DNA from: Trujillonella endophytica
GTDB taxonomy: Bacteria; Actinomycetota; Actinomycetes; Mycobacteriales; Geodermatophilaceae
DNA: 64,000 nt
Direction of reading: 5' to 3'
Assembly: GCF_019799905.1 (NCBI RefSeq)
Contig: NZ_JABGCI010000001.1
Location: forward strand, 434,001 to 498,000
Shown: positions 1 to 64,000 of the stretch, in pieces
Layout: every line of letters begins with the position of its first letter
How positions within the stretch are numbered: the stretch's first letter is position 1
Made by a program: the position numbers and the translations under genes
The notes under the pieces: model-generated
The model's input: the letters and a program-made list of their open reading frames with translations, nothing else
What the model was told of the DNA's origin: nothing
Database searches by the model: none

Positions 1-770
1 GCCTGGCGATGCGCGGCTACCGGCCGGTCTGCGAGATCCAGTTCGACGGCTTCGTCTTCCCGGCCTTCAACCAGCTGGTCACCCAGGTGGCCAAGATGCA
101 CGCACGCTCGCAGGGCCGGGTGCCGATGCCCGTCGTCATCCGCATCCCGTTCGGCGGCGGCATCGGGGCCGTCGAGCACCACAGCGAGAGCCCCGAGGCC
201 TACTTCGCGCACACGCCGGGGCTCAAGGTGGTCGCGGTCAGCAACCCGGTCGACGCCTACTGGGGCATCCAGCAGGCGATCGCCGCGCCCGACCCCGTCG
301 TCTTCCTCGAGCCCAAGCGCCGCTACTGGGAGAAGGCCGAGGTCGACCTCGACGCCACGCCGGAGCCGCTGTTCGGCTCCCGGGTGGTCCGCGGTGGGGA
401 CGACGTCACCGTCCTGGCCTACGGCCCCATGGTGAAGACGGCGCTGCAGGCCGCCGACGCCGCCGCCGAGGAGGGCCGCTCGCTCGAGGTGGTGGACCTG
501 CGCACGCTCTCCCCGCTCGACCTGGACCCGGTGATCGCCTCGGTCCGGCGCACCGGCCGGTGCGTCGTCGTGCACGAGGCGCAGACGACGCTCGGCCTGG
601 GCGCGGAGATCGCCGCCCGCGTCACCGAGCAGTGCTTCCACTCCCTGGAGGCGCCGGTGCTGCGGGTCGGGGGTTGGGACGTCCCCTACCCGCCGGCGCG
701 CATGGAGGAGGAGTACCTGCCCGACCTGGACCGGGTGCTCGACGCCGTCGACCGGGCGATGGCCTTCTGA
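1..770 (+). CDS. bkdB: 2-oxoacid dehydrogenase E1 component, beta subunit (5' partial)
   Basis: The reading frame enters from the left edge (first full codon at 3), and about 255 C-terminal residues are visible. They match the E1beta half of branched-chain 2-oxoacid or pyruvate dehydrogenases: a pyrimidine-binding segment with PVVIRIPFGGG and HHSESPEAYFAHTPG, then a transketolase C-terminal domain. E1beta pairs with E1alpha, which should lie just left of the window, for thiamine-diphosphate-dependent decarboxylation of 2-oxoacids. The stop overlaps the E2 start (TGATG), showing tight operon coupling. Branched-chain versus pyruvate specificity cannot be decided from this fragment. Confidence 0.9.
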   Translation, partial: LAMRGYRPVCEIQFDGFVFPAFNQLVTQVAKMHARSQGRVPMPVVIRIPFGGGIGAVEHHSESPEAYFAHTPGLKVVAVSNPVDAYWGIQQAIAAPDPVVFLEPKRRYWEKAEVDLDATPEPLFGSRVVRGGDDVTVLAYGPMVKTALQAADAAAEEGRSLEVVDLRTLSPLDLDPVIASVRRTGRCVVVHEAQTTLGLGAEIAARVTEQCFHSLEAPVLRVGGWDVPYPPARMEEEYLPDLDRVLDAVDRAMAF

Positions 771-2206
771 TGGGCGCGCTGAAGCAGTTCCGGCTGCCCG
801 ACGTCGGCGAGGGCCTCACCGAGGGCGAGATCCTGCAGTGGCTGGTCGCCGTCGGTGACGAGGTGACGGTCAACCAGCCGCTGTGCGAGGTGGAGACGGC
901 CAAGGCCGCCGTCGAGCTGCCGTCACCGTTCGCGGGCACGGTCACCGCGCTGCTGCACGAGGCCGGCAGCACCGTGGACGTCGGCGCGCCGATCATCACG
1001 ATCGAGACCTCCGGGGAGGACCCGGCCGCGGACGGCGACGGCGGGCAGGCGGCGCCCGAGCGGACGGCGAACCTCGTCGGCTACGGGCCGCGGACCACCG
1101 AGGCCCGTCGCCGGCCGCGGCGCACCGGCGCGGCCGTGGCCGCCCGGGCGACCGCGCCGGCCGTCCGGACGCCGCTCCTGGCGACGGTGCCCGACCTCGA
1201 CACCAAGCCGGTCCGGCACGGCGGCCTGGAGATGGGCCGGGCCGCGGAGGCGAACGCCCTCGAGGAGGAGGCGACGACGACGGCGGCGGCGACGGCCGCC
1301 CCCGCGCGGCACGGCACCGGCCGGCCGCGGCCACTGGCCAAGCCGCCGGTGCGCAAGCTCGCCCGCGACCTGGGCGTCGACCTCGCGCTCCTGACCGGGA
1401 GCGGGCCGGGTGGGGTCATCACGCGGGCGGACGTCGCGGCGGCGAGCGCCGCCCCGGCGGGTGCCTCCGCAGCCGTGTCTCCCCCACCCTCCCCACCGGT
1501 GTCGGACCAGGGCGAGCAGCGCATCCCGGTCACCGGCGTCCGCAAGCACACGGCGGCGGCGATGGTGACCAGCGCCTTCACCGCGCCGCACGTGACGGAG
1601 TTCCTCACCGTGGACGTCACCCGCACGATGAAGCTGCGGACCCGCCTCGCCGCCCGCCCGGAGTTCGCGGGGGTCAAGGTCAGCCCGCTGCTGTTCGTGG
1701 CCAAGGCGCTGCTCCTCGCCGTCCGCCGGCACCCGATGGTGAACGCGCGCTGGGAGGAGGGGACCCGCGAGATCGTCGTCCCCGGGCACGTGAACCTCGG
1801 GATCGCGGCGGCCACGCCGCGCGGTCTGCTGGTGCCCAACGTCAAGGACGCCGAGCGGCTCTCCCTGCCCGACCTGGCCCGCGCCCTGACCGGGCTGACC
1901 GAGACCGCCCGTGCCGGGCGCACCTCCCCGGCCGACATGGCCGGCGGCACCATCACGATCACCAACGTCGGCGTCTTCGGCGTGGACACCGGCACCCCGA
2001 TCCTCAACCCGGGGGAGTCGGCGATCCTGGCCTTCGGCGCCGTGCGGGCCATGCCGTGGGTGCACAAGGGCAGGGTCGTGCCGCGGCAGGTGACCACGCT
2101 GGCGCTGTCGTTCGACCACCGGGTGATCGACGGCGAACTGGGCAGCCGCTTCCTGGCCGACGTCGGCGCGGTGCTGCACGACCCCGCCGCGGCGCTGGCG
2201 TTCTGA
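770..2206 (+). CDS. bkdC: Dihydrolipoamide acyltransferase, E2 component of a 2-oxoacid dehydrogenase complex
   Basis: 478 aa. An N-terminal lipoyl domain carries the lipoylated lysine in ETAKA (Lys45). A long Ala/Pro/Arg-rich linker follows, then a peripheral subunit-binding domain near residues 190-225 (PVRKLARDLGVDL) and a C-terminal acyltransferase domain ending with the catalytic DHRVIDG motif. It transfers the acyl group from E1-bound thiamine diphosphate to CoA. The ATG at 770 overlaps the E1beta stop and starts directly with a lipoyl-domain sequence, so longer in-frame extensions upstream are not real. A single lipoyl domain suits a BkdC-type E2. The E3 gene is not in view. Confidence 0.9.
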   Translation: MGALKQFRLPDVGEGLTEGEILQWLVAVGDEVTVNQPLCEVETAKAAVELPSPFAGTVTALLHEAGSTVDVGAPIITIETSGEDPAADGDGGQAAPERTANLVGYGPRTTEARRRPRRTGAAVAARATAPAVRTPLLATVPDLDTKPVRHGGLEMGRAAEANALEEEATTTAAATAAPARHGTGRPRPLAKPPVRKLARDLGVDLALLTGSGPGGVITRADVAAASAAPAGASAAVSPPPSPPVSDQGEQRIPVTGVRKHTAAAMVTSAFTAPHVTEFLTVDVTRTMKLRTRLAARPEFAGVKVSPLLFVAKALLLAVRRHPMVNARWEEGTREIVVPGHVNLGIAAATPRGLLVPNVKDAERLSLPDLARALTGLTETARAGRTSPADMAGGTITITNVGVFGVDTGTPILNPGESAILAFGAVRAMPWVHKGRVVPRQVTTLALSFDHRVIDGELGSRFLADVGAVLHDPAAALAF

Positions 2207-2211
2207 CGGGG

Positions 2212-3378
2212 GTGACCGACCTCGACGGGCTGCTGGCCTTCGCCGCCCGCTCCCGGGTGCCCGAGGGCGGCTTCGGGCACCTGGGGGCCGACGGCGCGCT
2301 GGTCGACCGGCCGCAGGAGACCTACGTCGTCGCACGGATGACGCACGTCTTCGGGCTGGCGCACCTGCTCGGGCGTCCGGGCGGACCGGTCCGTCACGGC
2401 GTGGCCGCGCTGCTCGACGGGCCGCTGCACGACGCCGAGCACGGCGGCTGGCGGGCGGCCGGGGACGACGACACCAAGGCCGCCTACGTGCACGCGTTCG
2501 CCGTCCTCGCGGGGGCGACCGCGACCGCCGCCGGCGTCGACGGCGGCCGGCAGCTGCTGGGTCAGGCCCTGGCGGTGTGGGACGGCCGCTTCTGGGACGA
2601 CGCCGCGGGCCTGGCGGTCGAGGAGTGGACCCGCGACTGGTCGGCCTGCAGCGACTACCGCGGCGCCAACGCCAACATGCACGGGGTGGAGGCCACCCTC
2701 GCCGCCGCCGACGTCCTGGCCGGCGAGGACCCGCTCACGGCGGCCGCGCTGCGACAGCGGGCGCTGCGCAGCACCGGGCGCATCGTGCACGGCTGGGCCC
2801 GCGAGCGGGACTGGCGGCTGCCGGAGCACTTCACCGCCGGCTGGGAGCCGGTGCCGGGGTACAACCGGGACCGGCCGGCCGACCCCTTCCGTCCGTACGG
2901 CGTCACCGTCGGGCACCAGTTCGAGTGGGCGCGGCTGTGCCTGCACCTGCGGGCGGCCCTCGAGGAGGAGGCTCCCGGCTGGCTGCTGGACGACGCCGTC
3001 GCGCTGTTCGACGCCGCCGCGGAGCGGGGCTGGGCGGCCGACGGCGAACCGGGGTTCCCGTACACCCTCGACTGGGACGACCGGCCCGTCGTGGAGGCCC
3101 GCATGCACTGGGTGCTCTGCGAGGCCGTCGCGGCGGCCACGGTGCTGCACGCCGCCACCGGCGAGGACCGGTACGCCGAGCTCGTCCGTGCCTGGCGGGC
3201 GCACGGCGAGGAGCGCTTCGCCGACGTCGCGACCGGCAGCTGGCACCACGAGCTGACCCCGCGGGGCGGGGTCGGCACGAGCGTCTGGGCCGGCCAGCCG
3301 GACGCGTACCACCTGGCCCAGATGCTCCTCCTCGAGGGCCGGCCCGTGCGCGGCAGCGTGGCGGCGGCGCTGCGCTGA
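2212..3378 (+). CDS. AGE family epimerase/isomerase
   Basis: 388 aa from a GTG five bases after the E2 stop. The sequence reads as an (alpha/alpha)6-barrel of the N-acylglucosamine 2-epimerase / mannose isomerase family: HGVEATLAAADVL, GHQFEWARLCLHL, EARMHWVLCEAVAA and DAYHLAQMLLLEG are the conserved helix motifs with the catalytic histidines. The family interconverts C2-epimeric or aldo/keto sugars. The substrate cannot be assigned. The five-base gap suggests co-transcription with the dehydrogenase genes, although the metabolic link is not obvious. Confidence 0.8.
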   Translation: MTDLDGLLAFAARSRVPEGGFGHLGADGALVDRPQETYVVARMTHVFGLAHLLGRPGGPVRHGVAALLDGPLHDAEHGGWRAAGDDDTKAAYVHAFAVLAGATATAAGVDGGRQLLGQALAVWDGRFWDDAAGLAVEEWTRDWSACSDYRGANANMHGVEATLAAADVLAGEDPLTAAALRQRALRSTGRIVHGWARERDWRLPEHFTAGWEPVPGYNRDRPADPFRPYGVTVGHQFEWARLCLHLRAALEEEAPGWLLDDAVALFDAAAERGWAADGEPGFPYTLDWDDRPVVEARMHWVLCEAVAAATVLHAATGEDRYAELVRAWRAHGEERFADVATGSWHHELTPRGGVGTSVWAGQPDAYHLAQMLLLEGRPVRGSVAAALR

Positions 3379-3459
3379 CCTGCGGATGCGTGTGTACCGA
3401 CCCGGAGAGGGCGGGTAGCTGGTGCACGACCGACATCCCGATACAGAGGAGGCCGTCCC

Positions 3460-3927
3460 ATGGCCAGCGTGCAGGAGTCCGTCGACGTCGACGTCCCGAT
3501 CCGCGTCGCCTACGACCAGTGGACGCAGTTCGAGTCGTTCCCCCAGTTCATGGGTGGCGTCGAGCGGATCACCCAGATCGACGACACCCACACCCACTGG
3601 GTCACCAACATCGACGGGGTGAAGCGGGAGTTCGACGCCGAGATCACCGAGCAGCACCCCGAGGAGCGCGTGGCCTGGGCCAGCACCGGCGGCGAGGCCA
3701 AGCACGCCGGTGTGGTGACCTTCCACCGCCTGGACGACGCCAAGACCCGCGTGATGATCCAGATCGACTGGGAGCCCCAGGGTCTGGTGGAGAAGGCCGG
3801 CGCCGCGCTCGGCTTCGACGACCGCCAGGTCAAGGCCGACGCCAAGAAGTTCAAGGAGTTCATCGAGAGCCGCGGCACCGAGAGCGGCGCCTGGCGCGGC
3901 GACGTCCCGCGTCCCGACCAGCGCTGA
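3460..3927 (+). CDS. SRPBCC family (polyketide cyclase/START-like) protein
   Basis: 155 aa. The small alpha/beta SRPBCC fold is recognisable from the N-terminal VQESVDVDVPIRVAYDQWTQ, the central SFPQFMGGVERI and a charged C-terminal helix. Members bind hydrophobic ligands, and this actinobacterial subgroup (coenzyme Q-binding-like) has no defined function. A strong Shine-Dalgarno AGAGGAGG at 3445-3452 fixes the ATG at 3460. It is separated from the next, convergent gene by a repeat element and a long hairpin. Confidence 0.8.
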   Translation: MASVQESVDVDVPIRVAYDQWTQFESFPQFMGGVERITQIDDTHTHWVTNIDGVKREFDAEITEQHPEERVAWASTGGEAKHAGVVTFHRLDDAKTRVMIQIDWEPQGLVEKAGAALGFDDRQVKADAKKFKEFIESRGTESGAWRGDVPRPDQR

Positions 3928-3929
3928 GC

Positions 3930-3985
3930 GAGGACCTCGCTGCCCCCACCCCTCGCAGGCTCGGGGCGGGCCCCTGCAGCGAGGC
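3930..3985 (+). repeat. Family A palindromic intergenic element, copy A1
   Basis: Begins with AGGACC directly after the SRPBCC stop. Outer arms CCTCGCTGC (3935-3943) and GCAGCGAGG (3976-3984) are perfectly complementary. Between them lies the conserved core of the family (CCCCCACCCCTCGC, then GGGCGGGCCCCTGC). See the other copies near 19630, 46752, 48521, 49520, 57985, 58709 and 63239. Confidence 0.75.
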
Positions 3986-3992
3986 CGCACGA

Positions 3993-4034
3993 GACAGCGG
4001 CGCCCGCCCCCTCGAGGGGGCGGGCGCCGCTGTC
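3993..4034. terminator. Long bidirectional intrinsic terminator
   Basis: A perfect inverted repeat: an 18-base arm starting GACAGCGGCGCC, a central CTCGAG, and the complementary 18-base arm. It lies between the stops of two convergent genes (SRPBCC and HPr), seven bases before the HPr stop codon, so it can end transcription from both sides. Confidence 0.75.
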
Positions 4035-4041
4035 CGTCCTG

Positions 4042-4302
4042 CTACTCCGCGTCGAGATCGGCGGCCACCAGGCCGGCGATCTCGGCCAGGGCCGCCTCGT
4101 CGTCGCTGGTGACGGTCACCTCGGCACCCTGCTTGGCGCCGAGCGTCATGATCATCAGGGCGGACCCGCCATCGACGGGAGCGCCACCCGGGGTCGCCAG
4201 GGTGACCGGGACGCCGCTCTTGGCGACGGCCTCCGCGATCAGGGCTGCCGGGCGGGCGTGCAGCCCGACGCGGGACCCGACGGTGACGGTCTGACTGGGC
4301 AT
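4042..4302 (-). CDS. ptsH: HPr, phosphocarrier protein of the PTS
   Basis: 86 aa, the normal HPr length. The phosphorylated histidine is His15 in GLHARPA, and the regulatory-site region reads GGSALMIMTLGAKQG. It carries phosphate from enzyme I to the EIIA domain of the fructose permease encoded next to it. The ATG is preceded by AGGAGAG. It is the last gene of the minus-strand fru operon, about 55 bases after the permease gene. Confidence 0.95.
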   Translation of the reverse strand: MPSQTVTVGSRVGLHARPAALIAEAVAKSGVPVTLATPGGAPVDGGSALMIMTLGAKQGAEVTVTSDDEAALAEIAGLVAADLDAE

Positions 4303-4357
4303 CAGTGCCTCTCCTCGCTGCTGGGGACGCTGGGGACGGTGACCTGAGCCTGCCGGA

Positions 4358-6499
4358 TCAGGCGCGGACCGGCTGGGCGGCGACGCCCGTGGCGGCGTGG
4401 GCGTGGGTCAGGTCGACGGCGTCCTCGGGGACGACGTCCGCCTTCGGCCGGCCGATGCTCTTGGCGACCGTGACGGCGGCGGCGCCCACGACCGTCCCGG
4501 CGACGAGGGCGAGGAGGAACACGAGCACGCCGTTCATCGCGAAGAACACGAAGATGCCGCCGTGCGGGGCCTGCAGCTCCACCCCGCTGCCGGCCACGAT
4601 CGCGCCGGTGGTCGCGCCGCCCAGCATCATCGAGGGGATGACCCGCAGCGGGTCGGCCGCCGCGAACGGGATGGCGCCCTCGGAGATGAAGGACAGGCCG
4701 AGCAACCAGGCGGCCTTGCCGCTGTCCCGCTCCGCGGGGGTGTACAGCCGCGGACGGACGGCGGTGCTCAGGGCCATGGCCAGCGGCGGGACCATGCCGG
4801 CGGCCATGACGGTCGCCATGATCACCAGTTGCTGCTCCCCGCCCTCGCCGGCCAGTGCGGCGGTGAGGCCGGTGGTGGCGAAGACGTAGGCCGCCTTGTT
4901 GATCGGGCCGCCGAGGTCGAAGCACATCATCAGGCCGAGGATGATCCCCAGCCCGATGGCGGCGGTGCCGGTCAGGCCGTTCAGCCAGTTGCCCAGGCCC
5001 TCGAGGGCGGCGGCGAGGGGCCGGCCGAGGACGACGGCCATCAGTCCGCTGGAGATCAGCGTCGCCAGCAGCGGGATGATCACGACCGGCTGCAGCCCGC
5101 GGACCCCGGCGGGGAGCTTCCAGCGGCTGATCCACAGGGCGACGAAGCCCGCGATGATGCCGCCGATCAGGCCGCCGATGAAGCCGGCGCCGACGGTCAC
5201 GGAGACCGCGCCGACGACGAAGCCGGGGACGATCCCGGGCCGGTCGGCGATGGCGTAGGCGATGTAGCCGGCCAGCGCCGGCACCAGGAACCCGAACGCG
5301 GCCTGACCCAGGACGGTGCAGACGGCGCCCAGGTAGCCGAGGAAGCCGTCGTTGAGCCCCTCGACGCCCGATGCGCTGGGCAGGTCGAAGAACGAGTTGT
5401 TGAGCACCCAGCTGAGGGCGTAGCTCTGCCCCTCGACGTCGGGGTCGTCGTTGACGATCTGGTAGCCGCCGAAGAGGAAGCCCAGGGCGATGAGCAGGCC
5501 GCCGGCCGCGACGAACGGGATCATGTAGCTGACGCCGGTGAGCAGCCAGCGGCGGATCTCGGTGCCGGTCCCGGGGCGTGCCCCCGTGGTGCCGGCCGCC
5601 TCCGCGCCGCCGGTGGTGCCCGGCACGCGGCGGGCGGCCGGGTCGTCCGCGGCGGCGAGCGCCTCGCGGATCATGACGTCGGGCTCGTTGATGGCCCGCT
5701 TCGTCCCCGACTGGACGACGGGCTTGCCGGCGAAGCGGTCGCGGTCCCGGACGCCGACGTCGACGGCGAACACCACGGCGTCCGCGGCACGGATGACCTC
5801 CGGGTCGAGCGGCGTGGCGCCGGACGAGCCCTGGGTCTCCACGTGCAGGACGACGCCGGCGGCCTGGGCGGCGGCGGTCAGCTTGTCGGCGGCCATGTAG
5901 GTGTGCGCGATGCCGGTCGGGCAGGCGGTGACGGCCACGAGGCTGCGCGTCGCGGCGGCGGGGGCGGCAGCGGCGGGGGCGGCTGCCGCGGGGGCGGCTG
6001 CCGCGGGGGTGGCGGCTGGGGCGGAGGCGGCCGCGGTGGCGACGGGCTGGGGCGCGACGACGTCCTGGACCAGCGCGACCACCTCGTCGGCCGAGCCGGC
6101 CGCCCGGAGCGAGGCGACGAACTCCGGCCGCACGAGGGCGCGGGCGAGGGCGGTGAGCAGCGTGAGGTGGTCGGCGTCACCGTGCTCGGGGGCGGCGATG
6201 AGGAACACCAGGTCCGCCGGACCGTCCGGGGCACCCCAGGCCACGCCGGGGGAGAGGCGGCCGAACGCGAGCGACGCCTGGGTCACCGCGCCGGACCGGC
6301 AGTGCGGGATCGCGATGCCTCCCGGCAGGCCGGTGGCGGCCTGTGCCTCGCGGGTGAGGGCGTCTCCGGCGAGGCCCTCGGCGGAGGTGGCCCGGCCGGT
6401 GTCGGCGACCAGGGCCGCCAGCCGGCGGACCACGGCTTCCTTGTCGGCGCCGAGGGCGGCGTCCAGCGCCACGAGCTCGCGCGTGATGAGAGCGGACAT
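4358..6499 (-). CDS. fruA: PTS fructose transporter, EIIABC fusion
   Basis: 713 aa, three domains in the order A-B-C. EIIA (about 1-150) has the phosphorylated histidine His66 in GIAIPHCRS. An Ala/Pro-rich linker leads to EIIB (about 185-285), with the phosphocysteine loop VAVTACPTGIAHTYMAADKL. EIIC (about 320-690) is a multi-helix membrane domain of the fructose family. It imports fructose as fructose-1-phosphate, the substrate of the neighbouring kinase. A GGAGAGG Shine-Dalgarno precedes the ATG. It lies 20 bases after fruK in the operon. Confidence 0.95.
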   Translation of the reverse strand: MSALITRELVALDAALGADKEAVVRRLAALVADTGRATSAEGLAGDALTREAQAATGLPGGIAIPHCRSGAVTQASLAFGRLSPGVAWGAPDGPADLVFLIAAPEHGDADHLTLLTALARALVRPEFVASLRAAGSADEVVALVQDVVAPQPVATAAASAPAATPAAAAPAAAAPAAAAPAAATRSLVAVTACPTGIAHTYMAADKLTAAAQAAGVVLHVETQGSSGATPLDPEVIRAADAVVFAVDVGVRDRDRFAGKPVVQSGTKRAINEPDVMIREALAAADDPAARRVPGTTGGAEAAGTTGARPGTGTEIRRWLLTGVSYMIPFVAAGGLLIALGFLFGGYQIVNDDPDVEGQSYALSWVLNNSFFDLPSASGVEGLNDGFLGYLGAVCTVLGQAAFGFLVPALAGYIAYAIADRPGIVPGFVVGAVSVTVGAGFIGGLIGGIIAGFVALWISRWKLPAGVRGLQPVVIIPLLATLISSGLMAVVLGRPLAAALEGLGNWLNGLTGTAAIGLGIILGLMMCFDLGGPINKAAYVFATTGLTAALAGEGGEQQLVIMATVMAAGMVPPLAMALSTAVRPRLYTPAERDSGKAAWLLGLSFISEGAIPFAAADPLRVIPSMMLGGATTGAIVAGSGVELQAPHGGIFVFFAMNGVLVFLLALVAGTVVGAAAVTVAKSIGRPKADVVPEDAVDLTHAHAATGVAAQPVRA

Positions 6500-6519
6500 G
6501 CGGACCTCTCCGAGGTTCG

Positions 6520-7569
6520 TCAGGGGACGTCGCGACCGGCGGGCGCGACGGGGACGGGGGCGTGGGGGTCGGCGGGCTCCGGGTCGGGGAGCGGGGCGGC
6601 GACGACGGAGGCGGCCACGCTGTCGACCTGCGCCGGGGTGGGGACCGCGGAGCCGGGCAGGCCGGCCGCGGCGGCCCCGGAGGCCACCGCGCGGCGCAGC
6701 CGCTCCACCGGGGGTGCGCCGGACAGGTCGGCCAGCAGGTGCCCGGCGAGACTGCAGTCCCCGGCACCGACCGTGCTGCGCACGGCGATCCGCGGCGGGC
6801 GGGCGGAGAAGCGGCCGCCCGCCGCGGTCGACAGGAGGGCGCCGTCGGCGCCCAGGGTGAGGAGCACCTCGGCGACGCCGCCGGCGTGCAGGCCGTCGAC
6901 GGCGGCCAGCAGGGCAGCGGGGTCGGCGGTGAGCGCCGCCTCGTCGGTGCCGGCGACCTGGGCCAGCTCCTCGGCGTTGGGCTTGAGCAGGTCCGGCGCC
7001 GCGGTGGGGCCGGCGGCCAGCAGCGCCAGCAGCGGTGCCTCGGAGGTGTCGACGGCGATCCGCGCACCCGTCGGCCGCAGGGCGCGGACGAGCTCGGCGT
7101 ACCAGTCGACCGGCGTCCCGGGCGGCAGCGAGCCGGCCAGCACCACCCAGGCCGCGCCGGTGGCCGCCCGCAGCAGGGTCTCGGTGAGGGCGGCGCGGGT
7201 GGCCGCGTCGAGCGGCGTGCCGGGCTCGTTGAGCTTGGTCGTGGTGCCGTCGGGCTCGGTCAGGCTGTAGTTGGTGCGGACCGCACCGGCGACCTCGACC
7301 GTCGCCATCGGCAGGGCGAGCCGGTGCAGCGCGGCCACGATCGGGTCGTCGAGCGACGCGGGCAGCACGGTGACGACCTCGCCACCGGCCGCTGCGACGG
7401 CGCGGGCGACGTTGACCCCCTTGCCGCCGGGCTCGGTGGAGCTCGGGCCCAGGCGGGCGACCGCGCCCCGCTCGAGGGCACCGGGGAGCGCGAGCGTGCG
7501 GTCCAGGCTCGGGTTGGCCGTCAGGGTGACGACCCGTCCGCCGCCGCGCCGGCCGGCGAGGTCGCTCAC
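6520..7569 (-). CDS. fruK: 1-phosphofructokinase
   Basis: 349 aa, PfkB/ribokinase fold. It shows LTANPSLDRTLALPG at the N-terminus, the PfkB signature region PGGKGVNVARA, and the ATP/anion-hole motif STVGAGDCSLAGHL with the catalytic Asp. It phosphorylates fructose-1-phosphate to fructose-1,6-bisphosphate. The GTG start at 7569 overlaps the fruR stop (GTGA). A start at the later GTG just before VTLTANPSL is possible, since most FruK proteins begin there. Confidence 0.92.
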   Translation of the reverse strand: MSDLAGRRGGGRVVTLTANPSLDRTLALPGALERGAVARLGPSSTEPGGKGVNVARAVAAAGGEVVTVLPASLDDPIVAALHRLALPMATVEVAGAVRTNYSLTEPDGTTTKLNEPGTPLDAATRAALTETLLRAATGAAWVVLAGSLPPGTPVDWYAELVRALRPTGARIAVDTSEAPLLALLAAGPTAAPDLLKPNAEELAQVAGTDEAALTADPAALLAAVDGLHAGGVAEVLLTLGADGALLSTAAGGRFSARPPRIAVRSTVGAGDCSLAGHLLADLSGAPPVERLRRAVASGAAAAGLPGSAVPTPAQVDSVAASVVAAPLPDPEPADPHAPVPVAPAGRDVP

Positions 7570-8333
7570 GCGACCACGACCTCGATGCCGGCGTCCTCCA
7601 GCGCGTCCACGACGGCGGGGTCGGCCCCGTCGTCGGTGACCAGGACGTCGACGTCGTCGGCCGACGCGAAGCGGACCAGGTGCTCCCGGCCGAGCTTGCT
7701 GCTGTCGGCCAGCACCACCACGCGCTGCCCGGCGCGGACCATCGCCCGCTTGACCGAGGCCTCCGCCTCGTCGGGCGTGGTGCACCCGTGCTGGGCGGTG
7801 ACGCCGTTCGCGCCGAGGAACGCCACGTCCAGCCGCAGCTCGCCCAGCGCCCGGACCGGCGTCTCGCCGACGGCGCACTGGGTGATGCCGCGGACCCGCC
7901 CGCCGAGGACGTGGAGGGTCAGGCCGGCCGCGGTCGAGAGCCGGGCGGCGATCGGCACGGAGTTGGTCGCCACGAACAGCCGGCGGTCGGGCGGCAGCAG
8001 CTCCGCCAGCGCGGCGGTGGTGCTGCCGCCGTCGAGCAGCAGGCTGCCGTCGGTGTCGGGGAGCAGGTCGAGCGCCGCCGCGGCGATCTTGCGCTTCTGC
8101 TCGTGGCGCGTGGCCGTCCGCTCGCCGAGAGCCGTCTCCGCCAGGGTCAGCGCGCCGGCCGGCACGGCGCCGCCGTGCACCCGCCGCAGGGCCCCGGTGC
8201 GCTCCAGCACCGCCAGGTCGCGGCGGATGGTCTCGGTGGTGACGCCGAACTCCTCGGCGAGCGCGGTCACCGACGCGCGGCCGCGGTCGGCCACGAGGCC
8301 GGCGATCGTCTGCTGCCGCTCCTCCGCGTACAC
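7566..8333 (-). CDS. fruR: DeoR-family transcriptional regulator of the fructose operon
   Basis: 255 aa. An N-terminal winged helix-turn-helix (about residues 18-55, SVTALAEEFGVTTETIRRDL) is followed by the DeoRC sugar-phosphate sensor domain (SLLLDGGSTTAAL, VATNS, FLGANGV, VVLADSSKLGREHLV). The family represses its operon until a phosphorylated sugar, probably fructose-1-phosphate, binds. The GTG at 8333 has AGGAGA upstream. It is the first gene of fruR-fruK-fruA-ptsH, and ptsI runs divergently. Confidence 0.9.
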   Translation of the reverse strand: MYAEERQQTIAGLVADRGRASVTALAEEFGVTTETIRRDLAVLERTGALRRVHGGAVPAGALTLAETALGERTATRHEQKRKIAAAALDLLPDTDGSLLLDGGSTTAALAELLPPDRRLFVATNSVPIAARLSTAAGLTLHVLGGRVRGITQCAVGETPVRALGELRLDVAFLGANGVTAQHGCTTPDEAEASVKRAMVRAGQRVVVLADSSKLGREHLVRFASADDVDVLVTDDGADPAVVDALEDAGIEVVVA

Positions 8334-8383
8334 CGCGTCTCCTCGCCTCACACCGCCCGGATGTCCGGTTGTGTGGTTTCGTG

Positions 8384-8427
8384 TTTGCGTTGGTGTTGTT
8401 CTACGTTGGTTGCGTTGACAAGTCAAC
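8384..8427 (-). promoter_or_regulatory. Putative fru operon promoter and operator
   Basis: On the minus strand, TTGACT, 17 bases, then TAGAAC forms a good sigma70-like promoter reading toward fruR. The -35 overlaps a dyad GTTGAC-AA-GTCAAC (8414-8427). The octamer TTGCGTTG occurs twice on the plus strand (8385 and 8410), 25 bases apart, suitable for a DeoR-type repressor. This is the least GC-rich stretch in the region. The regulator assignment is inferred. Confidence 0.55.
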
Positions 8428-8533
8428 ACTGATTCGTGAGTCTGGTCACCGACAACGGGTCGACGTCGTCCCGACCCGGCGTGCGCGCCCCCGCGCCCCG
8501 CCCCGCCCACCGCCACCCCGCAGCGAGGTACCG

Positions 8534-10231
8534 ATGTCCGCTCCCGCTCCTGCTCCCGCCCCCACGCCGGTCGTGCTCTCCGGCACCCCGGTGGTCCCCG
8601 GTGTCGCGTGGGGGCCCGTGGTGCGGCCGTCGGGGGCGGTGCGGCTGCCCGACGCGCCCACGGATGCGGTGGCCGAGGAGGCCCGCCCGGCGGAGAAGGA
8701 GCGCTTCACCGCGGCCGCCGGTGTCGTGGCCGATCGGCTGGCCGCACGGGCCGGAGCCGCGACCGGGGTGAGCGCCGAGGTCCTGTCGGCCACCGCCGGG
8801 CTGGCCCGCGACCGCGGCCTGCTCGCCGCGGTCGAGCAGCGCATCGACGCGGGCTCGCCGGCCGCGGTCGCCACCGTGGCGGCGGCCCAGCAGTTCGTCG
8901 ACCTCTTCACCGGCCTCGGCGGCGTGATGGCCGAGCGGGTCACCGACGTCCGGGACGTCCGCGACCGGATCGTCGCCGAGCTGACCGGGCAGGGGGAGCC
9001 CGGCGTCCCGGCGCCCGAGGTGCCCTCGGTGCTCCTCGCCGACGACCTGGCGCCCGCCGACACGGCCGGCCTCGACCCGGCCCGGGTGCTCGGGCTGGCG
9101 ACCTCGGAGGGTGGCGCCACCAGCCACACGGCGATCATCGCCCGCCAGCTCGGCCTGCCCTGCGTGGTCGCCGTCGCCGGTCTGGACGACGTCCCCGCCG
9201 GTGCGACCGTCCTGGTCGACGGCGAGCACGGGACCGTCACCGTCGCCCCGGACGAGCAGGTGGCGCGCGCCCGCGTCGCCGAGGCGCGCGAGATCGCCGC
9301 CCTGCTGGCCGCCTACCGCGGTCCGGCGGTCACCCGCGACGGCGTGGCCGTGCCGCTGCTGGCCAACGTGCAGGACGGTGCCGGGGTGCGCCTGGCCCTG
9401 GAGGCCTCGGCGGAGGGTGTCGGGCTGCTGCGCACCGAGCTGGCCTTCCTGGGTCGCGCGGAGGAGCCCTCGGTGGCCGAGCAGGCCGACGGCTATGCCG
9501 AGGTCCTCGCCGCGTGCGCCGGCCGCCGGGTCGTCGTCCGCACGCTGGACGCGGGGTCGGACAAGCCGCTCGCCTTCGCCACGCCGCCGGCCGAGGCCAA
9601 CCCGGCCCTGGGGGTGCGCGGCCTGCGGGTCGCCCGCCGTGACCCGGGGCTGCTCGACCGGCAGCTCGACGCCATCGCCGAGGCCTCCCGACGCACGCGC
9701 GAGGTGCCGTGGGTGATGGCCCCGATGGTCGCGACCGAGGCCGAGGCCGCCGACTTCGCCGCCCGGGTGCGTGCCCGCGGTCTGGTCCCGGGCGTCATGG
9801 TCGAGGTGCCGTCGGCTGCGCTGCTGGCCGACCGGCTGCTGCGGCACGTCGACTTCCTGTCACTGGGCACGAACGACCTGTCCCAGTACGCGCTGGCCGC
9901 CGACCGGCTCTCCGGTGAGCTGGCCGACCTCACCGACCCGTGGCAGCCGGCCCTGCTGACCCTCGTCCGGCACACGGCCGAGGCGGGCATCCGGGCGGGC
10001 CGTCCGGTCGGGGTGTGCGGCGAGGCGGCTGCCGACCCGCTGCTGGCCTGCGTCCTGGTGGGCCTCGGCGTGACCTCGCTGTCGTGCGCGGCGTCGTCGG
10101 TCGCGGGCGTGGGGGCCCGGCTGGCCACCGTGTCCCTCGATGCCTGCCGGCAGGCAGCGGAGGCGGCGCTGGACGCGGCCGATCCCGCCGCCGCGCGGGC
10201 CGCGGCGCGCGTCGCGCTGGCCGGGGGATGA
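8534..10231 (+). CDS. ptsI: PTS enzyme I (phosphoenolpyruvate-protein phosphotransferase)
   Basis: 565 aa, the usual length. The phosphorylated histidine is His198 in GGATSHTAIIARQLG. The C-terminal PEP-binding barrel shows GVGLLRTELAFLGR, VVRTLDAGSDKP, MVEVPSAALLAD, SLGTNDLSQY and the active-site cysteine region GVCGEAAADP. It starts phosphate flow from PEP to HPr. A weak CGAGG lies upstream of the ATG. The N-terminus has a short Ala/Pro run. It is divergent from fruR and shares its intergenic region. Confidence 0.93.
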   Translation: MSAPAPAPAPTPVVLSGTPVVPGVAWGPVVRPSGAVRLPDAPTDAVAEEARPAEKERFTAAAGVVADRLAARAGAATGVSAEVLSATAGLARDRGLLAAVEQRIDAGSPAAVATVAAAQQFVDLFTGLGGVMAERVTDVRDVRDRIVAELTGQGEPGVPAPEVPSVLLADDLAPADTAGLDPARVLGLATSEGGATSHTAIIARQLGLPCVVAVAGLDDVPAGATVLVDGEHGTVTVAPDEQVARARVAEAREIAALLAAYRGPAVTRDGVAVPLLANVQDGAGVRLALEASAEGVGLLRTELAFLGRAEEPSVAEQADGYAEVLAACAGRRVVVRTLDAGSDKPLAFATPPAEANPALGVRGLRVARRDPGLLDRQLDAIAEASRRTREVPWVMAPMVATEAEAADFAARVRARGLVPGVMVEVPSAALLADRLLRHVDFLSLGTNDLSQYALAADRLSGELADLTDPWQPALLTLVRHTAEAGIRAGRPVGVCGEAAADPLLACVLVGLGVTSLSCAASSVAGVGARLATVSLDACRQAAEAALDAADPAAARAAARVALAGG

Positions 10232-10235
10232 CCGG

Positions 10236-10252
10236 CACCCCTCGTCGGGGTG
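10236..10252 (+). terminator. Short hairpin after ptsI
   Basis: CACCCC, five-base loop, GGGGTG, starting five bases after the ptsI stop. Short stem and no clear T-run, so a modest call. Confidence 0.4.
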
Positions 10253-10362
10253 AGCTTCCGTAGGGATGTGAGGCAACACGCCTGCGATCCTTAGGAATAT
10301 CTTGGACCATGCCTGCTTTACTACAGGTGTTGGTTCCAACGACGACATCCCCGGAGAGCAGC

Positions 10363-10494
10363 ATGAGCACCGTGTCCACCTGGCGTCAGCGTCGACAGGC
10401 CGCGCGTTCCCGCCGGGCTGTGGAGCGCGCGGCTTTCCGTGCGCCCAGTCCCGCCCTGCGCGACGAGCTGCTGACCATCGCGAACAGCCGCTGA
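10363..10494 (+). CDS. Small basic hypothetical protein (43 aa)
   Basis: 43 aa starting MSTVSTWRQRRQAARSRR, rich in Arg and ending in LTIANSR. A GGAGAG Shine-Dalgarno at 10353-10358 supports the ATG at 10363 rather than the upstream in-frame ATG at 10309. It has its own AT-richer upstream region and a strong hairpin downstream, so it looks like a monocistronic gene. I do not recognise a function. The Arg-rich N-terminus suggests nucleic-acid or membrane-surface contact, but that is inference. Confidence 0.6.
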   Translation: MSTVSTWRQRRQAARSRRAVERAAFRAPSPALRDELLTIANSR

Positions 10495-10514
10495 GCAGCC
10501 ACACCACCGCACGC

Positions 10515-10549
10515 GCGACCCCGCCCTCCTCGACGGAGGCCGGGGTCGC
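10515..10549 (+). terminator. Intrinsic terminator after the 43-aa gene
   Basis: Two 15-base arms (starting GCGACCCCG and ending CGGGGTCGC) pair with a single mismatch around a TCGAC loop, 20 bases after the stop codon. Confidence 0.65.
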
Positions 10550-10574
10550 TGCCGTCTCAGGCCCCACAGGGGGG

Positions 10575-10940
10575 TCCTTCCCCAGTGCATCGTGTGGACG
10601 ACGGCGTGGCCCCGTCCGCGGCTCATCAGCCACCGGTTGACGGGCAGGGTGACGACGAAGGCGACGGCGAGCGCGAACGCCAGCGCACCCCAGAACAGCA
10701 CGCTCGCCAGGCCGGCCTCCATGGCGCCGGGCACGGCCACCATGACGCCGTTGTCGACCAGTCCCATGACCGTGATCGACAGGGTGTCGGCGGAGAGGGC
10801 CACCTCCAGGGCGGCCCGGAACGGCAGGCCGGTGCGGAGCACCCCGCGCATGGAGCGTCGCCCGGGTGGCGGCGTGCCAGCTCACCCGGTGGTCGCCGAC
10901 GGAGTGTGCGGAGTGCCCGGTCTCGACCGTGCGGACGTGG
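10575..10940 (-). pseudogene. DUF4396 membrane protein with internal deletion and frameshift
   Basis: The C-terminal half reads from 10851 as MRGVLRTGLPFRAALEVA, then two membrane segments (VPGAMEAGLASVLFWG and LAFALAVAFVVTLPVNRW) and RGRGHAVVH, typical of DUF4396. The expected N-terminal piece, VSWHAATRATLH, lies immediately upstream but in another frame. The roughly 45 residues that normally separate ATLH from the LTMRGVLR segment (the Cys/Gly-rich first membrane helix) are missing. An in-frame deletion product is impossible without a shift. A remnant of family A (AAGGACC) sits at its 3' end where the stop should be. Expression of the C-terminal half from 10851 cannot be excluded. Confidence 0.55.
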
Positions 10941-11093
10941 TCCGTGGTCGTCCTCCTCGAGTAGGCGGTACCGGTACCGCTACGGGTGTATGCGGTGATA
11001 CGCCGGTGCGTCCGGGACGTCACGCCCCTCCGGTCTCCCCCGCAGGGGTCGGTCCGTCTCAACCACGGCGCCGGTCCTGCCGATCGGGGACAG

Positions 11094-12569
11094 GTGAGGA
11101 CTCCCGACCGCGGTGGACGGCTCCGGCCGGGACGCCGGCCCAGCACCACCCCGCCGGCCGCGACACCCGAGGGGACGGCGGCCACGCGCCTCGCCGCCCT
11201 CGAGGACGCCGCCGCCGGGCTCTCCTCCGGTGCCGATCCCGCCGAGGCGCTCACCGACCTGCTGGACCGCGCCGCGCGGGCGCTCCCCGGTGCCGCTCTG
11301 CTGCTCGCCGTCACCCCGGCAGGTACCGAGGGTGTGCTCTCCCGGGCGGTGGGGGTCCCCGCCGAGCAGGTGGCCGGACTCGCCGCGGTCCTGGTGTCCG
11401 GCAGCGCGCCGGCGCCCGGGGCCGTCGTCGTCGACGTGGTCTCGGGCCGGCGCTGGCTCGGCCGGCTCGCCGCCCTGCCCGGGACGGCGACGGACGCGGC
11501 GGACGGCGCCGGTTCCCTCGCCGACGCGCCCGGGGTGCTGCCCGCCTACGCCGGGCTCGCCGCGGCCGTCCTCGAGCGCTCCGCCGCGGGTGAGGAGGCG
11601 CGCCGTGCGGCCGCCCGCGTCGACGCCCTCCTCTCCCTGGGCTCGGCCCTGGCCGCCGCGTCCGATGCCCCGGCCGTGTGCGTCGAGGCCGCCGACGTGC
11701 TGCCCGTCGTCGTCGGGTGTGACCGGGTCGCCCTGCTGCTGTGGGAGACCGGCGCCGGACGGCTCCGTGCGGTCGCGGGCAGTGGCTCGCCCGACCCGCT
11801 CCCCCTGGAGCTGTACGCCGAGGAGACCCCCGAGCTCGTGGGCATGCTCACCGACCGCACCCCCCGCGTGCTGCGCTGGGAGACGTGCAGCCCGGCGGTG
11901 CGCGACATGCTGGGCGCGGGCGGCATCACCGACGCGCTCGCCGTCCCGCTCGTCGCCGGCGGCGCCTTCCTCGGCGTGGTCACGGCCAGCTGGCCGGCCG
12001 GCCGCGCGCCCGCCGGACTGGAGGGCGAGCACCTCGGCCGGCTCGGTGCCGCGGCCGACCAGGTCGCCGTCGCGCTGGACCGGATCCGGCTCGCCGACAC
12101 CCTCCGCCACCAGGCCACGCACGACCCCCTGACCGGTCTGCCCAACCGGGAGCTGCTGCGCCAGCGGCTGGAGACGGCGCTCACCACGGTGCGCCCCGAC
12201 CAGCACGTCGGCGTCCTCTGCTGCGACCTCGACGGCTTCGCCGCGGTCAACGACGCCCACGGTGCCCAGGCGGGCGACGAGCTGCTGCGACAGGTCTCCG
12301 CGCGGCTGCGCGCCGCCGTCCGCCCGGCCGACACCGTCGCGCGGCTGGGTGCCGACGAGTTCGCCGTCGTCCTCCCGGGTCTGGGCACCCCGGGGGACGT
12401 CGAGGCCGTGCTGGCGCGCGTCCGCGCCTGCTTCACCGAGCCGTTCCGCCTGGCCCGCCGGCCGGTGCGGGTCGAGACCGCCGTCGGCGTGGCCGTGCAC
12501 TCCGGTGAGTGGGGCGTGGCCGACGACCTGCTCGGCGCCGCCCTCGCCGACCGCCGCCGGCAGCCCTGA
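11094..12569 (+). CDS. GAF and GGDEF domain protein (putative diguanylate cyclase)
   Basis: 491 aa. Residues about 1-190 are Ala-rich with weak sensor character. A GAF domain follows (about 195-335, VDALLSLGSALAAASDAPAV onward) and then a GGDEF domain (DPLTGLPNRELLRQRLE, CCDLDGFAAVNDAHG). The active-site loop reads GADEF rather than GGDEF, and the domain ends early after GVAVHSGEW, so activity is uncertain. The GTG at 11094 has GGGGA upstream. No EAL domain or transmembrane helix is evident. Confidence 0.8.
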   Translation: MRTPDRGGRLRPGRRPSTTPPAATPEGTAATRLAALEDAAAGLSSGADPAEALTDLLDRAARALPGAALLLAVTPAGTEGVLSRAVGVPAEQVAGLAAVLVSGSAPAPGAVVVDVVSGRRWLGRLAALPGTATDAADGAGSLADAPGVLPAYAGLAAAVLERSAAGEEARRAAARVDALLSLGSALAAASDAPAVCVEAADVLPVVVGCDRVALLLWETGAGRLRAVAGSGSPDPLPLELYAEETPELVGMLTDRTPRVLRWETCSPAVRDMLGAGGITDALAVPLVAGGAFLGVVTASWPAGRAPAGLEGEHLGRLGAAADQVAVALDRIRLADTLRHQATHDPLTGLPNRELLRQRLETALTTVRPDQHVGVLCCDLDGFAAVNDAHGAQAGDELLRQVSARLRAAVRPADTVARLGADEFAVVLPGLGTPGDVEAVLARVRACFTEPFRLARRPVRVETAVGVAVHSGEWGVADDLLGAALADRRRQP

Positions 12570-12584
12570 CCGGCGGCGCCCCCC

Positions 12585-13427
12585 TCAGTCCCGGAGACGC
12601 GCCCGCAGGGCAGCCTGCTCCTCGGGGCCGAAGCCGTGTGCGGTCAGCCAGCCGAGCGGCCCGCCGTGCCGTTCGTCCAGCCAAGCCAGCACGCGCTCCA
12701 TGGTCTCGGCACGCGGGGTGTGCAGGGCGACGTCGCGCTTCTCCATGTCCTCCGCGTAGGTGGGGGAGGTCGCCAGCTTGGCCACGAGGGCGTCGATGAC
12801 GTCGGCCGTCATGGCGTAGTCGGCGACGATCTCCTCGGCCGGCACGCCGGCCACCGCCAGCGCGAAGGCCACGATGACGCCGGTGCGGTCCTTGCCCGCC
12901 GCGCAGTGCACCACCGACGCGCCGTCCGCGGCCGCCAGGGCACGCAGCGCCCCGAGCACGTTCTCCGGCCTGTGCTCGAGGTAGCCCAGGTACGAGCGGA
13001 CGGCGGGCGGCTCCTCCTGGTCCCGCTCGCCGACCTGCCGCGGCAACAGGGACTCCAGCCAGCCGCCGGGCAGCTCCGGGACCTCGGCCTCCTCCACGGC
13101 GAAGACGTCGGTGCGGTGACCGCGCTCGGGCAGCAGGCTGAAGTGCCGGTGCGTCACCTCGGGCACGTCGCGCAGCGGGCCGCGGCCCTCCATCAGCACC
13201 TCGGCGGTGCTGCGCAGGTCGATGACCTCCCGGAGGCCGAGCTCGGCCACCAGCCGGCGGACGTCGTCCCCGCTGAGGGTCTGCAGGTTGTCGCTGCGCA
13301 GCACCCGTCCCGACCGCGTCGTCCCGCCGTCGACGGTGGGCAGGCCGCCCAGGTCACGGGTGTTGGTCGTCCCGTCCAGGGGGAGCCAGCGGTCGGTGCG
13401 CACGGGGTCAGCGGAGCGAGAGGTCAC
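12585..13427 (-). CDS. Tyrosine-protein phosphatase (Y_phosphatase3 family)
   Basis: 280 aa. The N-terminal signature NTRDLGGLPTVDGGTTRSGRVLRSDNL and the phosphatase loop HCAAGKDRTG (Cys-x5-Arg with the extra Asp of the MptpB/PtpB-like group) identify it. This family acts on phosphotyrosine and sometimes phosphoinositides. The GTG at 13427 gives a start close to the conserved WLPLDGTTNTRDLGG; the frame continues upstream but without family similarity. It is convergent with the GGDEF gene, with a 15-base gap. Confidence 0.85.
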   Translation of the reverse strand: MTSRSADPVRTDRWLPLDGTTNTRDLGGLPTVDGGTTRSGRVLRSDNLQTLSGDDVRRLVAELGLREVIDLRSTAEVLMEGRGPLRDVPEVTHRHFSLLPERGHRTDVFAVEEAEVPELPGGWLESLLPRQVGERDQEEPPAVRSYLGYLEHRPENVLGALRALAAADGASVVHCAAGKDRTGVIVAFALAVAGVPAEEIVADYAMTADVIDALVAKLATSPTYAEDMEKRDVALHTPRAETMERVLAWLDERHGGPLGWLTAHGFGPEEQAALRARLRD

Positions 13428-13617
13428 GTCCCGACGGTACGACGGGCCGGGAACCGCGCAGCGACGGGCGGGAGTCCACCGGGCGAGACGCCGCCGACGT
13501 CGAGCAGCCGTGGGAGCCCAGGTCAGGGGCCGGTCGACCGATGAGAATGCCCGGCGACCCGGGTCAGTCCCCTCAGGCCCGGTTCCCCCGGCCGGCCGCA
13601 CCGATGGAGGCGCGCAG

Positions 13618-14280
13618 ATGTCACTCACCCGGATCCACAACCTGTCCATCTCGCTCGACGGCTTCGCGACCGGGGAGCCGCAGTCCGCCGAGGCGCCCTT
13701 CGGCCATGCCGGCCATCGCCTGCACGAGTGGATGCTCCGCACCCGGTTCTGGGCCGTGGAGGGCGCCGGAGGTGGAGCGGACGCGGGCGGGTCGACGGGA
13801 GTCGACCACGCGTTCGCGGAGCGCCACGGCATCGGCTTCGGAGCCGAGATCATGGGCGCCAACAAGTTCGGCCCGCCGGGCTGGCAGGACGACCCGGACT
13901 GGAGGGGCTGGTGGGGGCCGAACCCGCCGTTCCACACACCGACCTTCGTGCTCACCCACCACCGGCTGCCCCCGATGGAGATGGAGGGCGGCACCACGTT
14001 CCACTTCCTCGACGCCGCTCCGGCCGACGCGCTCGAGACCGCTCGTGCAGCCGCCGACGGCAAGGACGTCCGGATCGGCGGCGGCCCCACCGTCGTGCGC
14101 GACTTCCTCGCCGCCGGGCTCGTCGACCACATGCACCTGGTCCAGGTGCCCATCGTGCTCGGCCGCGGCGTCCGTCTCTGGGACGGCCTGGAGGCCCTCG
14201 AGGACGCCTACGACGTCGAGGCCGTCTCGTCCCCCAGCGGCGTCACCCACCTCACGTTCAGCCGCACGCCGGTCCCGTGA
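13618..14280 (+). CDS. Dihydrofolate reductase family (RibD C-terminal domain-like) protein
   Basis: 220 aa. The DHFR/RibD fold is shown by HNLSISLDGFATG at the N-terminus, GANKFGPPGW, TPTFVLTHH and the NADPH-binding IGGGPTVVRDFLAAGLVDHMHLVQVPIVLG (pattern spread over residues about 155-185). Such stand-alone domains are putative NADPH-dependent reductases of unknown substrate. Its last 23 bases overlap the 3' end of the convergent gene. Confidence 0.82.
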   Translation: MSLTRIHNLSISLDGFATGEPQSAEAPFGHAGHRLHEWMLRTRFWAVEGAGGGADAGGSTGVDHAFAERHGIGFGAEIMGANKFGPPGWQDDPDWRGWWGPNPPFHTPTFVLTHHRLPPMEMEGGTTFHFLDAAPADALETARAAADGKDVRIGGGPTVVRDFLAAGLVDHMHLVQVPIVLGRGVRLWDGLEALEDAYDVEAVSSPSGVTHLTFSRTPVP

Positions 14281-15211
14281 ACACCGGCCCGGCCGCGACG
14301 TCGTCCGGGCTGCCGTCCTGGCGCACCAGGGCGTCGCAGACGTCGAGCAGCCCCCGCCGCAGGCCGGCGGCCCGCTCCGCCAGCTCACGCTGCCGGCGCA
14401 CGTACTCGGCCCTGCCCTCCGGGGTCTCCACCGCGACGGCGGGCCGGCCGTAGGAGCTCAGGTCGTAGGGCGAGGCCTGCATGTCCAACAGCCGGACGTC
14501 GGCGGCGAGGGCGAAGCAGTCCAGCGCGAGCTCGCCGGGCACCGCGGGGCCCAGCTTCAGCGACCACTTGTGCAGGTCCATCCCGGCGTGCAGGCAGCCC
14601 GGCTGCTCGAGGTCGACCTGCGTGGCGCGGGTGGGCTGCAGCGCGTTGCGGCCCACGGCCTCCGGGGTGAAGAAGCGGAACGCGTCGTAGTGGGTGCACC
14701 GGATCGGCTGGGCCTCGACGACGGCGTCCGTGCCGGCCCGTCCCAGCCGCAGCGGCAGGGGGTGCCGGCGCTCGTCGGCCCGGTAGACCATCGCCCACTC
14801 GTGCAGGCCGAAGCAGCCGGTGAACGCCGGCCGGGAGGCGGTGGCGGCCAGCAGCCCGGCGACGAACCGCACGGTGTCGCCCCGGTCGGCCAGGAAGGCG
14901 GCTGCGTCCAGGCCCACCGTGCCGTCGGGGGCGGTCGCGTACCAGCGGCCGCTGCCCTGCGGGGCGGGCGTCCCGGTGTCGGGCAGCAGGGCCACCCCGG
15001 CTCCGGGGTGCCAGCGGCGCAGCAGCGCGGGCCGGGTGTCGTAGTACGTGTAGAGGAAGTCCTCGACCGCGTGGGTCTCCCCGCGGGCGCGCCGGTCGCG
15101 GCGCGCGGCGGTGAGGGCGTCGGCGCGCTCGGCGTGCGCCGCCGCCCGGCGCCGCCACTCGTGGGCCGGGAGCCGGGTCCCGGACGGGCCGGAGGGGACG
15201 GCGGTCGGCAC
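14258..15211 (-). CDS. Actinobacterial conserved protein (family often labelled 3-methyladenine DNA glycosylase)
   Basis: 317 aa from a GTG. I recognise the family by the DFLYTYYDTRPALLRRWHPG stretch, FGLHEWAMVYR, RCTHYDAFRFFTPEA, QPGCLHAGMDLHKWSLKLGP and a C-terminal AEYVRRQRELAERAAGLR helix. Databases often name such proteins 3-methyladenine DNA glycosylase, but I see no helix-hairpin-helix or AAG signature, so the enzymatic name should be treated with caution. The conserved His, Cys and Asp residues suggest a metal- or nucleotide-binding enzyme. Confidence 0.7.
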   Translation of the reverse strand: MPTAVPSGPSGTRLPAHEWRRRAAAHAERADALTAARRDRRARGETHAVEDFLYTYYDTRPALLRRWHPGAGVALLPDTGTPAPQGSGRWYATAPDGTVGLDAAAFLADRGDTVRFVAGLLAATASRPAFTGCFGLHEWAMVYRADERRHPLPLRLGRAGTDAVVEAQPIRCTHYDAFRFFTPEAVGRNALQPTRATQVDLEQPGCLHAGMDLHKWSLKLGPAVPGELALDCFALAADVRLLDMQASPYDLSSYGRPAVAVETPEGRAEYVRRQRELAERAAGLRRGLLDVCDALVRQDGSPDDVAAGPVFTGPACG

Positions 15212-15417
15212 GGCTCCAGCGTAGGAGCGGCCGTCGCGGGAGCCGGTCGCGGGCGTCCGGCCGACGGCGGACCCGTGACACGTGTCAGGGGTCCACCGTG
15301 CCGCCGCCCGCGGGAGTCGTGAGAGGTGACACCTGTGCCGGGCGCGGACCGGCGGCAGCCTCGGAGGTGCCCAGGGACCGGCCGGACCACGGCCGGGGGG
15401 CAGCACGAGGAGGCCAC

Positions 15418-16389
15418 ATGCGCCCGCACGCCGTCCTGACCCCGCGACCGGGACCCGGGAGCGCCGGCACCCCGGCCGTCGAGGTGGTCGACCTCGAACG
15501 CCGCTACGGCTCCTTCCGGGCCGTCCGCGGCATCTCCTTCGAGGTCCTCCCTGGAGAGGTGTTCGCCCTGCTGGGGGTCAACGGCGCCGGCAAGACGTCG
15601 GCGCTCGAGGTGCTCGAGGGGCTGGCCCGGCCGGCCGCCGGCACCGTCCGGGTGCTGGGTGCCGATCCGATCGCCGACCGGGCCGTCGTCCGGCCCGCGC
15701 TGGGCGTGCTGCTGCAGGCCAGCGGGCTGCCCGGCGACCTGACGGTGGCCGAGACGGTGCGGGCGTGGGCCGGCACCCTCACCTCCCCGCAGCCGGTGGA
15801 CGACGCCCTCGCCCAGGTCGGCCTCACCGACCGGGCCGACGTCCGGGTCCGCAGCCTCTCCGGTGGCGAGCGGCGCCGGCTCGACCTCTCCCTCGCCCTG
15901 CTCGGGCGGCCGCGGGTCATCGTCCTCGACGAGCCGACCACCGGGCTGGACCCGGAGAGCCGGCGCACGCTCTGGGGGCTGATCCGCCGGCGGGTGGCCG
16001 AGGGCGCCGCCGTGGTCCTCACCACCCACCACCTGGAGGAGGCCGAGGAGCTGGCGGACCGCATCGCCGTCATGCGGGCCGGTCGCATCGTGCTGGCCGG
16101 GACCGCCGGCGAGATCGCCGCCACGCAGCCGGCGACGATCCGATTCGAGCTGCCGCCGGACGCGCCGGACGTGCCCGAGCTGCCCGGTGCCCGCCTCGTC
16201 ACGAGGGCCCCGCGCGTCGAGCTGCACACCCGGGCGCTGCAGCCGGTGCTCACCCGGCTGCTGACCTGGGCCGAGCGCGAGGGCGTCGTCCTGACCGGGC
16301 TGCAGGCCCGCTCGGCCACCCTCGAGCAGGCCTTCCTCGCCGTCGCCGACGCACCCGACGAGTCCCACCCCGTCCACCCCGCCGCCTGA
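15418..16389 (+). CDS. ABC exporter ATP-binding protein
   Basis: 323 aa. Walker A GVNGAGKTS, signature LSGGERRRL and Walker B VIVLDEPTTGLDP are intact, and a DrrA-like C-terminal extension follows (about 235-323). The GAGGAGG Shine-Dalgarno fixes the ATG at 15418. It forms one operon with the permease, sensor kinase and response regulator, the typical layout of drug or lipid-stress exporters regulated by a DesKR-type pair. Confidence 0.88.
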   Translation: MRPHAVLTPRPGPGSAGTPAVEVVDLERRYGSFRAVRGISFEVLPGEVFALLGVNGAGKTSALEVLEGLARPAAGTVRVLGADPIADRAVVRPALGVLLQASGLPGDLTVAETVRAWAGTLTSPQPVDDALAQVGLTDRADVRVRSLSGGERRRLDLSLALLGRPRVIVLDEPTTGLDPESRRTLWGLIRRRVAEGAAVVLTTHHLEEAEELADRIAVMRAGRIVLAGTAGEIAATQPATIRFELPPDAPDVPELPGARLVTRAPRVELHTRALQPVLTRLLTWAEREGVVLTGLQARSATLEQAFLAVADAPDESHPVHPAA

Positions 16390-16414
16390 GCGACCGATCC
16401 GGAGGACCGCGACC

Positions 16415-17749
16415 GTGACCACCCCGACCCCGACCCTGACCCCGACCGCGCCGGCCGCCCCCGCACCGTCCCGGCTGCGCCGGACCCTCGTCCTGGCCCG
16501 CGCCGAGACCCGCCTGCTCGTGCGCAACCGCACCGCCCTGGTCAACTCCGTGCTGCTGCCGCTGCTGCTCGTGGCCGGCGTCCCGGCGCTCGACCTGGAC
16601 CGCGAGGGCCCGGCGGGTCCGCTGCTCCTCGTGGCCGCCATCGGCGTCACGCTCGTCTTCCTGACCTACTACAACCTGGTCACCACGTTCGTGGCCCGCC
16701 GCGAGGACCTGGTGCTGCAGCGGATGCGCACCGGCGAGCTCACCGACGCCGAGGTGCTGTTCGGCACGGCCACGCCCACGCTGCTCGTCACGGTGGGCCA
16801 GGTGGTGCTGGTGACCGCCGGCGTCGCCGTCATCGGCCAGTGGGTCGCGCCGGTGGACGTCGTCCTCCCGCTGGTGGCCCTGCTCGGCGGTGCGGCGCTG
16901 ATGGTGCTGCTCGCCGCGGCGTCGGCGGCCTTCACCCGCACCCCGGAGAGCGCCCAGATCACCACCCTGCCGCTCGTCATGGCGACGACGGCGCTGTCGG
17001 GCCTGCTCTTCCCGCTCTCCACGCTGCCCGGCGGGCTGGCCGACGTCGCCCGCTTCCTGCCGCTCACGCCGGTGGTGGAGCTGGCGACGCTGGGGCTGGC
17101 CGGCCGTGACGCCCACGGTGCCGCCGTCGACCTCGCCGGTGCCTGGGCCGCGGCGCCGCTGCCGCTCGCGGTGCTGGCGACCTGGCTGGTGGCCGGCGCC
17201 GTCGTGGCGCCCCGGGTGTTCCCCTGGGCGCCGCGACGGGGACCGTGGTCCCGGGCGGCGGCGGCCGGTACGGCAGCATGGCCGCCGTGCCGACCGTCGC
17301 CCGCTGGTGGCAGGGCCGCACGGCCCCGCAGCGGATCGACCTCTACACCCGCTGGTCGTTCTACACCTGGCTCGCCGTCACGCCGCTGCTGGGCCTGGGG
17401 GTGTACGGCGCGGCGGAGCGGGCGACGGGCCCGGCCCCCACCGTGTTCCTCGCCGGCTCGCTCGCCGTCTGCGTCACCGGGGTCTGGCTGTCGCACGCCG
17501 GCCTGGCCGCCCACCGCGAGGGCCGCCCGCTGCCGCGGGGGCCGCTCACGGCGGCCGCGGTCGCCGCCGTGGTCACGGCGGGGGCCGCCGTCTGGGCGTT
17601 CGCCCCGGAGAGCACGGACACCCCGGCGATGGCCTGGGGCCTGGCCATGCCGCCGGCCATGGCGCTCACTGCGGCCTCCAGCGCCTGGCCGTCGCCGCGG
17701 CTCACCCGGTGGGGCTTCGGGATCGGCGGGGCGACCGGCATCGTGGTGA
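16415..17749 (+). CDS. ABC exporter permease with anomalous open 3' end
   Basis: The first about 285 residues are a six-helix ABC-2 type permease: LVLARAETRLLVRNRTALVN, TYYNLVTTFVARREDLVLQRMRTGELTD, and FPLSTLPGGLADVARFLPLTP before helix 6. The reading frame has no stop at the expected end (near 17240, after FPWAPRRG). It runs on to 17749 as low-complexity Arg/Pro sequence that overlaps the kinase gene by 472 bases. The native stop has probably been lost or a small indel shifted the frame. GTG start with GGAGG upstream. Confidence 0.75.
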   Translation: MTTPTPTLTPTAPAAPAPSRLRRTLVLARAETRLLVRNRTALVNSVLLPLLLVAGVPALDLDREGPAGPLLLVAAIGVTLVFLTYYNLVTTFVARREDLVLQRMRTGELTDAEVLFGTATPTLLVTVGQVVLVTAGVAVIGQWVAPVDVVLPLVALLGGAALMVLLAAASAAFTRTPESAQITTLPLVMATTALSGLLFPLSTLPGGLADVARFLPLTPVVELATLGLAGRDAHGAAVDLAGAWAAAPLPLAVLATWLVAGAVVAPRVFPWAPRRGPWSRAAAAGTAAWPPCRPSPAGGRAARPRSGSTSTPAGRSTPGSPSRRCWAWGCTARRSGRRARPPPCSSPARSPSASPGSGCRTPAWPPTARAARCRGGRSRRPRSPPWSRRGPPSGRSPRRARTPRRWPGAWPCRRPWRSLRPPAPGRRRGSPGGASGSAGRPASW

Positions 17750-18489
17750 CGGCGGTGGGCGAACCCCTGGCCGTGACCGCGGGCCTCGCGGTGGGCACCG
17801 GCGCGGCGGTGACGTTCCTGGCCCTGGCCTTCCGCTTCTCGGTGTGGGTCCTCGACGTCGTCACGGAGATGGAGCGCACCAGAGGCGTGCAGGTACAGCT
17901 GGCCGTCGCCGAGGAGCGGCTGCGCTTCGCCCGGGACCTGCACGACGTGATGGGCCGGAACCTGTCGGCGATCGCGGTCAAGAGCCAGCTCGCGGCCGAG
18001 CTCGTACGCCGGGGACGGCCCGGTGCCGACGGCGAGCTCGGGGAGATCAGCCGCATCGCCGAGGAGTCGCTGCGCGAGGTGCGCGACGTCGTCCGCGGCT
18101 ACCGGACCGCCGACCTGGGCGGCGAGCTCGCCGGAGCCCGCTCCGTGCTGCGTGCGGCGGGTGTGGCCTGCACCGTCAGCGGTGAGGACGCCGGGTCGGC
18201 CCTGCCGCGGCCGGTGCAGACGGCGCTGGGCTGGGTGGTGCGGGAGGCGGTGACCAACGTGCTGCGGCACAGCCGGGCCACCGAGTGCACGATCGAGCTG
18301 ACCGTCACGGGACCGACCGCCCGGCTCCGGGTGGTCAACGACGGTGCCGAGGTCACGGATGCCGGGTGGGGGAACGGGCTGACCGGGCTGGCCGAGCGGT
18401 TGTCGGCGAGGGACGGCCGGCTGGCGGCCGGCCGGGACGGGGACCGCTTCGTCCTGGAGGCGGACCTGCCGGGGGAGGGGACGGCGTGA
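17278..18489 (+). CDS. Sensor histidine kinase, DesK/NarX type
   Basis: 403 aa. Five or six predicted N-terminal membrane helices (about 28-185) are followed by the HisKA_3 dimerisation helix with the phospho-accepting His in FARDLHDVMGRNLSAIA, and a HATPase domain (VREAVTNVLRHS N-box, GNGLTGLAERL G-box). It should sense a membrane or envelope signal and phosphorylate the regulator encoded next. The ATG at 17278 lies inside the overrunning permease frame. Its stop overlaps the regulator start (GTGA). Confidence 0.88.
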   Translation: MAAVPTVARWWQGRTAPQRIDLYTRWSFYTWLAVTPLLGLGVYGAAERATGPAPTVFLAGSLAVCVTGVWLSHAGLAAHREGRPLPRGPLTAAAVAAVVTAGAAVWAFAPESTDTPAMAWGLAMPPAMALTAASSAWPSPRLTRWGFGIGGATGIVVTAVGEPLAVTAGLAVGTGAAVTFLALAFRFSVWVLDVVTEMERTRGVQVQLAVAEERLRFARDLHDVMGRNLSAIAVKSQLAAELVRRGRPGADGELGEISRIAEESLREVRDVVRGYRTADLGGELAGARSVLRAAGVACTVSGEDAGSALPRPVQTALGWVVREAVTNVLRHSRATECTIELTVTGPTARLRVVNDGAEVTDAGWGNGLTGLAERLSARDGRLAAGRDGDRFVLEADLPGEGTA

Positions 18490-19091
18490 TCCGGGTGCTG
18501 CTCGCCGACGACGAGAACCTCATCCGGTCGGCCCTGGCGGCGCTGCTGGCGCTCGAGGACGACATCGAGGTCGTCGCCCAGGCCGCCTCGGGCGCCGAGG
18601 CGCTGGCGATGGCGCGGGCGCACCACCCGGACGTCGCCGTCCTCGACCTGCAGATGCCCGACCGGGACGGCATCTCCGTCGCGGCCGAGCTGGCCGGCCT
18701 GCTCCCGGGCTGCGCGTGCATGATCGTCACCGGCCACGGTCGCGCCGGGCACCTCAAGCGGGCCCTGGAGGCGGGCGTGCGGGGGTTCCTGCCGAAGACC
18801 GTCTCGGCGCCGGTGCTCACCGACGTCGTCCGCACGGTGGCCCGCGGGGGGCGCTACGTCGACCCCGAGCTGGCCGCAGAGGCGATCAGCGCCGGGGACA
18901 GCCCGCTCACCCCCCGCGAGGCCGACGTCCTGGAACTCGCCGCCGGTGGGGCCCCGGTCGAGGAGATCGCCGCGCGCATCCACCTGTCACCGGGGACCGT
19001 GCGCAACCACCTGTCCGCGGCCGCGGCCAAGCTCGGCGCCGCGAACCGGCACGCCGCCGTGGAGGCGGCCCGCCGGCACGGCTGGATCTAG
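18486..19091 (+). CDS. LuxR/NarL-family response regulator, DesR-like
   Basis: 201 aa. The receiver domain has the acidic pair ADDEN, phospho-acceptor Asp in VAVLDLQMPDRDG, Thr in MIVTGHGR and Lys in FLPKTVS. The C-terminal LuxR HTH reads LTPREADVLELAAGG and IHLSPGTVRNHLSAAAAKLG. It is translationally coupled to the kinase and probably controls the upstream exporter operon. Its TAG stop is shared as CTAG with the convergent small gene. Confidence 0.9.
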   Translation: MIRVLLADDENLIRSALAALLALEDDIEVVAQAASGAEALAMARAHHPDVAVLDLQMPDRDGISVAAELAGLLPGCACMIVTGHGRAGHLKRALEAGVRGFLPKTVSAPVLTDVVRTVARGGRYVDPELAAEAISAGDSPLTPREADVLELAAGGAPVEEIAARIHLSPGTVRNHLSAAAAKLGAANRHAAVEAARRHGWI

Positions 19092-19273
19092 CTGGCGTCG
19101 TTGCCGCCGCGGACGATGGACTCGTCGCGCTGCGCCTCGTCGTCGGTGGTCAGCGTCGTGTCCAGCTCGCCGCGGTCGCTCGCGTTGTCCCCGGTCTGGC
19201 CGTCGATCAGGTTCTCGCTGCTGTCGGCGGTGTCCGGGGACTCGCCGTAGCCGGTGCTCTGGGTCTCGCTCAT
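19088..19273 (-). CDS. Small acidic hypothetical protein (61 aa)
   Basis: 61 aa, very rich in Asp, Glu, Ser and Thr (MSETQSTGYGESPDTADSSE at the start) with no hydrophobic segment, so probably intrinsically disordered and cytosolic. GAGGAGAG precedes the ATG. It follows another small acidic gene on the same strand. Its stop overlaps the response-regulator stop through the palindrome CTAG (tail to tail). Function unknown. Confidence 0.65.
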   Translation of the reverse strand: MSETQSTGYGESPDTADSSENLIDGQTGDNASDRGELDTTLTTDDEAQRDESIVRGGNDAS

Positions 19274-19301
19274 GTCTCTCCTCGGGTCGCGGTCGGCTGG
19301 C

Positions 19302-19538
19302 TCATGCCCCGGCGGGTGGATCGGCACGCTCGGCGACGACGTCGTCGTCCACGGCCGGCGCCGGGAGGTCGACGCCGTGCCCCGAGCCGTGCTCGGCCAT
19401 GTCCTCGAGGGAGAGGCCCGCGGGGGAGAGGCCTCCGGCCGAGCCGTCCCCGACGTCGAGGCCCTCCAGGGAGCCGTCGGTGGCCGCGGTCGTGCCGGCG
19501 TCCTGCTGGTCCGGGTCACTCGTCCGCGGATCGGTCAT
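19302..19538 (-). CDS. Small acidic hypothetical protein (78 aa)
   Basis: 78 aa, MTDPRTSDPDQQDAGTTAAT at the start, low in hydrophobic residues and rich in Gly, Asp and Ala. CAGGAGGACC lies just upstream of the ATG. It lies 28 bases before the next small acidic gene, so the pair is probably one transcript. Composition suggests a disordered, possibly stress-related protein, but nothing in the sequence assigns a function. Confidence 0.6.
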   Translation of the reverse strand: MTDPRTSDPDQQDAGTTAATDGSLEGLDVGDGSAGGLSPAGLSLEDMAEHGSGHGVDLPAPAVDDDVVAERADPPAGA

Positions 19539-19586
19539 CGGGTCCTCCTGGCGACGGTCACCGCCCGTCCATGCCCGTCGCGGACG

Positions 19587-19621
19587 TCCCCACACACGGC
19601 GACGGCCGCCGTGTGTGGGGA
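19587..19621. terminator. Perfect 14-bp hairpin between small ORFs and fadE
   Basis: TCCCCACACACGGC, seven-base loop, GCCGTGTGTGGGGA. It lies after the acyl-CoA dehydrogenase stop and the A2 element, and 48 bases upstream of the 78-aa gene. It could terminate fadE transcription or shape the small-gene leader. Confidence 0.55.
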
Positions 19622-19629
19622 GACGGAAC

Positions 19630-19684
19630 GGCCCCCGTGCCGGGGCCCACCGCGAGCTCGCGAGTGGGGGGCACGGGGGTCCTT
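19630..19684 (-). repeat. Family A palindromic element, copy A2
   Basis: Minus orientation, immediately after the fadE stop. Arms CCCCCGTGC (19632-19640) and GCACGGGGG (19671-19679) flank a core containing GGGGCCCACCGCGAG and CGAGTGGGGGG, and end in the GGTCCTTCC hallmark. Its arms are identical to those of copy A3 at 46752. Confidence 0.75.
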
Positions 19685-19686
19685 CC

Positions 19687-21531
19687 TCAGAAGGCGGCTT
19701 CGTCGACCTCCATGAGCGAGTTGTCCGTGGCCTCCACGATCGCCCGCTCACCGGCCAGGCGCGGGAGCACCTGGGTGGCGAAGAAGCGCGTCGCGGCCAG
19801 CTTGCCGTCGTAGAAGTGGCGGTCCCGCTCGCTGACCTCGCCGCTCAGCGCGGCCAGCGCCACCTCGGACTGGCGGATCAGCAGCCACGCGGTGACCAGG
19901 TCGCCGACGGCCAGCAGCAGCCGGGAGGAGTTCTGACCGATCTTGTAGACGTTGGTCATGTCCTCCTGCGCGGCGGTCAGGTGACCGAACATCGCGGTGA
20001 GCATGGACTGCACCTCGCCGAGGGCGGTCTTGAGGTGCGCGCGCTCCTCCTTGAGCCGGCCGTTGCCCGCCTCCGCGTCGATCGTGGCCTGGATCTGACC
20101 GGCCAGCCAGGTCAGCGCGACGCCGCCGTCCTTGACGATCTTGCGGAAGAAGAAGTCCTGGCCCTGGATCGCCGTCGTCCCCTCGTACAGGGTGTCGATC
20201 TTGGAGTCCCGGATGTACTGCTCGATCGGGTAGTCCTGGAGGAAGCCCGAGCCGCCGAGGGTCTGCAGCGACTCCGCGGTGAGCAGCTGGGTGGCCCGCT
20301 CGGAGCCGAAGCCCTTCACGATCGGCAGCAGCAGGTCGTTGAGGCGCTCGGCGAGCTCCGCCTCCTCGCTGTGGGCCTGCCCGGCGGCCTGTGCCTCCAT
20401 GACCTGATCGCGGAAACCGGCCGCGTACAGGTACAGGGCGCGCATGCCCTCGGTGTAGGACTTCTGCAGCATCAGCGAGCGGCGCACGTCCGGGTGGTGG
20501 GTGATGGTCACCCGCGGGGCGTCCTTGGTGGTGGCCGCCATGTCGGCGCCCTGCACGCGGTTCTTCGCGTAGTCGAGGGCCACCTGGTAGCCGGCCGACA
20601 GGGTCGCGATCGCCTTGGTGCCGACGAACATCCGGGCGTACTCGATGATCTTGAACATCTGGGCGATGCCGTCGTGCACGTCGCCGACCAGCCAGCCCTT
20701 GGCGGGGACCGGTCCGTCGCCGAAGGTCACCTCGCAGGTCGTGGAGACCTTCAGGCCCATCTTCTTCTCGACGTTCGTGACGTAGGCGCCGTTGCGCTCG
20801 CCCAGCTCGCCGGTCTCGACGTCCACGTGGAACTTGGGGACGACGAACAGCGACAGGCCCTTGGTGCCCGGCTTCGCGCCCTCGGGTCGGGCCAGGACCA
20901 GGTGGATGATGTTGTCGGTCAGGTCGTGCTCGGCCGAGGTGATGAAGCGCTTCACGCCCTCGATGTGCCACGAGCCGTCGGGCTGCTGGACGGCCTTGGT
21001 GCGGCCGGCGCCGACGTCGGAGCCGGCGTCGGGCTCGGTGAGCACCATCGTGGCGCCCCACCGCCGGTCGACCATCAACTGTGCGAGCTTCTTCTGCTCG
21101 GGGGTGCCCAGCTCGTGGAGCACGGCGCCGAACGTGGGGCCGGAGCCGTACATGAAGACGGCGGGGTTGGCGCCCAGGATCATCTCGAAGGCCGCCCAGC
21201 GCAGGGCCACCGGAGCGCCGAAGCCGCCGAGCTCCTCGGGCAGGTCGAGGCGGAACCACTCGCCCTCGTTGAGGGCCTGCACCGACTTCTTGAAGGCCTC
21301 GGGGAGGACCACGGAGTGGGTCGCGGGGTCGAAGACCGGCGGGTTGCGGTCGGCCTCGGTGAACGACGCGGCGATCGGGCCCTCGGCGAGCCGGCGGATC
21401 TCGGCGAGCACGCCCCGCGCGGTCTCGGTGTCCATCTGGGCGAACGGGCCGGTGCCGAACCGGTCCTTGGTGTCCAGGAACTCGAAGAGGTTGAACTCGA
21501 GGTCCCGCAGGTTCGCGGTGTAGTGGCTCAT
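19687..21531 (-). CDS. Acyl-CoA dehydrogenase, FadE5-like
   Basis: 614 aa, matching the long FadE5 subgroup of mycobacteria (about 611 aa) including the distinctive [18 protein letters not shown]-terminus. FAD- and substrate-binding motifs include [18 protein letters not shown] and [15 protein letters not shown]. The catalytic-base region reads [20 protein letters not shown]. It catalyses alpha,beta-dehydrogenation of fatty acyl-CoA. It is a single gene with operator-like repeats upstream. Confidence 0.93.
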
Positions 21532-21573
21532 GCGCGTGTGGCTCCCGTGCTCCGTGCCGTGTCCGGCGGATTC

Positions 21574-21610
21574 GTACCCGCCAGTAACAAACGCTATTAC
21601 TCGCTGGTAA
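21574..21610 (-). promoter_or_regulatory. Candidate regulator binding repeats upstream of fadE
   Basis: Read on the minus strand, GTTACCAGCGAGTAA and GTTACTGGCGGGTAC occur as direct repeats 23 bases apart. Each has partial dyad symmetry (TTAC...GTAA). They lie 43-79 bases upstream of the start in a relatively AT-rich stretch. This fits a fatty-acid-responsive TetR-type repressor; the regulator is not identified. Confidence 0.5.
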
Positions 21611-21701
21611 CAACGGCAAGCGCCTGCCGGTCCGACACGCTCGGAGGGGGCGGGTGCCCCGGAGGAGGGAGGAGCGGGGCCCCTGCGGACGCACGACGGG
21701 A

Positions 21702-21757
21702 GCGTGGGCGCCGCGACCGCCTCCCCGTGCTCGGGGCGGCGGCCTCGACGCCCACGC
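21702..21757 (-). terminator. GC-rich hairpin downstream of the LapA-like gene
   Basis: GCGTGGGCG (21702-21710) pairs with CGCCCACGC (21749-21757), with further internal complementarity (CCCCG / CGGGG). It lies 20 bases after the LapA-like stop. Confidence 0.45.
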
Positions 21758-21777
21758 GGGAGCCGTCGAGGAGTGGG

Positions 21778-22164
21778 TCAGCGGTTGCGGCGGCGGGCGC
21801 GCAGCACGGCGCCGGCCAGTGCGGAGATCAGCGCGCCGAGAACGGCGGCGATGAGCAGCGCCAGCACCAGGGGCGCGTTGACGTCGGCGAAGACCAGGCT
21901 GATGTCGACGCTCTGGGTGTTGTAGACGACGAACAGGACCAGCACGACCGTCACGAACAGCAGCAGGGCCAGCGCCAGGGTGCGTCCGATGGTCTTGCCG
22001 GTGTGCCGCTCCGTGTGGGCCGGGCCGCCGCTCGGTGCGGTCTGCCCGGTCGAGGGGCCCGCCGTGGTCCCCCCGGACGTGCCGAGCCCCGGCCCGCCGG
22101 GCGCGCGGGGAGCTCCGGGAGTCGTGCCGGGGTAGGGGTCGGCGGGGGAGGCGGGAGTGGTCAC
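21778..22164 (-). CDS. LapA-family (DUF1049) membrane protein
   Basis: 128 aa. A Pro/Gly/Thr-rich N-terminal 55 residues precede two membrane helices, LALALLLFVTVVLVLFVVYN and LVLALLIAAVLGALISALAG, with the family motif NTQSVDISLVFADVNAPL between them and an Arg-rich tail (RARRRNR). This is the lipopolysaccharide-assembly protein A-like domain, widespread in actinobacteria with unknown role. GTG start. Confidence 0.8.
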   Translation of the reverse strand: MTTPASPADPYPGTTPGAPRAPGGPGLGTSGGTTAGPSTGQTAPSGGPAHTERHTGKTIGRTLALALLLFVTVVLVLFVVYNTQSVDISLVFADVNAPLVLALLIAAVLGALISALAGAVLRARRRNR

Positions 22165-22223
22165 GGCACCAGGATGCCCACCGGAGGCCGCAGGTCAAAC
22201 GGCCGTCCGGCGGGGCGGGGCGG

Positions 22224-22394
22224 TCAGTGCGCGTCCGGCTCCGTACCGGCGGGAGGCCATGCCGGGCCGGCGATCCCGTCGGCCGGTCCCTCGGTCGCAC
22301 CGAGCGACTCCTGGTCCTCGCCGGGCGCCTTCTCCGCCCCGAGCGGCTCGGCCTTGCGCTCGGATCCGGCGCCGTTCCCATCGGGCATGTTCAT
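22224..22394 (-). CDS. Small acidic hypothetical protein (56 aa)
   Basis: 56 aa starting MNMPDGNGAGSERKAEPLGA, hydrophilic and acidic, ending TEPDAH. GGAGG lies eight bases before the ATG at 22394, and the composition resembles the small acidic genes at 19088, 19302 and 60177. Function unknown, and no domain recognised. Confidence 0.5.
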   Translation of the reverse strand: MNMPDGNGAGSERKAEPLGAEKAPGEDQESLGATEGPADGIAGPAWPPAGTEPDAH

Positions 22395-22433
22395 GCCCCT
22401 CCGGTGCCCGTTCCGGGGGCCCGGGAACCGCGG

Positions 22434-22862
22434 CTAGTCGGAGAGCGCCGGCCCCGCCTCGTGGTGCGGGTGGCCCTGCGTGCGCTCCCGCTGCTTCATC
22501 CGCGCCTCGTAGACGTGCCGGTCGCCGCCGGAGAGCTCGGTGCGGGCGCGCTCGTCGAAGGACCGGAACGCCGACCAGTAGTTCGCGTCGTAGTCCTCGA
22601 CGATCTGGAAGGTCCAGCGGTCGGCGACCACGTTGCGGCCCACGAGGTCCCGGTCCAGGTCGTCGGCCAGCTGGGTGTGGCCGGCCTTGCGGAACAGCTC
22701 GACGGCGTCCTGCAGCAGCAGGTCGGCCTTGCCGGAGTGCTGGTGGAACCCGTAGAGCTGGCCTCGCGCCTGCTCGATGGTCTCGAGGGCCTCGGAGAGC
22801 TTGCCCAGCCCCTCGACCGTGGTGTCGTCGAGGTCGGGGCGGCTGCGGTCGTCGGTCACCAC
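22434..22862 (-). CDS. Conserved actinobacterial hypothetical protein
   Basis: 142 aa, mostly helical and charged. Conserved-looking features are LSEALETIEQARGQLYGFHQ (residues about 22-41), LADDLDRDLVGRNVVADRW and FQIVEDYDANYWSAF. I recognise it as a recurrent actinobacterial hypothetical family without known function. GTG start with AGGA upstream. It precedes the TetR gene on the same strand but is transcribed away from it, after a 52-base gap. Confidence 0.7.
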   Translation of the reverse strand: MVTDDRSRPDLDDTTVEGLGKLSEALETIEQARGQLYGFHQHSGKADLLLQDAVELFRKAGHTQLADDLDRDLVGRNVVADRWTFQIVEDYDANYWSAFRSFDERARTELSGGDRHVYEARMKQRERTQGHPHHEAGPALSD

Positions 22863-22914
22863 TGCATCCTGCGGTGGAACCGGCGGGACCGCTCGTCCAG
22901 GCGGTGAGCCCGGG

Positions 22915-23562
22915 TCAGACGGGCAGCGGCGTGCCGACCAGGGCGGCGTCGACGAGCCGCTCGGCCAGCTGGCGACCGTGGGACGCCGGCCCGTCGGGGC
23001 CCAGCAGTCCCCCCGAGAGGTACATGCCGTCGATCACGAGGTGGATCTGGGCGGCGAGGTCCTCGCCGGCGTCGGGGAGGAGCTGGTCGGCCAGGCGCTC
23101 GAGCCGGGCGTGCAGCTCGAACTTGTAGTCGGCGGCGGCGCTGCGGGCCGGGTGCGTCGGGTCGTCGTACTCGCTGCTCACGTTGGTGAACGGGCAGCCG
23201 CGGAACCCGGCGCGGGTGACGTCGCGCTCGACGGTGTCCACGACCGCCAGCAGGGCGGCGCGCGGGTCGCCGTCCAGGCGCGCCAGGTCGGCGTCGACCG
23301 AGGCGAGGACGGTGGCCGCCTTGCGGGCCAGGTAGGCGCCGACCAGCTCGTCCTTGCTCTTGAAGAGCCGGTAGACGGTCATCTTGCCCAGGCCGGTCTC
23401 GCGGACCAGCTCGTCCATGCCCACGCTGCGCGAGCTGCGGGCGGCGAACAGCCGCTCGGCGGTGTCGAGCACGATGGCCTGCCGCTCCGCACGGCTGCGG
23501 CGGACAGGGGCTCCGTCGGTGCCGTGGGCGTCGGCGGCGAGGGAGAGAGCGGCTGCGGTCAC
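22915..23562 (-). CDS. TetR-family transcriptional regulator
   Basis: 215 aa from a GTG. The N-terminal HTH runs through residues about 25-70 (RQAIVLDTAERLFAARSSRS, VRETGLGKMTVYRLFKSKDEL). The C-terminal ligand domain contains FRGCPFTNVSSEYDDPTHPA, seen in the YcdC/LfrR-like group. The open frame extends to an ATG at 23634, which would add 24 residues; the GTG is preferred because the extension has no family similarity. Target genes are not evident. Confidence 0.8.
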   Translation of the reverse strand: MTAAALSLAADAHGTDGAPVRRSRAERQAIVLDTAERLFAARSSRSVGMDELVRETGLGKMTVYRLFKSKDELVGAYLARKAATVLASVDADLARLDGDPRAALLAVVDTVERDVTRAGFRGCPFTNVSSEYDDPTHPARSAAADYKFELHARLERLADQLLPDAGEDLAAQIHLVIDGMYLSGGLLGPDGPASHGRQLAERLVDAALVGTPLPV

Positions 23563-23719
23563 GTCCCGGATCGTGCCCGGCTCCGTGACGGAGCAGTTCG
23601 CGGCACGCCGATCGACGCCCCAGGTTGGTTGCACTGGGTGACCAGGGGCCCCCGGGTGAGCCGGGGCTCCGGTTGCGCGTGGGGCGGCTGTGACCCGGTG
23701 TAGCGGGAGGGGCCCGACC

Positions 23720-23860
23720 TCAGGCCCGGCGGACCCGGCGGGGGTTGGCGAGCATCCGCGAGACCGGCCCGGCCGAGGACTGCTGGTCGCGCGCCTCGTC
23801 GACCAGCTGCTCGACCGCGTTCTCCGTGGTCACTCGGGCGTCGCGCTGCGTGTCCTCCAT
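23720..23860 (-). CDS. Possible small hypothetical protein (46 aa)
   Basis: 46 aa, MEDTQRDARVTTENAVEQLV at the start and a basic tail NPRRVRRA. A helical charged sequence and normal codon use argue for coding, but the Shine-Dalgarno is weak and no family is recognised. A longer start at 23914 is possible. Confidence 0.35.
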   Translation of the reverse strand: MEDTQRDARVTTENAVEQLVDEARDQQSSAGPVSRMLANPRRVRRA

Positions 23861-23938
23861 GTGCACAGGGTCCCCGGACGGGCGGGGCGGGAAACAGCCC
23901 CGCGGGGGTGACATGTGGTCGAACGGCTGAGATGTCGC

Positions 23939-24856
23939 TCACAGCGCGGTGGCGGACCCCGTGGTCGGGACGGCGTCGTGGGTGTGGCCGCCGGCGTGCC
24001 CGTGGCCCCGGTGCACCCCGCCGGGGCCACGCGTGGCGACGAGGACGCAGGCCCAGACGAGCACGGAGACGGTGACGACGAAGAAGCTCGGCGGGAGGTC
24101 CACCATCGCCGCCAGGACCAGGCCGGTCCACACCGAGAGCAGCGCGATGGCGACGGCGATGGCGGCGACGCGTCCCGGCCGGGCGGTCAGCCGCAGCGCC
24201 GTGGCCGCCGGGGTGACGACGAGACCGAACAGCAGCAGCGTGCCCACCACCTGCACGGCCATCGTGATCGTCAGCGCCAGGAGGACGACGAAGGCCACGC
24301 CCAGCGCCCGGACGGGCACGCCGCGGGCCTCGGCGACCGCCGGGTCGACCGAGGCGAAGACCAGGGGCCGGGCGATCACGGCCAGCGCCAGGGCCACCCC
24401 GGCGGTGAAGAGCGCGAACACGACGAGCTCGTCGTCGGAGACCGCCAGCAGGTTGCCGAACAGCACCGACGTCGTCGTGCTGGCGTTCGCGCTGGCCAGC
24501 GAGCCGAACAGCACGCCGAGGCCGGTCGCGAAGGCCAGCACCGTGCCCGTGGCGATCTCGCGCTCGGCCACGCGGCGGCCGAGCAGCCCGATCAGCAGGC
24601 CGCCCCCGACGCAGAACACCGCGAGACCCAGCGTGATGGGGGCGCCGACCAGGATCGCCCCCGTGGCGCCCGGGAACCCGATGTGGGCCAGGGCGTGCGC
24701 GGCGAAGGCGTTGCTGCGGGTGATGACGAAGTAGCCGAGCAGCCCGGCCGCGACGGCGACCAGCGAGCCGCCGATCAGCGCGTTGCGCATGAAGTCGGTC
24801 TGCAGGACCGACCACCAGTCGTCCTGGAACTGCACGGTGACGGCGAGCGGGGTCAT
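23939..24856 (-). CDS. znuB: Zinc/metal ABC transporter permease
   Basis: 305 aa with eight or nine membrane helices of the ABC-3 family (FMRNALIGGSLVAVAAGLLG, SNAFAAHALAHIGFPGATGA, and VVGTLLLFGLVVTPAATAL). The C-terminal tail is His-rich (VHRGHGHAGGHTHD), which could bind metal at the inner surface. The ATG overlaps the znuC stop. It is the last gene of a znuA-znuC-znuB operon. Confidence 0.9.
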   Translation of the reverse strand: MTPLAVTVQFQDDWWSVLQTDFMRNALIGGSLVAVAAGLLGYFVITRSNAFAAHALAHIGFPGATGAILVGAPITLGLAVFCVGGGLLIGLLGRRVAEREIATGTVLAFATGLGVLFGSLASANASTTTSVLFGNLLAVSDDELVVFALFTAGVALALAVIARPLVFASVDPAVAEARGVPVRALGVAFVVLLALTITMAVQVVGTLLLFGLVVTPAATALRLTARPGRVAAIAVAIALLSVWTGLVLAAMVDLPPSFFVVTVSVLVWACVLVATRGPGGVHRGHGHAGGHTHDAVPTTGSATAL

Positions 24857-25677
24857 GCGGGGTCCGGTCCCGTCGCGCGGGTGAACAGGTCGCCCTGCGC
24901 CGTCCGCACGACCCGCACCGTGGTGCCGTACAGGTGGGTCAGCAGGTCCTCCTGCACCACCTCGCCGATGGGGTCGTGGTGCGGGTGCCCGTCGAGCAGG
25001 TAGACGGCGTCGGTGAGCACGGGCAGCAGGGGGTTGAGGTCGTGCGCCACCACCATGATCGTGACCGCGCGCTCGCGGCGGAGCTCGCCGAGCAGCGTGA
25101 CGATCTCCTGCTGGTTGCGCAGGTCGAGGTTGGCCAGCGGCTCGTCGAGCAGCAGCAGCTCGGCGTCGTCGACGATCGCCTGGGCGATGGCCACCCGCTG
25201 CTGCTGACCGCCGGACAGCTGCGACATGCGCCGGTCGGCGTACTCGAGCGCGCCCACACGCCGCAGCGCCTCGTCGACCCGTGCGCGCTCGGCGGCCGTG
25301 GTGCGGCGCAGGCCGAAGCGGTGCCCGGTGACGCCGAGGGTCACCAGGTCGCGGCAGCGGATGGCGTCGCCGAGGGCCGCCGTGTAGTTCTGCGGCACGT
25401 AGCCGATCCGCCGGTCGCCGCGGCGGGGGACGGCGCCCAGCACCTCGACGCGGCCGGCCGCGATGGGCAGCAGCCCGAGGGCGACCTGGAACAGCGTCGT
25501 CTTGCCGGCGCCGTTGGGGCCGATCACCCCGACGATCGCGCCGGCGGGCACGGCGAGGGTGCCCTGTGACCAGACGGTCCGTCCGCCCCGGACGACGCGG
25601 ACGTCGTCGAGGACGAGGGCCGGCGGCCGCGCGGTGTCGCCGGTGCCCGGGGTGGCGAGCCCGGCGGGGGCGCTCAC
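24853..25677 (-). CDS. znuC: Zinc/metal ABC transporter ATP-binding protein
   Basis: 274 aa. Walker A GPNGAGKTT, Q-loop region IGYVPQNYTA, signature LSGGQQQR and Walker B LLLLDEPLANLDL are intact, and the switch His is in VVAHDLNPLL. The GTG at 25677 overlaps the znuA stop (GTGA). A longer form from 25728 would run into znuA and is not favoured. Confidence 0.92.
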   Translation of the reverse strand: MSAPAGLATPGTGDTARPPALVLDDVRVVRGGRTVWSQGTLAVPAGAIVGVIGPNGAGKTTLFQVALGLLPIAAGRVEVLGAVPRRGDRRIGYVPQNYTAALGDAIRCRDLVTLGVTGHRFGLRRTTAAERARVDEALRRVGALEYADRRMSQLSGGQQQRVAIAQAIVDDAELLLLDEPLANLDLRNQQEIVTLLGELRRERAVTIMVVAHDLNPLLPVLTDAVYLLDGHPHHDPIGEVVQEDLLTHLYGTTVRVVRTAQGDLFTRATGPDPA

Positions 25678-26600
25678 GCCGTCTCCTCGAGCGCGTCGGA
25701 GAGCCGGTCCAGCTGGTCCACCTGCCACTCCACGAACGAACCGTCGTCGTCCGGCGCGGATTCCGTGACCTCCACGACGGGGACGTCGGCCGCCTCGGCC
25801 GCGTCCCGCACCTGCTCGGGGAGGCTGCCGGCGGTCTGGCTGTTGTAGAGGAGGACGTCGACCGCGCCCTCGGCGAGCGCGGCCTCGAAGGCGGCGAGGT
25901 CACCCGGGGCGGGTTCGCCCTCGTTGCCGACGGCGTCGCGGTAGCCGGCGGGGGTGGCGTCGCCGAGGCCCACCGCCCGGGCGGTCCGGTCGAAGACCGG
26001 CTCGGTGGCCGCGTAGGTCCGCCCGGCGGACACGTCGCGCAGCCGTGCCAGCGCCTCGACGTAGGGCTGCAGCTCGGTGGTGAGCAGCTGGCGCTGCTGC
26101 TGGAGGTAGGGCGCCGCGTCGGCGGACAGCTCCGCGAGCGCCTGCGTCACCGCGTCGGCGAACCGGGGGACGAGCTCGGGCTCGTACCAGAGGTGGGGGT
26201 CGTCGCCGGTCCGGGCGCCGGCGATCTCGGCGACCTCGAGGACCACCGGCCGGGGGGAGGCGCCGCCGGCCGCGTCGGCGGCCCACTCGTCGTAGCCGAG
26301 CCCGTTGTAGACGACGACGTCGGCGTCCTCGAAGGCCGCGATGTCCCCGCTGCTGGCCTCGTGGTCGTGCGGGTCACCGGCGCCGGAGCCGAGCACGGTC
26401 GTGACGTTGGTGCAGTCACCGCCGAGCTGGTCGACGAGCGAACCCCACTGGGCGACCGACACCACGACGTCGAGCACCTCGCCGGGACAGTTGGCCGGGT
26501 CGCCGGTCTCGGTGACCGGTCCGGGGTCCCCGCCCGAGCACCCGGCCAGGCCGGACAGGACCGCCAGGACGGCGACGGCGGTGGTGACGGCGCGGGGCAC
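25674..26600 (-). CDS. znuA: Zinc/metal ABC transporter substrate-binding lipoprotein
   Basis: 308 aa. A signal peptide ends in the lipobox LAGC, so the mature protein is lipid-anchored. The cluster A-I metal-binding His residues lie in GAGDPHDHEASSGD, DDPHLWYEP and the C-terminal domain region. The GTG at 26600 has GGAG upstream. An alternative ATG at 26645 would swallow the predicted Zur site, so it is not used. Zinc is the likely metal; manganese is possible. Confidence 0.88.
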   Translation of the reverse strand: MPRAVTTAVAVLAVLSGLAGCSGGDPGPVTETGDPANCPGEVLDVVVSVAQWGSLVDQLGGDCTNVTTVLGSGAGDPHDHEASSGDIAAFEDADVVVYNGLGYDEWAADAAGGASPRPVVLEVAEIAGARTGDDPHLWYEPELVPRFADAVTQALAELSADAAPYLQQQRQLLTTELQPYVEALARLRDVSAGRTYAATEPVFDRTARAVGLGDATPAGYRDAVGNEGEPAPGDLAAFEAALAEGAVDVLLYNSQTAGSLPEQVRDAAEAADVPVVEVTESAPDDDGSFVEWQVDQLDRLSDALEETA

Positions 26601-26609
26601 GGGACTCCA

Positions 26610-26639
26610 GAGAATGGTTATCGGTCGCACAGCAGTATG
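26610..26639 (-). promoter_or_regulatory. Candidate Zur box and -10 element of znuACB
   Basis: On the minus strand, CATACT (26639-26634) is a plausible -10. Downstream, CGATAACCATTCTC (26623-26610) resembles the actinobacterial Zur consensus (GATAAtnATTnTC). It sits between promoter and Shine-Dalgarno, where bound Zur would block the operon when zinc is plentiful. No zur gene is in the window. Confidence 0.55.
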
Positions 26640-26751
26640 GCGCACGTCCGGCGGTCCGTTGCAGCATGCAGACGTCCCGTCCTGTGCATACGGCGTCCCG
26701 CGATGCGATACGACATGTCACCTGCGGGAAACGCCGTCGAAACGCCTGCGC

Positions 26752-26765
26752 GGTGCGATCGCACC
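26752..26765 (+). promoter_or_regulatory. Perfect 14-bp palindrome touching the amidase start codon
   Basis: GGTGCGATCGCACC ends at the base before the ATG at 26766 and takes the place where a Shine-Dalgarno should be. It could be an operator or a start-sequestering hairpin. Confidence 0.4.
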
Positions 26766-27875
26766 ATGACCACCGCCACCTCGCTCCTGGCGCTCTCCCC
26801 GCAGGCCGAGCGCACCTTCGCCGCCCCGGCTCCCTCGCAGCACGCGCTCCCGGCGACGCCCGGGACCGTGCGCTGGGGGGCCATCGACCCGGGTGCCGAG
26901 CCGGTGCTGGAGGTCGCGTCCGGCGCCGGGGTCGCGCTGGAGGCGGTGAGCCACCACGCCGGTGACGCCCCGGAGCTGATGATGGACGCCGGCCTCGAGG
27001 CGATCTGGGCGGCCATCCCGGAGGGGGAGCGCGGGCCGGGCGTGCACGTGCTGACCGGACCGGTCGCCGTCGCCGGGGCGCGTCCGGGCGGCGCGGTCGC
27101 CGTCCGCATCGAGACGATGGCGCCGCGGGTGCCCTACGGCTCGAACTGCGCCGCCAACTGGGGGCTGCTGTACGACACGTACGGCAAGGAGCGGATCACC
27201 GTCTACGAGCTCGACTCCTCCGAGGGCGTCCCGGCCGGGGGGTTCCCGACCGTCGCGCAGCCGGTGTTCGCCTACGACTTCACGTCGCGCGCCCTCTACG
27301 ACGTCCCGGGGTGGAGGACGCCGGCCTCGGCGCGGGTCGAGGAGCCGTTCAGCCGGCCGGTCCGCGTGCCGGTCCGGCCGCACTTCGGCCTGATGGGCGT
27401 GCTGCCCGGCGGCGGCGACGTCCTCTCCAGCATCCCGCCCGGCGTGTTCGGCGGGAACGTCGACAACTGGCGCTTCGGCCCGGGCGCCACGGTCTACTAC
27501 CCGGTGTTCCGCGAGGGCGCCGGCGTCTACTGGGGCGACCCGCACTTCGCCCAGGGCGACGGCGAGGTCTGCGGCACCGCGATCGAGGCCTCGGCGAACG
27601 CGACCGTGCGGCTGGCCGCCGTCGACGACCTGCAGCTGCGCGCGCCGATGCTGGAGACCGACACCCACTGGTACACCCACGGCTTCGGCGCGGACCTCGA
27701 CGCCGCCGCACGGATGGCGGTCGAGGAGATGATCACGCTGCTGCAGTGGCGGGTCGGGCTCACCGCCGACGACGCCTACTCGCTGTGCTCCGTGGCGATG
27801 GACATGGGCGTCACCCAGGTCGTCGACGGCACGCTGGGCGCCCACTGCGGAATCGCCCGCTCGATCTTCCTCTGA
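26766..27875 (+). CDS. Acetamidase/formamidase family protein
   Basis: 369 aa. The family is recognised from TGPVAVAGARPGGAVAVRI, FGLMGVLPGG, PPGVFGGNVDNW, YPVFREGAGVYWGDPHFAQG and GDGEVCGTAIEASA, which carry the metal-binding Asp/His residues. It hydrolyses short-chain amides to acid and ammonia. No Shine-Dalgarno precedes the ATG at 26766. An in-frame ATG at 26704 would add 21 residues and is an alternative. It is followed five bases later by a family B repeat. Confidence 0.88.
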   Translation: MTTATSLLALSPQAERTFAAPAPSQHALPATPGTVRWGAIDPGAEPVLEVASGAGVALEAVSHHAGDAPELMMDAGLEAIWAAIPEGERGPGVHVLTGPVAVAGARPGGAVAVRIETMAPRVPYGSNCAANWGLLYDTYGKERITVYELDSSEGVPAGGFPTVAQPVFAYDFTSRALYDVPGWRTPASARVEEPFSRPVRVPVRPHFGLMGVLPGGGDVLSSIPPGVFGGNVDNWRFGPGATVYYPVFREGAGVYWGDPHFAQGDGEVCGTAIEASANATVRLAAVDDLQLRAPMLETDTHWYTHGFGADLDAAARMAVEEMITLLQWRVGLTADDAYSLCSVAMDMGVTQVVDGTLGAHCGIARSIFL

Positions 27876-27880
27876 GCCCA

Positions 27881-27947
27881 CTCGACGAGATCTGCACAGT
27901 CGTCACCATCAGCGGCTGATGCCGCCCAGTGTGCAGATCTCGTCGAG
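27881..27947. repeat. Family B palindromic element, copy B1
   Basis: Perfect 18-base outer arms CTCGACGAGATCTGCACA (27881-27898) and TGTGCAGATCTCGTCGAG (27930-27947), with an inner dyad CATCAG-CGG-CTGATG. It begins five bases after the amidase stop and ends 50 bases before the DUF559 gene. Confidence 0.85.
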
Positions 27948-27997
27948 GCTGTGGACGGCGGCAGCAGGCGGGGGCCTCCTCCGGGCACTCTGCCGCG

Positions 27998-28876
27998 GTG
28001 CCCAGCCGCCCACCCCGCCTCCGCGTCCACGGCCCCACCACGCGTTCTGCGGTCCTCGCCGCAGGCCTGGGTGAGCGGGCGCTCCGCCATGCCGGGGTGC
28101 GTCGTCTCTCGCGCGACACGTACCTGCCGCGGGCCTCGGCGGACGACGCCGCCTCCCGCGTCGCCGCCGTCCTCCTGACCGCGCCACCGAGCGCAGTCGC
28201 CAGCCACTCGACCGCGGCCGAGTTGTGGGGCTTGGAGATCCCGCTCCAGCGGCCGGATGCCCGGGTCCACCTGACCGTCGACCCCGGGAGTGCCATCCGG
28301 GCCCGCGCGGATCGCTGTGTCCACCGGACGGCCCGCGTGCCCGGGGACGTCACCTCGCGCCGGGGGCAGCCCCTGACCACGCCACAGCGGACCTGGCGCG
28401 ACCTCGCTGGTGTCCTCCAGCCACCGGCGCTCCTGGCGGTCACCGACCAGCTCCTGGTGCGACTGTGTTCGCAGCAGGACCTCAGCGATGCCCTCGACCG
28501 ACGTCCCGGCGGCCGGGGCGCCAAGCGGGCGCGGGACGTGTTGCCGCTCGCCGATGCGCGCGCCGGGTCCCCCATGGAGTCGGTGCTGCGGTGGCTGCTC
28601 CACGAAGCGGGGCTGCCGGCACCCGTCCTGCAGTACCGGATCGTCGATGCAGCCGGGCGGGTCGTCGCCGTGGTGGACATGGCCTGGCCCGAGCGCCGCC
28701 TCGTCGTCGAGTTCGACGGGGACGTCCATCGCGAGCGGGACGTCTTCGTCCGCGACCTCCGCCGTCAGAACGGGCTGGTCCTGACCGACTGGAGCGTGCT
28801 GCGCTACACCTCCGCGGACGTGCTCGGCCGACCGGACGACGTGGTCGGCGGGATCGGGACGGCGCTCGGCCGCTGA
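27998..28876 (+). CDS. DUF559/Vsr-like endonuclease-domain protein with AbiEi-like N-terminus
   Basis: 292 aa from a GTG. The N-terminal half resembles the winged-helix AbiEi-type region found in many actinobacterial proteins (LSRDTYLPR, ASHSTAAELWGLEIP, TTPQRTWRDLA). The C-terminal 110 residues form a PD-(D/E)xK-like DUF559 domain, with SPMESVLRWLLHEAGLPAP, VVDMAWPERRLVVEFDGDVH and LVLTDWSVLRYTSADVL. Similar genes are scattered in actinobacterial genomes with unknown role. It has no partner gene and is bracketed by family B repeats on both sides. Confidence 0.75.
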   Translation: MPSRPPRLRVHGPTTRSAVLAAGLGERALRHAGVRRLSRDTYLPRASADDAASRVAAVLLTAPPSAVASHSTAAELWGLEIPLQRPDARVHLTVDPGSAIRARADRCVHRTARVPGDVTSRRGQPLTTPQRTWRDLAGVLQPPALLAVTDQLLVRLCSQQDLSDALDRRPGGRGAKRARDVLPLADARAGSPMESVLRWLLHEAGLPAPVLQYRIVDAAGRVVAVVDMAWPERRLVVEFDGDVHRERDVFVRDLRRQNGLVLTDWSVLRYTSADVLGRPDDVVGGIGTALGR

Positions 28877-28881
28877 GGCCC

Positions 28882-28944
28882 CGACGAGATCTGCACACTC
28901 GTCGGCATCACGGCTCGATGGTGACGACTGTGCAGATCTCGTCG
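28882..28944. repeat. Family B palindromic element, copy B2
   Basis: Arms CGACGAGATCTGCACA (28882-28897) and TGTGCAGATCTCGTCG (28929-28944), interior GGCATCA / TGATGG-type sequence as in B3. It lies between the stops of the DUF559 gene and the convergent P450 gene, so it may also serve as a bidirectional terminator. Confidence 0.85.
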
Positions 28945-28950
28945 AGAGGG

Positions 28951-31149
28951 TCAGAGGTCGAGGGTGAGGGACGGCGTCCGCGCTCGGCCGACGCAGACCA
29001 TCATCGAGCGGCCCGCGGCGCGCTCCTCCTCGGTGAGCACCGAGTCGCGGTGCTCCGGCTCGCCGGCCAGCACCCGGGTCTCGCAGGCGCCGCAGTAGCC
29101 CTGCTCGCAGTCCGACGACAGCGTGGGGACGACGTCCCGCAGCGCCTCGACGATCCGCCGGTCGGCCGGCACGGTCACCGTCGTCCCGGTGCGGGCCAGG
29201 TGGACGTCGAAGGCGACGTCGTGCGAGGTGTCGACCACGACCTCCTCCGCGGGCGCGGTGAAGCGCTCGACGTGCAGCCGGTCGGAGATCCCCGCGGCGG
29301 TGCAGGCGGCCTCGGCGGCGGCGATCATCGGCGCCGGCCCGCAGCAGTAGACCGCGGTCCCCGGCCCGGCGGCGGCCACCGCGGCGGCCAGGTCCGGGAC
29401 GCCGTGGACGTCCTGCGGGAGCAGCTGGACGCCGTCGCCGGCCAGCGCGACGAGGTCCTCGGCGAACGCCATCGACGCCGCCGTCCGCCCGCCGTAGAGC
29501 ACCCGCACCGGGGCGCCGCGGCGCACGAGCTCGCGCGCCATGGCCAGGATCGGCGTGATGCCGATGCCGCCGGCGATGAGGAGGTGGTCGGGGGCCTCGA
29601 CCAGCGGGAAGTGGTTGCGCGGGCCGCGCACGGTCAGCCGGGCGCCGCTGCGGGCGAGTTCGTGCAGCTCCACGGAGCCACCGCGGCCGGCGGGCTCGCG
29701 GAGCACCGCGACGGTCCAGGTGTCGGCGTCGGGCTCACCGCACAGGGAGTACTGCCGCAGCCGGCCCGAGGGCAGCCGCACCTCCAGGTGGGCGCCGGGC
29801 GTCCAGGCGGGCAGCGCGGCACCCGAGGGGTCGGCGAACGTCACCGCCACGACGTCGGTGGCGACCGTCCGCACCTCGGTCACCTCGAGCTCCCGGGTGA
29901 CGATCGGGGGAACGGCCGCCGCCGAGCCGAGCCGCGGTCCGGGGGTGAACAGCGCAGGGATGGCGTCCCAGCCGGTCTGGTTGCCCCGCGTCGGGTAGGG
30001 GACGAGGGACTCGGAGAGCACCCGGTAGTCCGGCAGCCGGGTGAGGACCTGGCGCATCATCTCGCCGAACATCGCCCGGGCCAGGTGCGCACCGGCGCAG
30101 CGGTGGGTGCCGATGCCGAAGGACAGGTGCCGCTGCGGGTTGCGGTCCAGCACCACGGTCTCGGGGTCGGGGAAGACCTCCGGGTCGTGGTTGGCGGCCA
30201 CCCACGGGATGAGCACCCGCCGGCCGGCCGCCATGCGGACGCCGCCGACCTCGGTGTCGGCGAGCAGGGTGCGGGCCATGGACTGCGACGGCGCGAACAC
30301 CCGCAGGAACTCCTCGACGGCGACGTCGAGCAGGTCGGGGTCGTCGATGAGGCGCTGCCGCTCCGCCGGGTGCTCGGACAGCCACACCAGCGTCGAGCCG
30401 GTCAGCGACGTCGTGGTGTCCACCCCGCCGGCGACCAGCAGGTACATCACCGAGACCAGCTCCTGCTCGGTGAACGGCCGGCCCTCGGGGTGCTCGGCGT
30501 GCACCAGCACGGAGACCGCGTCGTCGCGCGGGTCGGACCGCCGCGCCGCGATGAGCTCGCGGATGCGGCTCTCCAGGTACATCAGCCCCTCGACCCCGCG
30601 CATCGCCCGCTCGGTGCCGGGGACGCTGGCGAAGATGTCGTGCACCGGGCCGGCGAGCTTCTTCCAGTCGTCGGTCGGGAAGCCCAGCCAGTCCAGCGTG
30701 ATCGCGGCCGGCACCGGGTTGGTCAGGTCGCGGACGAAGTCGGCCGAGCCGGACTCGATGAAGGCGTCGATGGCCGCGGTGGTGTGCCGGGCGATCATCG
30801 GCCTGAGGGCCTCGACCGCCTCGAACGACAGCAGCGGGTTGATCAGCTCCCGGTAGGGCGTGGCCCGGGGCGGGTCGAGCTCGATCGGGTACTGCTCCAG
30901 CCCCGGCCCGAACGGGATGACGAACGAGATGCCGCGGTCGCCCGCCGGCGCCCGCTCGGAGGAGAACGTGGCGTCGTCCCGGGCGATGCGGACGACGTCG
31001 GCGTGCCGGGTGGTGAAGAAGAAGCCCTCGTGGGCCTCGGTCCAGCCGACCGGCGACTGCTCGCGGAACCGGCGGTAGTAGGCCACCGGGTCGGCGTTGG
31101 CCTCGGCGGAGTGGTGGTCGAACTGCTGGTCGGGTGGGGAGAGGGTCAA
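28951..31149 (-). CDS. Self-sufficient cytochrome P450 fused to FMN reductase and 2Fe-2S ferredoxin (CYP116B-type layout)
   Basis: 732 aa from a TTG with GGAG six bases upstream (a GTG at 31203 would give 750 aa). The P450 domain (about 1-410) has the I-helix AGGVDTTTSL, EEFLR (ExxR) and the haem loop FGIGTHRCAGAHLA. A phthalate-dioxygenase-reductase-like part follows, with RQYSLCG for FMN and GGIGITPIL for NAD(P). The C-terminal ferredoxin has CEQGYCGAC and a distal VC. Electrons can pass from NAD(P)H to haem in one chain, so no separate redox partner is needed. The substrate is unknown. It follows the aldehyde dehydrogenase gene by about 70 bases, so alcohol-to-acid oxidation steps are plausible. 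Confidence 0.9.
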   Translation of the reverse strand: MTLSPPDQQFDHHSAEANADPVAYYRRFREQSPVGWTEAHEGFFFTTRHADVVRIARDDATFSSERAPAGDRGISFVIPFGPGLEQYPIELDPPRATPYRELINPLLSFEAVEALRPMIARHTTAAIDAFIESGSADFVRDLTNPVPAAITLDWLGFPTDDWKKLAGPVHDIFASVPGTERAMRGVEGLMYLESRIRELIAARRSDPRDDAVSVLVHAEHPEGRPFTEQELVSVMYLLVAGGVDTTTSLTGSTLVWLSEHPAERQRLIDDPDLLDVAVEEFLRVFAPSQSMARTLLADTEVGGVRMAAGRRVLIPWVAANHDPEVFPDPETVVLDRNPQRHLSFGIGTHRCAGAHLARAMFGEMMRQVLTRLPDYRVLSESLVPYPTRGNQTGWDAIPALFTPGPRLGSAAAVPPIVTRELEVTEVRTVATDVVAVTFADPSGAALPAWTPGAHLEVRLPSGRLRQYSLCGEPDADTWTVAVLREPAGRGGSVELHELARSGARLTVRGPRNHFPLVEAPDHLLIAGGIGITPILAMARELVRRGAPVRVLYGGRTAASMAFAEDLVALAGDGVQLLPQDVHGVPDLAAAVAAAGPGTAVYCCGPAPMIAAAEAACTAAGISDRLHVERFTAPAEEVVVDTSHDVAFDVHLARTGTTVTVPADRRIVEALRDVVPTLSSDCEQGYCGACETRVLAGEPEHRDSVLTEEERAAGRSMMVCVGRARTPSLTLDL

Positions 31150-31218
31150 CTCGTGCTCCGGAGGGGCTCGAGGCGAACGCGCGGTGTTGCCCGGCCGCGC
31201 CACCGGGGATTCGCGAGC

Positions 31219-32679
31219 CTAGACGGCGCGCGGGGGGAGCAGGCGGATGGCGACGGCCTTCTCCTGCACGTACTCGCGCATGGCGGTGTAGCCGCCGCCG
31301 CGGCTGAAGCCGCTGTCCTTCTGCATGTTGAACGGGAAGCCGATCACGCCGGCGTCGTGGAACTGGTTGACCGCGACCTGGCCGCTGCGCACCCCGGCGG
31401 CCATCCGCAGGGCGCGGGAGACGTCGGAGGTCCAGATGCAGGAGAGCAGCCCGAAGTCGGTGCGGTTGGCCAGCTCCAGGGCCTCGGCGTCGCCGCGGAA
31501 GGTCTGCAGCGCCAGCACCGGACCGAACACCTCCTCGCGGACGATCCGCGAGTCGGCCGAGACGCCGTCGACCACGGTCGGCTCGACGTACCAGCCGGCG
31601 TCCCGGTCGGCGGGGACGCCGCCGCCGGTGAGCACCCGCGCGCCGGTGCCGGGCAGCTCGGTGAGGAAGCCGAGCACCCGGTCCCGCTGGGTGGCGTTGA
31701 CCAGCGGACCCATGTCCAGGTCCTCGTCCCAGGCGCCGATGCGGACCGCGCGCATCGCCTCGACCACCCGCTCGCGGACCTCGTCGGCGATGGACTCCTC
31801 CACGACCAGCCGGGAGCCGGCGTAGCAGTTCTGCCCGGCGTTCTCGGTGATCGAGCCGACGATCGCGGGGATCGCGGCGTCCAGGTCCGCGTCGGCGAAC
31901 AGCAGGTTGGGCGACTTGCCGCCCAGCTCCAGCTTCACCGGGACCAGGTTCTCGGCCGCCGCGCGCATGATCGCGCGGCCGGTGGCCGTCGAGCCCACGA
32001 AGCTGAGGTGGTCGACGTCGGTGTGCCCGGACAGCGCGGCGCCGGCCTCGGGTCCACCGGTCACGACGTTGAGCACGCCCGCCGGGAGGCCGGCCTCGGC
32101 GGCCAGCTCGGCCAGGGCGAGCACGACCAGCGGCGCGACCTCGGACGGCTTGAGCACGACGGCGTTGCCGGCGGCCAGCGCGGGCGCGGCGTTGGCCGCG
32201 GTCAGGACGGCGGGCACGTTCCACGGCGTGATGACGGCGCACACGCCCAGGGGCTCCATCAGCGTGTAGCCGTGGAAGTCCGGCGTGCGGGTGGGCAGCG
32301 TGACGCCGGTGAGCTTGTCGGCGGCCCCGCCGAAGTAGCCGATGATCCCGCCGGCGATGAAGGCGTTCATCCGGCCGCCGGACAGCGGCTTGCCGACGTC
32401 CTGCGCCTCCAGCGCGGCCAGCCGCTCGGCGTTCTCGAAGACCAGCTGCGACCAGCGCGACAGCAGGGCGCCGCGGTCGGTCGGGTTGGTGGCCGCCCAG
32501 CCCGGCGCCGCCCGGCGGGCCGCGGCGACCGCGGCGTCGACGTCGGCGGCGCTGCCCTCCGCGACCGTGGCGAACGGCTGGCCTGTGGCGGGGTCGACCA
32601 GCTCGAGCCGCCCGCCGCCGGCCGCGGGCGTCCAGGCCCCGTCGATGAACTGGAGGCCCTCGCGCACGGACGTCGTCAT
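31219..32679 (-). CDS. NAD(P)-dependent aldehyde dehydrogenase
   Basis: 486 aa, normal ALDH length. Catalytic Cys lies in ENAGQNCYAG, the general base Glu in KLELGGKSPN and the cofactor loop in FVGSTATGRAIM. It oxidises an aldehyde to the acid. Divergent from the alcohol dehydrogenase gene and just upstream of the P450, which suggests successive oxidation of the same side chain. Promoter elements TTGACT-17-CACGAT end seven bases from the ATG, so the mRNA is probably leaderless. Confidence 0.9.
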   Translation of the reverse strand: MTTSVREGLQFIDGAWTPAAGGGRLELVDPATGQPFATVAEGSAADVDAAVAAARRAAPGWAATNPTDRGALLSRWSQLVFENAERLAALEAQDVGKPLSGGRMNAFIAGGIIGYFGGAADKLTGVTLPTRTPDFHGYTLMEPLGVCAVITPWNVPAVLTAANAAPALAAGNAVVLKPSEVAPLVVLALAELAAEAGLPAGVLNVVTGGPEAGAALSGHTDVDHLSFVGSTATGRAIMRAAAENLVPVKLELGGKSPNLLFADADLDAAIPAIVGSITENAGQNCYAGSRLVVEESIADEVRERVVEAMRAVRIGAWDEDLDMGPLVNATQRDRVLGFLTELPGTGARVLTGGGVPADRDAGWYVEPTVVDGVSADSRIVREEVFGPVLALQTFRGDAEALELANRTDFGLLSCIWTSDVSRALRMAAGVRSGQVAVNQFHDAGVIGFPFNMQKDSGFSRGGGYTAMREYVQEKAVAIRLLPPRAV

Positions 32680-32713
32680 GCCGAGATCGTGGGCGCGACC
32701 ATCTCGTCAGTCA

Positions 32714-32729
32714 AGACGGTCTCTCGTAA
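32714..32729. promoter_or_regulatory. Island motif, site S1 (AGACG-GTC-TCTCG-TAA)
   Basis: Lies between the divergent aldehyde and alcohol dehydrogenase genes, overlapping the -35 region of the former and the -10 of the latter. It fits the shared island motif AGACGnnnTCTCGyAT. Confidence 0.5.
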
Positions 32730-32739
32730 CGTGACACGC

Positions 32740-33846
32740 ATGACCGGTCGACCCACTGCCGTGACCGCCGCCGTCCTGCGCGACCCCGCAGGGCCCCTGG
32801 AGCTCGTCGAGCTGGAGCTCGCGCCACCGCGGGCCGACGAGGTGGTGGTGCGCCTGGTGAGCACCGGCATCTGCGGCACCGACCTGGAGTTCCGCTCCAT
32901 GATGACCCCGCCGGTGGTGCTCGGCCACGAGGGCGCCGGGGTCGTGGAGCAGGTCGGGGAGGGCGTGACCGACCTCGCCGTCGGGGACCCCGTCGCCCTC
33001 ACCTTCGCGTTCTGCGGCGAGTGCGGCCCCTGTGCGCAGCAGGCGATGGCCTACTGCGAGAACTTCTGGCAGTACAACTTCATCGGCACGCGACCCGACG
33101 GCAGCACGGCGCTGTCGCAGGACGGGCAGCCGGTGCACGGCCACTTCCTCGGGCAGTCCTCCTTCGCCACGCACGTGGTCGCCCGGCGCGGCAGCGTCGT
33201 CAAGGTCCCCGAGGGCACCGACCTCACCGTGGTCGGCCCGTTCGGCTGCGGCTTCCAGACCGGCGCGGGCGGCGTCCTCAACGTGCTGCGCCCGGCGCCC
33301 GGCAGCTCGATCGGGGTCTTCGGCGCCGGCGCGGTGGGTGCCGCGGCTGTCCTCGGCGCCGTGGAGGCGGGCTGCACGACGATCGTCGCGGTCGACGTGA
33401 ACCCGGCGAAGCTGGAGCAGGCGCGGGCCCTGGGCGCCACGCACACCGTCTCCGCCGCCGAGCCGGACCTGGCGGGGCGGGTGCGGGCCGAGGTCCCCGG
33501 CGGGCTGCAGTACAGCGTCGACACGACCGGCCGGGCCGACGTCCTGCGCGCGGCGGTCGAGTCGCTGGCGCCGCTGGGCGTCTGCGGGGTGATCGGCGTG
33601 GGCGCCAGCGCCGAGATGTCGTTCGAGTGGCGGTCGATCCTGTCCACCGGCCGGTCGGTCGTCGGGATCACCGCGGGGGCCAGCGTGCCCGAGGAGTTCC
33701 TGCCCCGGCTGGTGGAGCTGCACCGCGCCGGCCGGTTCCCGGTCGACGGGCTGCTGACCCACTACCCGTTCGCCGAGGTCAACCGCGCCCTGGACGACGT
33801 CCGGGCCGGCCGGGTCGGCAAGGCGGTGCTGACCTTCGGCGCCTGA
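32740..33846 (+). CDS. Zinc-dependent alcohol dehydrogenase, aryl/benzyl-alcohol type
   Basis: 368 aa. Catalytic zinc ligands lie in STGICGTDLEF and LGHEGAG. The structural zinc site is CGECGPCAQQAMAYC (Cys-x2-Cys-x2-Cys-x7-Cys), and the Rossmann motif is GVFGAGAVGAAA. The long loop after the structural zinc and the FGCGFQTGAG stretch resemble XylB/AreB-type aryl-alcohol dehydrogenases. Probably reversible alcohol-aldehyde oxidation with NAD. The ATG lacks a Shine-Dalgarno; TAACGT at 32727 is placed as a -10 for a leaderless transcript. Confidence 0.85.
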   Translation: MTGRPTAVTAAVLRDPAGPLELVELELAPPRADEVVVRLVSTGICGTDLEFRSMMTPPVVLGHEGAGVVEQVGEGVTDLAVGDPVALTFAFCGECGPCAQQAMAYCENFWQYNFIGTRPDGSTALSQDGQPVHGHFLGQSSFATHVVARRGSVVKVPEGTDLTVVGPFGCGFQTGAGGVLNVLRPAPGSSIGVFGAGAVGAAAVLGAVEAGCTTIVAVDVNPAKLEQARALGATHTVSAAEPDLAGRVRAEVPGGLQYSVDTTGRADVLRAAVESLAPLGVCGVIGVGASAEMSFEWRSILSTGRSVVGITAGASVPEEFLPRLVELHRAGRFPVDGLLTHYPFAEVNRALDDVRAGRVGKAVLTFGA

Positions 33847-34040
33847 GGCGTCGCGGGCGGCTCGCCGTCACGCGGAGGAGTGACCGGGGTCACGCTGGGT
33901 GAGTGACGGACGCCACTCCGCAGCCGGGACGTGTTACGACCACGTTGATTCCGTAACGGCCGGGACTCCACCGTTGACACGGCTTGCGGCCCCGACAACA
34001 GTGACCCGCATCGGTCCACATCGTGAACTACCGATTCACG

Positions 34041-34053
34041 ATGCGAGACGGCG
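34041..34053. promoter_or_regulatory. Island motif, site S2, in the leader of the 34080-42983 operon
   Basis: ATGCGAGACGGCG, identical over 13 bases to the reverse complement of site S5 at 48658. A TTGACA -35 lies upstream at 33974. The motif overlaps an in-frame ATG at 34041 that is therefore an unlikely gene start. Confidence 0.45.
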
Positions 34054-34079
34054 AGAAGCGGGACGGAGGTGCGGCGAGC

Positions 34080-35102
34080 GTGCGGGCGATGGTCCAGACC
34101 GGCTTCGGCGGCGCTGACGTGCTGCGGCTCGCCGACCTCCCGGTGCCCACCCCCGGCCCGGCCGACGTGCTGGTCCGGGTCGCGGCGTGCGGCCTCAACC
34201 AGCTCGACGTCCTGCAGCGGCGCGGGGTGGTGCGCCTGCCCGGCCTCGAGCTGCCGCACGTCGCCGGGATGGACGTCGCCGGCGTCGTCGAGGCCGCGGG
34301 TGCGGACTCCCCGGTGCCGGTCGGCGCCCGGGTCCTCCTCGACCCCAGTGTCCCCTGCGGAGCCTGCCCGCTCTGTCACGAGGGGCGCGGCGGCCACTGC
34401 CCGAACCTGCGCATCATCGGCGCCACCGTCGACGGCGGCCTCGCGGAGTACGTCGTGGCCCCCGCCTCGGCCGCGCACCTCGTCCCCGACGCCGTCGACC
34501 TGGTCGACGCCGCCTGCCTGCCCACGCCCTGGGCCACCGCCTTCCACGCCGTGGTCACCGTGGGCCGGCTGCGCGCGGGGGAGACCCTGCTGGTGCACGC
34601 CGCCGCCGGGTCGGTCGGCCTGGCCGCCGTCCAGATCGCCCAGCGGGTCGGCGCCCGCGTGATCGCCACCGTCGGCAGCCCCGAGAAGGCCGCCGCGCTC
34701 ACGAAGGTGGGCGTGGAGCACGTCGCCGCCGACCCCGACGGAGTCGCCGGGCTCGTCGCCGAGGTCACCGACGGGCGCGGGGTGGACGTCGTCCTCGAGT
34801 ACCTCGGCCCGGCCACGTGGACCGCCTCCATGGCGGCCCTCCGGATCGGCGGCCGCCTCGTCTTCCTCGGCAACACCACCGGTGACCAGGTCTCCTTCTC
34901 CCTCTCCGACGCCTTCCACCGGGGCCTGGAGCTGCTCGGCGCGGGCGGCTACGTGCCCAGTGACATGGCCGCGGCGCTGCAGCTGTTCGCCGACGGCGGG
35001 ACGGCGCTGGTGGCGGGCACCTTCCCGCTCGCCGACACCGGCGTCGCCCAGGACCTGCTCTGCGAGCGCAGCACGGTCGGCCGCGTCCTGGTGGTCCCGT
35101 GA
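34080..35102 (+). CDS. Zinc-binding quinone oxidoreductase-like MDR dehydrogenase (copy 1)
   Basis: 340 aa. MDR fold with GLNQLDVLQRRG, LPHVAGMDVAGVVE, structural cysteines CGACPLCHEGRGGHC, and a nucleotide-binding VHAAAGSVGLAAVQIAQ. It is an NAD(P)H-dependent reductase or dehydrogenase of unknown substrate. GGAGGT at 34065 supports the GTG at 34080 over the upstream ATGs at 34023 and 34041. Closely resembles the gene at 43202. Its stop overlaps the next start (GTGA). Confidence 0.85.
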   Translation: MRAMVQTGFGGADVLRLADLPVPTPGPADVLVRVAACGLNQLDVLQRRGVVRLPGLELPHVAGMDVAGVVEAAGADSPVPVGARVLLDPSVPCGACPLCHEGRGGHCPNLRIIGATVDGGLAEYVVAPASAAHLVPDAVDLVDAACLPTPWATAFHAVVTVGRLRAGETLLVHAAAGSVGLAAVQIAQRVGARVIATVGSPEKAAALTKVGVEHVAADPDGVAGLVAEVTDGRGVDVVLEYLGPATWTASMAALRIGGRLVFLGNTTGDQVSFSLSDAFHRGLELLGAGGYVPSDMAAALQLFADGGTALVAGTFPLADTGVAQDLLCERSTVGRVLVVP

Positions 35103-36496
35103 GCGCGCTCCTCGTCGTCGACGGCGACGTCGTGACCATGGCCCCCGACCGCGCGGTGCTCGAGCGCACCACGGTCGCCGTCGTCGACGGAGCCGTCGCC
35201 GCGCTCGGGACCGCGGCGGAGCTGCGCGCCGCGTACCCCGGCGCCGAGGAGATCGACGCGGCCGGCTGCGTCGTGACCCCGGGCCTGGTGGACGCCCACC
35301 AGCACACCACCGGCGATCCGCTGATCCGCAGCACCATCCCCGACGACATCGACGCCCAGCAGGCGATCTTCGACTGGGCCGTGCCGATCCACTCCGGGCA
35401 CGAGCCCGGCGACGACGAGGTGTCCGCGACGCTCACCGCCGTCGAGGCGCTGTCCAACGGCGTCACCACGATCGCCGAGCCGGGCACCGTGGCCCATCCG
35501 CTGTCGGTCGCCCGCGGCCTGTCCGCGGCCGGCATCCGCGCCCGGGTCGGCACGTGGGGCTGGGACGCCCCCGGCCTGCCGTGGTCGGGGCCGGCCGCCG
35601 AGGTGCTGGGCCGGCAGGAGCAGCTGCTGGCCGACCTCCCGTCCGGCGGCGTCGTCGGCGCGTGGGTGACGCTGGTCGGCCACGACCTGGCCAGCGACGA
35701 GCTGTTCGCCGGCGCCGCCGAGCTCGCCGAGCGGGCCGGCACCCAGGTCACCTGGCACCTGTCGCCCAGCGCGGCCGACGGGCTGGCCTATGCCGCCCGC
35801 AGCGGCAAGCGCCCGGTCACCCACCTCGCCGACCTCGGCGTCCTCGGGCCGCGGCTGGTGCTCGGGCACGCCGTCCACCTGGACGACGACGAGCTGGCCG
35901 CGCTGCTGGACAGCCGGACCGCGATCGCCGTCTGCCCGGCGGCCTACCTGCGCCTGGGCCAGGGCTACACCGCCGCCTCGCGGCACACCGAGTTCGTCCG
36001 CGCGGGCGGCCGGCTGGCGCTGGGCTGCGACTCGCACAACGCCGGCGACACCCCGGACGTGCTGCGGGCCGCCTGGCTGCTGGCCGGCGTCTCCCGCGAC
36101 ACCGGCCGCGCGGCGTCGCCGCTCACCGCCGCCGACGCGTTCGCCGCCGCCACCTGCGCCGGCGCCGAGGCCCTGGGCCTGGGGGAGCTCGTCGGCTCGA
36201 TCGAGGTGGGCAAGCGTGCCGACCTCGTCGTCTTCGACGGCACGGCCCCCGCGTGGACGCCGCGCGGCGACCTGGCCCTGCACCTGGTCTGGGGCGCCCC
36301 CAGCGGGACCGTCCGCGACGTCCTCGTCGACGGCCGCCCGGTGGTCCGCGACGGCCGCGTCACCACCGTCGACCTGGCCGCCCTACGCGAGGAGGCCGCC
36401 GGCCGGCGCACCGCGCTGCTGCGCCGGGCCGGCATCGACCCCGCCCCCAGCTGGCCGGTCCGGCCGGCCCTCGTCCCCGGAGGCACCCGAGCGTGA
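35099..36496 (+). CDS. Amidohydrolase, AtzA/TrzN/deaminase-like (copy 1)
   Basis: 465 aa. Metal-dependent hydrolase fold with VTPGLVDAHQHTTGDP (first His-x-His), VTWHLS, LGHAVHLDDDE and LGCDSHNAGDTPD (metal Asp), and the usual C-terminal GSIEVGKRADLVVFD. This subgroup deaminates or dechlorinates N-heterocycles and nucleoside-like compounds. Translationally coupled on both sides (GTGA overlaps). Paralogue of the gene at 45339. Confidence 0.87.
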   Translation: MSALLVVDGDVVTMAPDRAVLERTTVAVVDGAVAALGTAAELRAAYPGAEEIDAAGCVVTPGLVDAHQHTTGDPLIRSTIPDDIDAQQAIFDWAVPIHSGHEPGDDEVSATLTAVEALSNGVTTIAEPGTVAHPLSVARGLSAAGIRARVGTWGWDAPGLPWSGPAAEVLGRQEQLLADLPSGGVVGAWVTLVGHDLASDELFAGAAELAERAGTQVTWHLSPSAADGLAYAARSGKRPVTHLADLGVLGPRLVLGHAVHLDDDELAALLDSRTAIAVCPAAYLRLGQGYTAASRHTEFVRAGGRLALGCDSHNAGDTPDVLRAAWLLAGVSRDTGRAASPLTAADAFAAATCAGAEALGLGELVGSIEVGKRADLVVFDGTAPAWTPRGDLALHLVWGAPSGTVRDVLVDGRPVVRDGRVTTVDLAALREEAAGRRTALLRRAGIDPAPSWPVRPALVPGGTRA

Positions 36497-37155
36497 GGAC
36501 CATCGACCTGGCGGGCCGCTCCCCGGACCAGCTGCAGGGCCTGCTCTCCCAGCTGGTCGTGCCGCGGCCGATCGCCATGATCTCGACGACCGGCCCGGCC
36601 GGGGTCAACGTGGCGCCGTTCAGCTACTTCATGCCCGTCTGCGGGCTGCCGCCGACCGTCGCGGTGACCATCGGGACCGTCCGGGAGGCCACCGCGGAGC
36701 CCAAGGACACCTGGGTGAACCTCGAGGCCACCGGCGAGTTCGTGATCAACCTGACGACGACGGCGATGGCCGACCACATCGAGACGGTCGCCCGTGAGTA
36801 CCCGGCGGGCGTGGACGAGGCCGCGCTGGTCGGCTGGACCACCCGACCCTCGGAGGTCGTGGCCGCCCCGTCGGTCGCCGAGAGCCCCGCGCACATGGAG
36901 TGCCGGGTGCTCGAGGTCATCGACCGCGGCGACCCGGCCTCCTGCTTCTCCGGCGTGCACCTCGTGCTGGCCGAGGTCGTGAACATCCGCGTCGCCGAGG
37001 AGCTGCTCGCCGCGGGCAGCGAGACGCGGATCGACCCGACCAGGGTCGCCGCCGTCGGCCGGATGGGCTTCCCCTACTTCGTCGCCGCCACCGGCGACGC
37101 CGTCTTCGAACAGGTCCGCGTCGCCTACGCGGACCTGGTCGACAGCGCCGGCTGA
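36493..37155 (+). CDS. Flavin reductase-like domain protein
   Basis: 220 aa. FMN-binding split-barrel of the flavin reductase/flavoredoxin type: VVPRPIAMISTTGPAGVNVAPFSYF (spread over residues about 20-46), KDTWVNLEATGEFVINL and a C-terminal GRMGFPYFVA. It may supply reduced flavin to a monooxygenase or act as an FMN oxidoreductase itself. The GTG overlaps the amidohydrolase stop. Confidence 0.8.
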   Translation: MRTIDLAGRSPDQLQGLLSQLVVPRPIAMISTTGPAGVNVAPFSYFMPVCGLPPTVAVTIGTVREATAEPKDTWVNLEATGEFVINLTTTAMADHIETVAREYPAGVDEAALVGWTTRPSEVVAAPSVAESPAHMECRVLEVIDRGDPASCFSGVHLVLAEVVNIRVAEELLAAGSETRIDPTRVAAVGRMGFPYFVAATGDAVFEQVRVAYADLVDSAG

Positions 37156-37238
37156 GCCGGTCGCGCAGCACACCGCACCACCGGCTCCACAGCACCGACC
37201 ACCGTCCGCTCCACCCCAGAACCCACGGGAGGCAGCAC

Positions 37239-38330
37239 ATGTCATCCACCAGACCACTGCGGCGCGTCGCCGCACTGGCGGCCGTCGCGGTCGTCGCGCT
37301 GAGCGCCTGCGGCGACAACGCCGACGACTCCGGCAGCGGCTCCGACGGCGGCTCCTCCGGCGGCGGCAGCGCCTCGGGCGAGCAGCCGGACGTCAACGGC
37401 GACGGCGACGTCAAGATCGGCGTCCTCAGCCCCGGCGACCTCAACGACAACGGCTACTACGAGGCCTTCGTCGTCAAGGCGCAGGAGTTCGTCGACGGGC
37501 AGGACGGCTGGGAGCTGATCAAGGTCGGCTCGATCAACCCGGCCGACGCGCTCGAGCAGGCCCGCAACATGTGCCGCCAGGGCGTCGACATGGTCGCGCT
37601 GGCCGCCTCCGAGCTCGCCGACGCCCTGCCGGCGGCCGAGGAGGACGTCTGCGCGGGGACGATCTGGTACCTGCCGTCGCAGACCGAGGGCTACGAGCTC
37701 GCCGACAACGTCGTCCTCTCCCAGGACTCGGCGTCGGAGTCGCTGCTGGCCGCCGGCTACGCCCTGGGCCTGCTCATGCAGGGCAGCGGCGCGACCACGG
37801 CGGGCTTCGTCACCGGTCCCGAGCTGGACTTCAGCATCATCGCGGCGCAGGCCTTCCAGGCCGGTATCCGGCAGATCGTCCCCGACGCCGAGGTGGTCAC
37901 CACCTACACCGGTGACTTCGACGACTCGGGCCTGGCCGTGGAGGCCACGCAGGCCCAGATCGGCCAGGGCATCGGCGGTCTCTACCCGTACCTGGGTGGG
38001 GCGACCGACGCCGCGGCGGAGCTCGGCTTCGAGGCCGACATCCCCGTCCTGACGCCCGGCACCGACCGCTGCAGCGAGGACTTCGCCATCTCGGTCATCT
38101 TCGACCCGGGTGAGTACTTCGCCGCCTCGCTCGAGGAGTTCGCCGACGGTGAGCTCGAGGGCGGCTCGACCCGCGTCTGGAAGATGGGTGTCGACCCGCT
38201 GCCGACCGTGCAGTTCTGCGACGCCAGCGGTGCGACCGCCGAGCAGGAGCAGCAGCTGGCGGACTTCATCGCCTCCGTCGGGGACGGCACGATCGTCCCC
38301 GACGACGAGGTCGAGCGCCTGGGGAGCTGA
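37239..38330 (+). CDS. BMP-family ABC transporter substrate-binding lipoprotein
   Basis: 363 aa. Lipoprotein signal with lipobox ALSAC, then a Gly/Ser-rich linker (about 25-45). The PnrA/BMP domain starts KIGVLSPGDLNDNGYYEAF and includes ADALEQARNMCRQG and GFVTGPELDFSIIAAQAFQA. The family captures nucleosides, purines and related heterocycles. GGGAGG precedes the ATG. It heads the importer genes of the operon, so the pathway substrate is probably imported, not made. Confidence 0.88.
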   Translation: MSSTRPLRRVAALAAVAVVALSACGDNADDSGSGSDGGSSGGGSASGEQPDVNGDGDVKIGVLSPGDLNDNGYYEAFVVKAQEFVDGQDGWELIKVGSINPADALEQARNMCRQGVDMVALAASELADALPAAEEDVCAGTIWYLPSQTEGYELADNVVLSQDSASESLLAAGYALGLLMQGSGATTAGFVTGPELDFSIIAAQAFQAGIRQIVPDAEVVTTYTGDFDDSGLAVEATQAQIGQGIGGLYPYLGGATDAAAELGFEADIPVLTPGTDRCSEDFAISVIFDPGEYFAASLEEFADGELEGGSTRVWKMGVDPLPTVQFCDASGATAEQEQQLADFIASVGDGTIVPDDEVERLGS

Positions 38331-38333
38331 CGC

Positions 38334-39962
38334 ATGAGCCACGACCGTGCCCGTACCGACGGGCCCGTCCCCGCACTCGAACTGCGGGGCGTCAGCAAGC
38401 GGTACGGGCCGGTCGTGGCCTGCGACGCCGTGGACCTCACCGTCCAGCGCGGTGAGGTGCACGGCCTGCTCGGGGAGAACGGCGCCGGCAAGTCGACGCT
38501 GATGAAGGTCCTCATGGGCCTCGTGCACGCCGACGCCGGGGAGATCCACCGGGACGGCGCCCGGGTCCAGGTGCACACCCCGCTCGAGGCCGCCGAGCTC
38601 GGCCTGGGCATGGTGCACCAGCACTTCAGCCTCATCGAGCCGCTCACCGTGTGGGAGAACGTGGCGCTCGGCGAGCCCGGCCGGATCGACCGCGAGGCCA
38701 TCTGCGCCGACGTCGAGGCCGTCGGTGCGCGCTACGGGCTGGCGATCGACCCCACCGCCACGGTGGAGCGGCTGTCCGCCGGGGAGCGCCAGCGCGTCGA
38801 GGTCATCAAGGCGCTGCGGCGCGACCCGAAGGTCCTCATCCTCGACGAGCCCACCTCGGTGCTGACCATCGCGGAGTCCGCGGCGCTGTTCGAGGTGCTG
38901 CGCACCGCGGTCGCGGCCGAGGGCCGCGGGGTCATCCTCATCAGCCACAAGCTCGCCGAGATCACCGCCGCCACCGACGTCGTGTCGGTCCTGCGTCGGG
39001 GCCGGCTGGCCTTCCACTGCCGCACCGCCGACACCTCCGCGCCGGAGCTGGCCCGCCAGATGGTCGGCCGCGACGTGTCGCTGCGGTCCGAGGGCGCCGC
39101 CCTGGGACTGGTGGTCACCGACGACCCCGCCAAGCACCTCACCCCGGTGCTCGCGGGCGGCCTGGACGCCGTCCCCGCCGAGCCGCCGGCCCCCGAGGCC
39201 CCGGCCGACGTCCCGGGGACCGCCGCGCTGGCCCTGCACGGGCTGTGCGTCGCCGGTCCCGACGGCCGCACCCTGCTCGACTCCCTCGACCTCGAGGTGG
39301 CCACCGGCGAGATCGTCGCCCTGTACGGGGTGGAGGGGAACGGCCAGGCCACCCTCGGCGACCTCCTCTCCGGCCTGATGGCCCCCGACGCCGGCGAGGT
39401 CCGCGTCGACGGCCGCCCGGTGTCCCTCGACCGGCCCGGCGCGCTGCACGAGGCGGGCGTCGGCGTCATCCCCGAGGACCGGCACCGCTCCGGCGTCGTC
39501 CTCGACATGAGCGTGGCCGACAACCTCGTCATGACCGACCTCCGCCGCTTCAGCGGGCGGCTGCTGATGCGCCGCGCGCAGATCCGCGCCCAGGCCGAGG
39601 AGCTGGTGGAGCGGTTCGCCATCCGGACGCCGTCCATCGACGCCCCCCTGCGCACGCTCTCGGGCGGCAACCAGCAGCGCGTCGTCCTCGCCCGCGAGCT
39701 CTCCGCGGAGCCCACCGTCCTGGTCGCCGCCCAGCCCACCCACGGCCTGGACGTCGGCGCGATCGAGGACATGTACGCCCGGCTGCGCGAGGCGGCCGCC
39801 TCCGGCGTCGCCGTCCTGCTCATCTCGACCGAACTGGAGGAGGTCATGGCGTTGGCCAGCCGCATCGCGGTCATCTCGTCGGGCCGGATCACCGGGATCC
39901 TGGACGTCGCGGACGCCTCCCCGCAGCGCCTGGGCATGCTCGTCGGCGGTGAGGCGGCGTGA
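38334..39962 (+). CDS. Nucleoside-type ABC importer ATP-binding protein (two ATPase domains)
   Basis: 542 aa with two fused ABC domains, as in sugar and nucleoside importers. Domain 1 has Walker A GENGAGKST, signature LSAGERQRV and VLILDEPTSVLT. Domain 2 has GVEGNGQAT as a degenerate Walker A, signature LSGGNQQR and VLVAAQPTHGLD. Asymmetric ATPase sites are normal for this family. ATG three bases after the binding-protein stop. Confidence 0.9.
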   Translation: MSHDRARTDGPVPALELRGVSKRYGPVVACDAVDLTVQRGEVHGLLGENGAGKSTLMKVLMGLVHADAGEIHRDGARVQVHTPLEAAELGLGMVHQHFSLIEPLTVWENVALGEPGRIDREAICADVEAVGARYGLAIDPTATVERLSAGERQRVEVIKALRRDPKVLILDEPTSVLTIAESAALFEVLRTAVAAEGRGVILISHKLAEITAATDVVSVLRRGRLAFHCRTADTSAPELARQMVGRDVSLRSEGAALGLVVTDDPAKHLTPVLAGGLDAVPAEPPAPEAPADVPGTAALALHGLCVAGPDGRTLLDSLDLEVATGEIVALYGVEGNGQATLGDLLSGLMAPDAGEVRVDGRPVSLDRPGALHEAGVGVIPEDRHRSGVVLDMSVADNLVMTDLRRFSGRLLMRRAQIRAQAEELVERFAIRTPSIDAPLRTLSGGNQQRVVLARELSAEPTVLVAAQPTHGLDVGAIEDMYARLREAAASGVAVLLISTELEEVMALASRIAVISSGRITGILDVADASPQRLGMLVGGEAA

Positions 39963-41155
39963 GCACGCCCGCCCCGGCGCCCGCCCGGCGGCCCCTGGCC
40001 TCCTACGTCGTCGGCAGGAGCGGGCTGCGCCGGCCCGGCCCCGACGCCTGGCGTACCGCCGGCATCACGGTCCTGTGCGTGCTGGTGGCCATGGGCCTGG
40101 CCGCACTGCTCGTCACCATCTCGGGCGGCTCGCCGGTCGAGGTGGTCGACGCCCTGTTCACCGGCAGCGTCTCCGACACCGCCGGCTGGTCGCAGACGCT
40201 GGTCAACGCTGCCCCGCTGCTGCTGGTCGCGCTCGGTGCCTGCATCGCCAACCGGGCCGGGGTGTTCAACATCGGCCAGGAGGGGCAGCTGCTCATCGGC
40301 GCGATGGTCGGCTGCTTCGTGGCGCTGCGCCTGCAGGGCCCGGGCTGGATCGTCGTCACCGTCGCCCTCGTCGCGGCCGCCTTCGGCGGCGGCGCCTGGT
40401 CGGGGATCAGCGCGGCGATGTACTACACCCGCGGCACCAACGTCGTGGTCAGCACGCTGCTGCTCACCTTCATCGCCGCCCAGGTGGTGCAGTTCGCGGT
40501 CAACAGCCCCTCGCTGCTCCAGGAGAGCGGGATGGGCAGCGGCCCCGCGCGGCCGCAGTCCGACGCCGTGCCCGAGTACCTGCGGCTGGCCAGCTTCGGG
40601 CAGTACCCGGACCTGACGATCGGCGTCGGCGTCATCGTCGCGGTGGTCGCCACCGTCGTGCTCGCCGTCCTGCTGGCCCGCAGCCGGTGGGGTTTCCGGC
40701 TCAACATGCTCGGCCTCAACCCGATGGCCGCCCGGCACGCCGGCATCCGCGCCTCCCGGCTCGGCGGGTCCGCCCTCGTGCTCTCCGGTGCCTTCGCCGG
40801 CCTGGCCGGCGGCGTCATCCTGCTCGGCACGGTGTTCCGCCTGCAGCCGGCGATCTCGAACAACTTCGGCTGGGACGGCCTGCTCGTCGCGCTGGTGGCC
40901 CGCAGCCGTCCCGGCCTCGCGCTGCCGGTGGCGGTGCTGTTCGGTGCCCTGCGCTCGGGCTCCAGCTACCTGGCCGCGACGGGCGTGCCCGACTACCTGG
41001 TGGACGTCGTGCAGGCGCTGCTCGTCCTCGCCTTCGTCGTCCCGCCCGTGCTCTCGGCGCTGTGGGCCCGGCGCATCCGCAACCGGGCCCCGGTCGCGGA
41101 CACCCCCGCCCGGCCGTCCGCCGCCGCGCCCGCCAAGGAAGAGGTGCCGGTCTGA
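39959..41155 (+). CDS. Nucleoside-type ABC importer permease 1
   Basis: 398 aa, about eight to ten membrane helices of the BPD_transp_2 family (NupP/YufP-like). Motifs include ANRAGVFNIGQEGQLLIGAM, TRGTNVVVSTLLLTFIAAQ and GLNPMAARHAGIRASR. The GTG overlaps the ATPase stop, and its own stop overlaps the next ATG (TGATG). Confidence 0.9.
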   Translation: MSTPAPAPARRPLASYVVGRSGLRRPGPDAWRTAGITVLCVLVAMGLAALLVTISGGSPVEVVDALFTGSVSDTAGWSQTLVNAAPLLLVALGACIANRAGVFNIGQEGQLLIGAMVGCFVALRLQGPGWIVVTVALVAAAFGGGAWSGISAAMYYTRGTNVVVSTLLLTFIAAQVVQFAVNSPSLLQESGMGSGPARPQSDAVPEYLRLASFGQYPDLTIGVGVIVAVVATVVLAVLLARSRWGFRLNMLGLNPMAARHAGIRASRLGGSALVLSGAFAGLAGGVILLGTVFRLQPAISNNFGWDGLLVALVARSRPGLALPVAVLFGALRSGSSYLAATGVPDYLVDVVQALLVLAFVVPPVLSALWARRIRNRAPVADTPARPSAAAPAKEEVPV

Positions 41156-42063
41156 TGTGGCTCGACGACGGCGGCACGGTGCTCGCCAGCGCCCTGCGCC
41201 TGACCGCTCCCCTGGCCTTCGCGGCCTGCGGCGAGTACCTGGCCGAGCGGGCGGGGACGCTCAACATCTCCGTCGAGGGGATGATGCTGTCCGGCGCCTT
41301 CGGTGCGGTGGCCGTCGGCAGCGCGACCGGCAGCCCCACGGTCGGCCTGTTCGCCGGCGCGGTGGTCGGCCTGCTGGTCGCCCTCGTGCACGCCAACCTC
41401 TCGCACCGGATCCAGATCAACACCTTCGTGGTGGGGCTGGTCATCAACACGCTGGTGCTCGGTCTGACCAGCTTCCTGCTGCAGACCATGGAGTTCTCCC
41501 GCACGCAGGTGGGCATGCTGCGGATACCCGGGCTGGCGGAGATCCCGCTGCTCGGGGTGCTGTTCGAGCAGCGCTGGCCGTTCTACCTGCTCCTGCTCGT
41601 CGTCCCCCTGACCTGGTTCCTGGTCAACCGCACGCGGTGGGGCCTGGAGCTGCGCGCGGTCGGCGAGAACCCGCAGGCGGCCGACGTCAGCGGCATCAAG
41701 GTCAACGTGCGGCGCCGCCAGGCCCTGATGTGGTGCGGCCTGATGTCGGGGCTGGGCGGGGCCTTCCTGTCCGTCGGCCTCGTCGGCTCGTTCAACAGCA
41801 ACATGACCGCCGGCCGCGGGTTCATCGTCATCGCCGCCGTGATCTTCGGCGCCTGGCGGCTCAAGGGGACCCTGCTCGGCTGCTTCCTGTTCGGTGCCGC
41901 GGACGCCCTCCGGCTCGCGCTGCCCTCCCTCGGCGTGGAGCTGAACCCGCAGCTGCTCGTCGCCGCCCCGTACCTGCTCGCGCTGGCCGTCATGGTGCTC
42001 ATGGCGAAGTCGCAGCGGGAGCCCCGAGCGCTCAGCAAGCCGTTCGAACGGGGCCTGGTGTGA
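41155..42063 (+). CDS. Nucleoside-type ABC importer permease 2
   Basis: 302 aa. BPD_transp_2 family (NupQ/YufQ-like) with AERAGTLNISVEGMMLSGAF, INTFVVGLVINTLVLGL, RAVGENPQAADVSGI and about eight helices. Completes the BMP importer. The ATG overlaps the stop of permease 1. Confidence 0.9.
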   Translation: MWLDDGGTVLASALRLTAPLAFAACGEYLAERAGTLNISVEGMMLSGAFGAVAVGSATGSPTVGLFAGAVVGLLVALVHANLSHRIQINTFVVGLVINTLVLGLTSFLLQTMEFSRTQVGMLRIPGLAEIPLLGVLFEQRWPFYLLLLVVPLTWFLVNRTRWGLELRAVGENPQAADVSGIKVNVRRRQALMWCGLMSGLGGAFLSVGLVGSFNSNMTAGRGFIVIAAVIFGAWRLKGTLLGCFLFGAADALRLALPSLGVELNPQLLVAAPYLLALAVMVLMAKSQREPRALSKPFERGLV

Positions 42064-42127
42064 CGGCTGCCGCGGACGCACCCACCCGGCCCACCGTGGT
42101 GCCGGGCGCAGATGAGGAGAGGAACCC

Positions 42128-42586
42128 GTGACCGAGACCCGACTGACCGAGGCCCGGTGGACGCACGTCGCGCTGCCCTGCGGCGACCTCGACGCGTCGA
42201 TCGAGTTCTACACGTCGCTGACCCCGCTCGTCGTCGTGGAGCGGTTCTCCGACGACGACGGCGAGAGCGCCTGGCTGTCCAACGACAAGCAGGCCGACTC
42301 GCCGTTCGTGCTGGTCCTCGTGTCGTTCAACAGCGCCAAGGGCGGCAAGCTCGGCCTGCTCAAGCCGTTCGCGCACCTGGGCATCGAGGTCCCCAACCGC
42401 GAGGACGTCGACGCGATCGCCGACAAGGCGCGCGAGGCGGGCACCCTGCAGTGGGAGCCGCGGGACATGCCCGGCGTCGTCGGCTACATCTGCGCGCTCA
42501 ACGACCCCGACGGCAACGTCATCGAGATCTCGCACAACCAGAAGGTGTACGAGCTCGTGCGCGGCAAGTGGGGCACCGCTGAGTGA
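42128..42586 (+). CDS. VOC (glyoxalase/bleomycin-resistance-like) family protein, copy 1
   Basis: 152 aa, single VOC module pair: LTEARWTHVALPCGDLDASI, EFYTSLTPL, SAWLSN, PFVLVL, HLGIEVPNREDVD and the C-terminal NDPDGNVIEISHNQKV with a metal-ligand Glu. VOC enzymes are metal-dependent lyases, isomerases or dioxygenases. GAGGAGAGG precedes the GTG. Very similar to the protein at 46829. Confidence 0.85.
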   Translation: MTETRLTEARWTHVALPCGDLDASIEFYTSLTPLVVVERFSDDDGESAWLSNDKQADSPFVLVLVSFNSAKGGKLGLLKPFAHLGIEVPNREDVDAIADKAREAGTLQWEPRDMPGVVGYICALNDPDGNVIEISHNQKVYELVRGKWGTAE

Positions 42587-42983
42587 GACGCGGGCGGCCG
42601 TCGAGGCCTACGTCGCCGCGCTGAACTCCGGCGACCCGGACGCGGTCGCCGCCCGCGTGACGGAGGACTTCGTCAACGAGCACACCAGTGCCCGGGGGCG
42701 CAGCCTCACGGGCCGGGCGGCCTACCGCGAGCGGTTGCCCGGGTTCCTCACCACGTTCGCCGGCCTGCGCTACGAGGTCGAGGAGCTGCTGGCCGACGGC
42801 GACCGGGCGGCGGTGGCGTACCGGATGACCGCGCGCATGCAGCGCGACGGCGCCCCCGAGGTGCCCGTCGACGTGCGCGGGGTCTTCCGGTTCCGCGTGC
42901 GCGACGGGCTCGTCGCCGCACGGGCCGACTACTGGGACGGCGAGGTCGTGGCCGCCCAGATCGCCGCGGCGGACTCCGGCTGA
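42579..42983 (+). CDS. SnoaL/NTF2-like protein with probable CTG start
   Basis: 134 aa. The cone-shaped alpha/beta fold reads LSETRAAVEAYVAALNSGDP, then TEDFVNEHTSARGRSLTGR and ADYWDGEVVAAQ. The first helix, essential for the fold, lies upstream of the GTG at 42657. The only candidate start that includes it is CTG at 42579, overlapping the VOC stop by eight bases (CTGAGTGA). Members act as isomerases, hydrolases or binding proteins; the role here is unknown. Confidence 0.65.
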   Translation: MSETRAAVEAYVAALNSGDPDAVAARVTEDFVNEHTSARGRSLTGRAAYRERLPGFLTTFAGLRYEVEELLADGDRAAVAYRMTARMQRDGAPEVPVDVRGVFRFRVRDGLVAARADYWDGEVVAAQIAAADSG

Positions 42984-43059
42984 GCTGCGGCCGGGCCGGT
43001 GCGGCGGGGGATTGACGACCCCGGCCCCGACCTGGTTCCTTCGACACCGACACGACCCG

Positions 43060-43082
43060 CCCGGGCTGGCAACAGGCCCGGG
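43060..43082 (+). terminator. Possible short hairpin between operon segments
   Basis: CCCGGGC, nine-base loop, GCCCGGG, in the 218-base gap between the SnoaL-like and second oxidoreductase genes. It may attenuate readthrough. A TTGACG lies just upstream (43012). Confidence 0.3.
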
Positions 43083-43201
43083 TGGGGGAGCGCGGCGACG
43101 CAGCCCGCTGGATCCCACCGTTGCATGCCGATCGGGCGTGCCGCGGGGACCACGGTGCGCCCGGCCGGACCACATGTCGGTCCACCCCCGGGAGCCCTCC
43201 A

Positions 43202-44248
43202 GTGCTGAGCATCCTGTACCGCGTCCACGGCGACGCCGACGTCCTCGAGGCCGCCGAGTCCGACGTGCCCGAACCCGGGCCCGGCGAGGTCCTCGTCGCC
43301 GTCGCCGCCGCGGGCCTGAACCACCTCGACGTCCTCCAGCGCCGCGGGCCGGCCCTGATCCCGGGCTTCGCGCTGCCGCACGTGGCCGGCATGGACGTCG
43401 CCGGCACGGTCGAGGCGGTCGGGCCGGACGTCGACCCCGCCGTGCACCCCGCAGCCCGCACCGGCGCCCGCGTGGTGGTCAACCCCGCCGTCCCCTGCGA
43501 CGACTGCCCGGCCTGCCGCAGCGGCGCCGACGGGCTCTGCGGCACCGCCCGGGTCGTCGGAGGCAACGTGGCCGGCGGCTACGCCGAGTACGTCGTCGTC
43601 CCGGAGGCCAACGTGCACGAGGTCCCCGACGGACGGGACCTGGTCGAGGCGGCGGTCGTGCCCACGGTCTGGATGACCGCCTGGCACGCCCTGGTCGAGG
43701 TGGCGTCCGTCGCGGCCGGGGAGACCGTGCTCGTGCACGCCGGTGCCAGCGGCGTCAGCACGGCGGCGATCCAGCTGGCCAAGGCGGCCGGCGCGCGGGT
43801 CGTCACGACCGTCAGCAGCGCGGAGAAGGTCGCCTACGCCGAGGGCATCGGCGCCGACCTGGTGGTCGACACCTCGCGCACCGACCTGGTCGGCGCCGCC
43901 CGCGGGTTCACCGACGGCCGCGGGGTGGACCTCGTCGTCGACCACGTCGGGCCGGCGGTCTGGGACGCCTCGGTGTACAGCATGGCGCCGCGCGGCCGGA
44001 TGGTCTTCCTCGGCAACACCACCGGCGACCGGACGTCGTTCGACCTCGTCTACGCCTACCACTTCGGGCTGCGCTTCCTCGGCTCGGACCCCTACGACCG
44101 CCGCGAGTTCGGGCCGATGCTCGAGCGCTACTGGAGCTCGGGGTTCACCACCCCCGTGGACAGCGAGTTCGCGCTGGCCGACGCCGCGGCCGCGCAGCGG
44201 CACATGGAGTCGCGGCGGGCCACCGGCAAGATCGTGCTGCGCCCGTGA
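43202..44248 (+). CDS. Zinc-binding quinone oxidoreductase-like MDR dehydrogenase (copy 2)
   Basis: 348 aa. Same family as 34080: GLNHLDVLQRRG, LPHVAGMDVAGTVE, structural cysteines CDDCPACRSGADGLC, and VHAGASGVSTAAIQLAK. The GTG at 43202 has GGGAG upstream. The frame extends upstream to 43082 but that part is Arg/Pro-rich and lacks family similarity. The stop overlaps the methyltransferase start (GTGA). Confidence 0.85.
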   Translation: MLSILYRVHGDADVLEAAESDVPEPGPGEVLVAVAAAGLNHLDVLQRRGPALIPGFALPHVAGMDVAGTVEAVGPDVDPAVHPAARTGARVVVNPAVPCDDCPACRSGADGLCGTARVVGGNVAGGYAEYVVVPEANVHEVPDGRDLVEAAVVPTVWMTAWHALVEVASVAAGETVLVHAGASGVSTAAIQLAKAAGARVVTTVSSAEKVAYAEGIGADLVVDTSRTDLVGAARGFTDGRGVDLVVDHVGPAVWDASVYSMAPRGRMVFLGNTTGDRTSFDLVYAYHFGLRFLGSDPYDRREFGPMLERYWSSGFTTPVDSEFALADAAAAQRHMESRRATGKIVLRP

Positions 44249-45336
44249 GTGCGGCGGCCACGGGTGCGGGGCCGGCGAGCGCCCCGCCGGTCGGGCCCGG
44301 CCCCGTCTGGGACGTCGTCAACGGCCTGGCCGCCTTCGGCGCCCTCTCCGCCGCGCTGGAGCTGGGCCTGTTCGATGCGCTCGTGGCGGCTGGGGAGCCC
44401 GGGCTGCCGCCCGCGGAGCTCGCCGCCGCGGTGTCGGCGGCCGACGCCGACGCGGTGGCGCTGCTCGCCGACGTCCTGGTCTCCCTGGGCCTGCTCACCG
44501 GCGACGGGCGCGCCGTGAGGCTCCTCCCGGTGGCCGAGCGCTTCCTGGTCTCCGGCTCGCCCGCCTCGATGGCGGCGCTCGGCCGGCTCTCGCCCGGCCC
44601 GTGGTCGGGCTGGCAGCAGCTGGCCGCGACGATCCGCACGGGCGCCGTCCCGGCGGGCACCCGCGACGAGCTGACGGCGATGTACCCGGCGCTGGTCTCG
44701 GCCACGGCGCCGACCCAGCGGGCGGTCGCGACCGGCGTGGCCGCGGCGCTGGCCGAGCGGGGCCTGTGGCCGGCCGCCCCGCGGGTGGTCGACCTCGGCT
44801 GCGGCTCGGGCGCCTGGCTGGCCGCGCTGCTGGCCGACCGGCCCGCCGCCACCGCGGTCGGGGTGGACCTGCCCGGCGTCCTGCCGGTCGCCCGGCAGAC
44901 GGTCGCCGGCCTCGGCGTGCGGGTGACCCTGGTCGAGGGCGACTACCTCGAGGTGGACGTGCCGCGCGGCTCGGCCGACGTCGTCGTCCTCGCGCACGTG
45001 CTCCGCGCCGAGCCGGCCGAGCGGGCCCGCCGGCTGCTGCTGCGTGCGCTGGAGCTGCTCGCGCCCGGAGGTGTCGTCGTGGTGGCCGACTACCCGCGGC
45101 CCGACCCGGTCGCGGCGCCGGACCCGGGCCGCGACGCCGTCCTCGCCGGGGCCCGCCACGAGCTGCTGCTCTCGCTCACCATGGCCGCCGCCACCGACGG
45201 GCACGGCCTGACCCTCGCCGACCTCCGGTCCTGGGCCGCCGACGGCGGGGCCCGGCTCACCGACGTCCTGCAGCCGGTGCCGCGGCAGACCGTCCTCCTG
45301 ATCCGCCCCGACTCCTCCACCGCGACCGAGAGGTGA
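44245..45336 (+). CDS. SAM-dependent methyltransferase (O-methyltransferase family)
   Basis: 363 aa. An N-terminal dimerisation/winged-helix part (about 1-150) is followed by the Rossmann core with VVDLGCGSGAWLAALLAD (motif I), GVDLPGVLPVAR and ELLAPGGVVVVADYP. The layout matches plant-type and polyketide O-methyltransferases. In a catabolic operon it might transfer a methyl group from a demethylation step or protect an intermediate; that is inference. Confidence 0.82.
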   Translation: MSAAATGAGPASAPPVGPGPVWDVVNGLAAFGALSAALELGLFDALVAAGEPGLPPAELAAAVSAADADAVALLADVLVSLGLLTGDGRAVRLLPVAERFLVSGSPASMAALGRLSPGPWSGWQQLAATIRTGAVPAGTRDELTAMYPALVSATAPTQRAVATGVAAALAERGLWPAAPRVVDLGCGSGAWLAALLADRPAATAVGVDLPGVLPVARQTVAGLGVRVTLVEGDYLEVDVPRGSADVVVLAHVLRAEPAERARRLLLRALELLAPGGVVVVADYPRPDPVAAPDPGRDAVLAGARHELLLSLTMAAATDGHGLTLADLRSWAADGGARLTDVLQPVPRQTVLLIRPDSSTATER

Positions 45337-45338
45337 CC

Positions 45339-46748
45339 ATGACCGAGGACAGCACCCCGACCGGCGAGCCCTGCGACACGCTCGTGCTCGGCGCCCACGT
45401 CGTGACCATGGACGACGAGCGGCGGGTGTTCCGCGACGGCGGCATCGCCGTCCGCGACGGCCGGATCGTCGACGTCGGGCAGTCCGCCGACGTCGCCGCC
45501 CGCTGGACCGCCGGGGACGTCGTCCGCGGCGAGCGCTTCGTCGCGACGCCCGGGTTGATCAACACGCACGTGCACATCACCGGGGAGCCGCTGACCCGGG
45601 GCTTCGTGCCCGACGACACCCCGTTCCTCGAGAACGTCTTCGAGTGGCTGACGCCCATCCACACCCACTACACCGAGGAGGACGAGCACATCTCCGCGCA
45701 GCTGGCCGCGCTGGAGATGCTCAGGTCCGGGACGACGGCCTTCCTGGAGGCCGGCACGGTCCGCTTCATCGACCCCGTCGTCGACGGGCTGTCGGAGATC
45801 GGGATCCGGGCGCGGGTCGGCCCCTGGGCGTGGGACCTGGTCGACGACTACGAGGCGCTGCGGATGACCACCGCCGAGGCGATCGGCGCCATGACCTACG
45901 CGATGGACACCTACGGCTCGGCCGCCGACGGCCGCGTCCAGGCCTGGCCGATCGTCATCGGGCACACCACCTGCAGCGACGAGCTGTGGCAGACCGCCAA
46001 GCGGATGTCGGACGAGCGCGGCACCGGGATGAGCGCGCACATGTCCCCGGCCGCGATGGACCCCGAGGGGTTCCTGGCCACCTTCGGGCAGCGGCCGATG
46101 GTGCACCTCGACGAGATCGGCGTCCTGGACCGCAACGTGCTGCTCACGCACGCCGTCCACGTCGACGACGCCGAGATCGCCGTCCTCGCCCGGACCGGGA
46201 CGTCGATCGCGCACTGCCCGACGACGGCGCTGAAGGTGTCCTACGGCATCACGCAGATCGGCAAGTTCCCGGAGATGGTCGCCGCCGGCGTCAACGTGGC
46301 CATCGGCACCGACGGCAACAACGCGTCGAACTACCACGACCTGATGCGGGCCACCTACCTCGTCGCCGGGCTGTTCAAGGACGCCCGCCGGGACGCGACG
46401 ATGTTCCCGGCCGAGGACGCGTTCGCCATGGCCACCCGCAACGGCGCCCGCGCGTTGCAGGCCGAGGACGAGCTCGGCTCGATCGAGGTCGGGAAGCAGG
46501 CCGACCTGGTCCTGTACGACACCAACCGCCCCGAGTGGCGGCCGCTGCACAACGTCGCCAACCAGCTGGTCTGGTCCGCCGACGGCCGCGGCGTGCACAC
46601 CGTCTTCGTCGGCGGACGCCGCGTGGTCGAGGACTACCGCTGCACCACGATCGACGAGGACGACCTGCTGCGCCGCGCCCAGGCCGCGGGCGAGGGCATC
46701 GTCGCCCGCTCCGGGCTCCCCGACCGGGCCAAGTGGCCCTCGTACTGA
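45339..46748 (+). CDS. Amidohydrolase, AtzA/TrzN/deaminase-like (copy 2)
   Basis: 469 aa. Metal sites are TPGLINTHVHITGEPLTRG (His-x-His), MSAHMSP, LTHAVHVDD and AIGTDGNNASNYHD, with the C-terminal GSIEVGKQADLVLYD. Same architecture as the gene at 35099, and both follow an MDR oxidoreductase. Possible deaminase or hydrolase of an N-heteroaromatic or nucleoside-like compound. ATG two bases after the methyltransferase stop. Confidence 0.88.
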   Translation: MTEDSTPTGEPCDTLVLGAHVVTMDDERRVFRDGGIAVRDGRIVDVGQSADVAARWTAGDVVRGERFVATPGLINTHVHITGEPLTRGFVPDDTPFLENVFEWLTPIHTHYTEEDEHISAQLAALEMLRSGTTAFLEAGTVRFIDPVVDGLSEIGIRARVGPWAWDLVDDYEALRMTTAEAIGAMTYAMDTYGSAADGRVQAWPIVIGHTTCSDELWQTAKRMSDERGTGMSAHMSPAAMDPEGFLATFGQRPMVHLDEIGVLDRNVLLTHAVHVDDAEIAVLARTGTSIAHCPTTALKVSYGITQIGKFPEMVAAGVNVAIGTDGNNASNYHDLMRATYLVAGLFKDARRDATMFPAEDAFAMATRNGARALQAEDELGSIEVGKQADLVLYDTNRPEWRPLHNVANQLVWSADGRGVHTVFVGGRRVVEDYRCTTIDEDDLLRRAQAAGEGIVARSGLPDRAKWPSY

Positions 46749-46751
46749 CAC

Positions 46752-46803
46752 AAGGACCCCCGTGCCCCCCGCCAGCTCGCGGCGGGTCCCTGCACGGGGG
46801 CCG
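46752..46803 (+). repeat. Family A palindromic element, copy A3
   Basis: Starts AAGGACC three bases after the amidohydrolase stop. Arms CCCCCGTGC (46757-46765) and GCACGGGGG (46792-46800). It sits inside an operon, 26 bases before the next start codon, so it may lower or tune downstream expression. Confidence 0.75.
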
Positions 46804-46828
46804 ACACACCCAACAGGAAGGAACCGTC

Positions 46829-47296
46829 ATGCCCCAACTGACCGAGGCCCGCTGGACCCACGTCGCCATCCCCGTCACCGACATCGACCGGTCGATCGAG
46901 TTCTACACGTCGGTCACCCCGCTGGTGCTGGTGCAGAAGAACGCCGACGAGAGCGGCCGCAGCGCGTGGCTCTCCAACCCCGGACAGGTCGAGACGCCGT
47001 TCGTGCTCGTGCTCGGCGAGTTCGTGCCCGAGGTCGGTGCCCGCTTCGGCATCGTCGACGGCAAGCCCGACCCGACGTTCTCGCCGTGGGCGCACATCGG
47101 GATCGAGCTGCCCAACCGCTCGGACGTCGACGACGTCGCGGCGAAGGCGAAGGAGCTCGGCCGGCTGCAGTGGGAGCCGACGCAGATGGCCGAGCACATC
47201 GGGTACATCTGCGCCGTCCTGGACCCCGACGGCAACGTCCTGGAGTTCTCGCACAACCAGAAGGTCTTCGCGACCATCCAGGACCTCTGGGGCTGA
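46829..47296 (+). CDS. VOC family protein, copy 2
   Basis: 155 aa. PQLTEARWTHVAIPVTDIDR, SIEFYTSVTPL, SAWLSN, PFVLVL, AHIGIELPNRSDVD and DPDGNVLEFSHNQKV align over their full length with the protein at 42128. Preceded by AGGAAGGAA and separated from the amidohydrolase by repeat A3. Last gene of this operon. Confidence 0.85.
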   Translation: MPQLTEARWTHVAIPVTDIDRSIEFYTSVTPLVLVQKNADESGRSAWLSNPGQVETPFVLVLGEFVPEVGARFGIVDGKPDPTFSPWAHIGIELPNRSDVDDVAAKAKELGRLQWEPTQMAEHIGYICAVLDPDGNVLEFSHNQKVFATIQDLWG

Positions 47297-47313
47297 GCCG
47301 CGCCGCCCGGCGA

Positions 47314-47340
47314 CCCCGCCCACCCGTGCGGTGGGCGGGG
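47314..47340 (+). terminator. Intrinsic terminator after VOC copy 2
   Basis: CCCCGCCCAC, seven-base loop, GTGGGCGGGG, 18 bases after the stop. Confidence 0.7.
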
Positions 47341-47578
47341 CCGCCGCGTGCCCCGGCGACCCGTGCGGGTCGAACTCGCGGGTGGCGGGGGCTGCAGGAC
47401 CCGCGACGCGCGGGAACCACCCGCGATGCGCGGTCTCTCGCGGTGTTGCACGTGCTCCTGCGGTGCTGCAGGACCGCAAGGGCACGAGGAACACCGCAGG
47501 AGCGCGGCGGTGACCGGTGCGCTCGGTCGCGGCGGCGGGCCGACCGCGATCCCGGCCGGCGCAGTGGTTCACATGACG
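47341..47578. other. Gene-free intergenic region with inverted and direct repeats
   Basis: No convincing coding frame on either strand. Two 12-base arms GCTCCTGCGGTG (47454-47465) and CACCGCAGGAGC (47492-47503) form a hairpin with a 26-base loop, and variants of CGCGGGAACCACCCGCG and CTGCAGGACC occur in tandem. It may be a degraded repeat cluster. Confidence 0.45.
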
Positions 47579-47597
47579 GGACGGCGTCTCATACTGT
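47568..47597 (+). promoter_or_regulatory. Promoter with island motif site S3, upstream of the aldo/keto reductase
   Basis: TTCACA (47568), 18 bases, TACTGT (47592) form a promoter. The motif GGACG-GCG-TCTC-ATAC (47579-47594) lies in the spacer and -10, where a bound repressor would block RNA polymerase. Confidence 0.5.
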
Positions 47598-47630
47598 GAT
47601 CCGACCCCACGAGCAGAGGAGGTGGCCGGC

Positions 47631-48518
47631 GTGCGTACCCGTGCGATCGGTTCCCGGCAGGTCGGCGCGGTCGGCCTGGGTGCCATGCACCTGTCGAGCG
47701 CTCCGGACCGGCCCGAGCCCGCCCGCGCGGCGTCCGTCGTGCACGCCGCGCTGGACGCCGGGGTGAGCGTGGTCGACTCGGCGGACGTGTACTGCCACGA
47801 CGACACCGAGATCGGCCACAACGAGCGGCTGGTGGCCGCCGCGCTGCGGGCCTGGTCCGGGGATGCCGACGACGTCGTGGTCGCCACCAAGGGCGGCCTC
47901 GTGCGCCCCGGCGGCGGGTGGGACTTCCGCGGCACGCCGGAGCACCTGCACGCCGCCGCCCGGGCGAGCGCACGGGCCCTCGGCGTGGAGTCGATCGGCC
48001 TCTACCAGCTGCACTGGCCGGACCCGTCGGTGCCGTACGCGGAGTCCGTGGGCGCCCTCGGGGAGCTGGTCGACGCCGGGGTGGTGCGCGCGGTGGGCGT
48101 GAGCAACGTGGACGTCGCGAAGCTGGACACGGCTGCGGAGGTGCTCGGCGACCGGCTGGTCAGCGTGCAGAACCCGTTCTCCGTCGAGGACCGCTGGGGC
48201 GAGCCGATGCTGCGCCGGGCCGAGGAGCTGGGGCTGGCGTTCCTGCCCTACACCCCGCTGGCGGGCGTGGCCGGGGACGGGGCGCGGGCGCGGGCCACGC
48301 GGTCGGTGGCCGGGGAGCTCGGGGTGTCACCCCAGCGGGTGGCACTGGCCTGGCTGCTGGCGCGCTCGCCGGCCGTGGTGCCCATCCCGGGCTCCACCCG
48401 GCCCGAGTCGATCCGGGACAGCGCCGCCGCGGCGGACCTGCAGCTCTCGGCCGAGCAGCGGGCCCGGATCGACGAGGCGCCGGCGGACCCGTCCCGGCCG
48501 ACGACGTTCGCGCACTGA
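47631..48518 (+). CDS. Aldo/keto reductase
   Basis: 295 aa. TIM barrel with the catalytic tetrad region VVDSADVYCHDD, VVVATKGGL, LYQLHWPDPSVP and the C-terminal cofactor segment VVPIPGSTRPESI. NADPH-dependent carbonyl reduction. AGAGGAGG at 47615-47622 is placed for the GTG at 47631, and an earlier GTG at 47622 overlaps it. Monocistronic between promoter S3 and repeat A4. Confidence 0.88.
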   Translation: MRTRAIGSRQVGAVGLGAMHLSSAPDRPEPARAASVVHAALDAGVSVVDSADVYCHDDTEIGHNERLVAAALRAWSGDADDVVVATKGGLVRPGGGWDFRGTPEHLHAAARASARALGVESIGLYQLHWPDPSVPYAESVGALGELVDAGVVRAVGVSNVDVAKLDTAAEVLGDRLVSVQNPFSVEDRWGEPMLRRAEELGLAFLPYTPLAGVAGDGARARATRSVAGELGVSPQRVALAWLLARSPAVVPIPGSTRPESIRDSAAAADLQLSAEQRARIDEAPADPSRPTTFAH

Positions 48519-48520
48519 AG

Positions 48521-48578
48521 AAGGACCCGGCTGCCCCCCACCCCTCGCTCCGCTCGCGGCGGGCCCCTGCAGCCGGGC
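48521..48578 (+). repeat. Family A palindromic element, copy A4
   Basis: Starts AAGGACC two bases after the aldo/keto reductase stop. Arms CCCGGCTGC (48526-48534) and GCAGCCGGG (48569-48577), with the core CCCCCCACCCCTCGC and GGCGGGCCCCTGC. Confidence 0.75.
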
Positions 48579-48617
48579 CGCCCGCTGGTGGCGGCGAAGC
48601 CCTCATCTCACGACACG

Positions 48618-48666
48618 TAACGTCGTCTCGTATTGCTTGACAAGACGCCGTCTCGCATCGAAGGAT
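48618..48666 (+). promoter_or_regulatory. Promoter flanked by two copies of the island motif (S4, S5)
   Basis: S4 (48618-48633, AACG-TCG-TCTCGTAT) and S5 (48643-48658, AGACG-CCG-TCTCGCAT) are 25 bases apart. TTGACA lies between them (48637). AAGGAT (48661) is either the -10 of a leaderless transcript or a Shine-Dalgarno for the ATG at 48674. Confidence 0.55.
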
Positions 48667-48673
48667 CGCCGAC

Positions 48674-49597
48674 ATGGACCTGCTCGCGACGCCCCAGGGC
48701 CTGGCGCGCCGCGAGGGCGACGAGGTCGTCGTCCTCGACCTGCCCCACCGGGACGTCGGAGCGCTCGTCCGCGACACCGGCTCGCTCGCCGCGGCGGCCG
48801 GTGCGGGCGTCGTCCGGCGGCTCCCCACGCTCGAGGCGCTGGCCTCCGCGCTCCCGCCGCTGCCGGCGCCCGGCACGGTCTGGGGTGTCGGGCTGAACTA
48901 CCGCTCCAAGGCGCGCGTCACCGGCCGCGAGGTCCCCGCCGAGCCGATCCTGTACGTCTCGGCCGCCTCGTCGGTGACCGGGCCGAACGGGCTGCTGCCG
49001 CACCCGTCCGGCGTGACCGAGGAGCTGGACGCCGAGGCCGAGATCGCCGTCGTCCTGGGGCGCCGGCTGTACCGCGCCTCCGAGCGGGAGGCGTGGGCCG
49101 CCGTCGCCGGGATCACGGCGGGCAACGACCTCACCGCGCGCGACGTGATGAAGGCGACCGGCACCCCGGCGCTGGCCAAGAGCTTCCCCGGGTGCACGCC
49201 GCTGGGTGCGTCCGTGCTCGACGCCCGCACGCTGCCCGACGCCGGCTCGATCGGCGTCCGCGGATGGGTCAACGGCGTCGTCCACCAGGACGACAGCAGC
49301 GCCGACATGATCTGGTCGATCCCCGAGCTGCTCGCCCGGATCTCCTGGTACGCCGCGCTCGAGCCCGGCGACGTGTTCCTCAGCGGCACGCCCGCGGGCA
49401 CCGGCCAGGACCGTGGCCGCTACCTGGTCCCCGGTGACGTCGTCACCGTCGAGGTCGACGGCGTCGCGCCGCTGACCACCACCGTGACCGCACCGATCGA
49501 GACCCCCTGTCCCCCCTCCGGCCCCGTTGCAGGGGCCCGCCGCGAGCCTGCGAGCGGTGGGGGGCAACGGGGACCTTCCCGCGTCCCGGCGCACTGA
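48674..49597 (+). CDS. Fumarylacetoacetate hydrolase family protein with repeat-derived C-terminus
   Basis: 307 aa. FAH fold: GVGLNYRSKA, a metal-ligand stretch EELDAEAEIAVVLGRR, GNDLTARDVM, KSFPGCTPLGASVL and FLSGTPAGTGQ. The family hydrolyses C-C bonds in ring-cleavage products or decarboxylates/hydrates them. The native chain probably ends near TTTVTAPIE; the last about 31 residues are encoded by and around repeat A5 and are Pro/Gly/Arg-rich. First gene of the 48674-52062 operon. Confidence 0.85.
   Translation: MDLLATPQGLARREGDEVVVLDLPHRDVGALVRDTGSLAAAAGAGVVRRLPTLEALASALPPLPAPGTVWGVGLNYRSKARVTGREVPAEPILYVSAASSVTGPNGLLPHPSGVTEELDAEAEIAVVLGRRLYRASEREAWAAVAGITAGNDLTARDVMKATGTPALAKSFPGCTPLGASVLDARTLPDAGSIGVRGWVNGVVHQDDSSADMIWSIPELLARISWYAALEPGDVFLSGTPAGTGQDRGRYLVPGDVVTVEVDGVAPLTTTVTAPIETPCPPSGPVAGARREPASGGGQRGPSRVPAH
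49520..49577 (-). repeat. Family A palindromic element, copy A5, inside the FAH gene 3' end
   Basis: Minus orientation. Arms CCCCGTTGC (49522-49530) and GCAACGGGG (49563-49571), ending in ACCTTCC. It lies within the reading frame and supplies part of the C-terminal tail and moves the stop codon downstream. Confidence 0.75.
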
Positions 49598-49643
49598 CGC
49601 GCCCCCCGACCCCGTCGTCCCCGAGCCCCACGGAGCCCACCGC

Positions 49644-50828
49644 ATGTCCGCACCCGCCGACACCCGCACGGACGCAGCGAGCGCCGTCCACGACCTGGTC
49701 CTGACCGGCGGGCGGGTCCTCGACCCCGCCAACGGCCTCGACGGCCGCTACGACGTCGCGGTCACCGACGGCCGGATCAGCGCGGTCGCCCCGTCGATCG
49801 ACGGCCCGGCGACCGAGCGCGTCGACTGCACCGGCCGGCTCGTGCTGCCGGGCCTGGTGGAGGGCCACACCCACATCTTCGAGCACGTGTCGAAGGTCGG
49901 CGCCAACCCCGTCGAGGCGCACCTGCGCCGCGGCGTCGTGGCCGCCGCCGACGCGGGGACGGCGGGCGCCTCGACGTTCGCCGCGTTCAAGAAGTTCGTC
50001 GTCGAGCCCAGCGGGATGCGCATCCTGAGCTTCCTCAACGTCTCGGTGCTCGGCCTCATCGACTTCCGCTTCGGCGAGCTGCTCAACCCCGACACGCTCG
50101 TGCCCGAGGACGCCCTCCAGGTCGCCGCGGAGAACCCCGACATCGTCAAGGGCTTCAAGATCCGGCTGTCCGAGGACGTCGTCCCCCACGAGAGGTGGCG
50201 CGAGCTGCTGGAGACGTCGATCTCCATCGGCGAGCAGGCCGGCCTGCCGCTGATGGTGCACATCGGCGAGACCCCCGAGCCGCTCACCGAGGTGCTGCCC
50301 TACCTGCGGGCCGGCGACATCATCGCCCACTGCTACACCGGCAAGCCCTACAACATCCTGGTCGACGGCGCGGTCCAGCCCGCGGTGGCCGAGGCCCGCG
50401 CGCGCGGTGTGCTGTTCGACTCCGCGCACGGCAAGAGCAACCTCAGCTACGACGTCGCCCGCCCGGCGATCGCGGAGGGCTTCCTCCCCGACATCGCCTC
50501 CTCCGACACCAGTGGCCGGAACTGGCGCGGCCCGGTCTACGACCTGCTGACGAGCCTGTCGAAGCTGGTCGCCCTCGGCGCTCCGCTCCCGGAGATCATC
50601 AAGCGCGCCACCATCGACCCGGCCCGCCTGCTGGGCATCGCCGACGAGGGCTACGGTGCCCTGACGGTCGGCAACCCCGCGCACGTCACGGTGGTCGAAG
50701 AGGTCAGCGACCAGCTGCTGCCCGACGCCGCCGGCAACTCGATCGTGGCGCCGCGCTACGAGCCGGTGACGGTGCTGCACGCCGGGGCGCCGGTCGAGCT
50801 CGTGCCGTGGCGCGGGATCGACGCCTGA
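49644..50828 (+). CDS. Amidohydrolase/deacetylase family metallohydrolase (dihydroorotase-like)
   Basis: 394 aa. Binuclear metal centre residues lie in LVEGHTHIFEH (His-x-His), IVKGFKIRLS (a carboxylatable Lys), MVHIGETPE, AHCYTGKPYN and IASSDTSGRN. Probably hydrolyses a cyclic amide, N-acyl or ester bond. ATG with weak GGAG upstream. It sits between an FAH hydrolase and an HpcH aldolase, so it may open or deacylate a ring-cleavage product. Confidence 0.82.
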   Translation: MSAPADTRTDAASAVHDLVLTGGRVLDPANGLDGRYDVAVTDGRISAVAPSIDGPATERVDCTGRLVLPGLVEGHTHIFEHVSKVGANPVEAHLRRGVVAAADAGTAGASTFAAFKKFVVEPSGMRILSFLNVSVLGLIDFRFGELLNPDTLVPEDALQVAAENPDIVKGFKIRLSEDVVPHERWRELLETSISIGEQAGLPLMVHIGETPEPLTEVLPYLRAGDIIAHCYTGKPYNILVDGAVQPAVAEARARGVLFDSAHGKSNLSYDVARPAIAEGFLPDIASSDTSGRNWRGPVYDLLTSLSKLVALGAPLPEIIKRATIDPARLLGIADEGYGALTVGNPAHVTVVEEVSDQLLPDAAGNSIVAPRYEPVTVLHAGAPVELVPWRGIDA

Positions 50829-50878
50829 GGAACCGGGCGGACCCCTCCGACCGCCCCCTGACCGACGGGAGTACCGCG

Positions 50879-51658
50879 ATGAGCGACGTGCACCGGGCAC
50901 GGGTGGGTCTCCGTTCCGCCCTGGCCTCCGGCGAGCGGCTCACCGGGGTCTTCGTCAAGCTGCCCTGCCCGGACGTGCTGGAGCTGGCCGCCGCGGCCGG
51001 CTTCGACTTCGTCGTGATCGACCTCGAGCACTCCGTGCTGGGCGAGGCCGAGGCGTTCACGCTGCTCCGCTACGCCGACGCGCTCGGTCTGCCGGCACTC
51101 GTCCGGCTGGCGCGGGTGGACCCGCCGCTGGTCAACCGGGTGCTCGAGGCCGGCGCCGTCGGCATCCAGCTGTCCATGCTCACGTCGGTCGCCCAGCGCG
51201 AGGAGCTGCAGGCCGCCGTCTCCTACGGCCCGGTGGGCCGGCGGTCGGTCAGCCTCGGCCACGTCGGTGCCGGGTACGGCGCGACCGGCCTGCGCGGCTA
51301 CCTGGACGCCGAGCGGGCCGCCCCGCCCGTCCTCGTGGGGCAGATCGAGAGCCGGACCGTCGACCCCGTCCAGGAGGTCGTCGCCGGGCTGGACGTCGCG
51401 TTCGTCGGCACCACCGACCTCACCGTGGCGCTCGGCCTGGACCCCGACGACGCCGCCGCGATCCGGGCGGAGGTGGACGCGGTGGCCGAGGCCGCCGCCG
51501 GGGCCGCCGTCTCGTTCGGTGGCTGGGCGCCCCGGCCCGACGCCGCCGAGGGGCTGGGCCTCGGGCCGGCGCGCTACCTCGTGGTCGGTTCCGACCTGCA
51601 GTTCCTCGGCGCCGCGCTCCGTGCCGCCGCACCCCCGTCGTCCCCGGAGACCCGATGA
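50879..51658 (+). CDS. HpcH/HpaI family aldolase
   Basis: 259 aa. TIM-barrel class II aldolase: GVFVKLPCPDVLELAAAAGF, FVVIDLEHSVLG, PALVRLARVDPP, GAVGIQLSMLT and VGQIESRTV with the metal Glu. It cleaves 2-keto-3-deoxy/4-hydroxy-2-oxo acids to pyruvate and an aldehyde, the usual last step of meta-cleavage pathways. GACGGGAG precedes the ATG. The stop overlaps the cupin start. Confidence 0.88.
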   Translation: MSDVHRARVGLRSALASGERLTGVFVKLPCPDVLELAAAAGFDFVVIDLEHSVLGEAEAFTLLRYADALGLPALVRLARVDPPLVNRVLEAGAVGIQLSMLTSVAQREELQAAVSYGPVGRRSVSLGHVGAGYGATGLRGYLDAERAAPPVLVGQIESRTVDPVQEVVAGLDVAFVGTTDLTVALGLDPDDAAAIRAEVDAVAEAAAGAAVSFGGWAPRPDAAEGLGLGPARYLVVGSDLQFLGAALRAAAPPSSPETR

Positions 51659-52062
51659 GCACCGAACCCGCGCCGTCGCGCAACCCCGCCCTGTTCGGCC
51701 GGGTGGTGAACTGGGACGACATCCCCGCCCAGACCGTCCGCCCGGGCGTGCGGCGCAAGGTCTACAGCACCGACGAGATCATGATCGCCTGGCACAGCCT
51801 GGACGTCGGGATGACGCTGAACCCGCACTCCCACGCCGACTTCGACCAGCTGGTCCACATCGCCGAGGGCGTGTGCGACTACCACGTGGCCGGCACGCCG
51901 CACCGCATGCGGGCCGGCTCGTTCCTGCTGGTCCCGGCGGGTGCCGAGCACTTCGTCGAGCCGCTCGAGGGGCCGTGCGTGAACATCGACTTCTTCGTGC
52001 CGCCGCGGGCCGACTTCGCCTCCGCGCTGAGCTGGATGACGGCCGGACCCACCGGCGCCTGA
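51655..52062 (+). CDS. Cupin-domain protein
   Basis: 135 aa. Cupin motif 1 reads MTLNPHSHADFDQLVHIAEG with two His and a downstream Gln/His pattern. Motif 2 is GSFLLVPAGAEHFVEPL with a metal His. A mononuclear metal enzyme or sensor. ATGA overlap with the aldolase. Last gene of the operon and convergent with the IclR gene. Confidence 0.82.
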   Translation: MSTEPAPSRNPALFGRVVNWDDIPAQTVRPGVRRKVYSTDEIMIAWHSLDVGMTLNPHSHADFDQLVHIAEGVCDYHVAGTPHRMRAGSFLLVPAGAEHFVEPLEGPCVNIDFFVPPRADFASALSWMTAGPTGA

Positions 52063-52074
52063 GCGGACGGCGGC

Positions 52075-52857
52075 TCAGACGGGCGCCGGGTCCTCGGTGC
52101 CCAGGTGCGCGGAGATCTCCTTGGCGGTCTGCACGAGCGCGGCGGCCATCGGGCTGTGCACGTCGGGGTCGATGGACGCCGTCGTCCCGACGATGCCCAC
52201 CGCGCCGACCAGGGTCGGGCCCTGGAAGACCGGGGCGGCCAGGGTGCGCACGCCGTTGACCGCCGGCACGTTCACCGAGACGCCCGCCGCGCGCACCGCC
52301 TCGATCTCGGTGCGCAGCTCCGGGTCGCGCTTGAGCGCCCGCGGCAGGCCGGCGACCTCCTCGGGCCGCAGCCAGGCGCAGAACACCCGGCCCTGCGCGG
52401 ACTGCACCGGGTCCAGGCGCGAGCCCACCCGCACGCTGATCCGGATCACCCGGTCGGTGTTGTCGACCGAGCGGACGACGATCGGGGACTCGCCGTCCCA
52501 CACCGAGAGGACGACGGTCTCGTCGACCTGGTGGACCAGCCGCTCCATGAACGGCTCCGCGGCGCTGACGATCGGCAGGCCGGCGCGGGCGGCCGCGCCC
52601 AGGGTCAGCACCTGCGGGCCGAGCGAGAACAGCGCCGACCGCTCGTCGTAGCGCAGCAGCTTGGCCGCCCGCAGGGCCTTGGTGTAGCGGTGGGCGGTGG
52701 CCTTGCTGGCACCGAGCCGCTGGGTGATCTCGTTCAGGCTCAGGTAGGGCTTGGCGGGGGTGAAGGCGTCGAGGATGAGCGCCGCCCGTTGCACCGTCTG
52801 GATGGTCGGGGCGGCGGCGTCACCCTCGCGCCCCGGGCGGCTGGCAGGCTCGGACAC
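52075..52857 (-). CDS. IclR-family transcriptional regulator, central to the catabolic island
   Basis: 260 aa. N-terminal winged HTH (TVQRAALILDAF, YLSLNEITQRLGASKATAHR) and C-terminal GAF-like effector domain (VDETVVLSVWDGESPIVVRSV region, SAQGRVFCAWL, GAVGIVGTTASID). GAGGAG lies six bases upstream of the GTG at 52857, favouring it over a TTG at 52875. IclR proteins bind short palindromes and respond to aromatic or keto acids. Motif sites S8 and S6 lie directly upstream. Confidence 0.88.
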   Translation of the reverse strand: MSEPASRPGREGDAAAPTIQTVQRAALILDAFTPAKPYLSLNEITQRLGASKATAHRYTKALRAAKLLRYDERSALFSLGPQVLTLGAAARAGLPIVSAAEPFMERLVHQVDETVVLSVWDGESPIVVRSVDNTDRVIRISVRVGSRLDPVQSAQGRVFCAWLRPEEVAGLPRALKRDPELRTEIEAVRAAGVSVNVPAVNGVRTLAAPVFQGPTLVGAVGIVGTTASIDPDVHSPMAAALVQTAKEISAHLGTEDPAPV

Positions 52858-52914
52858 GGAGGTCTCCTCGGGCAAGGTCGCGCAGGGCTCGACGGCGACG
52901 GCGCCATCTCCCTT

Positions 52915-52931
52915 GGTGAGACAGCATCCTG
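52915..52931. promoter_or_regulatory. Island motif, site S8, upstream of the IclR gene
   Basis: TGAGACAGCATCCTGG shares GAGACAGCATC with the dioxygenase-side palindrome S6. Its position about 60 bases before the IclR start suggests autoregulation. Confidence 0.4.
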
Positions 52932-53011
52932 GTCGGCGAGACGGGAACGGTCAACGGTGGTGACAGTTTCCGGCCGGGGCCCTCGCGCCCGCCCTTCCGT
53001 CCCCGCAGCGG

Positions 53012-53071
53012 TTGACACGGGAGAGGCCGCGGCACATGCTCAATACCGCGATGCGAGACAGCATCTCGCAT
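53012..53071 (+). promoter_or_regulatory. Dioxygenase operon promoter and palindromic operator S6
   Basis: TTGACA (53012), 17 bases, CATGCT is a plausible promoter. Just downstream, ATGCGAGA-CAGCA-TCTCGCAT (53051-53071) is a perfect dyad with 8-base arms and the most symmetric copy of the island motif. Confidence 0.6.
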
Positions 53072-53140
53072 GTGTTTCACGAGAGTTACCGCAGTAGTCG
53101 TCGTGCCGCCTCCGCTCCCGCGGGGCAGACGGGAGCCCCT

Positions 53141-54583
53141 ATGACGTCGCCCAGCACCTCCCCCGCGTCCGACGGCGCCGCGCCGCTGGTCGTCCAGGAC
53201 TGGGAGCGCCTCGCCTTCCGCGTGCACCGCCGCGCGTACCGCGACGAGGCCCTCTTCGCGGCCGAGCGCGCGCGGATCTGGGAGCGCACCTGGCTCTACC
53301 TCGGGCACGAGACCGAGCTGCCGAAGCCGAACGACTTCAAGGTCCGCGCCCTCGGCGGCCGGCCGCTGATCTTCACCCGCGACTCCACCGGCGAGCTGCA
53401 CGCGTTCCTGAACAGCTGCCCGCACCGCGGGACGGTGCTGTGCCGCGAGACCCAGGGGTCCAGCAGGCACTTCAACTGCTTCTACCACGCGTGGGCGTTC
53501 CACAACACGGGCGAGGTGGCCGCCATCCCGGACCCGTCGGCCTACGCCGACGAGGAGTACAAGGCCAGCATGCGGCTGCGCGAGGTCGCGAAGCTGGAGG
53601 TGTTCGAGGGCTTCGTCTTCGTCTCGTTCACCGACGACGTCCCGCCGCTGGTCGACCACCTCGGCCCGGCCGCCGACTACATGCGGATGATCAGCGAGCA
53701 GCACGTCGCCGGCATGGAGGTGCTGCCCGGGACGCAGCTCTACGGCGTCCGCGGCAACTGGAAGCTCGCCGTCGAGAACGCCATGGACGGCTACCACTTC
53801 AGCCCGACCCACAACACCTTCGTCGGCTACCTGCGCGAGAGCGGCTTCGCCGTCGACGACGACGACCAGTACGCCTACAACCTCGGCAACGGCCACTCCC
53901 TGCTGATCCTCACCGGCCACGGCGGGCGGATCAGCATGCTGTGGGAGCCGCGCTTCGGCGAGGCCGAGCGGGAGCGCACCGCCGAGCACCGCCGCGAGAT
54001 GGAGCTGCGGCTCGGGTCCGAGCGCGCGCACCTGGTGGCCGACGAGAGCCACATCCTGTTCGTCTTCCCCAACCTGCTGCTGTTCGACCTCGAGGGCCTG
54101 TCGATCCGCCAGCTGGAGCCGGTCGCCCCGGGGCACACCGACGTCCGCGCCTGGCAGCTCGCCCCGCGCGGGGAGGACCCCGCCGTCCGCGACCTGCGGA
54201 TGCGCACGATGGTCAGCTTCGTCGGCCCCGGCGGCCTGGCCACGCCCGACGACATCGAGGCCTACGAGGCCGTGCAGCGCGGCATCGAGGCGACCGCCGG
54301 CGACGGGCGCGCCGAGCTGGACTACAGCGACATGTCCCGCGGCATGGCCGCCGACGTCTCCGGCGAGCGCGGCCGCTCCACCGACGAGGGCGCCATGCGC
54401 GGCTTCTGGCGGCACTGGGTGACCGCGGTGGGCGAGGGCGGCCCGGTCGACCTCGGCACCCCCCCGCCGCCGCACCCCGAGCCGACCCCGCTGCCCAGCA
54501 AGCGCCCGCACGGGCTGGACGAGATCCTCGCGGGGCTCGAGACCGGCATCGTGTCCGGCTCCGAGGAGGTGGCGGCCCGATGA
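53141..54583 (+). CDS. Rieske-type aromatic ring-hydroxylating dioxygenase, alpha subunit
   Basis: 480 aa. The Rieske 2Fe-2S ligands are Cys93, His95, Cys113 and His116 (CPHRG and CFYHAW). The mononuclear iron site is Asp216-x2-His219-x4-His224 in DGYHFSPTH. It adds O2 to an aromatic ring with electrons from a separate reductase, none of which lies next to it. GGGAG precedes the ATG at 53141. The stop overlaps the beta-subunit start. Confidence 0.92.
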   Translation: MTSPSTSPASDGAAPLVVQDWERLAFRVHRRAYRDEALFAAERARIWERTWLYLGHETELPKPNDFKVRALGGRPLIFTRDSTGELHAFLNSCPHRGTVLCRETQGSSRHFNCFYHAWAFHNTGEVAAIPDPSAYADEEYKASMRLREVAKLEVFEGFVFVSFTDDVPPLVDHLGPAADYMRMISEQHVAGMEVLPGTQLYGVRGNWKLAVENAMDGYHFSPTHNTFVGYLRESGFAVDDDDQYAYNLGNGHSLLILTGHGGRISMLWEPRFGEAERERTAEHRREMELRLGSERAHLVADESHILFVFPNLLLFDLEGLSIRQLEPVAPGHTDVRAWQLAPRGEDPAVRDLRMRTMVSFVGPGGLATPDDIEAYEAVQRGIEATAGDGRAELDYSDMSRGMAADVSGERGRSTDEGAMRGFWRHWVTAVGEGGPVDLGTPPPPHPEPTPLPSKRPHGLDEILAGLETGIVSGSEEVAAR

Positions 54584-55110
54584 CCGCCCTCCACCCCGAC
54601 GGCACGGACACGTCGCTGGCGGGCTCGACCCGCACCGTGACCCGCGCCGAGGTCGAGGACTTCCTCTTCGCCGAGGCCGAGCTCCTCGACCGGCAGCGCT
54701 ACGACGAGTGGCTGACCCTGTTCGTCGAGGGCGGCCGGTTCGAGATCCCGACGACCGACGCCGGCGACACCCCCGCCAGCCAGGGCGGCTACTTCGTCTG
54801 CGACGACTGGGACCTGCTGCGCGCCCGCGTGAAGCGGCTCCGCAGCCGCAAGGCACACGCGGAGAACCCCGCGTCGCTGACCCACCGGATGATCGCCAAC
54901 GTGCGGCTGCTCGAGCGGGACGGCGACGAGCTGGCCGTCACGGCGAACTTCATCGTCCACCGCGCCCGCGACGGCCACACCAACGCCTTCCACGGCCGCT
55001 ACGTCCACCGGCTGCAGGTGACCGAGGACGGGCTGCGCTTCCGGCTGCGCCGGGCGGTGCTCTCGCTCGAGCGGCTCGAGGCCGGCGCCCGGCTCTCGTT
55101 CATCCTGTGA
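54580..55110 (+). CDS. Aromatic ring-hydroxylating dioxygenase, beta subunit
   Basis: 176 aa, the usual size of the small subunit. NTF2-like fold with VTRAEVEDFLFAEAELLDRQ, YDEWLTLF, ASLTHRMIANVRLLE and FRLRRAVLSLE near the C-terminus. Structural partner of the alpha subunit in an alpha3beta3 enzyme. ATGA overlap with alpha. Confidence 0.88.
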   Translation: MTALHPDGTDTSLAGSTRTVTRAEVEDFLFAEAELLDRQRYDEWLTLFVEGGRFEIPTTDAGDTPASQGGYFVCDDWDLLRARVKRLRSRKAHAENPASLTHRMIANVRLLERDGDELAVTANFIVHRARDGHTNAFHGRYVHRLQVTEDGLRFRLRRAVLSLERLEAGARLSFIL

Positions 55111-55132
55111 CAGGACCCCGAGGAGCTCAGCG

Positions 55133-56338
55133 ATGATCCGGCACACCGTGGCCTTCCGGTTCTCCGCCGACGTCCCGCCCGCGCAGGTGCAGGACGTCCT
55201 GGCCCAGCTGGAGACCTTCCCGGCGCACTTCCCGGCCATGCGGCGCTGGTCGTCGGGGGAGAACCGCAGCACCCGCGACGACCGCTTCACGCACGCCTTC
55301 TCCGTCGAGTTCGACACCGAGGCCGAGCTCGCCGCCTACCTGTCCAGCGAACGGCACGAGCGCTTCGTCGCCGAGGTCTGGCGCCCGGTCATCGCCGAGC
55401 GGGCCATCGTCAGCTACGAGTACACCCCCAGCGCAGGAGACCCCATGCCGCACCCCGCTCGCCCTCACGGCCCGTTCGGGATGGAGTACGCCCGCATCGA
55501 GGTGCCCGACATCGACGAGACGATCGACTTCCTCGTCTACCACGTCGGGCTCCAGCTCGAGCAGCGCACCGCGGACGGCGCCTACCTCCGCACCGACATC
55601 GAGCACCACTGCATCGAGCTGATCGCCGCGCCGCACCGCGAGGTCGGGCACACCGTCGCGGTCGGCTACAGCGTGGAGAACGCCGAGGTCCTGGGCCAGA
55701 TCCAGAAGCGGGTCGCCGACGCCGGCCTCGAGGTGTTCGAGCTCGACGAGCGCCAGCGGGCGCTGTGCGACGAGGGCTTCGCCGTCCGCGACCCCGACGG
55801 CATGGTCGTGGAGCTGTTCACCGAGTTCCACGAGTACGCCGAGGCCCCGCACGCGGAGCTGCGCCCGGTCGACCTCGTCCACCCGTTCCTCATCACCGAG
55901 CGCTTCGACGAGATGGTCGGCTTCTACCAGGGTGTGCTCGGCTTCATGCCCAGCGACCACGTCGTGGGGTCGACGTCGTTCTTCCGCTGCGAGGACCGCT
56001 ACCACCACAGCCTCGCGATCTCCCGCAGCCGCGGCGAGGGCTCCTTCGTCGGCCACCTGTGCTTCGCGATGAAGAGCCTCGACCACGTCATGCGGATGCG
56101 GGCCCGGGCGCTGTACAAGGACCGGCCGATCGTCTCCGACATGGTCAACCACTCGGCGTCCACCTCGATCGCCTTCTACATGCACGACCCCAGGTACGGG
56201 CCACGCTACGAGCTCTGCGACGCCCACCGGGTGTTCACGCCGGAGGAGCACGAGACGCACCGGGCCCGGAAGATGGTCGCCGACCCGCGCAACATCGACG
56301 TGTGGCGGCCGGCCAGCGACGACTGGGGCCGTTTCTGA
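55133..56338 (+). CDS. Dabb-domain and VOC extradiol-dioxygenase-like fusion protein
   Basis: 401 aa. Residues 1-100 form a Dabb (stress-responsive alpha/beta barrel) domain: MIRHTVAFRFSADVP and a C-terminal VSYEYTP. Residues about 110-401 form a two-module VOC protein like extradiol ring-cleavage enzymes (MEYARIEVPDIDETIDF, VRDPDGMVVELFTEF, GHLCFAMKSLDHV, YELCDAHRVF). An internal ATG at 55445 has AGGAGA just upstream, so the second half may also be made separately. It fits ring cleavage after the Rieske dioxygenase. Confidence 0.78.
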   Translation: MIRHTVAFRFSADVPPAQVQDVLAQLETFPAHFPAMRRWSSGENRSTRDDRFTHAFSVEFDTEAELAAYLSSERHERFVAEVWRPVIAERAIVSYEYTPSAGDPMPHPARPHGPFGMEYARIEVPDIDETIDFLVYHVGLQLEQRTADGAYLRTDIEHHCIELIAAPHREVGHTVAVGYSVENAEVLGQIQKRVADAGLEVFELDERQRALCDEGFAVRDPDGMVVELFTEFHEYAEAPHAELRPVDLVHPFLITERFDEMVGFYQGVLGFMPSDHVVGSTSFFRCEDRYHHSLAISRSRGEGSFVGHLCFAMKSLDHVMRMRARALYKDRPIVSDMVNHSASTSIAFYMHDPRYGPRYELCDAHRVFTPEEHETHRARKMVADPRNIDVWRPASDDWGRF

Positions 56339-57606
56339 GCTCGACCGGTACCGCCGAGGGCGGCGGGGAGCTCCTCCCCGCCGCCCTCGGCGTGCTGGCG
56401 GCCACCCCCGCCCCGCACGGCGCGGAGCGGCCGGCCGCGGAGGCCCTCGCCGCCTGGGGACGCGGCGCGCTGCCCGGGCCGGACTGGTCCGTCACGCCCG
56501 TGGGTGACGCCGGGGCGAACGTCGTCGTCACCCTGCCCGGGGACGGCGCCCCGGCGTTGCTGCTCGCCTCCCACCTGGACACCTCCCTCTCGGGGCTGCC
56601 GGCCGAGGACGCCCCGGTCACCGGCCGGGCCGACGCCCCGGACCCGCTGCGGATCGACGGCGACGAGGTCAGCGGACCCGGCCTGGGCGTCGCCCGCGGG
56701 CCGGCCGCCGCCGCGCTGGCCGGGCTCGCGCTGGCCGCCGAGCGCCTGGCGGGCCGTCCGCACCGCACCGTGCAGCTGCTGCTGGCCGGCTCCGGCACGC
56801 ACCGCAGCGCGCTCCCGGCTGCCCTGGCGGCGGGCTCCGTGCGCCCCTCGTCCAGTGCCGGCGCCCTCGCCCACCTGACCACGCACCCCCGCCCGGACGC
56901 CGTCCTGGTGGCCAAGGGAGGCCCGGCGGCGGTGCTGCGCGCCGAGCCGGGCGCCGGCTACCTGCGGCTGACCGTCACCGGCCGCATGGGCGCCGCGCTC
57001 GCGCCGGCGTCGGCCGACCCGGTGGGCGGCGTCCTCGTGCACGCGGGGACCGTGCTGGAGGCGGTCGGCCGGTGGCGGGTGGCCTTCCGTGACGCCCGCC
57101 GCGGCCGGGCCGACGGGCTCGGCGGCGAGCTCGGCCTCGGGGCGCTCTCCGGCGGGCGGCCGGACAAGCCCGACCTGCTGCCCGCGGCGCTCGACCTGCG
57201 CCTGTACTGCGTGACCGTGCCCGGCGACGACCTGGCCGCCCTCGCCGACGACCTGGCCGCCGCGGTGCGCGCGGACCTGGCGCGGACGCCGCTGGCCGGC
57301 TGCGCCGTCGAGGTCGCGGCCGAGCCGCTGCACCCGGCGGGCGTCACGGCGGCGGACGCGCCCGTCGTGCGGGCCACGGAGGCGGCGTGGGCGCGGCACC
57401 GGCCGGAGCCGCCGGTCGCCGTCCGCGACTGGACCGGCTCGACCGACGGCGTCGTCTTCCGCGCTGCGGGCATCGACACCGCCCGCTGCGGCCCGGCGGC
57501 CTCCCCGGACCCGGCCGACCCGCGCCGGGACCGCCTGTCGCTGGCCGCCCTGCGGTCGTTCGCCGAGCTCTACGCCGACGTCGCCGTCACCCTCGCCACG
57601 CCCTGA
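56335..57606 (+). CDS. M20-like peptidase/deacylase homologue with missing metal ligands, probable CTG start
   Basis: 423 aa. The fold is recognisable from ALGVLAATPAPHGAERPAAEAL, LLLASHLDTS (His-x-Asp) and a lid-domain-like middle. However, the bridging-Asp motif reads GPGLGVARG, no Glu-Glu pair is visible, and the final metal His region (CGPAASPDPADPRRDRL) lacks His. It may be inactive or use a different mechanism. The N-terminal helix lies upstream of the first GTG (56392), so a CTG at 56335, in a CTGA overlap with the VOC stop, is the likely start. Confidence 0.6.
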   Translation: MSSTGTAEGGGELLPAALGVLAATPAPHGAERPAAEALAAWGRGALPGPDWSVTPVGDAGANVVVTLPGDGAPALLLASHLDTSLSGLPAEDAPVTGRADAPDPLRIDGDEVSGPGLGVARGPAAAALAGLALAAERLAGRPHRTVQLLLAGSGTHRSALPAALAAGSVRPSSSAGALAHLTTHPRPDAVLVAKGGPAAVLRAEPGAGYLRLTVTGRMGAALAPASADPVGGVLVHAGTVLEAVGRWRVAFRDARRGRADGLGGELGLGALSGGRPDKPDLLPAALDLRLYCVTVPGDDLAALADDLAAAVRADLARTPLAGCAVEVAAEPLHPAGVTAADAPVVRATEAAWARHRPEPPVAVRDWTGSTDGVVFRAAGIDTARCGPAASPDPADPRRDRLSLAALRSFAELYADVAVTLATP

Positions 57607-57611
57607 CCCCT

Positions 57612-57674
57612 CGACGAGATCTGCACACTCGTCGGCATCAGCGGTTGATGGTGACGAGTGTGCAGATCTCGTCG
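57612..57674. repeat. Family B palindromic element, copy B3
   Basis: Two 29-base arms (57612-57640 and 57646-57674) differ at only two positions when one is reverse-complemented; the outer part is CGACGAGATCTGCACACTCG. It lies between the convergent M20-like and ribokinase stops. Confidence 0.85.
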
Positions 57675-57678
57675 GGGA

Positions 57679-58662
57679 CTAGGTGAGGGGCTCGGCAGCG
57701 GGGGTCTTCTCGAGCGCCGCCTGGACGTCGCGATTGGCCGGCAGCGCGCCGCGGGCGCCGGCGCCGGTCGTCGACAGCGCGGCCGCCGTCGCCGCGTAGC
57801 GGACCGCCTCCGGCAGCGCCTGGCCCCGGGAGAGCGCCTGGCACAGCGCCCCGCAGAAGCAGTCGCCCGCTCCCGTCGTGTCCACGGGCGTCACCGGCGG
57901 CGGGGGCTGCAGCAGCGCCGGACCGCCGTCGGCCGGGACGACGACGGCGCCGCGCGCGCCCACGGTGACGACCACCGCCGTGCGACCTCCCTGCAGGGGC
58001 CCGCCGCGAGCTTGCGAGTGGTGGGGGGCAGGGAGGTCCTTCATCAGGTCGCGGGCCAGCGCGGCCACCTCGGCCGGGGAGCGCTCGGTGTCCGGGACGC
58101 CGGCCAGCGCGGCCAGCTCGTGCTCGTTGGGCACCAGGACGTCGACCCGCGCCAGCAGTTCCGCGGGCAGCGGCGCCGGTGGGGCGGGGTTCAGCACCAC
58201 CGTGCCGCCGGCCAGCCCGGCCGCGGCGGTGACGGTCTCCATCGGCACCTCGAGCTGCAGGAGCAGGACGTCGGCGCGCTGCACGGCCGGGACGTCGACG
58301 TCCCCGGGCACCAGCGCCGCGTTGGCACCGGGCACGACCACGATCAGGTTCTCCCCGCTGCCGCTCTCCACCGGGATGGTGGCGGTACCGGTGGGCACCC
58401 CGGCCGTGCGGTGCACCCGGCTGACGTTCACCCGGCACTCGGCGAGCGCGGCCTGCATGCGCGCGCCGGCGGGGTCGTCCCCGACCCGGCCGACCATGTG
58501 CACGCCCGGGCCCAGCCGTCCCGCGGCGGCGGCCTGGTTGGCGCCCTTGCCGCCGGCGGCGGTGGCCGACGCGCTGCCGATGACGGTCTCGCCGCGGCCG
58601 GGGAGGCGGTCGACGGTGATGAGCACGTCCTCGTTGAGGCTGCCGACGACGGTGACGGACAC
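57679..58662 (-). CDS. rbsK: Ribokinase with an in-frame repeat-encoded insertion
   Basis: 327 aa. Sugar-binding GRGETVIGSASATAAGGKGANQ, an NEHELAALAGVPDTE stretch, and the catalytic DTTGAGDCFCGALCQAL are intact. The chain is longer than usual because repeat A6 inserts 19 residues (KDLPAPHHSQARGGPLQGG, about 206-224) just before the conserved VVVTVGARGAVV strand. Phosphorylates ribose or another sugar, which fits the BMP importer if the substrate is a nucleoside or glycoside. GTG start with AGGAGG upstream. Confidence 0.88.
   Translation of the reverse strand: MSVTVVGSLNEDVLITVDRLPGRGETVIGSASATAAGGKGANQAAAAGRLGPGVHMVGRVGDDPAGARMQAALAECRVNVSRVHRTAGVPTGTATIPVESGSGENLIVVVPGANAALVPGDVDVPAVQRADVLLLQLEVPMETVTAAAGLAGGTVVLNPAPPAPLPAELLARVDVLVPNEHELAALAGVPDTERSPAEVAALARDLMKDLPAPHHSQARGGPLQGGRTAVVVTVGARGAVVVPADGGPALLQPPPPVTPVDTTGAGDCFCGALCQALSRGQALPEAVRYAATAAALSTTGAGARGALPANRDVQAALEKTPAAEPLT
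57985..58042 (-). repeat. Family A palindromic element, copy A6, inside the ribokinase gene
   Basis: Minus orientation. Arms ACCTCCCTGC (57985-57994) and GCAGGGAGGT (58028-58037), then CCTTC. The insertion keeps the ribokinase frame open and adds about 19 codons. Confidence 0.8.
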
Positions 58663-58708
58663 GGAGATGGCCTCCTGGGCTCAGAGGGGCGGGGGACCGC
58701 GGTCAGCG

Positions 58709-58763
58709 GCCATCCTTCAGGGGCCCGCGCCGAGCGTGCGAGGCGTGGGGGGAAGGGTGGTCC
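58709..58763 (-). repeat. Family A palindromic element, copy A7
   Basis: Between the TauD-like stop and the ribokinase start. Arms CCATCCTTC (58710-58718) and GAAGGGTGG (58752-58760) pair with one G-T; the core is GGGGCCCGCGCCGAGC and GAGGCGTGGGGGG. Confidence 0.7.
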
Positions 58764-58767
58764 TCTC

Positions 58768-59847
58768 TCACAGACCCCAGTTCATGTCCGGCACGGCGGC
58801 GCTCGCGATGTGCGAGATGCGCTCGACGTCCTCCTTCTCGCTGCGGTCGCTGTCGCGGCCCTGGACGACGGAGTTCTTGCCGAAGCCCTCGACCAGCGGC
58901 CGGCCGACGTCGCGGCGCAGCCACAGCCGCAGCAGGTGGCGACGGCGCTCGACCTCCGGGAAGTCCTCGTACGAGGTCCGCGAGTGCAGGGCGGCGTAGT
59001 TGAGCAGCCACTGGACGTCGCCGGGCTGGAAGTCCATGTCGATGGGCAGCCCCTCCTCCTGCGACACCTCGTCGTAGAGGGCGAGCAGCTCCTTCTGCGC
59101 CTCGGTCAGCCGCGGCACGTCGGGGAAGCGCTGCGCGGACTCGATCATCGAGCTGCCGGCGTAGCTGGAGAAGACGCCGTCCACCCAGCTGCAGATCGGC
59201 GAGGTGTACCAGTCGGCCGGCGCGTCCTTGTCCTGCGCCTTCCAGTCCCAGTGCCAGGTGTCGAACAGCAGCGGCGCGAGGTCGGGACGGCGCCGCAGGA
59301 TCTCGTTGTAGATCGTCGCGCCGCTGACCAGGCTGCTCGACCCGCCGGCCTTCGCGCCGCGCAGGCACATGAGGGCGACGACGTCGGAGCTGTCGGAGTG
59401 GAACGGCAGCCGGTCGCGCACCCGCGAGGGCAGTGCGCCGTCGGCCATCGTCAGGTTCGAGGTGGCGATGACGTGGTCGAGCAGGTCGCCGACCTCGTTC
59501 TGCTTCATCGGCACGCCCAGGTGCAGGCCGATGACGAAGAAGATCGCGCTGGCCAGGACGTCGCCGTACTCCTCGGTGCGCAGCCCGCGGACCAGGATGA
59601 AGCCCCGGCCGCCGTCCAGTTGCCCGGCGACCTCGCGCAGGTGGGCCGCGTTGGCCGGGATCGGGTACTGCTCGGCGGTCACCGCGCGCAGGTCGGGGTC
59701 GTCGGCGACGAACCGGCGGCCCACCTCCTCCAGCTCGGTGCGCTCGGCCTCGGACAGCTCGTAGATCCACTCGGTGGTCTGCGACAGGACGTCGCCGCGC
59801 CAGGCGGCGGGGCCCTCCACGGGCGAGAGCGAGACGGTGCTGGTCAT
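58768..59847 (-). CDS. TauD/TfdA-family 2-oxoglutarate-dependent dioxygenase
   Basis: 359 aa. The iron triad is His150, Asp152 (LPFHSDSSD) and His288 (YAALHSRTSYED), and the 2-oxoglutarate-binding Arg lies in RRRHLLRLWLRR. Such enzymes hydroxylate and thereby cleave C-O, C-N or C-S bonds or side chains. GGAGGAACCC lies directly before the ATG. It is upstream of the ribokinase on the same strand, separated by A7, so the two are probably one operon. Confidence 0.88.
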   Translation of the reverse strand: MTSTVSLSPVEGPAAWRGDVLSQTTEWIYELSEAERTELEEVGRRFVADDPDLRAVTAEQYPIPANAAHLREVAGQLDGGRGFILVRGLRTEEYGDVLASAIFFVIGLHLGVPMKQNEVGDLLDHVIATSNLTMADGALPSRVRDRLPFHSDSSDVVALMCLRGAKAGGSSSLVSGATIYNEILRRRPDLAPLLFDTWHWDWKAQDKDAPADWYTSPICSWVDGVFSSYAGSSMIESAQRFPDVPRLTEAQKELLALYDEVSQEEGLPIDMDFQPGDVQWLLNYAALHSRTSYEDFPEVERRRHLLRLWLRRDVGRPLVEGFGKNSVVQGRDSDRSEKEDVERISHIASAAVPDMNWGL

Positions 59848-59954
59848 GGGTTCCTCCGGAGGACTGAGGTGCGGGGCGGGCGTGCGGACGGCGACACGGA
59901 GATGCGCCTCCGGCCCGCGGACGTGGGGACGTCGGCGGGCTGGGAGGCGAGAGG

Positions 59955-60041
59955 TCAGAAGGGGACCTGGACGGCCCCGGCTGCGGTGCCGGGGCGGATG
60001 CTCGGACGCAGGGACGGGGCGGGCGTACCGGCTGCGGTCAC
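59955..60041 (-). CDS. Possible 28-aa peptide upstream of the TauD-like gene
   Basis: A GTG-started frame of 28 codons (VTAAGTPAPSLRPSIRPGTA at the start, ending GAVQVPF) with GGGGAGG seven bases upstream. It lies 108 bases before the dioxygenase gene in the same transcript direction. It could be a leader peptide or a genuine micropeptide. No family is recognised. Apart from it and the hairpin at 60117, the 329-base gap 59848-60176 holds nothing I can name. Confidence 0.35.
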   Translation of the reverse strand: MTAAGTPAPSLRPSIRPGTAAGAVQVPF

Positions 60042-60106
60042 GGTCTGCCTCCCCGGGGATGTGTCTGCGCGAGCGGTGCCGAGAACGCTAGGGCACACAG
60101 TTGCGG

Positions 60107-60154
60107 ACCGTCAAGAGAGACGACGTCCCGCATCGCGAGATCGATGCGGGACGT
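60107..60154 (-). promoter_or_regulatory. Island motif site S7 within a perfect hairpin
   Basis: GACGTCCCGCATCG (60121-60134) and CGATGCGGGACGTC (60141-60154) form a perfect 14-base dyad. AGACG-ACG-TCCCGCAT (60117-60132) matches the island motif with one change. TTGACG (minus strand, 60112-60107) follows as a possible -35 for the TauD operon. Since it also lies 22 bases after the 60177 gene stop and is followed by a T-rich run, it may double as a terminator. Confidence 0.45.
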
Positions 60155-60176
60155 CGACGGCGCCGGGAGTGGTCGC

Positions 60177-60335
60177 TCAGGAGGGCGTGTCGGCGCCCTC
60201 GCCCGCGACCTCGTCGCCCTCGGCCGGCTGCTCGGTGTGCGGCGTGCGGCCGTCCTCCTCCCGGCCCGGCTCCTGCTCACCGCTCTCGGCGGGCTGCTCG
60301 GGGTGCGGCGTGCGGCCGCTGCCTGGCTCGCTCAT
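60177..60335 (-). CDS. Small hydrophilic protein with internal repeat (52 aa)
   Basis: 52 aa. GRTPHPEQPAESGEQEPG and GRTPHTEQPAEGDE form an internal duplication of the unit GRTPHxEQPAE, within an acidic, disordered-looking chain. GGGAGGAC precedes the ATG, which overlaps the stop of the upstream DUF6328 gene (ATGA). Function unknown. Confidence 0.6.
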   Translation of the reverse strand: MSEPGSGRTPHPEQPAESGEQEPGREEDGRTPHTEQPAEGDEVAGEGADTPS

Positions 60336-60907
60336 CGGAGTCCTCCCTCGGGATCGACGGCTGTGTCGACGGGAGGGGCTGTATCCGCAGGCGGTTCGGG
60401 GAAACCGGGCCGGCGGGCCCACAGGGGCAGCGCGTACCAGGTGAGGGCGCCGGTCAGGAGCACCAGGCCGCCGCCGGCGTACGCCGCGCCGCGGCTCAGG
60501 GCGACGTCGAGGACCAGGAGCGTCCCGCAGCTGATCGCGACCACGAGCATGCCGAGCCCCGCCCGGAGCATCACGTCGGCGACGCGGATCAGCGCGGCCT
60601 TCTGCCGGCGCCGGAACACCAGCCGGTGGAACGACACCGGCGCGATCAGCAGCACGGTCGCCAGCGCCGTGGTCATCAGCGTCAGCGTGTAGACGGCGAC
60701 CCCGAAGCCGTCGAGGTCGGCGAAGCGCTGCGTGAAGGCCAGGCCCAGGAGGAAGGCGAACAGCACCTGGACGCCGGTGATCGCCACCCGCAGCTCCTGG
60801 AGCAGCTCGCTGAGGTTGCGGTCCAGCAGCTGGTCGAGGCTCTCGCCCCGGGCCTCGGCGCTGCGACGCGCGGCCGAGGCGTCGAAGCGGCCGGACGGGA
60901 GTTCCAC
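60332..60907 (-). CDS. DUF6328 family membrane protein
   Basis: 191 aa from a GTG. A charged N-terminal helix (ARGESLDQLLDRNLSELLQE) is followed by four membrane helices, with VAITGVQVLFAFLLGLAFTQ, LATVLLIAPVSFHRLVF, LGMLVVAISCGTLLVLDVAL and YAGGGLVLLTGALTWY. This is a widespread actinobacterial family with unknown role. The C-terminal tail is Pro/Asp-rich. Confidence 0.78.
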   Translation of the reverse strand: MELPSGRFDASAARRSAEARGESLDQLLDRNLSELLQELRVAITGVQVLFAFLLGLAFTQRFADLDGFGVAVYTLTLMTTALATVLLIAPVSFHRLVFRRRQKAALIRVADVMLRAGLGMLVVAISCGTLLVLDVALSRGAAYAGGGLVLLTGALTWYALPLWARRPGFPEPPADTAPPVDTAVDPEGGLR

Positions 60908-60997
60908 GGGTCCACCCTGCCGGACCGGTGCGCCGCGCGCCGTTCCCGCAGGCGGGGCGCCGGGTAGGGGGTGGCCGACGACGACCCGGGAGGACGC

Positions 60998-61342
60998 ATG
61001 GCCGACGACGAGCGCGAGACCATCCGACGCGAGTTCGGCGAGGCGGTCAACATGACCGCGGGGGAGCTGGAGGAGTGGCTGGCGACCGACGACTCGCAGT
61101 CGGTCGGGCAGAAGACCGGGGGGTCGGGGGAGTCGACCGGGCACGAGTCGGGGCGGCGGATCGTCGAGCTGTTGAAGACCGAGAAGGCCGACCTCACGGA
61201 CGACGACTACGCGCACATGCGGAAGGTGCACGGCTACGTGCAGCGTCACCTGGCGCAGGAGCCGACGAAGTCCGACGTCGAGTCCTCGAAGTGGCGGTAC
61301 TCGCTGATGAACTGGGGCCACGACCCGCTCAAGGGCAGCTGA
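60998..61342 (+). CDS. DUF3140 family protein
   Basis: 114 aa. The family is recognised by NMTAGELEEWLATDDSQSVG, SGRRIVELLKTEK and the C-terminal WRYSLMNWGHDP. The conserved stretch resembles DNA-binding or chromatin-associated small proteins, but function is unproven. GGGAGG at 60988 supports the ATG at 60998 over the GTG at 60971. Divergent from the DUF6328 gene. Confidence 0.8.
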   Translation: MADDERETIRREFGEAVNMTAGELEEWLATDDSQSVGQKTGGSGESTGHESGRRIVELLKTEKADLTDDDYAHMRKVHGYVQRHLAQEPTKSDVESSKWRYSLMNWGHDPLKGS

Positions 61343-61381
61343 CCCCACGACGAAGGGCTGGACCCGCATGCGGCGCAGGCC

Positions 61382-62170
61382 ATGAAGCGCGACGACCCCC
61401 GGCGCAACGACCCGGCGCAGTACGACGAGCTGGTCGACCAGTGGTGGGAGCCGACCGGGGGCTTCGCGATGCTGCACTGGCTCGCAGCCGCCCGCGCCGA
61501 GCACATCCCGCCGGCGTCCGAGCCGGGCGCCGTCCTCGTCGACCTGGCCTGCGGCGGCGGGCTCATGGCCCCGCACGCGGCGCGGCTCGGCTACCGGCAC
61601 GTCGGGATCGACCTCAACCTCGCCGGGCTGCGGACGGCGCGCGAGCACGGGGTGCTCCCCGTGCGGGGGTCGGTGCTCGAGGTGCCGCTGGCCGACGGCT
61701 GCACCGACGTCGTCGTCGCGGGCGAGGTCCTCGAGCACGTCGAGGACGACGTCGCCGTCCTCGCGGAGTGCGCCCGGTTGCTGCGCCCCGGGGGCACGCT
61801 GGTCATCGATGCGATCGCGGCCACCCGGCTGGCCGGCTGGGTCGCCGTCGACATCTTCGAGCGGATCCCCGGCGGGCCGCCGCCCGGGATCCACGACCCC
61901 GCGCTGTTCGTCGACCGGCGCCGGCTGCTGGCGGCCGCCGACCGGCTCGGATTGGACCTGCGGCTGTGGGGTCTGCGTCCCTCGGTGCGCGACCTGGTGG
62001 CCTGGCGGCGGGGCCGGCGCGCGGTCGTGCGCATGCGGCGACTCCCGCTCACGTCGGTCCTCTTCGCCGGCTCCGGCGTGAAGCGCGCCACGCCGGCAGC
62101 GGAGGGGCTGGGTGCGCACGACCCGGTGAGGCGGCACGGATCGCCGACCACGCATACCGTCGAGAGATGA
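61382..62170 (+). CDS. Class I SAM-dependent methyltransferase (UbiG-like) next to a type III PKS
   Basis: 262 aa. Motif I is VLVDLACGGGLMAPHAARLG, then HVGIDLNLAGL, AGEVLEHVEDD and LLRPGGTLVIDAI. An early RRNDPAQYDELVDQWWEPTGGF segment is typical of ubiquinone/menaquinone-like 3-demethyl methyltransferases. In this context it probably methylates the polyketide-derived alkylresorcinol or quinone. It is linked to the PKS gene through a 15-codon ORF. Confidence 0.82.
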   Translation: MKRDDPRRNDPAQYDELVDQWWEPTGGFAMLHWLAAARAEHIPPASEPGAVLVDLACGGGLMAPHAARLGYRHVGIDLNLAGLRTAREHGVLPVRGSVLEVPLADGCTDVVVAGEVLEHVEDDVAVLAECARLLRPGGTLVIDAIAATRLAGWVAVDIFERIPGGPPPGIHDPALFVDRRRLLAAADRLGLDLRLWGLRPSVRDLVAWRRGRRAVVRMRRLPLTSVLFAGSGVKRATPAAEGLGAHDPVRRHGSPTTHTVER

Positions 62171-62214
62171 GCGCCTCGCTGAGCAGCACGGACACCCGGG
62201 ACCCGCGGTGGTGA
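62167..62214 (+). CDS. Possible 15-aa coupling ORF
   Basis: ATG at 62167 overlaps the methyltransferase stop (ATGA), and its TGA (62212-62214) overlaps a GTG of the PKS gene (62211). It encodes MSASLSSTDTRDPRW. A bridge of this kind lets ribosomes pass from one gene to the next; the peptide itself need not be functional. Confidence 0.35.
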   Translation: MSASLSSTDTRDPRW

Positions 62215-63239
62215 GCGCGGTCGTCACCGGGTCCGGTTCGGCTCTGCCCGCGTCGCTGGACCAGGACGCCGCCTGGGACGGCTTCTTCGCCCGGCACTAC
62301 GAGGGCGTGCGGGCGGCCCGCCGGATCTTCACCGGCGCCGGGGTGCGCACCCGGCACGCGGTCGCCAACCCGGTGGACGAGGACCTGAGCAACTGGAGCA
62401 CCGGTGCGCGCATGGCGCGCTACGTGCAGGAGGCGCTGCCCCTGGGCAAGCAGGCGGTCGCCGGCGCGCTGGACAGCGCGGGCCTGGCGCCGGGGGACGT
62501 CGGCATGTTCGCCGTCGTCACCTGCACCGGCTACGCGACCCCGGGGTTGGACATCCGGCTCGCCAGCGACCTCGGCATGCCCCCCGGGCTGCAGCGGCTC
62601 CTGGTCGGGCACATGGGCTGCTACGCGGCGATCCCCGGGCTCGCGGCGGTCGGCGACTACGTGACCGCGCGGGCCAAGCCGGCCGTGCTGCTGTGCTGCG
62701 AGCTCACCAGCCTGCACGTCCAGCCTGCGCAGCGGGACCTCGAGCAGGTGGTCGCCCACGCGCTGTTCTCCGACGCCGCGGCCGCCGTGGTCGTCCAGCC
62801 CGGCGCCGGTCGCGGGCGGCGGCTGGCCGGGGTCGTGGCCCGCACGGACAACTCCACCGCCGACCACATGACGTGGGACGTCACCGACCTGGGCTTCCGG
62901 ATGGGCCTGTCCCCGCGGGTGCCCGACGTCCTCTCCCGGCACGTGGGCGGCGTGGTCGACGAGCTGCTCGCCGACGCCGGCCTGCGGGTCGAGGACGTCG
63001 CGGGCTGGGCGGTGCACCCCGGCGGTCCGCGCATCCTCGACGTGGTCCGCGACGAGCTGGGTCTCGCCGAGGAACAGATCGCGGCGTCACGCAGGGTGCT
63101 GGCCGAGCACGGCAACTGCTCCTCGGCGACCGTGCTGCTGGTCCTCGACGAGCTCGCCGACGTCGACGGCCCCGTGGTGGTCATGGCGTTCGGTCCGGGT
63201 CTGACGCTGTACGCCGCGCTGCTGATGCCGGCCTGCTGA
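62208..63239 (+). CDS. Type III polyketide synthase (chalcone/stilbene synthase family)
   Basis: 343 aa. The catalytic triad is complete: Cys138 in GHMGCYAAIPG, His in WAVHPGGPRIL and Asn in EHGNCSSATVL. Bacterial members make alkylresorcinols, alkylpyrones or tetrahydroxynaphthalene from malonyl-CoA and an acyl starter. Start GTG at 62208 or 62211. Operon with the methyltransferase suggests a methylated resorcinol or quinone lipid. Confidence 0.9.
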   Translation: MVSAVVTGSGSALPASLDQDAAWDGFFARHYEGVRAARRIFTGAGVRTRHAVANPVDEDLSNWSTGARMARYVQEALPLGKQAVAGALDSAGLAPGDVGMFAVVTCTGYATPGLDIRLASDLGMPPGLQRLLVGHMGCYAAIPGLAAVGDYVTARAKPAVLLCCELTSLHVQPAQRDLEQVVAHALFSDAAAAVVVQPGAGRGRRLAGVVARTDNSTADHMTWDVTDLGFRMGLSPRVPDVLSRHVGGVVDELLADAGLRVEDVAGWAVHPGGPRILDVVRDELGLAEEQIAASRRVLAEHGNCSSATVLLVLDELADVDGPVVVMAFGPGLTLYAALLMPAC

Positions 63240-63281
63240 AGGACCCCCTCGCCCCCCGCCCCTCGCCAGCGGGCGGCGGGA
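63239..63281 (+). repeat. Family A element, truncated copy A8
   Basis: AAGGACC overlaps the PKS stop codon (TGAAGGACC). The core CCCCCCGCCCCTCGC and GGCGGGAC is present, but the expected right outer arm (GCGAGGGGG) is missing. Confidence 0.6.
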
Positions 63282-63353
63282 CAATCCGAGCGGGCGGGCC
63301 ACGCCGGGATGTGGGGCGGAGCTGCAGGTACTACTCTCTGTGACAGGCATAAG

Positions 63354-63367
63354 GTGATGCAGATCAC
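63354..63367 (+). promoter_or_regulatory. CRP/GlxR-type binding site upstream of the DosR-like gene
   Basis: GTGA-N6-TCAC (GTGATGCAGATCAC), a perfect match to the half-sites of CRP-family regulators, 18 bases before the start codon at 63385. A downstream position like this suggests repression or a leader-proximal control. Confidence 0.45.
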
Positions 63368-63384
63368 AATGAGAGGCGGTGGGC

Positions 63385-64000
63385 GTGCCCGCGACCGTGC
63401 CGACCGTGCGGGTCTTCCTGGTCGACGACCACGAGGTGGTGCGCCGCGGGGTCGCCGAGGTGCTCGAGGACGACCCGGCCATCGTCGTCGTCGGTGAGGC
63501 GGGCTCGGCGGCCGAGGCGCTGGCCCGCGTGCCCGCCGTCCGCCCCGACGTCACCGTCGTCGACATGCGGCTGCCCGACGGGGACGGTGCCGAGGTCTGC
63601 CGGCAGCTGCGCCAGCGCGTGCCCGGACTCCGCTGCCTGGTGCTGACCAGCTACGCCGACGATGAGGCGGTGGCCGCCGCGGCCGCCGCCGGGGCGGCGG
63701 GCTACCTGCTCAAGCAGGTCCGCGGGGCCGCACTCGTCTCCGCCGTCCGCACCGTGGCCGCCGGGGGCACGCACTACGGCGTCTCGCCCCCCGGCCCGGC
63801 CGTACTGCGGCCGCGGGAGTCGGATCGCTCGCGGCGGCTGGCCACCCTCACCGAGCAGGAGCGCACGGTGCTGCGGCTGATCGGGGAGGGCCTGACCAAC
63901 CGGCAGATCGGCGAGCGCATGGGTCTGGCGGAGAAGACGGTGAAGAACTACACCAGCCACCTGCTCGCCAAGCTCAACCTCGAGCGGCGGACGCAGGCGG
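63385..64000 (+). CDS. devR: DosR/DevR-like response regulator (3' partial)
   Basis: 205 codons visible, running off the window end. The receiver domain has FLVDDHEVVRRGVAEVLEDD, GEAGSAAEALARVPAVRPDV, phospho-Asp in VVDMRLPDGDG and LVLTSYADDEA. The LuxR HTH reads LTEQERTVLRLIGEGLTNRQ, AEKTVKNYTSHLLAKL and NLERRTQA, very close to mycobacterial DosR. It probably belongs to a hypoxia/redox dormancy pathway; the kinase would lie beyond the window. GAGAGG favours the GTG at 63385 over 63379. Confidence 0.88.
   Translation, partial: MPATVPTVRVFLVDDHEVVRRGVAEVLEDDPAIVVVGEAGSAAEALARVPAVRPDVTVVDMRLPDGDGAEVCRQLRQRVPGLRCLVLTSYADDEAVAAAAAAGAAGYLLKQVRGAALVSAVRTVAAGGTHYGVSPPGPAVLRPRESDRSRRLATLTEQERTVLRLIGEGLTNRQIGERMGLAEKTVKNYTSHLLAKLNLERRTQA

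What the first reader, a model, noticed from the sequence alone, without database searches (positions are those of the whole stretch)
57985..58042. Palindromic repeat inserted in frame inside ribokinase
Copy A6 of the intergenic family lies within rbsK, preserves the frame and encodes KDLPAPHHSQARGGPLQGG just before a conserved strand. Catalytic motifs are intact on both sides. This resembles Rickettsia palindromic elements that insert into genes, which I have not seen described for this actinobacterial group.
Basis: partly seen in the sequence, partly recalled or inferred. Interest (0 to 1): 0.82.

Follow-up and report, generated by a model that had tools for sequence, protein, structure and literature searches.

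The report
Stop-codon palindrome inserted into ribokinase
A short hairpin-forming DNA repeat that normally sits just behind stop codons in a family of soil and rock bacteria has jumped into the middle of a sugar-kinase gene here, adding about 17 harmless-looking amino acids; the repeat family seems undescribed, although repeats doing this are known in other bacteria.

Summary
Confirmed. The repeat at 57980-58043(-) lies inside rbsK (57679-58662, -, 327 aa). It is a net in-frame insertion of 48-51 nt that all 86 other Geodermatophilaceae RbsK orthologues found lack. It is one of about 170 copies in this Blastococcus-group genome of a ~62-nt hairpin family found only in Geodermatophilaceae. Rarer coding copies make an N-terminal ThiG extension, C-terminal tails and, in a sister species, an in-frame fusion of two acyl-CoA dehydrogenase genes. 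Five of five are read in the same phase. The family turns over fast (17 of 25 copies absent at syntenic sites in the closest relative), so it behaves as a mobile element. It is not a RAYT-driven REP (0/37 family genomes carry a Y1 transposase) nor a plain intrinsic terminator (no T-run). Arms covary strongly but without G-U preference, suggesting DNA-level upkeep. The mobiliser and cellular role are unknown. In-frame insertion of palindromes (REP/RPE/MITE) is known; this family and its stop-codon docking appear new.

The parts
57679..58662 (-). rbsK, ribokinase-family sugar kinase, 327 aa, carrying the inserted element
   Evidence: ORF; 64-92% identical to RbsK of family members; best PDB match ribokinase 6znx, E 5e-58
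57980..58043 (-). the inserted palindromic element, full covariance-model match (89.0 bits, second best in the genome)
57991..58038 (-). 16 codons (DLPAPHHSQARGGPLQ, residues 209-224) absent from the closest orthologue G003; 17 codons absent against G001, G002, G004 (exact ends ambiguous by a few nt)
58028..58038 (-). 5' outer arm of the hairpin, GACCTCCCTGC
   Evidence: strand folding
57984..57994 (-). 3' outer arm of the hairpin, GCAGGGAGGTC
   Evidence: strand folding
3928..3990 (+). family copy starting immediately after the stop codon of the gene at 3460-3927(+)
19626..19686 (-). family copy immediately after the stop codon of the gene at 19687-21531(-)
46750..46806 (+). family copy 1 nt after the stop codon of the gene at 45333-46748(+)
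48519..48583 (+). family copy immediately after the stop codon of the gene at 47622-48518(+)
49516..49579 (-). family copy opposite to, and at the 3' end of, the gene call 48674-49597(+)
58704..58767 (-). family copy immediately after the stop codon of the gene at 58768-59847(-), directly upstream of rbsK
63237..63300 (+). diverged family copy overlapping the stop codon of the gene at 62208-63239(+)

Best explanation
The feature is a copy of a Geodermatophilaceae-specific, non-autonomous palindromic mobile element (~62 nt: NGAAGGACC - variable arm - TGCCCCCCACCGCTCGCNNGCTCGCGGCGGGCCCCTGCA - complementary arm - GGCCG) that usually lands directly behind stop codons. I infer that the unit moves as a DNA hairpin, by an enzyme still unknown, and joins next to a G at the -6 position (TG|A in TGA, TAG|). 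Most surviving copies are behind stop codons because that context is harmless. In rbsK it landed at a CTG codon away from any in-frame stop, replaced about 11 nt and added 16-17 codons in frame in a surface loop between a helix and a strand, where the kinase tolerates it. Shown: family, copy number, positions, absence in relatives, fast turnover, frame and loop position. Inferred: transposition, junction chemistry, neutrality for the kinase.
For: All 4 congeners and 13 other family members aligned lack the insert. Among 87 family genomes with an orthologue no other match has the extra length, and several alignments break exactly at residues 205-207. 170 copies were surveyed in G000: 128 at same-strand gene ends with stop-to-GGAC distance peaking at 4-5 nt. 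The G at -6 stays put whether the stop is TGA (distance 4) or TAG (distance 5), and copies not at a same-strand stop also favour G there, mostly as AG. Against the closest relative, 17 of 25 syntenic copies are absent and 3 inverted. Arms: 95.5% paired, 242 two-sided changes against 53 in shuffles. AlphaFold model, mean pLDDT 94.6: the insert is an unstructured loop (pLDDT ~67-78) between helix 196-208 and strand 229-233. rbsK dN/dS of G000 pairs 0.13-0.18, no higher than other pairs. This copy is near-consensus, hence probably young.
Against: No mobilising enzyme was found, and the one obvious candidate class (Y1/RAYT) is absent. No clear target-site duplication was seen at rbsK, and the exact junctions are ambiguous because the nearest genome differs by 11% in rbsK. 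About 11 nt of host sequence had to be lost at insertion, which a clean transposition would not require. The -6 G rule has exceptions: about a quarter of copies, including the acyl-CoA dehydrogenase fusion copy.
Confidence: 0.7

Rival explanations
1. The family is primarily a functional 3'-end element (mRNA 3' stabiliser or transcription-termination hairpin) recruited behind stop codons by selection; the rbsK copy is a by-product of duplication of such an element.
For: Sense-strand orientation bias and tight placement 0-6 nt behind stops; strong hairpin; REPs in other phyla are also next to ORF 3' ends and thought to act as RNA.
Against: No T-run after the hairpin. At C90:525585 the copy precedes a GC hairpin conserved in relatives including one without the element. 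Non-Watson-Crick pairs do not favour G-U over A-C (31 against 53 of 2841), so there is no sign of RNA-level constraint. Most orthologous gene ends lack the element.
Confidence: 0.2
2. It is a REP/BIME-type element mobilised by a RAYT (IS200/IS605-like Y1) transposase.
For: Size class, palindrome, location behind genes, occasional intragenic in-frame copies and supply of stop codons match REPs (PMC3733652).
Against: 0 of 37 family genomes have a Y1_Tnp domain while E. coli and other controls do; no GTAG or CGTC tag in the logo.
Confidence: 0.03
3. The rbsK copy is an ancestral loop that resembles the repeat by convergence, or an assembly or sequencing artefact.
For: The contig is from a draft assembly of 301 contigs.
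Against: 64-nt full-length match ranking second of 149 hits, arms complementary, clean gap in every orthologue, frame kept, within a 1.39-Mb contig.
Confidence: 0.02

Closest known systems
Repetitive extragenic palindromes (REPs; GTAG and CGTC superfamilies, Di Nocera et al. 2013, PMC3733652)
   Same: Short dispersed palindromes with variable stems, close to ORF 3' ends, sometimes supplying the stop codon, sometimes inside ORFs in frame
   Different: ~62 nt rather than 20-40; no GTAG or CGTC tag; no RAYT gene in the family; restricted to Geodermatophilaceae in these searches
Rickettsia palindromic elements (RPEs; PMC10969869)
   Same: In-frame insertion into protein genes with a recurrent peptide, palindromic DNA
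   Different: RPEs are described as ~150 bp with nearly half sitting in ORFs; here 1 of 170 copies is internal and most are behind stops; no sequence relation shown
Mycobacterial interspersed repetitive units (MIRUs; PMC12548453)
   Same: Actinobacterial short repeats at gene junctions; the acyl-CoA dehydrogenase fusion copy sits at a TGATG stop/start junction
   Different: MIRUs are described as inserting at start codons and carrying a coupled ORF; these are hairpins behind stop codons
Intrinsic transcription terminators
   Same: GC-rich hairpin just behind the stop codon, sense strand
   Different: No T-run; conserved core and loop sequence; sits in front of a separate conserved hairpin at a well-aligned locus; rapid gain and loss

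Membership tests
REP (RAYT-mobilised) | Y1/RAYT transposase encoded in the genome | tested here: not met
   PF01797: 0 of 37 Geodermatophilaceae, positive in 5 control genomes
REP (RAYT-mobilised) | GTAG or CGTC unpaired tag at one end | tested here: not met
   Positions -4 to -1 are N-G-A/G-A; the 3' side is GGCC-G followed by unconserved bases
REP (RAYT-mobilised) | High-copy short palindrome near gene 3' ends | tested here: met
   170 copies, 128 at same-strand gene ends
Rickettsia palindromic element | Frequent in-frame location inside ORFs | tested here: not met
   1 of 170 copies internal in G000, plus a few terminal extensions
Rickettsia palindromic element | Sequence similarity to RPE families | not tested
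   No RPE sequence was compared
Intrinsic terminator | GC hairpin followed by a run of T | tested here: not met
   T is 0.07-0.26 at each of the nine positions after GGCCG
MIRU | Insertion at overlapping stop/start codons with a coupled internal ORF | tested here: inconclusive
   One copy at a TGATG junction; most are behind stops without overlap; an internal coupled ORF was not examined
MITE | Non-autonomous element with terminal inverted repeats and target-site duplication | tested here: inconclusive
   Inverted repeats present; no clear target-site duplication at rbsK; parent transposase unknown
Known Rfam RNA | Reaches a family's gathering score | tested here: not met
   No hit at gathering; only chance-level matches at E 0.3

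The most novel reading that the evidence does not exclude
A new kind of RAYT-independent DNA-hairpin mobile element that targets stop-codon triplets as DNA motifs (a G at a fixed distance in TGA and TAG), keeps its locus-specific arms complementary by a DNA-level process (template switching or arm rewriting), and now and then builds new protein linkers and gene fusions through one fixed reading phase.
Probability: 0.25. Interest if true: 0.75.

Novelty: new variant of a known kind. Interest (0 to 1): 0.55.

Why it matters
It adds an actinobacterial family to the short list of palindromic elements that can become protein sequence, and gives natural cases (internal loop, N-terminus, C-terminus, gene fusion) where much the same ~19-residue peptide was grafted onto unrelated enzymes. 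The stop-codon docking, the lack of a RAYT and the covariation without G-U preference make a clear, testable puzzle about how such palindromes move and keep their arms matched.

Tried and rejected
RAYT/REP origin: rejected, no Y1 transposase in the family. Known RNA family: no Rfam match. Intrinsic terminator as full explanation: no T-run, and a conserved separate hairpin follows at one well-aligned locus. A conserved 3' tail GTTCCAGCACGTC is present in only 11 of 169 copies (up to 3 mismatches), so it is not a general part of the element. Junction and target-duplication analysis from empty sites was limited because non-coding flanks of congeners are too diverged to align. Literature searches for Geodermatophilaceae repeats found nothing relevant; most subscription journals are not covered. 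One alignment call failed because of a stop codon in one row and was repeated without it.

Full report
Observation. The palindrome at 57985-58042 is real and lies in frame inside a 327-aa ribokinase ORF on the minus strand. The hairpin has 11-bp outer arms. The conserved GGKGANQ and TTGAGD motifs are intact on either side. The best PDB match is a ribokinase.

Insertion test. RbsK of the four other genomes of the genus (86-89% identical at DNA level) and of 13 further family members lacks the stretch: a clean 48-nt gap against the closest (G003), 51 nt against the other three. In a family-wide search, 87 of 115 genomes gave a strong orthologue (G000 included) and no other match has the extra length; several alignments stop exactly at residues 205-207 and one skips about 19 residues. 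The host loop varies by one codon between congeners, so the exact ends are ambiguous by a few bases. Aligned to the others, about 11 nt of host sequence seem to have been replaced by the ~62-nt element.

What the repeat is. Aligning 29 copies showed one hairpin read in the direction NGAAGGACC - arm - TGCCCCCCACCGCTCGCNNGCTCGCGGCGGGCCCCTGCA - arm' - GGCCG. A covariance model finds at least 149 copies in this genome, with 150 the number scored. Scanning the contig stretches fetched gives 170 distinct copies. Within the family, rich genomes reach the scoring cap of about 86 while some have 0-4; 24 genomes of other families of the order have none, and an even sample of 296 other genomes of the class has none under strict filters. 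Contig lengths identify G004 as Blastococcus sp. URHD0036 and G019 as Modestobacter sp. VKM Ac-2982, so the family is Geodermatophilaceae and the window is from the Blastococcus group.

Where it sits. With a home-made codon-usage gene caller, 128 of 170 copies begin at the 3' end of a gene on the same strand; the stop-codon-to-GGAC distance is 4 nt in 64 cases, 5 in 23 and 0-2 in 22. At 0-2 nt the element supplies part of the stop codon. Coding DNA is 89% of the contig, yet only one copy, the rbsK one, lies fully inside a gene. TGA stops mostly lie at distance 4 and TAG stops at distance 5, which keeps a G at position -6. Copies that are not behind a same-strand stop also favour G at -6, usually as AG, and 15 of 42 have a stop triplet ending 3-7 nt before GGAC against 5% for random windows. 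Some of those 15 may be missed gene ends. This points to a DNA-level site preference rather than a purely translational one, but is not proof.

Turnover. Over ~495 kb of synteny with G003, 17 of 25 G000 copies are absent, 5 present in the same orientation and 3 inverted. Of 14 G003 copies, 6 are absent from G000. At C90:525585 the copy lies between the stop codon and a GC hairpin that is conserved in relatives, including one (G004) without the element.

Arms. On 141 copies, 95.5% of pair cells are standard pairs and 242 cells changed on both sides, against 53 in column shuffles; sliding the partners destroys the signal. Non-Watson-Crick cells do not favour G-U (31 G-U against 53 A-C of 2841). 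RNA-level selection on the sense strand would be expected to favour G-U, so I infer that complementarity is set or restored at the DNA level. The size of this effect depends partly on one pair column.

Other coding copies. C90:62065-62128 extends the N-terminus of a ThiG-like protein (MSEDPRPPHHSQARGGPLHGG) where G003 starts MDDVLELAGE (gene name from general knowledge of the family). L218:6575-6638 gives a C-terminal tail absent in G003, and L287:3189-3252 a tail on a protein that looks like an Ogt/MGMT alkyltransferase. In G001 a copy fuses two acyl-CoA dehydrogenase-like genes into one ORF; the other four genomes have two genes overlapping at TGATG. All five, rbsK included, read the element in one phase (K/E-D-x-x-x-P-H-x-S-x-A-R-x-G-P-L). 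By chance five of five in one phase is about 1%, a small sample chosen after the fact.

Effect on the kinase. The AlphaFold model (mean pLDDT 94.6) puts the insert in an unstructured loop between helix 196-208 and strand 229-233 at pLDDT about 67-78. dN/dS for pairs with G000 (0.13-0.18) is not raised against other pairs (0.14-0.22). Function is therefore probably kept, though the insertion may be too young to leave a trace. Whether the peptide stays in the protein is untested.

Comparison. In-frame palindromes in genes, and REPs that touch or supply stop codons, are described in many other bacteria (PMC3733652; PMC10969869), and MIRUs dock at gene junctions in mycobacteria (PMC12548453). The present family differs in size, tag, taxonomic range, absence of RAYTs and strong stop-codon docking. 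I file it as a new variant of a known kind, not as a REP or RPE member.

Noticed in passing
L352:1865-4138 (G001:C28): Two acyl-CoA dehydrogenase-like genes, separate and overlapping at TGATG in four congeners, are fused in frame into a 757-aa ORF by a copy of the element acting as linker.
   Followed up: yes
L203:2061-2891 (G000:C90:62061-62891): ThiG-like protein whose first ~20 residues are encoded by a copy of the element; the nearest relative lacks them.
   Followed up: partly
G022:C24:140446-140641: Three copies of the element in tandem with a 66-nt period and identical scores, suggesting local amplification.
   Followed up: no
G000:C90:173514 and other loci: 11 of 169 copies, and several in other genera, continue into a conserved tail GTTCCAGCACGTC(ACC); possibly a longer, older form of the element.
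   Followed up: partly
window 58704-58767: The copy next to rbsK is replaced at the same site in G003 by an element in opposite orientation with different arms.
   Followed up: partly
L213:1454-1515, L223:7585-7646, L238:17079-17140: A sub-family with core TCCTCA...TCGCAAGCTC...TGAGCCTCTGG (arms CCCCGTCC/GGACGGGG) coexists with the main form.
   Followed up: no
window 57603-57674, 28873-28944, 27874-27945: A second, unrelated 72-nt inverted-repeat family (CGACGAGATCTGCACACTCGTC...GTGCAGATCTCGTCG), three copies, one between rbsK's 3' end and the convergent neighbouring gene.
   Followed up: no
G021 and G006 genomes: Element-poor members (1 and 4 hits) of element-rich genera g11 and g3; useful for finding the mobiliser.
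   Followed up: no
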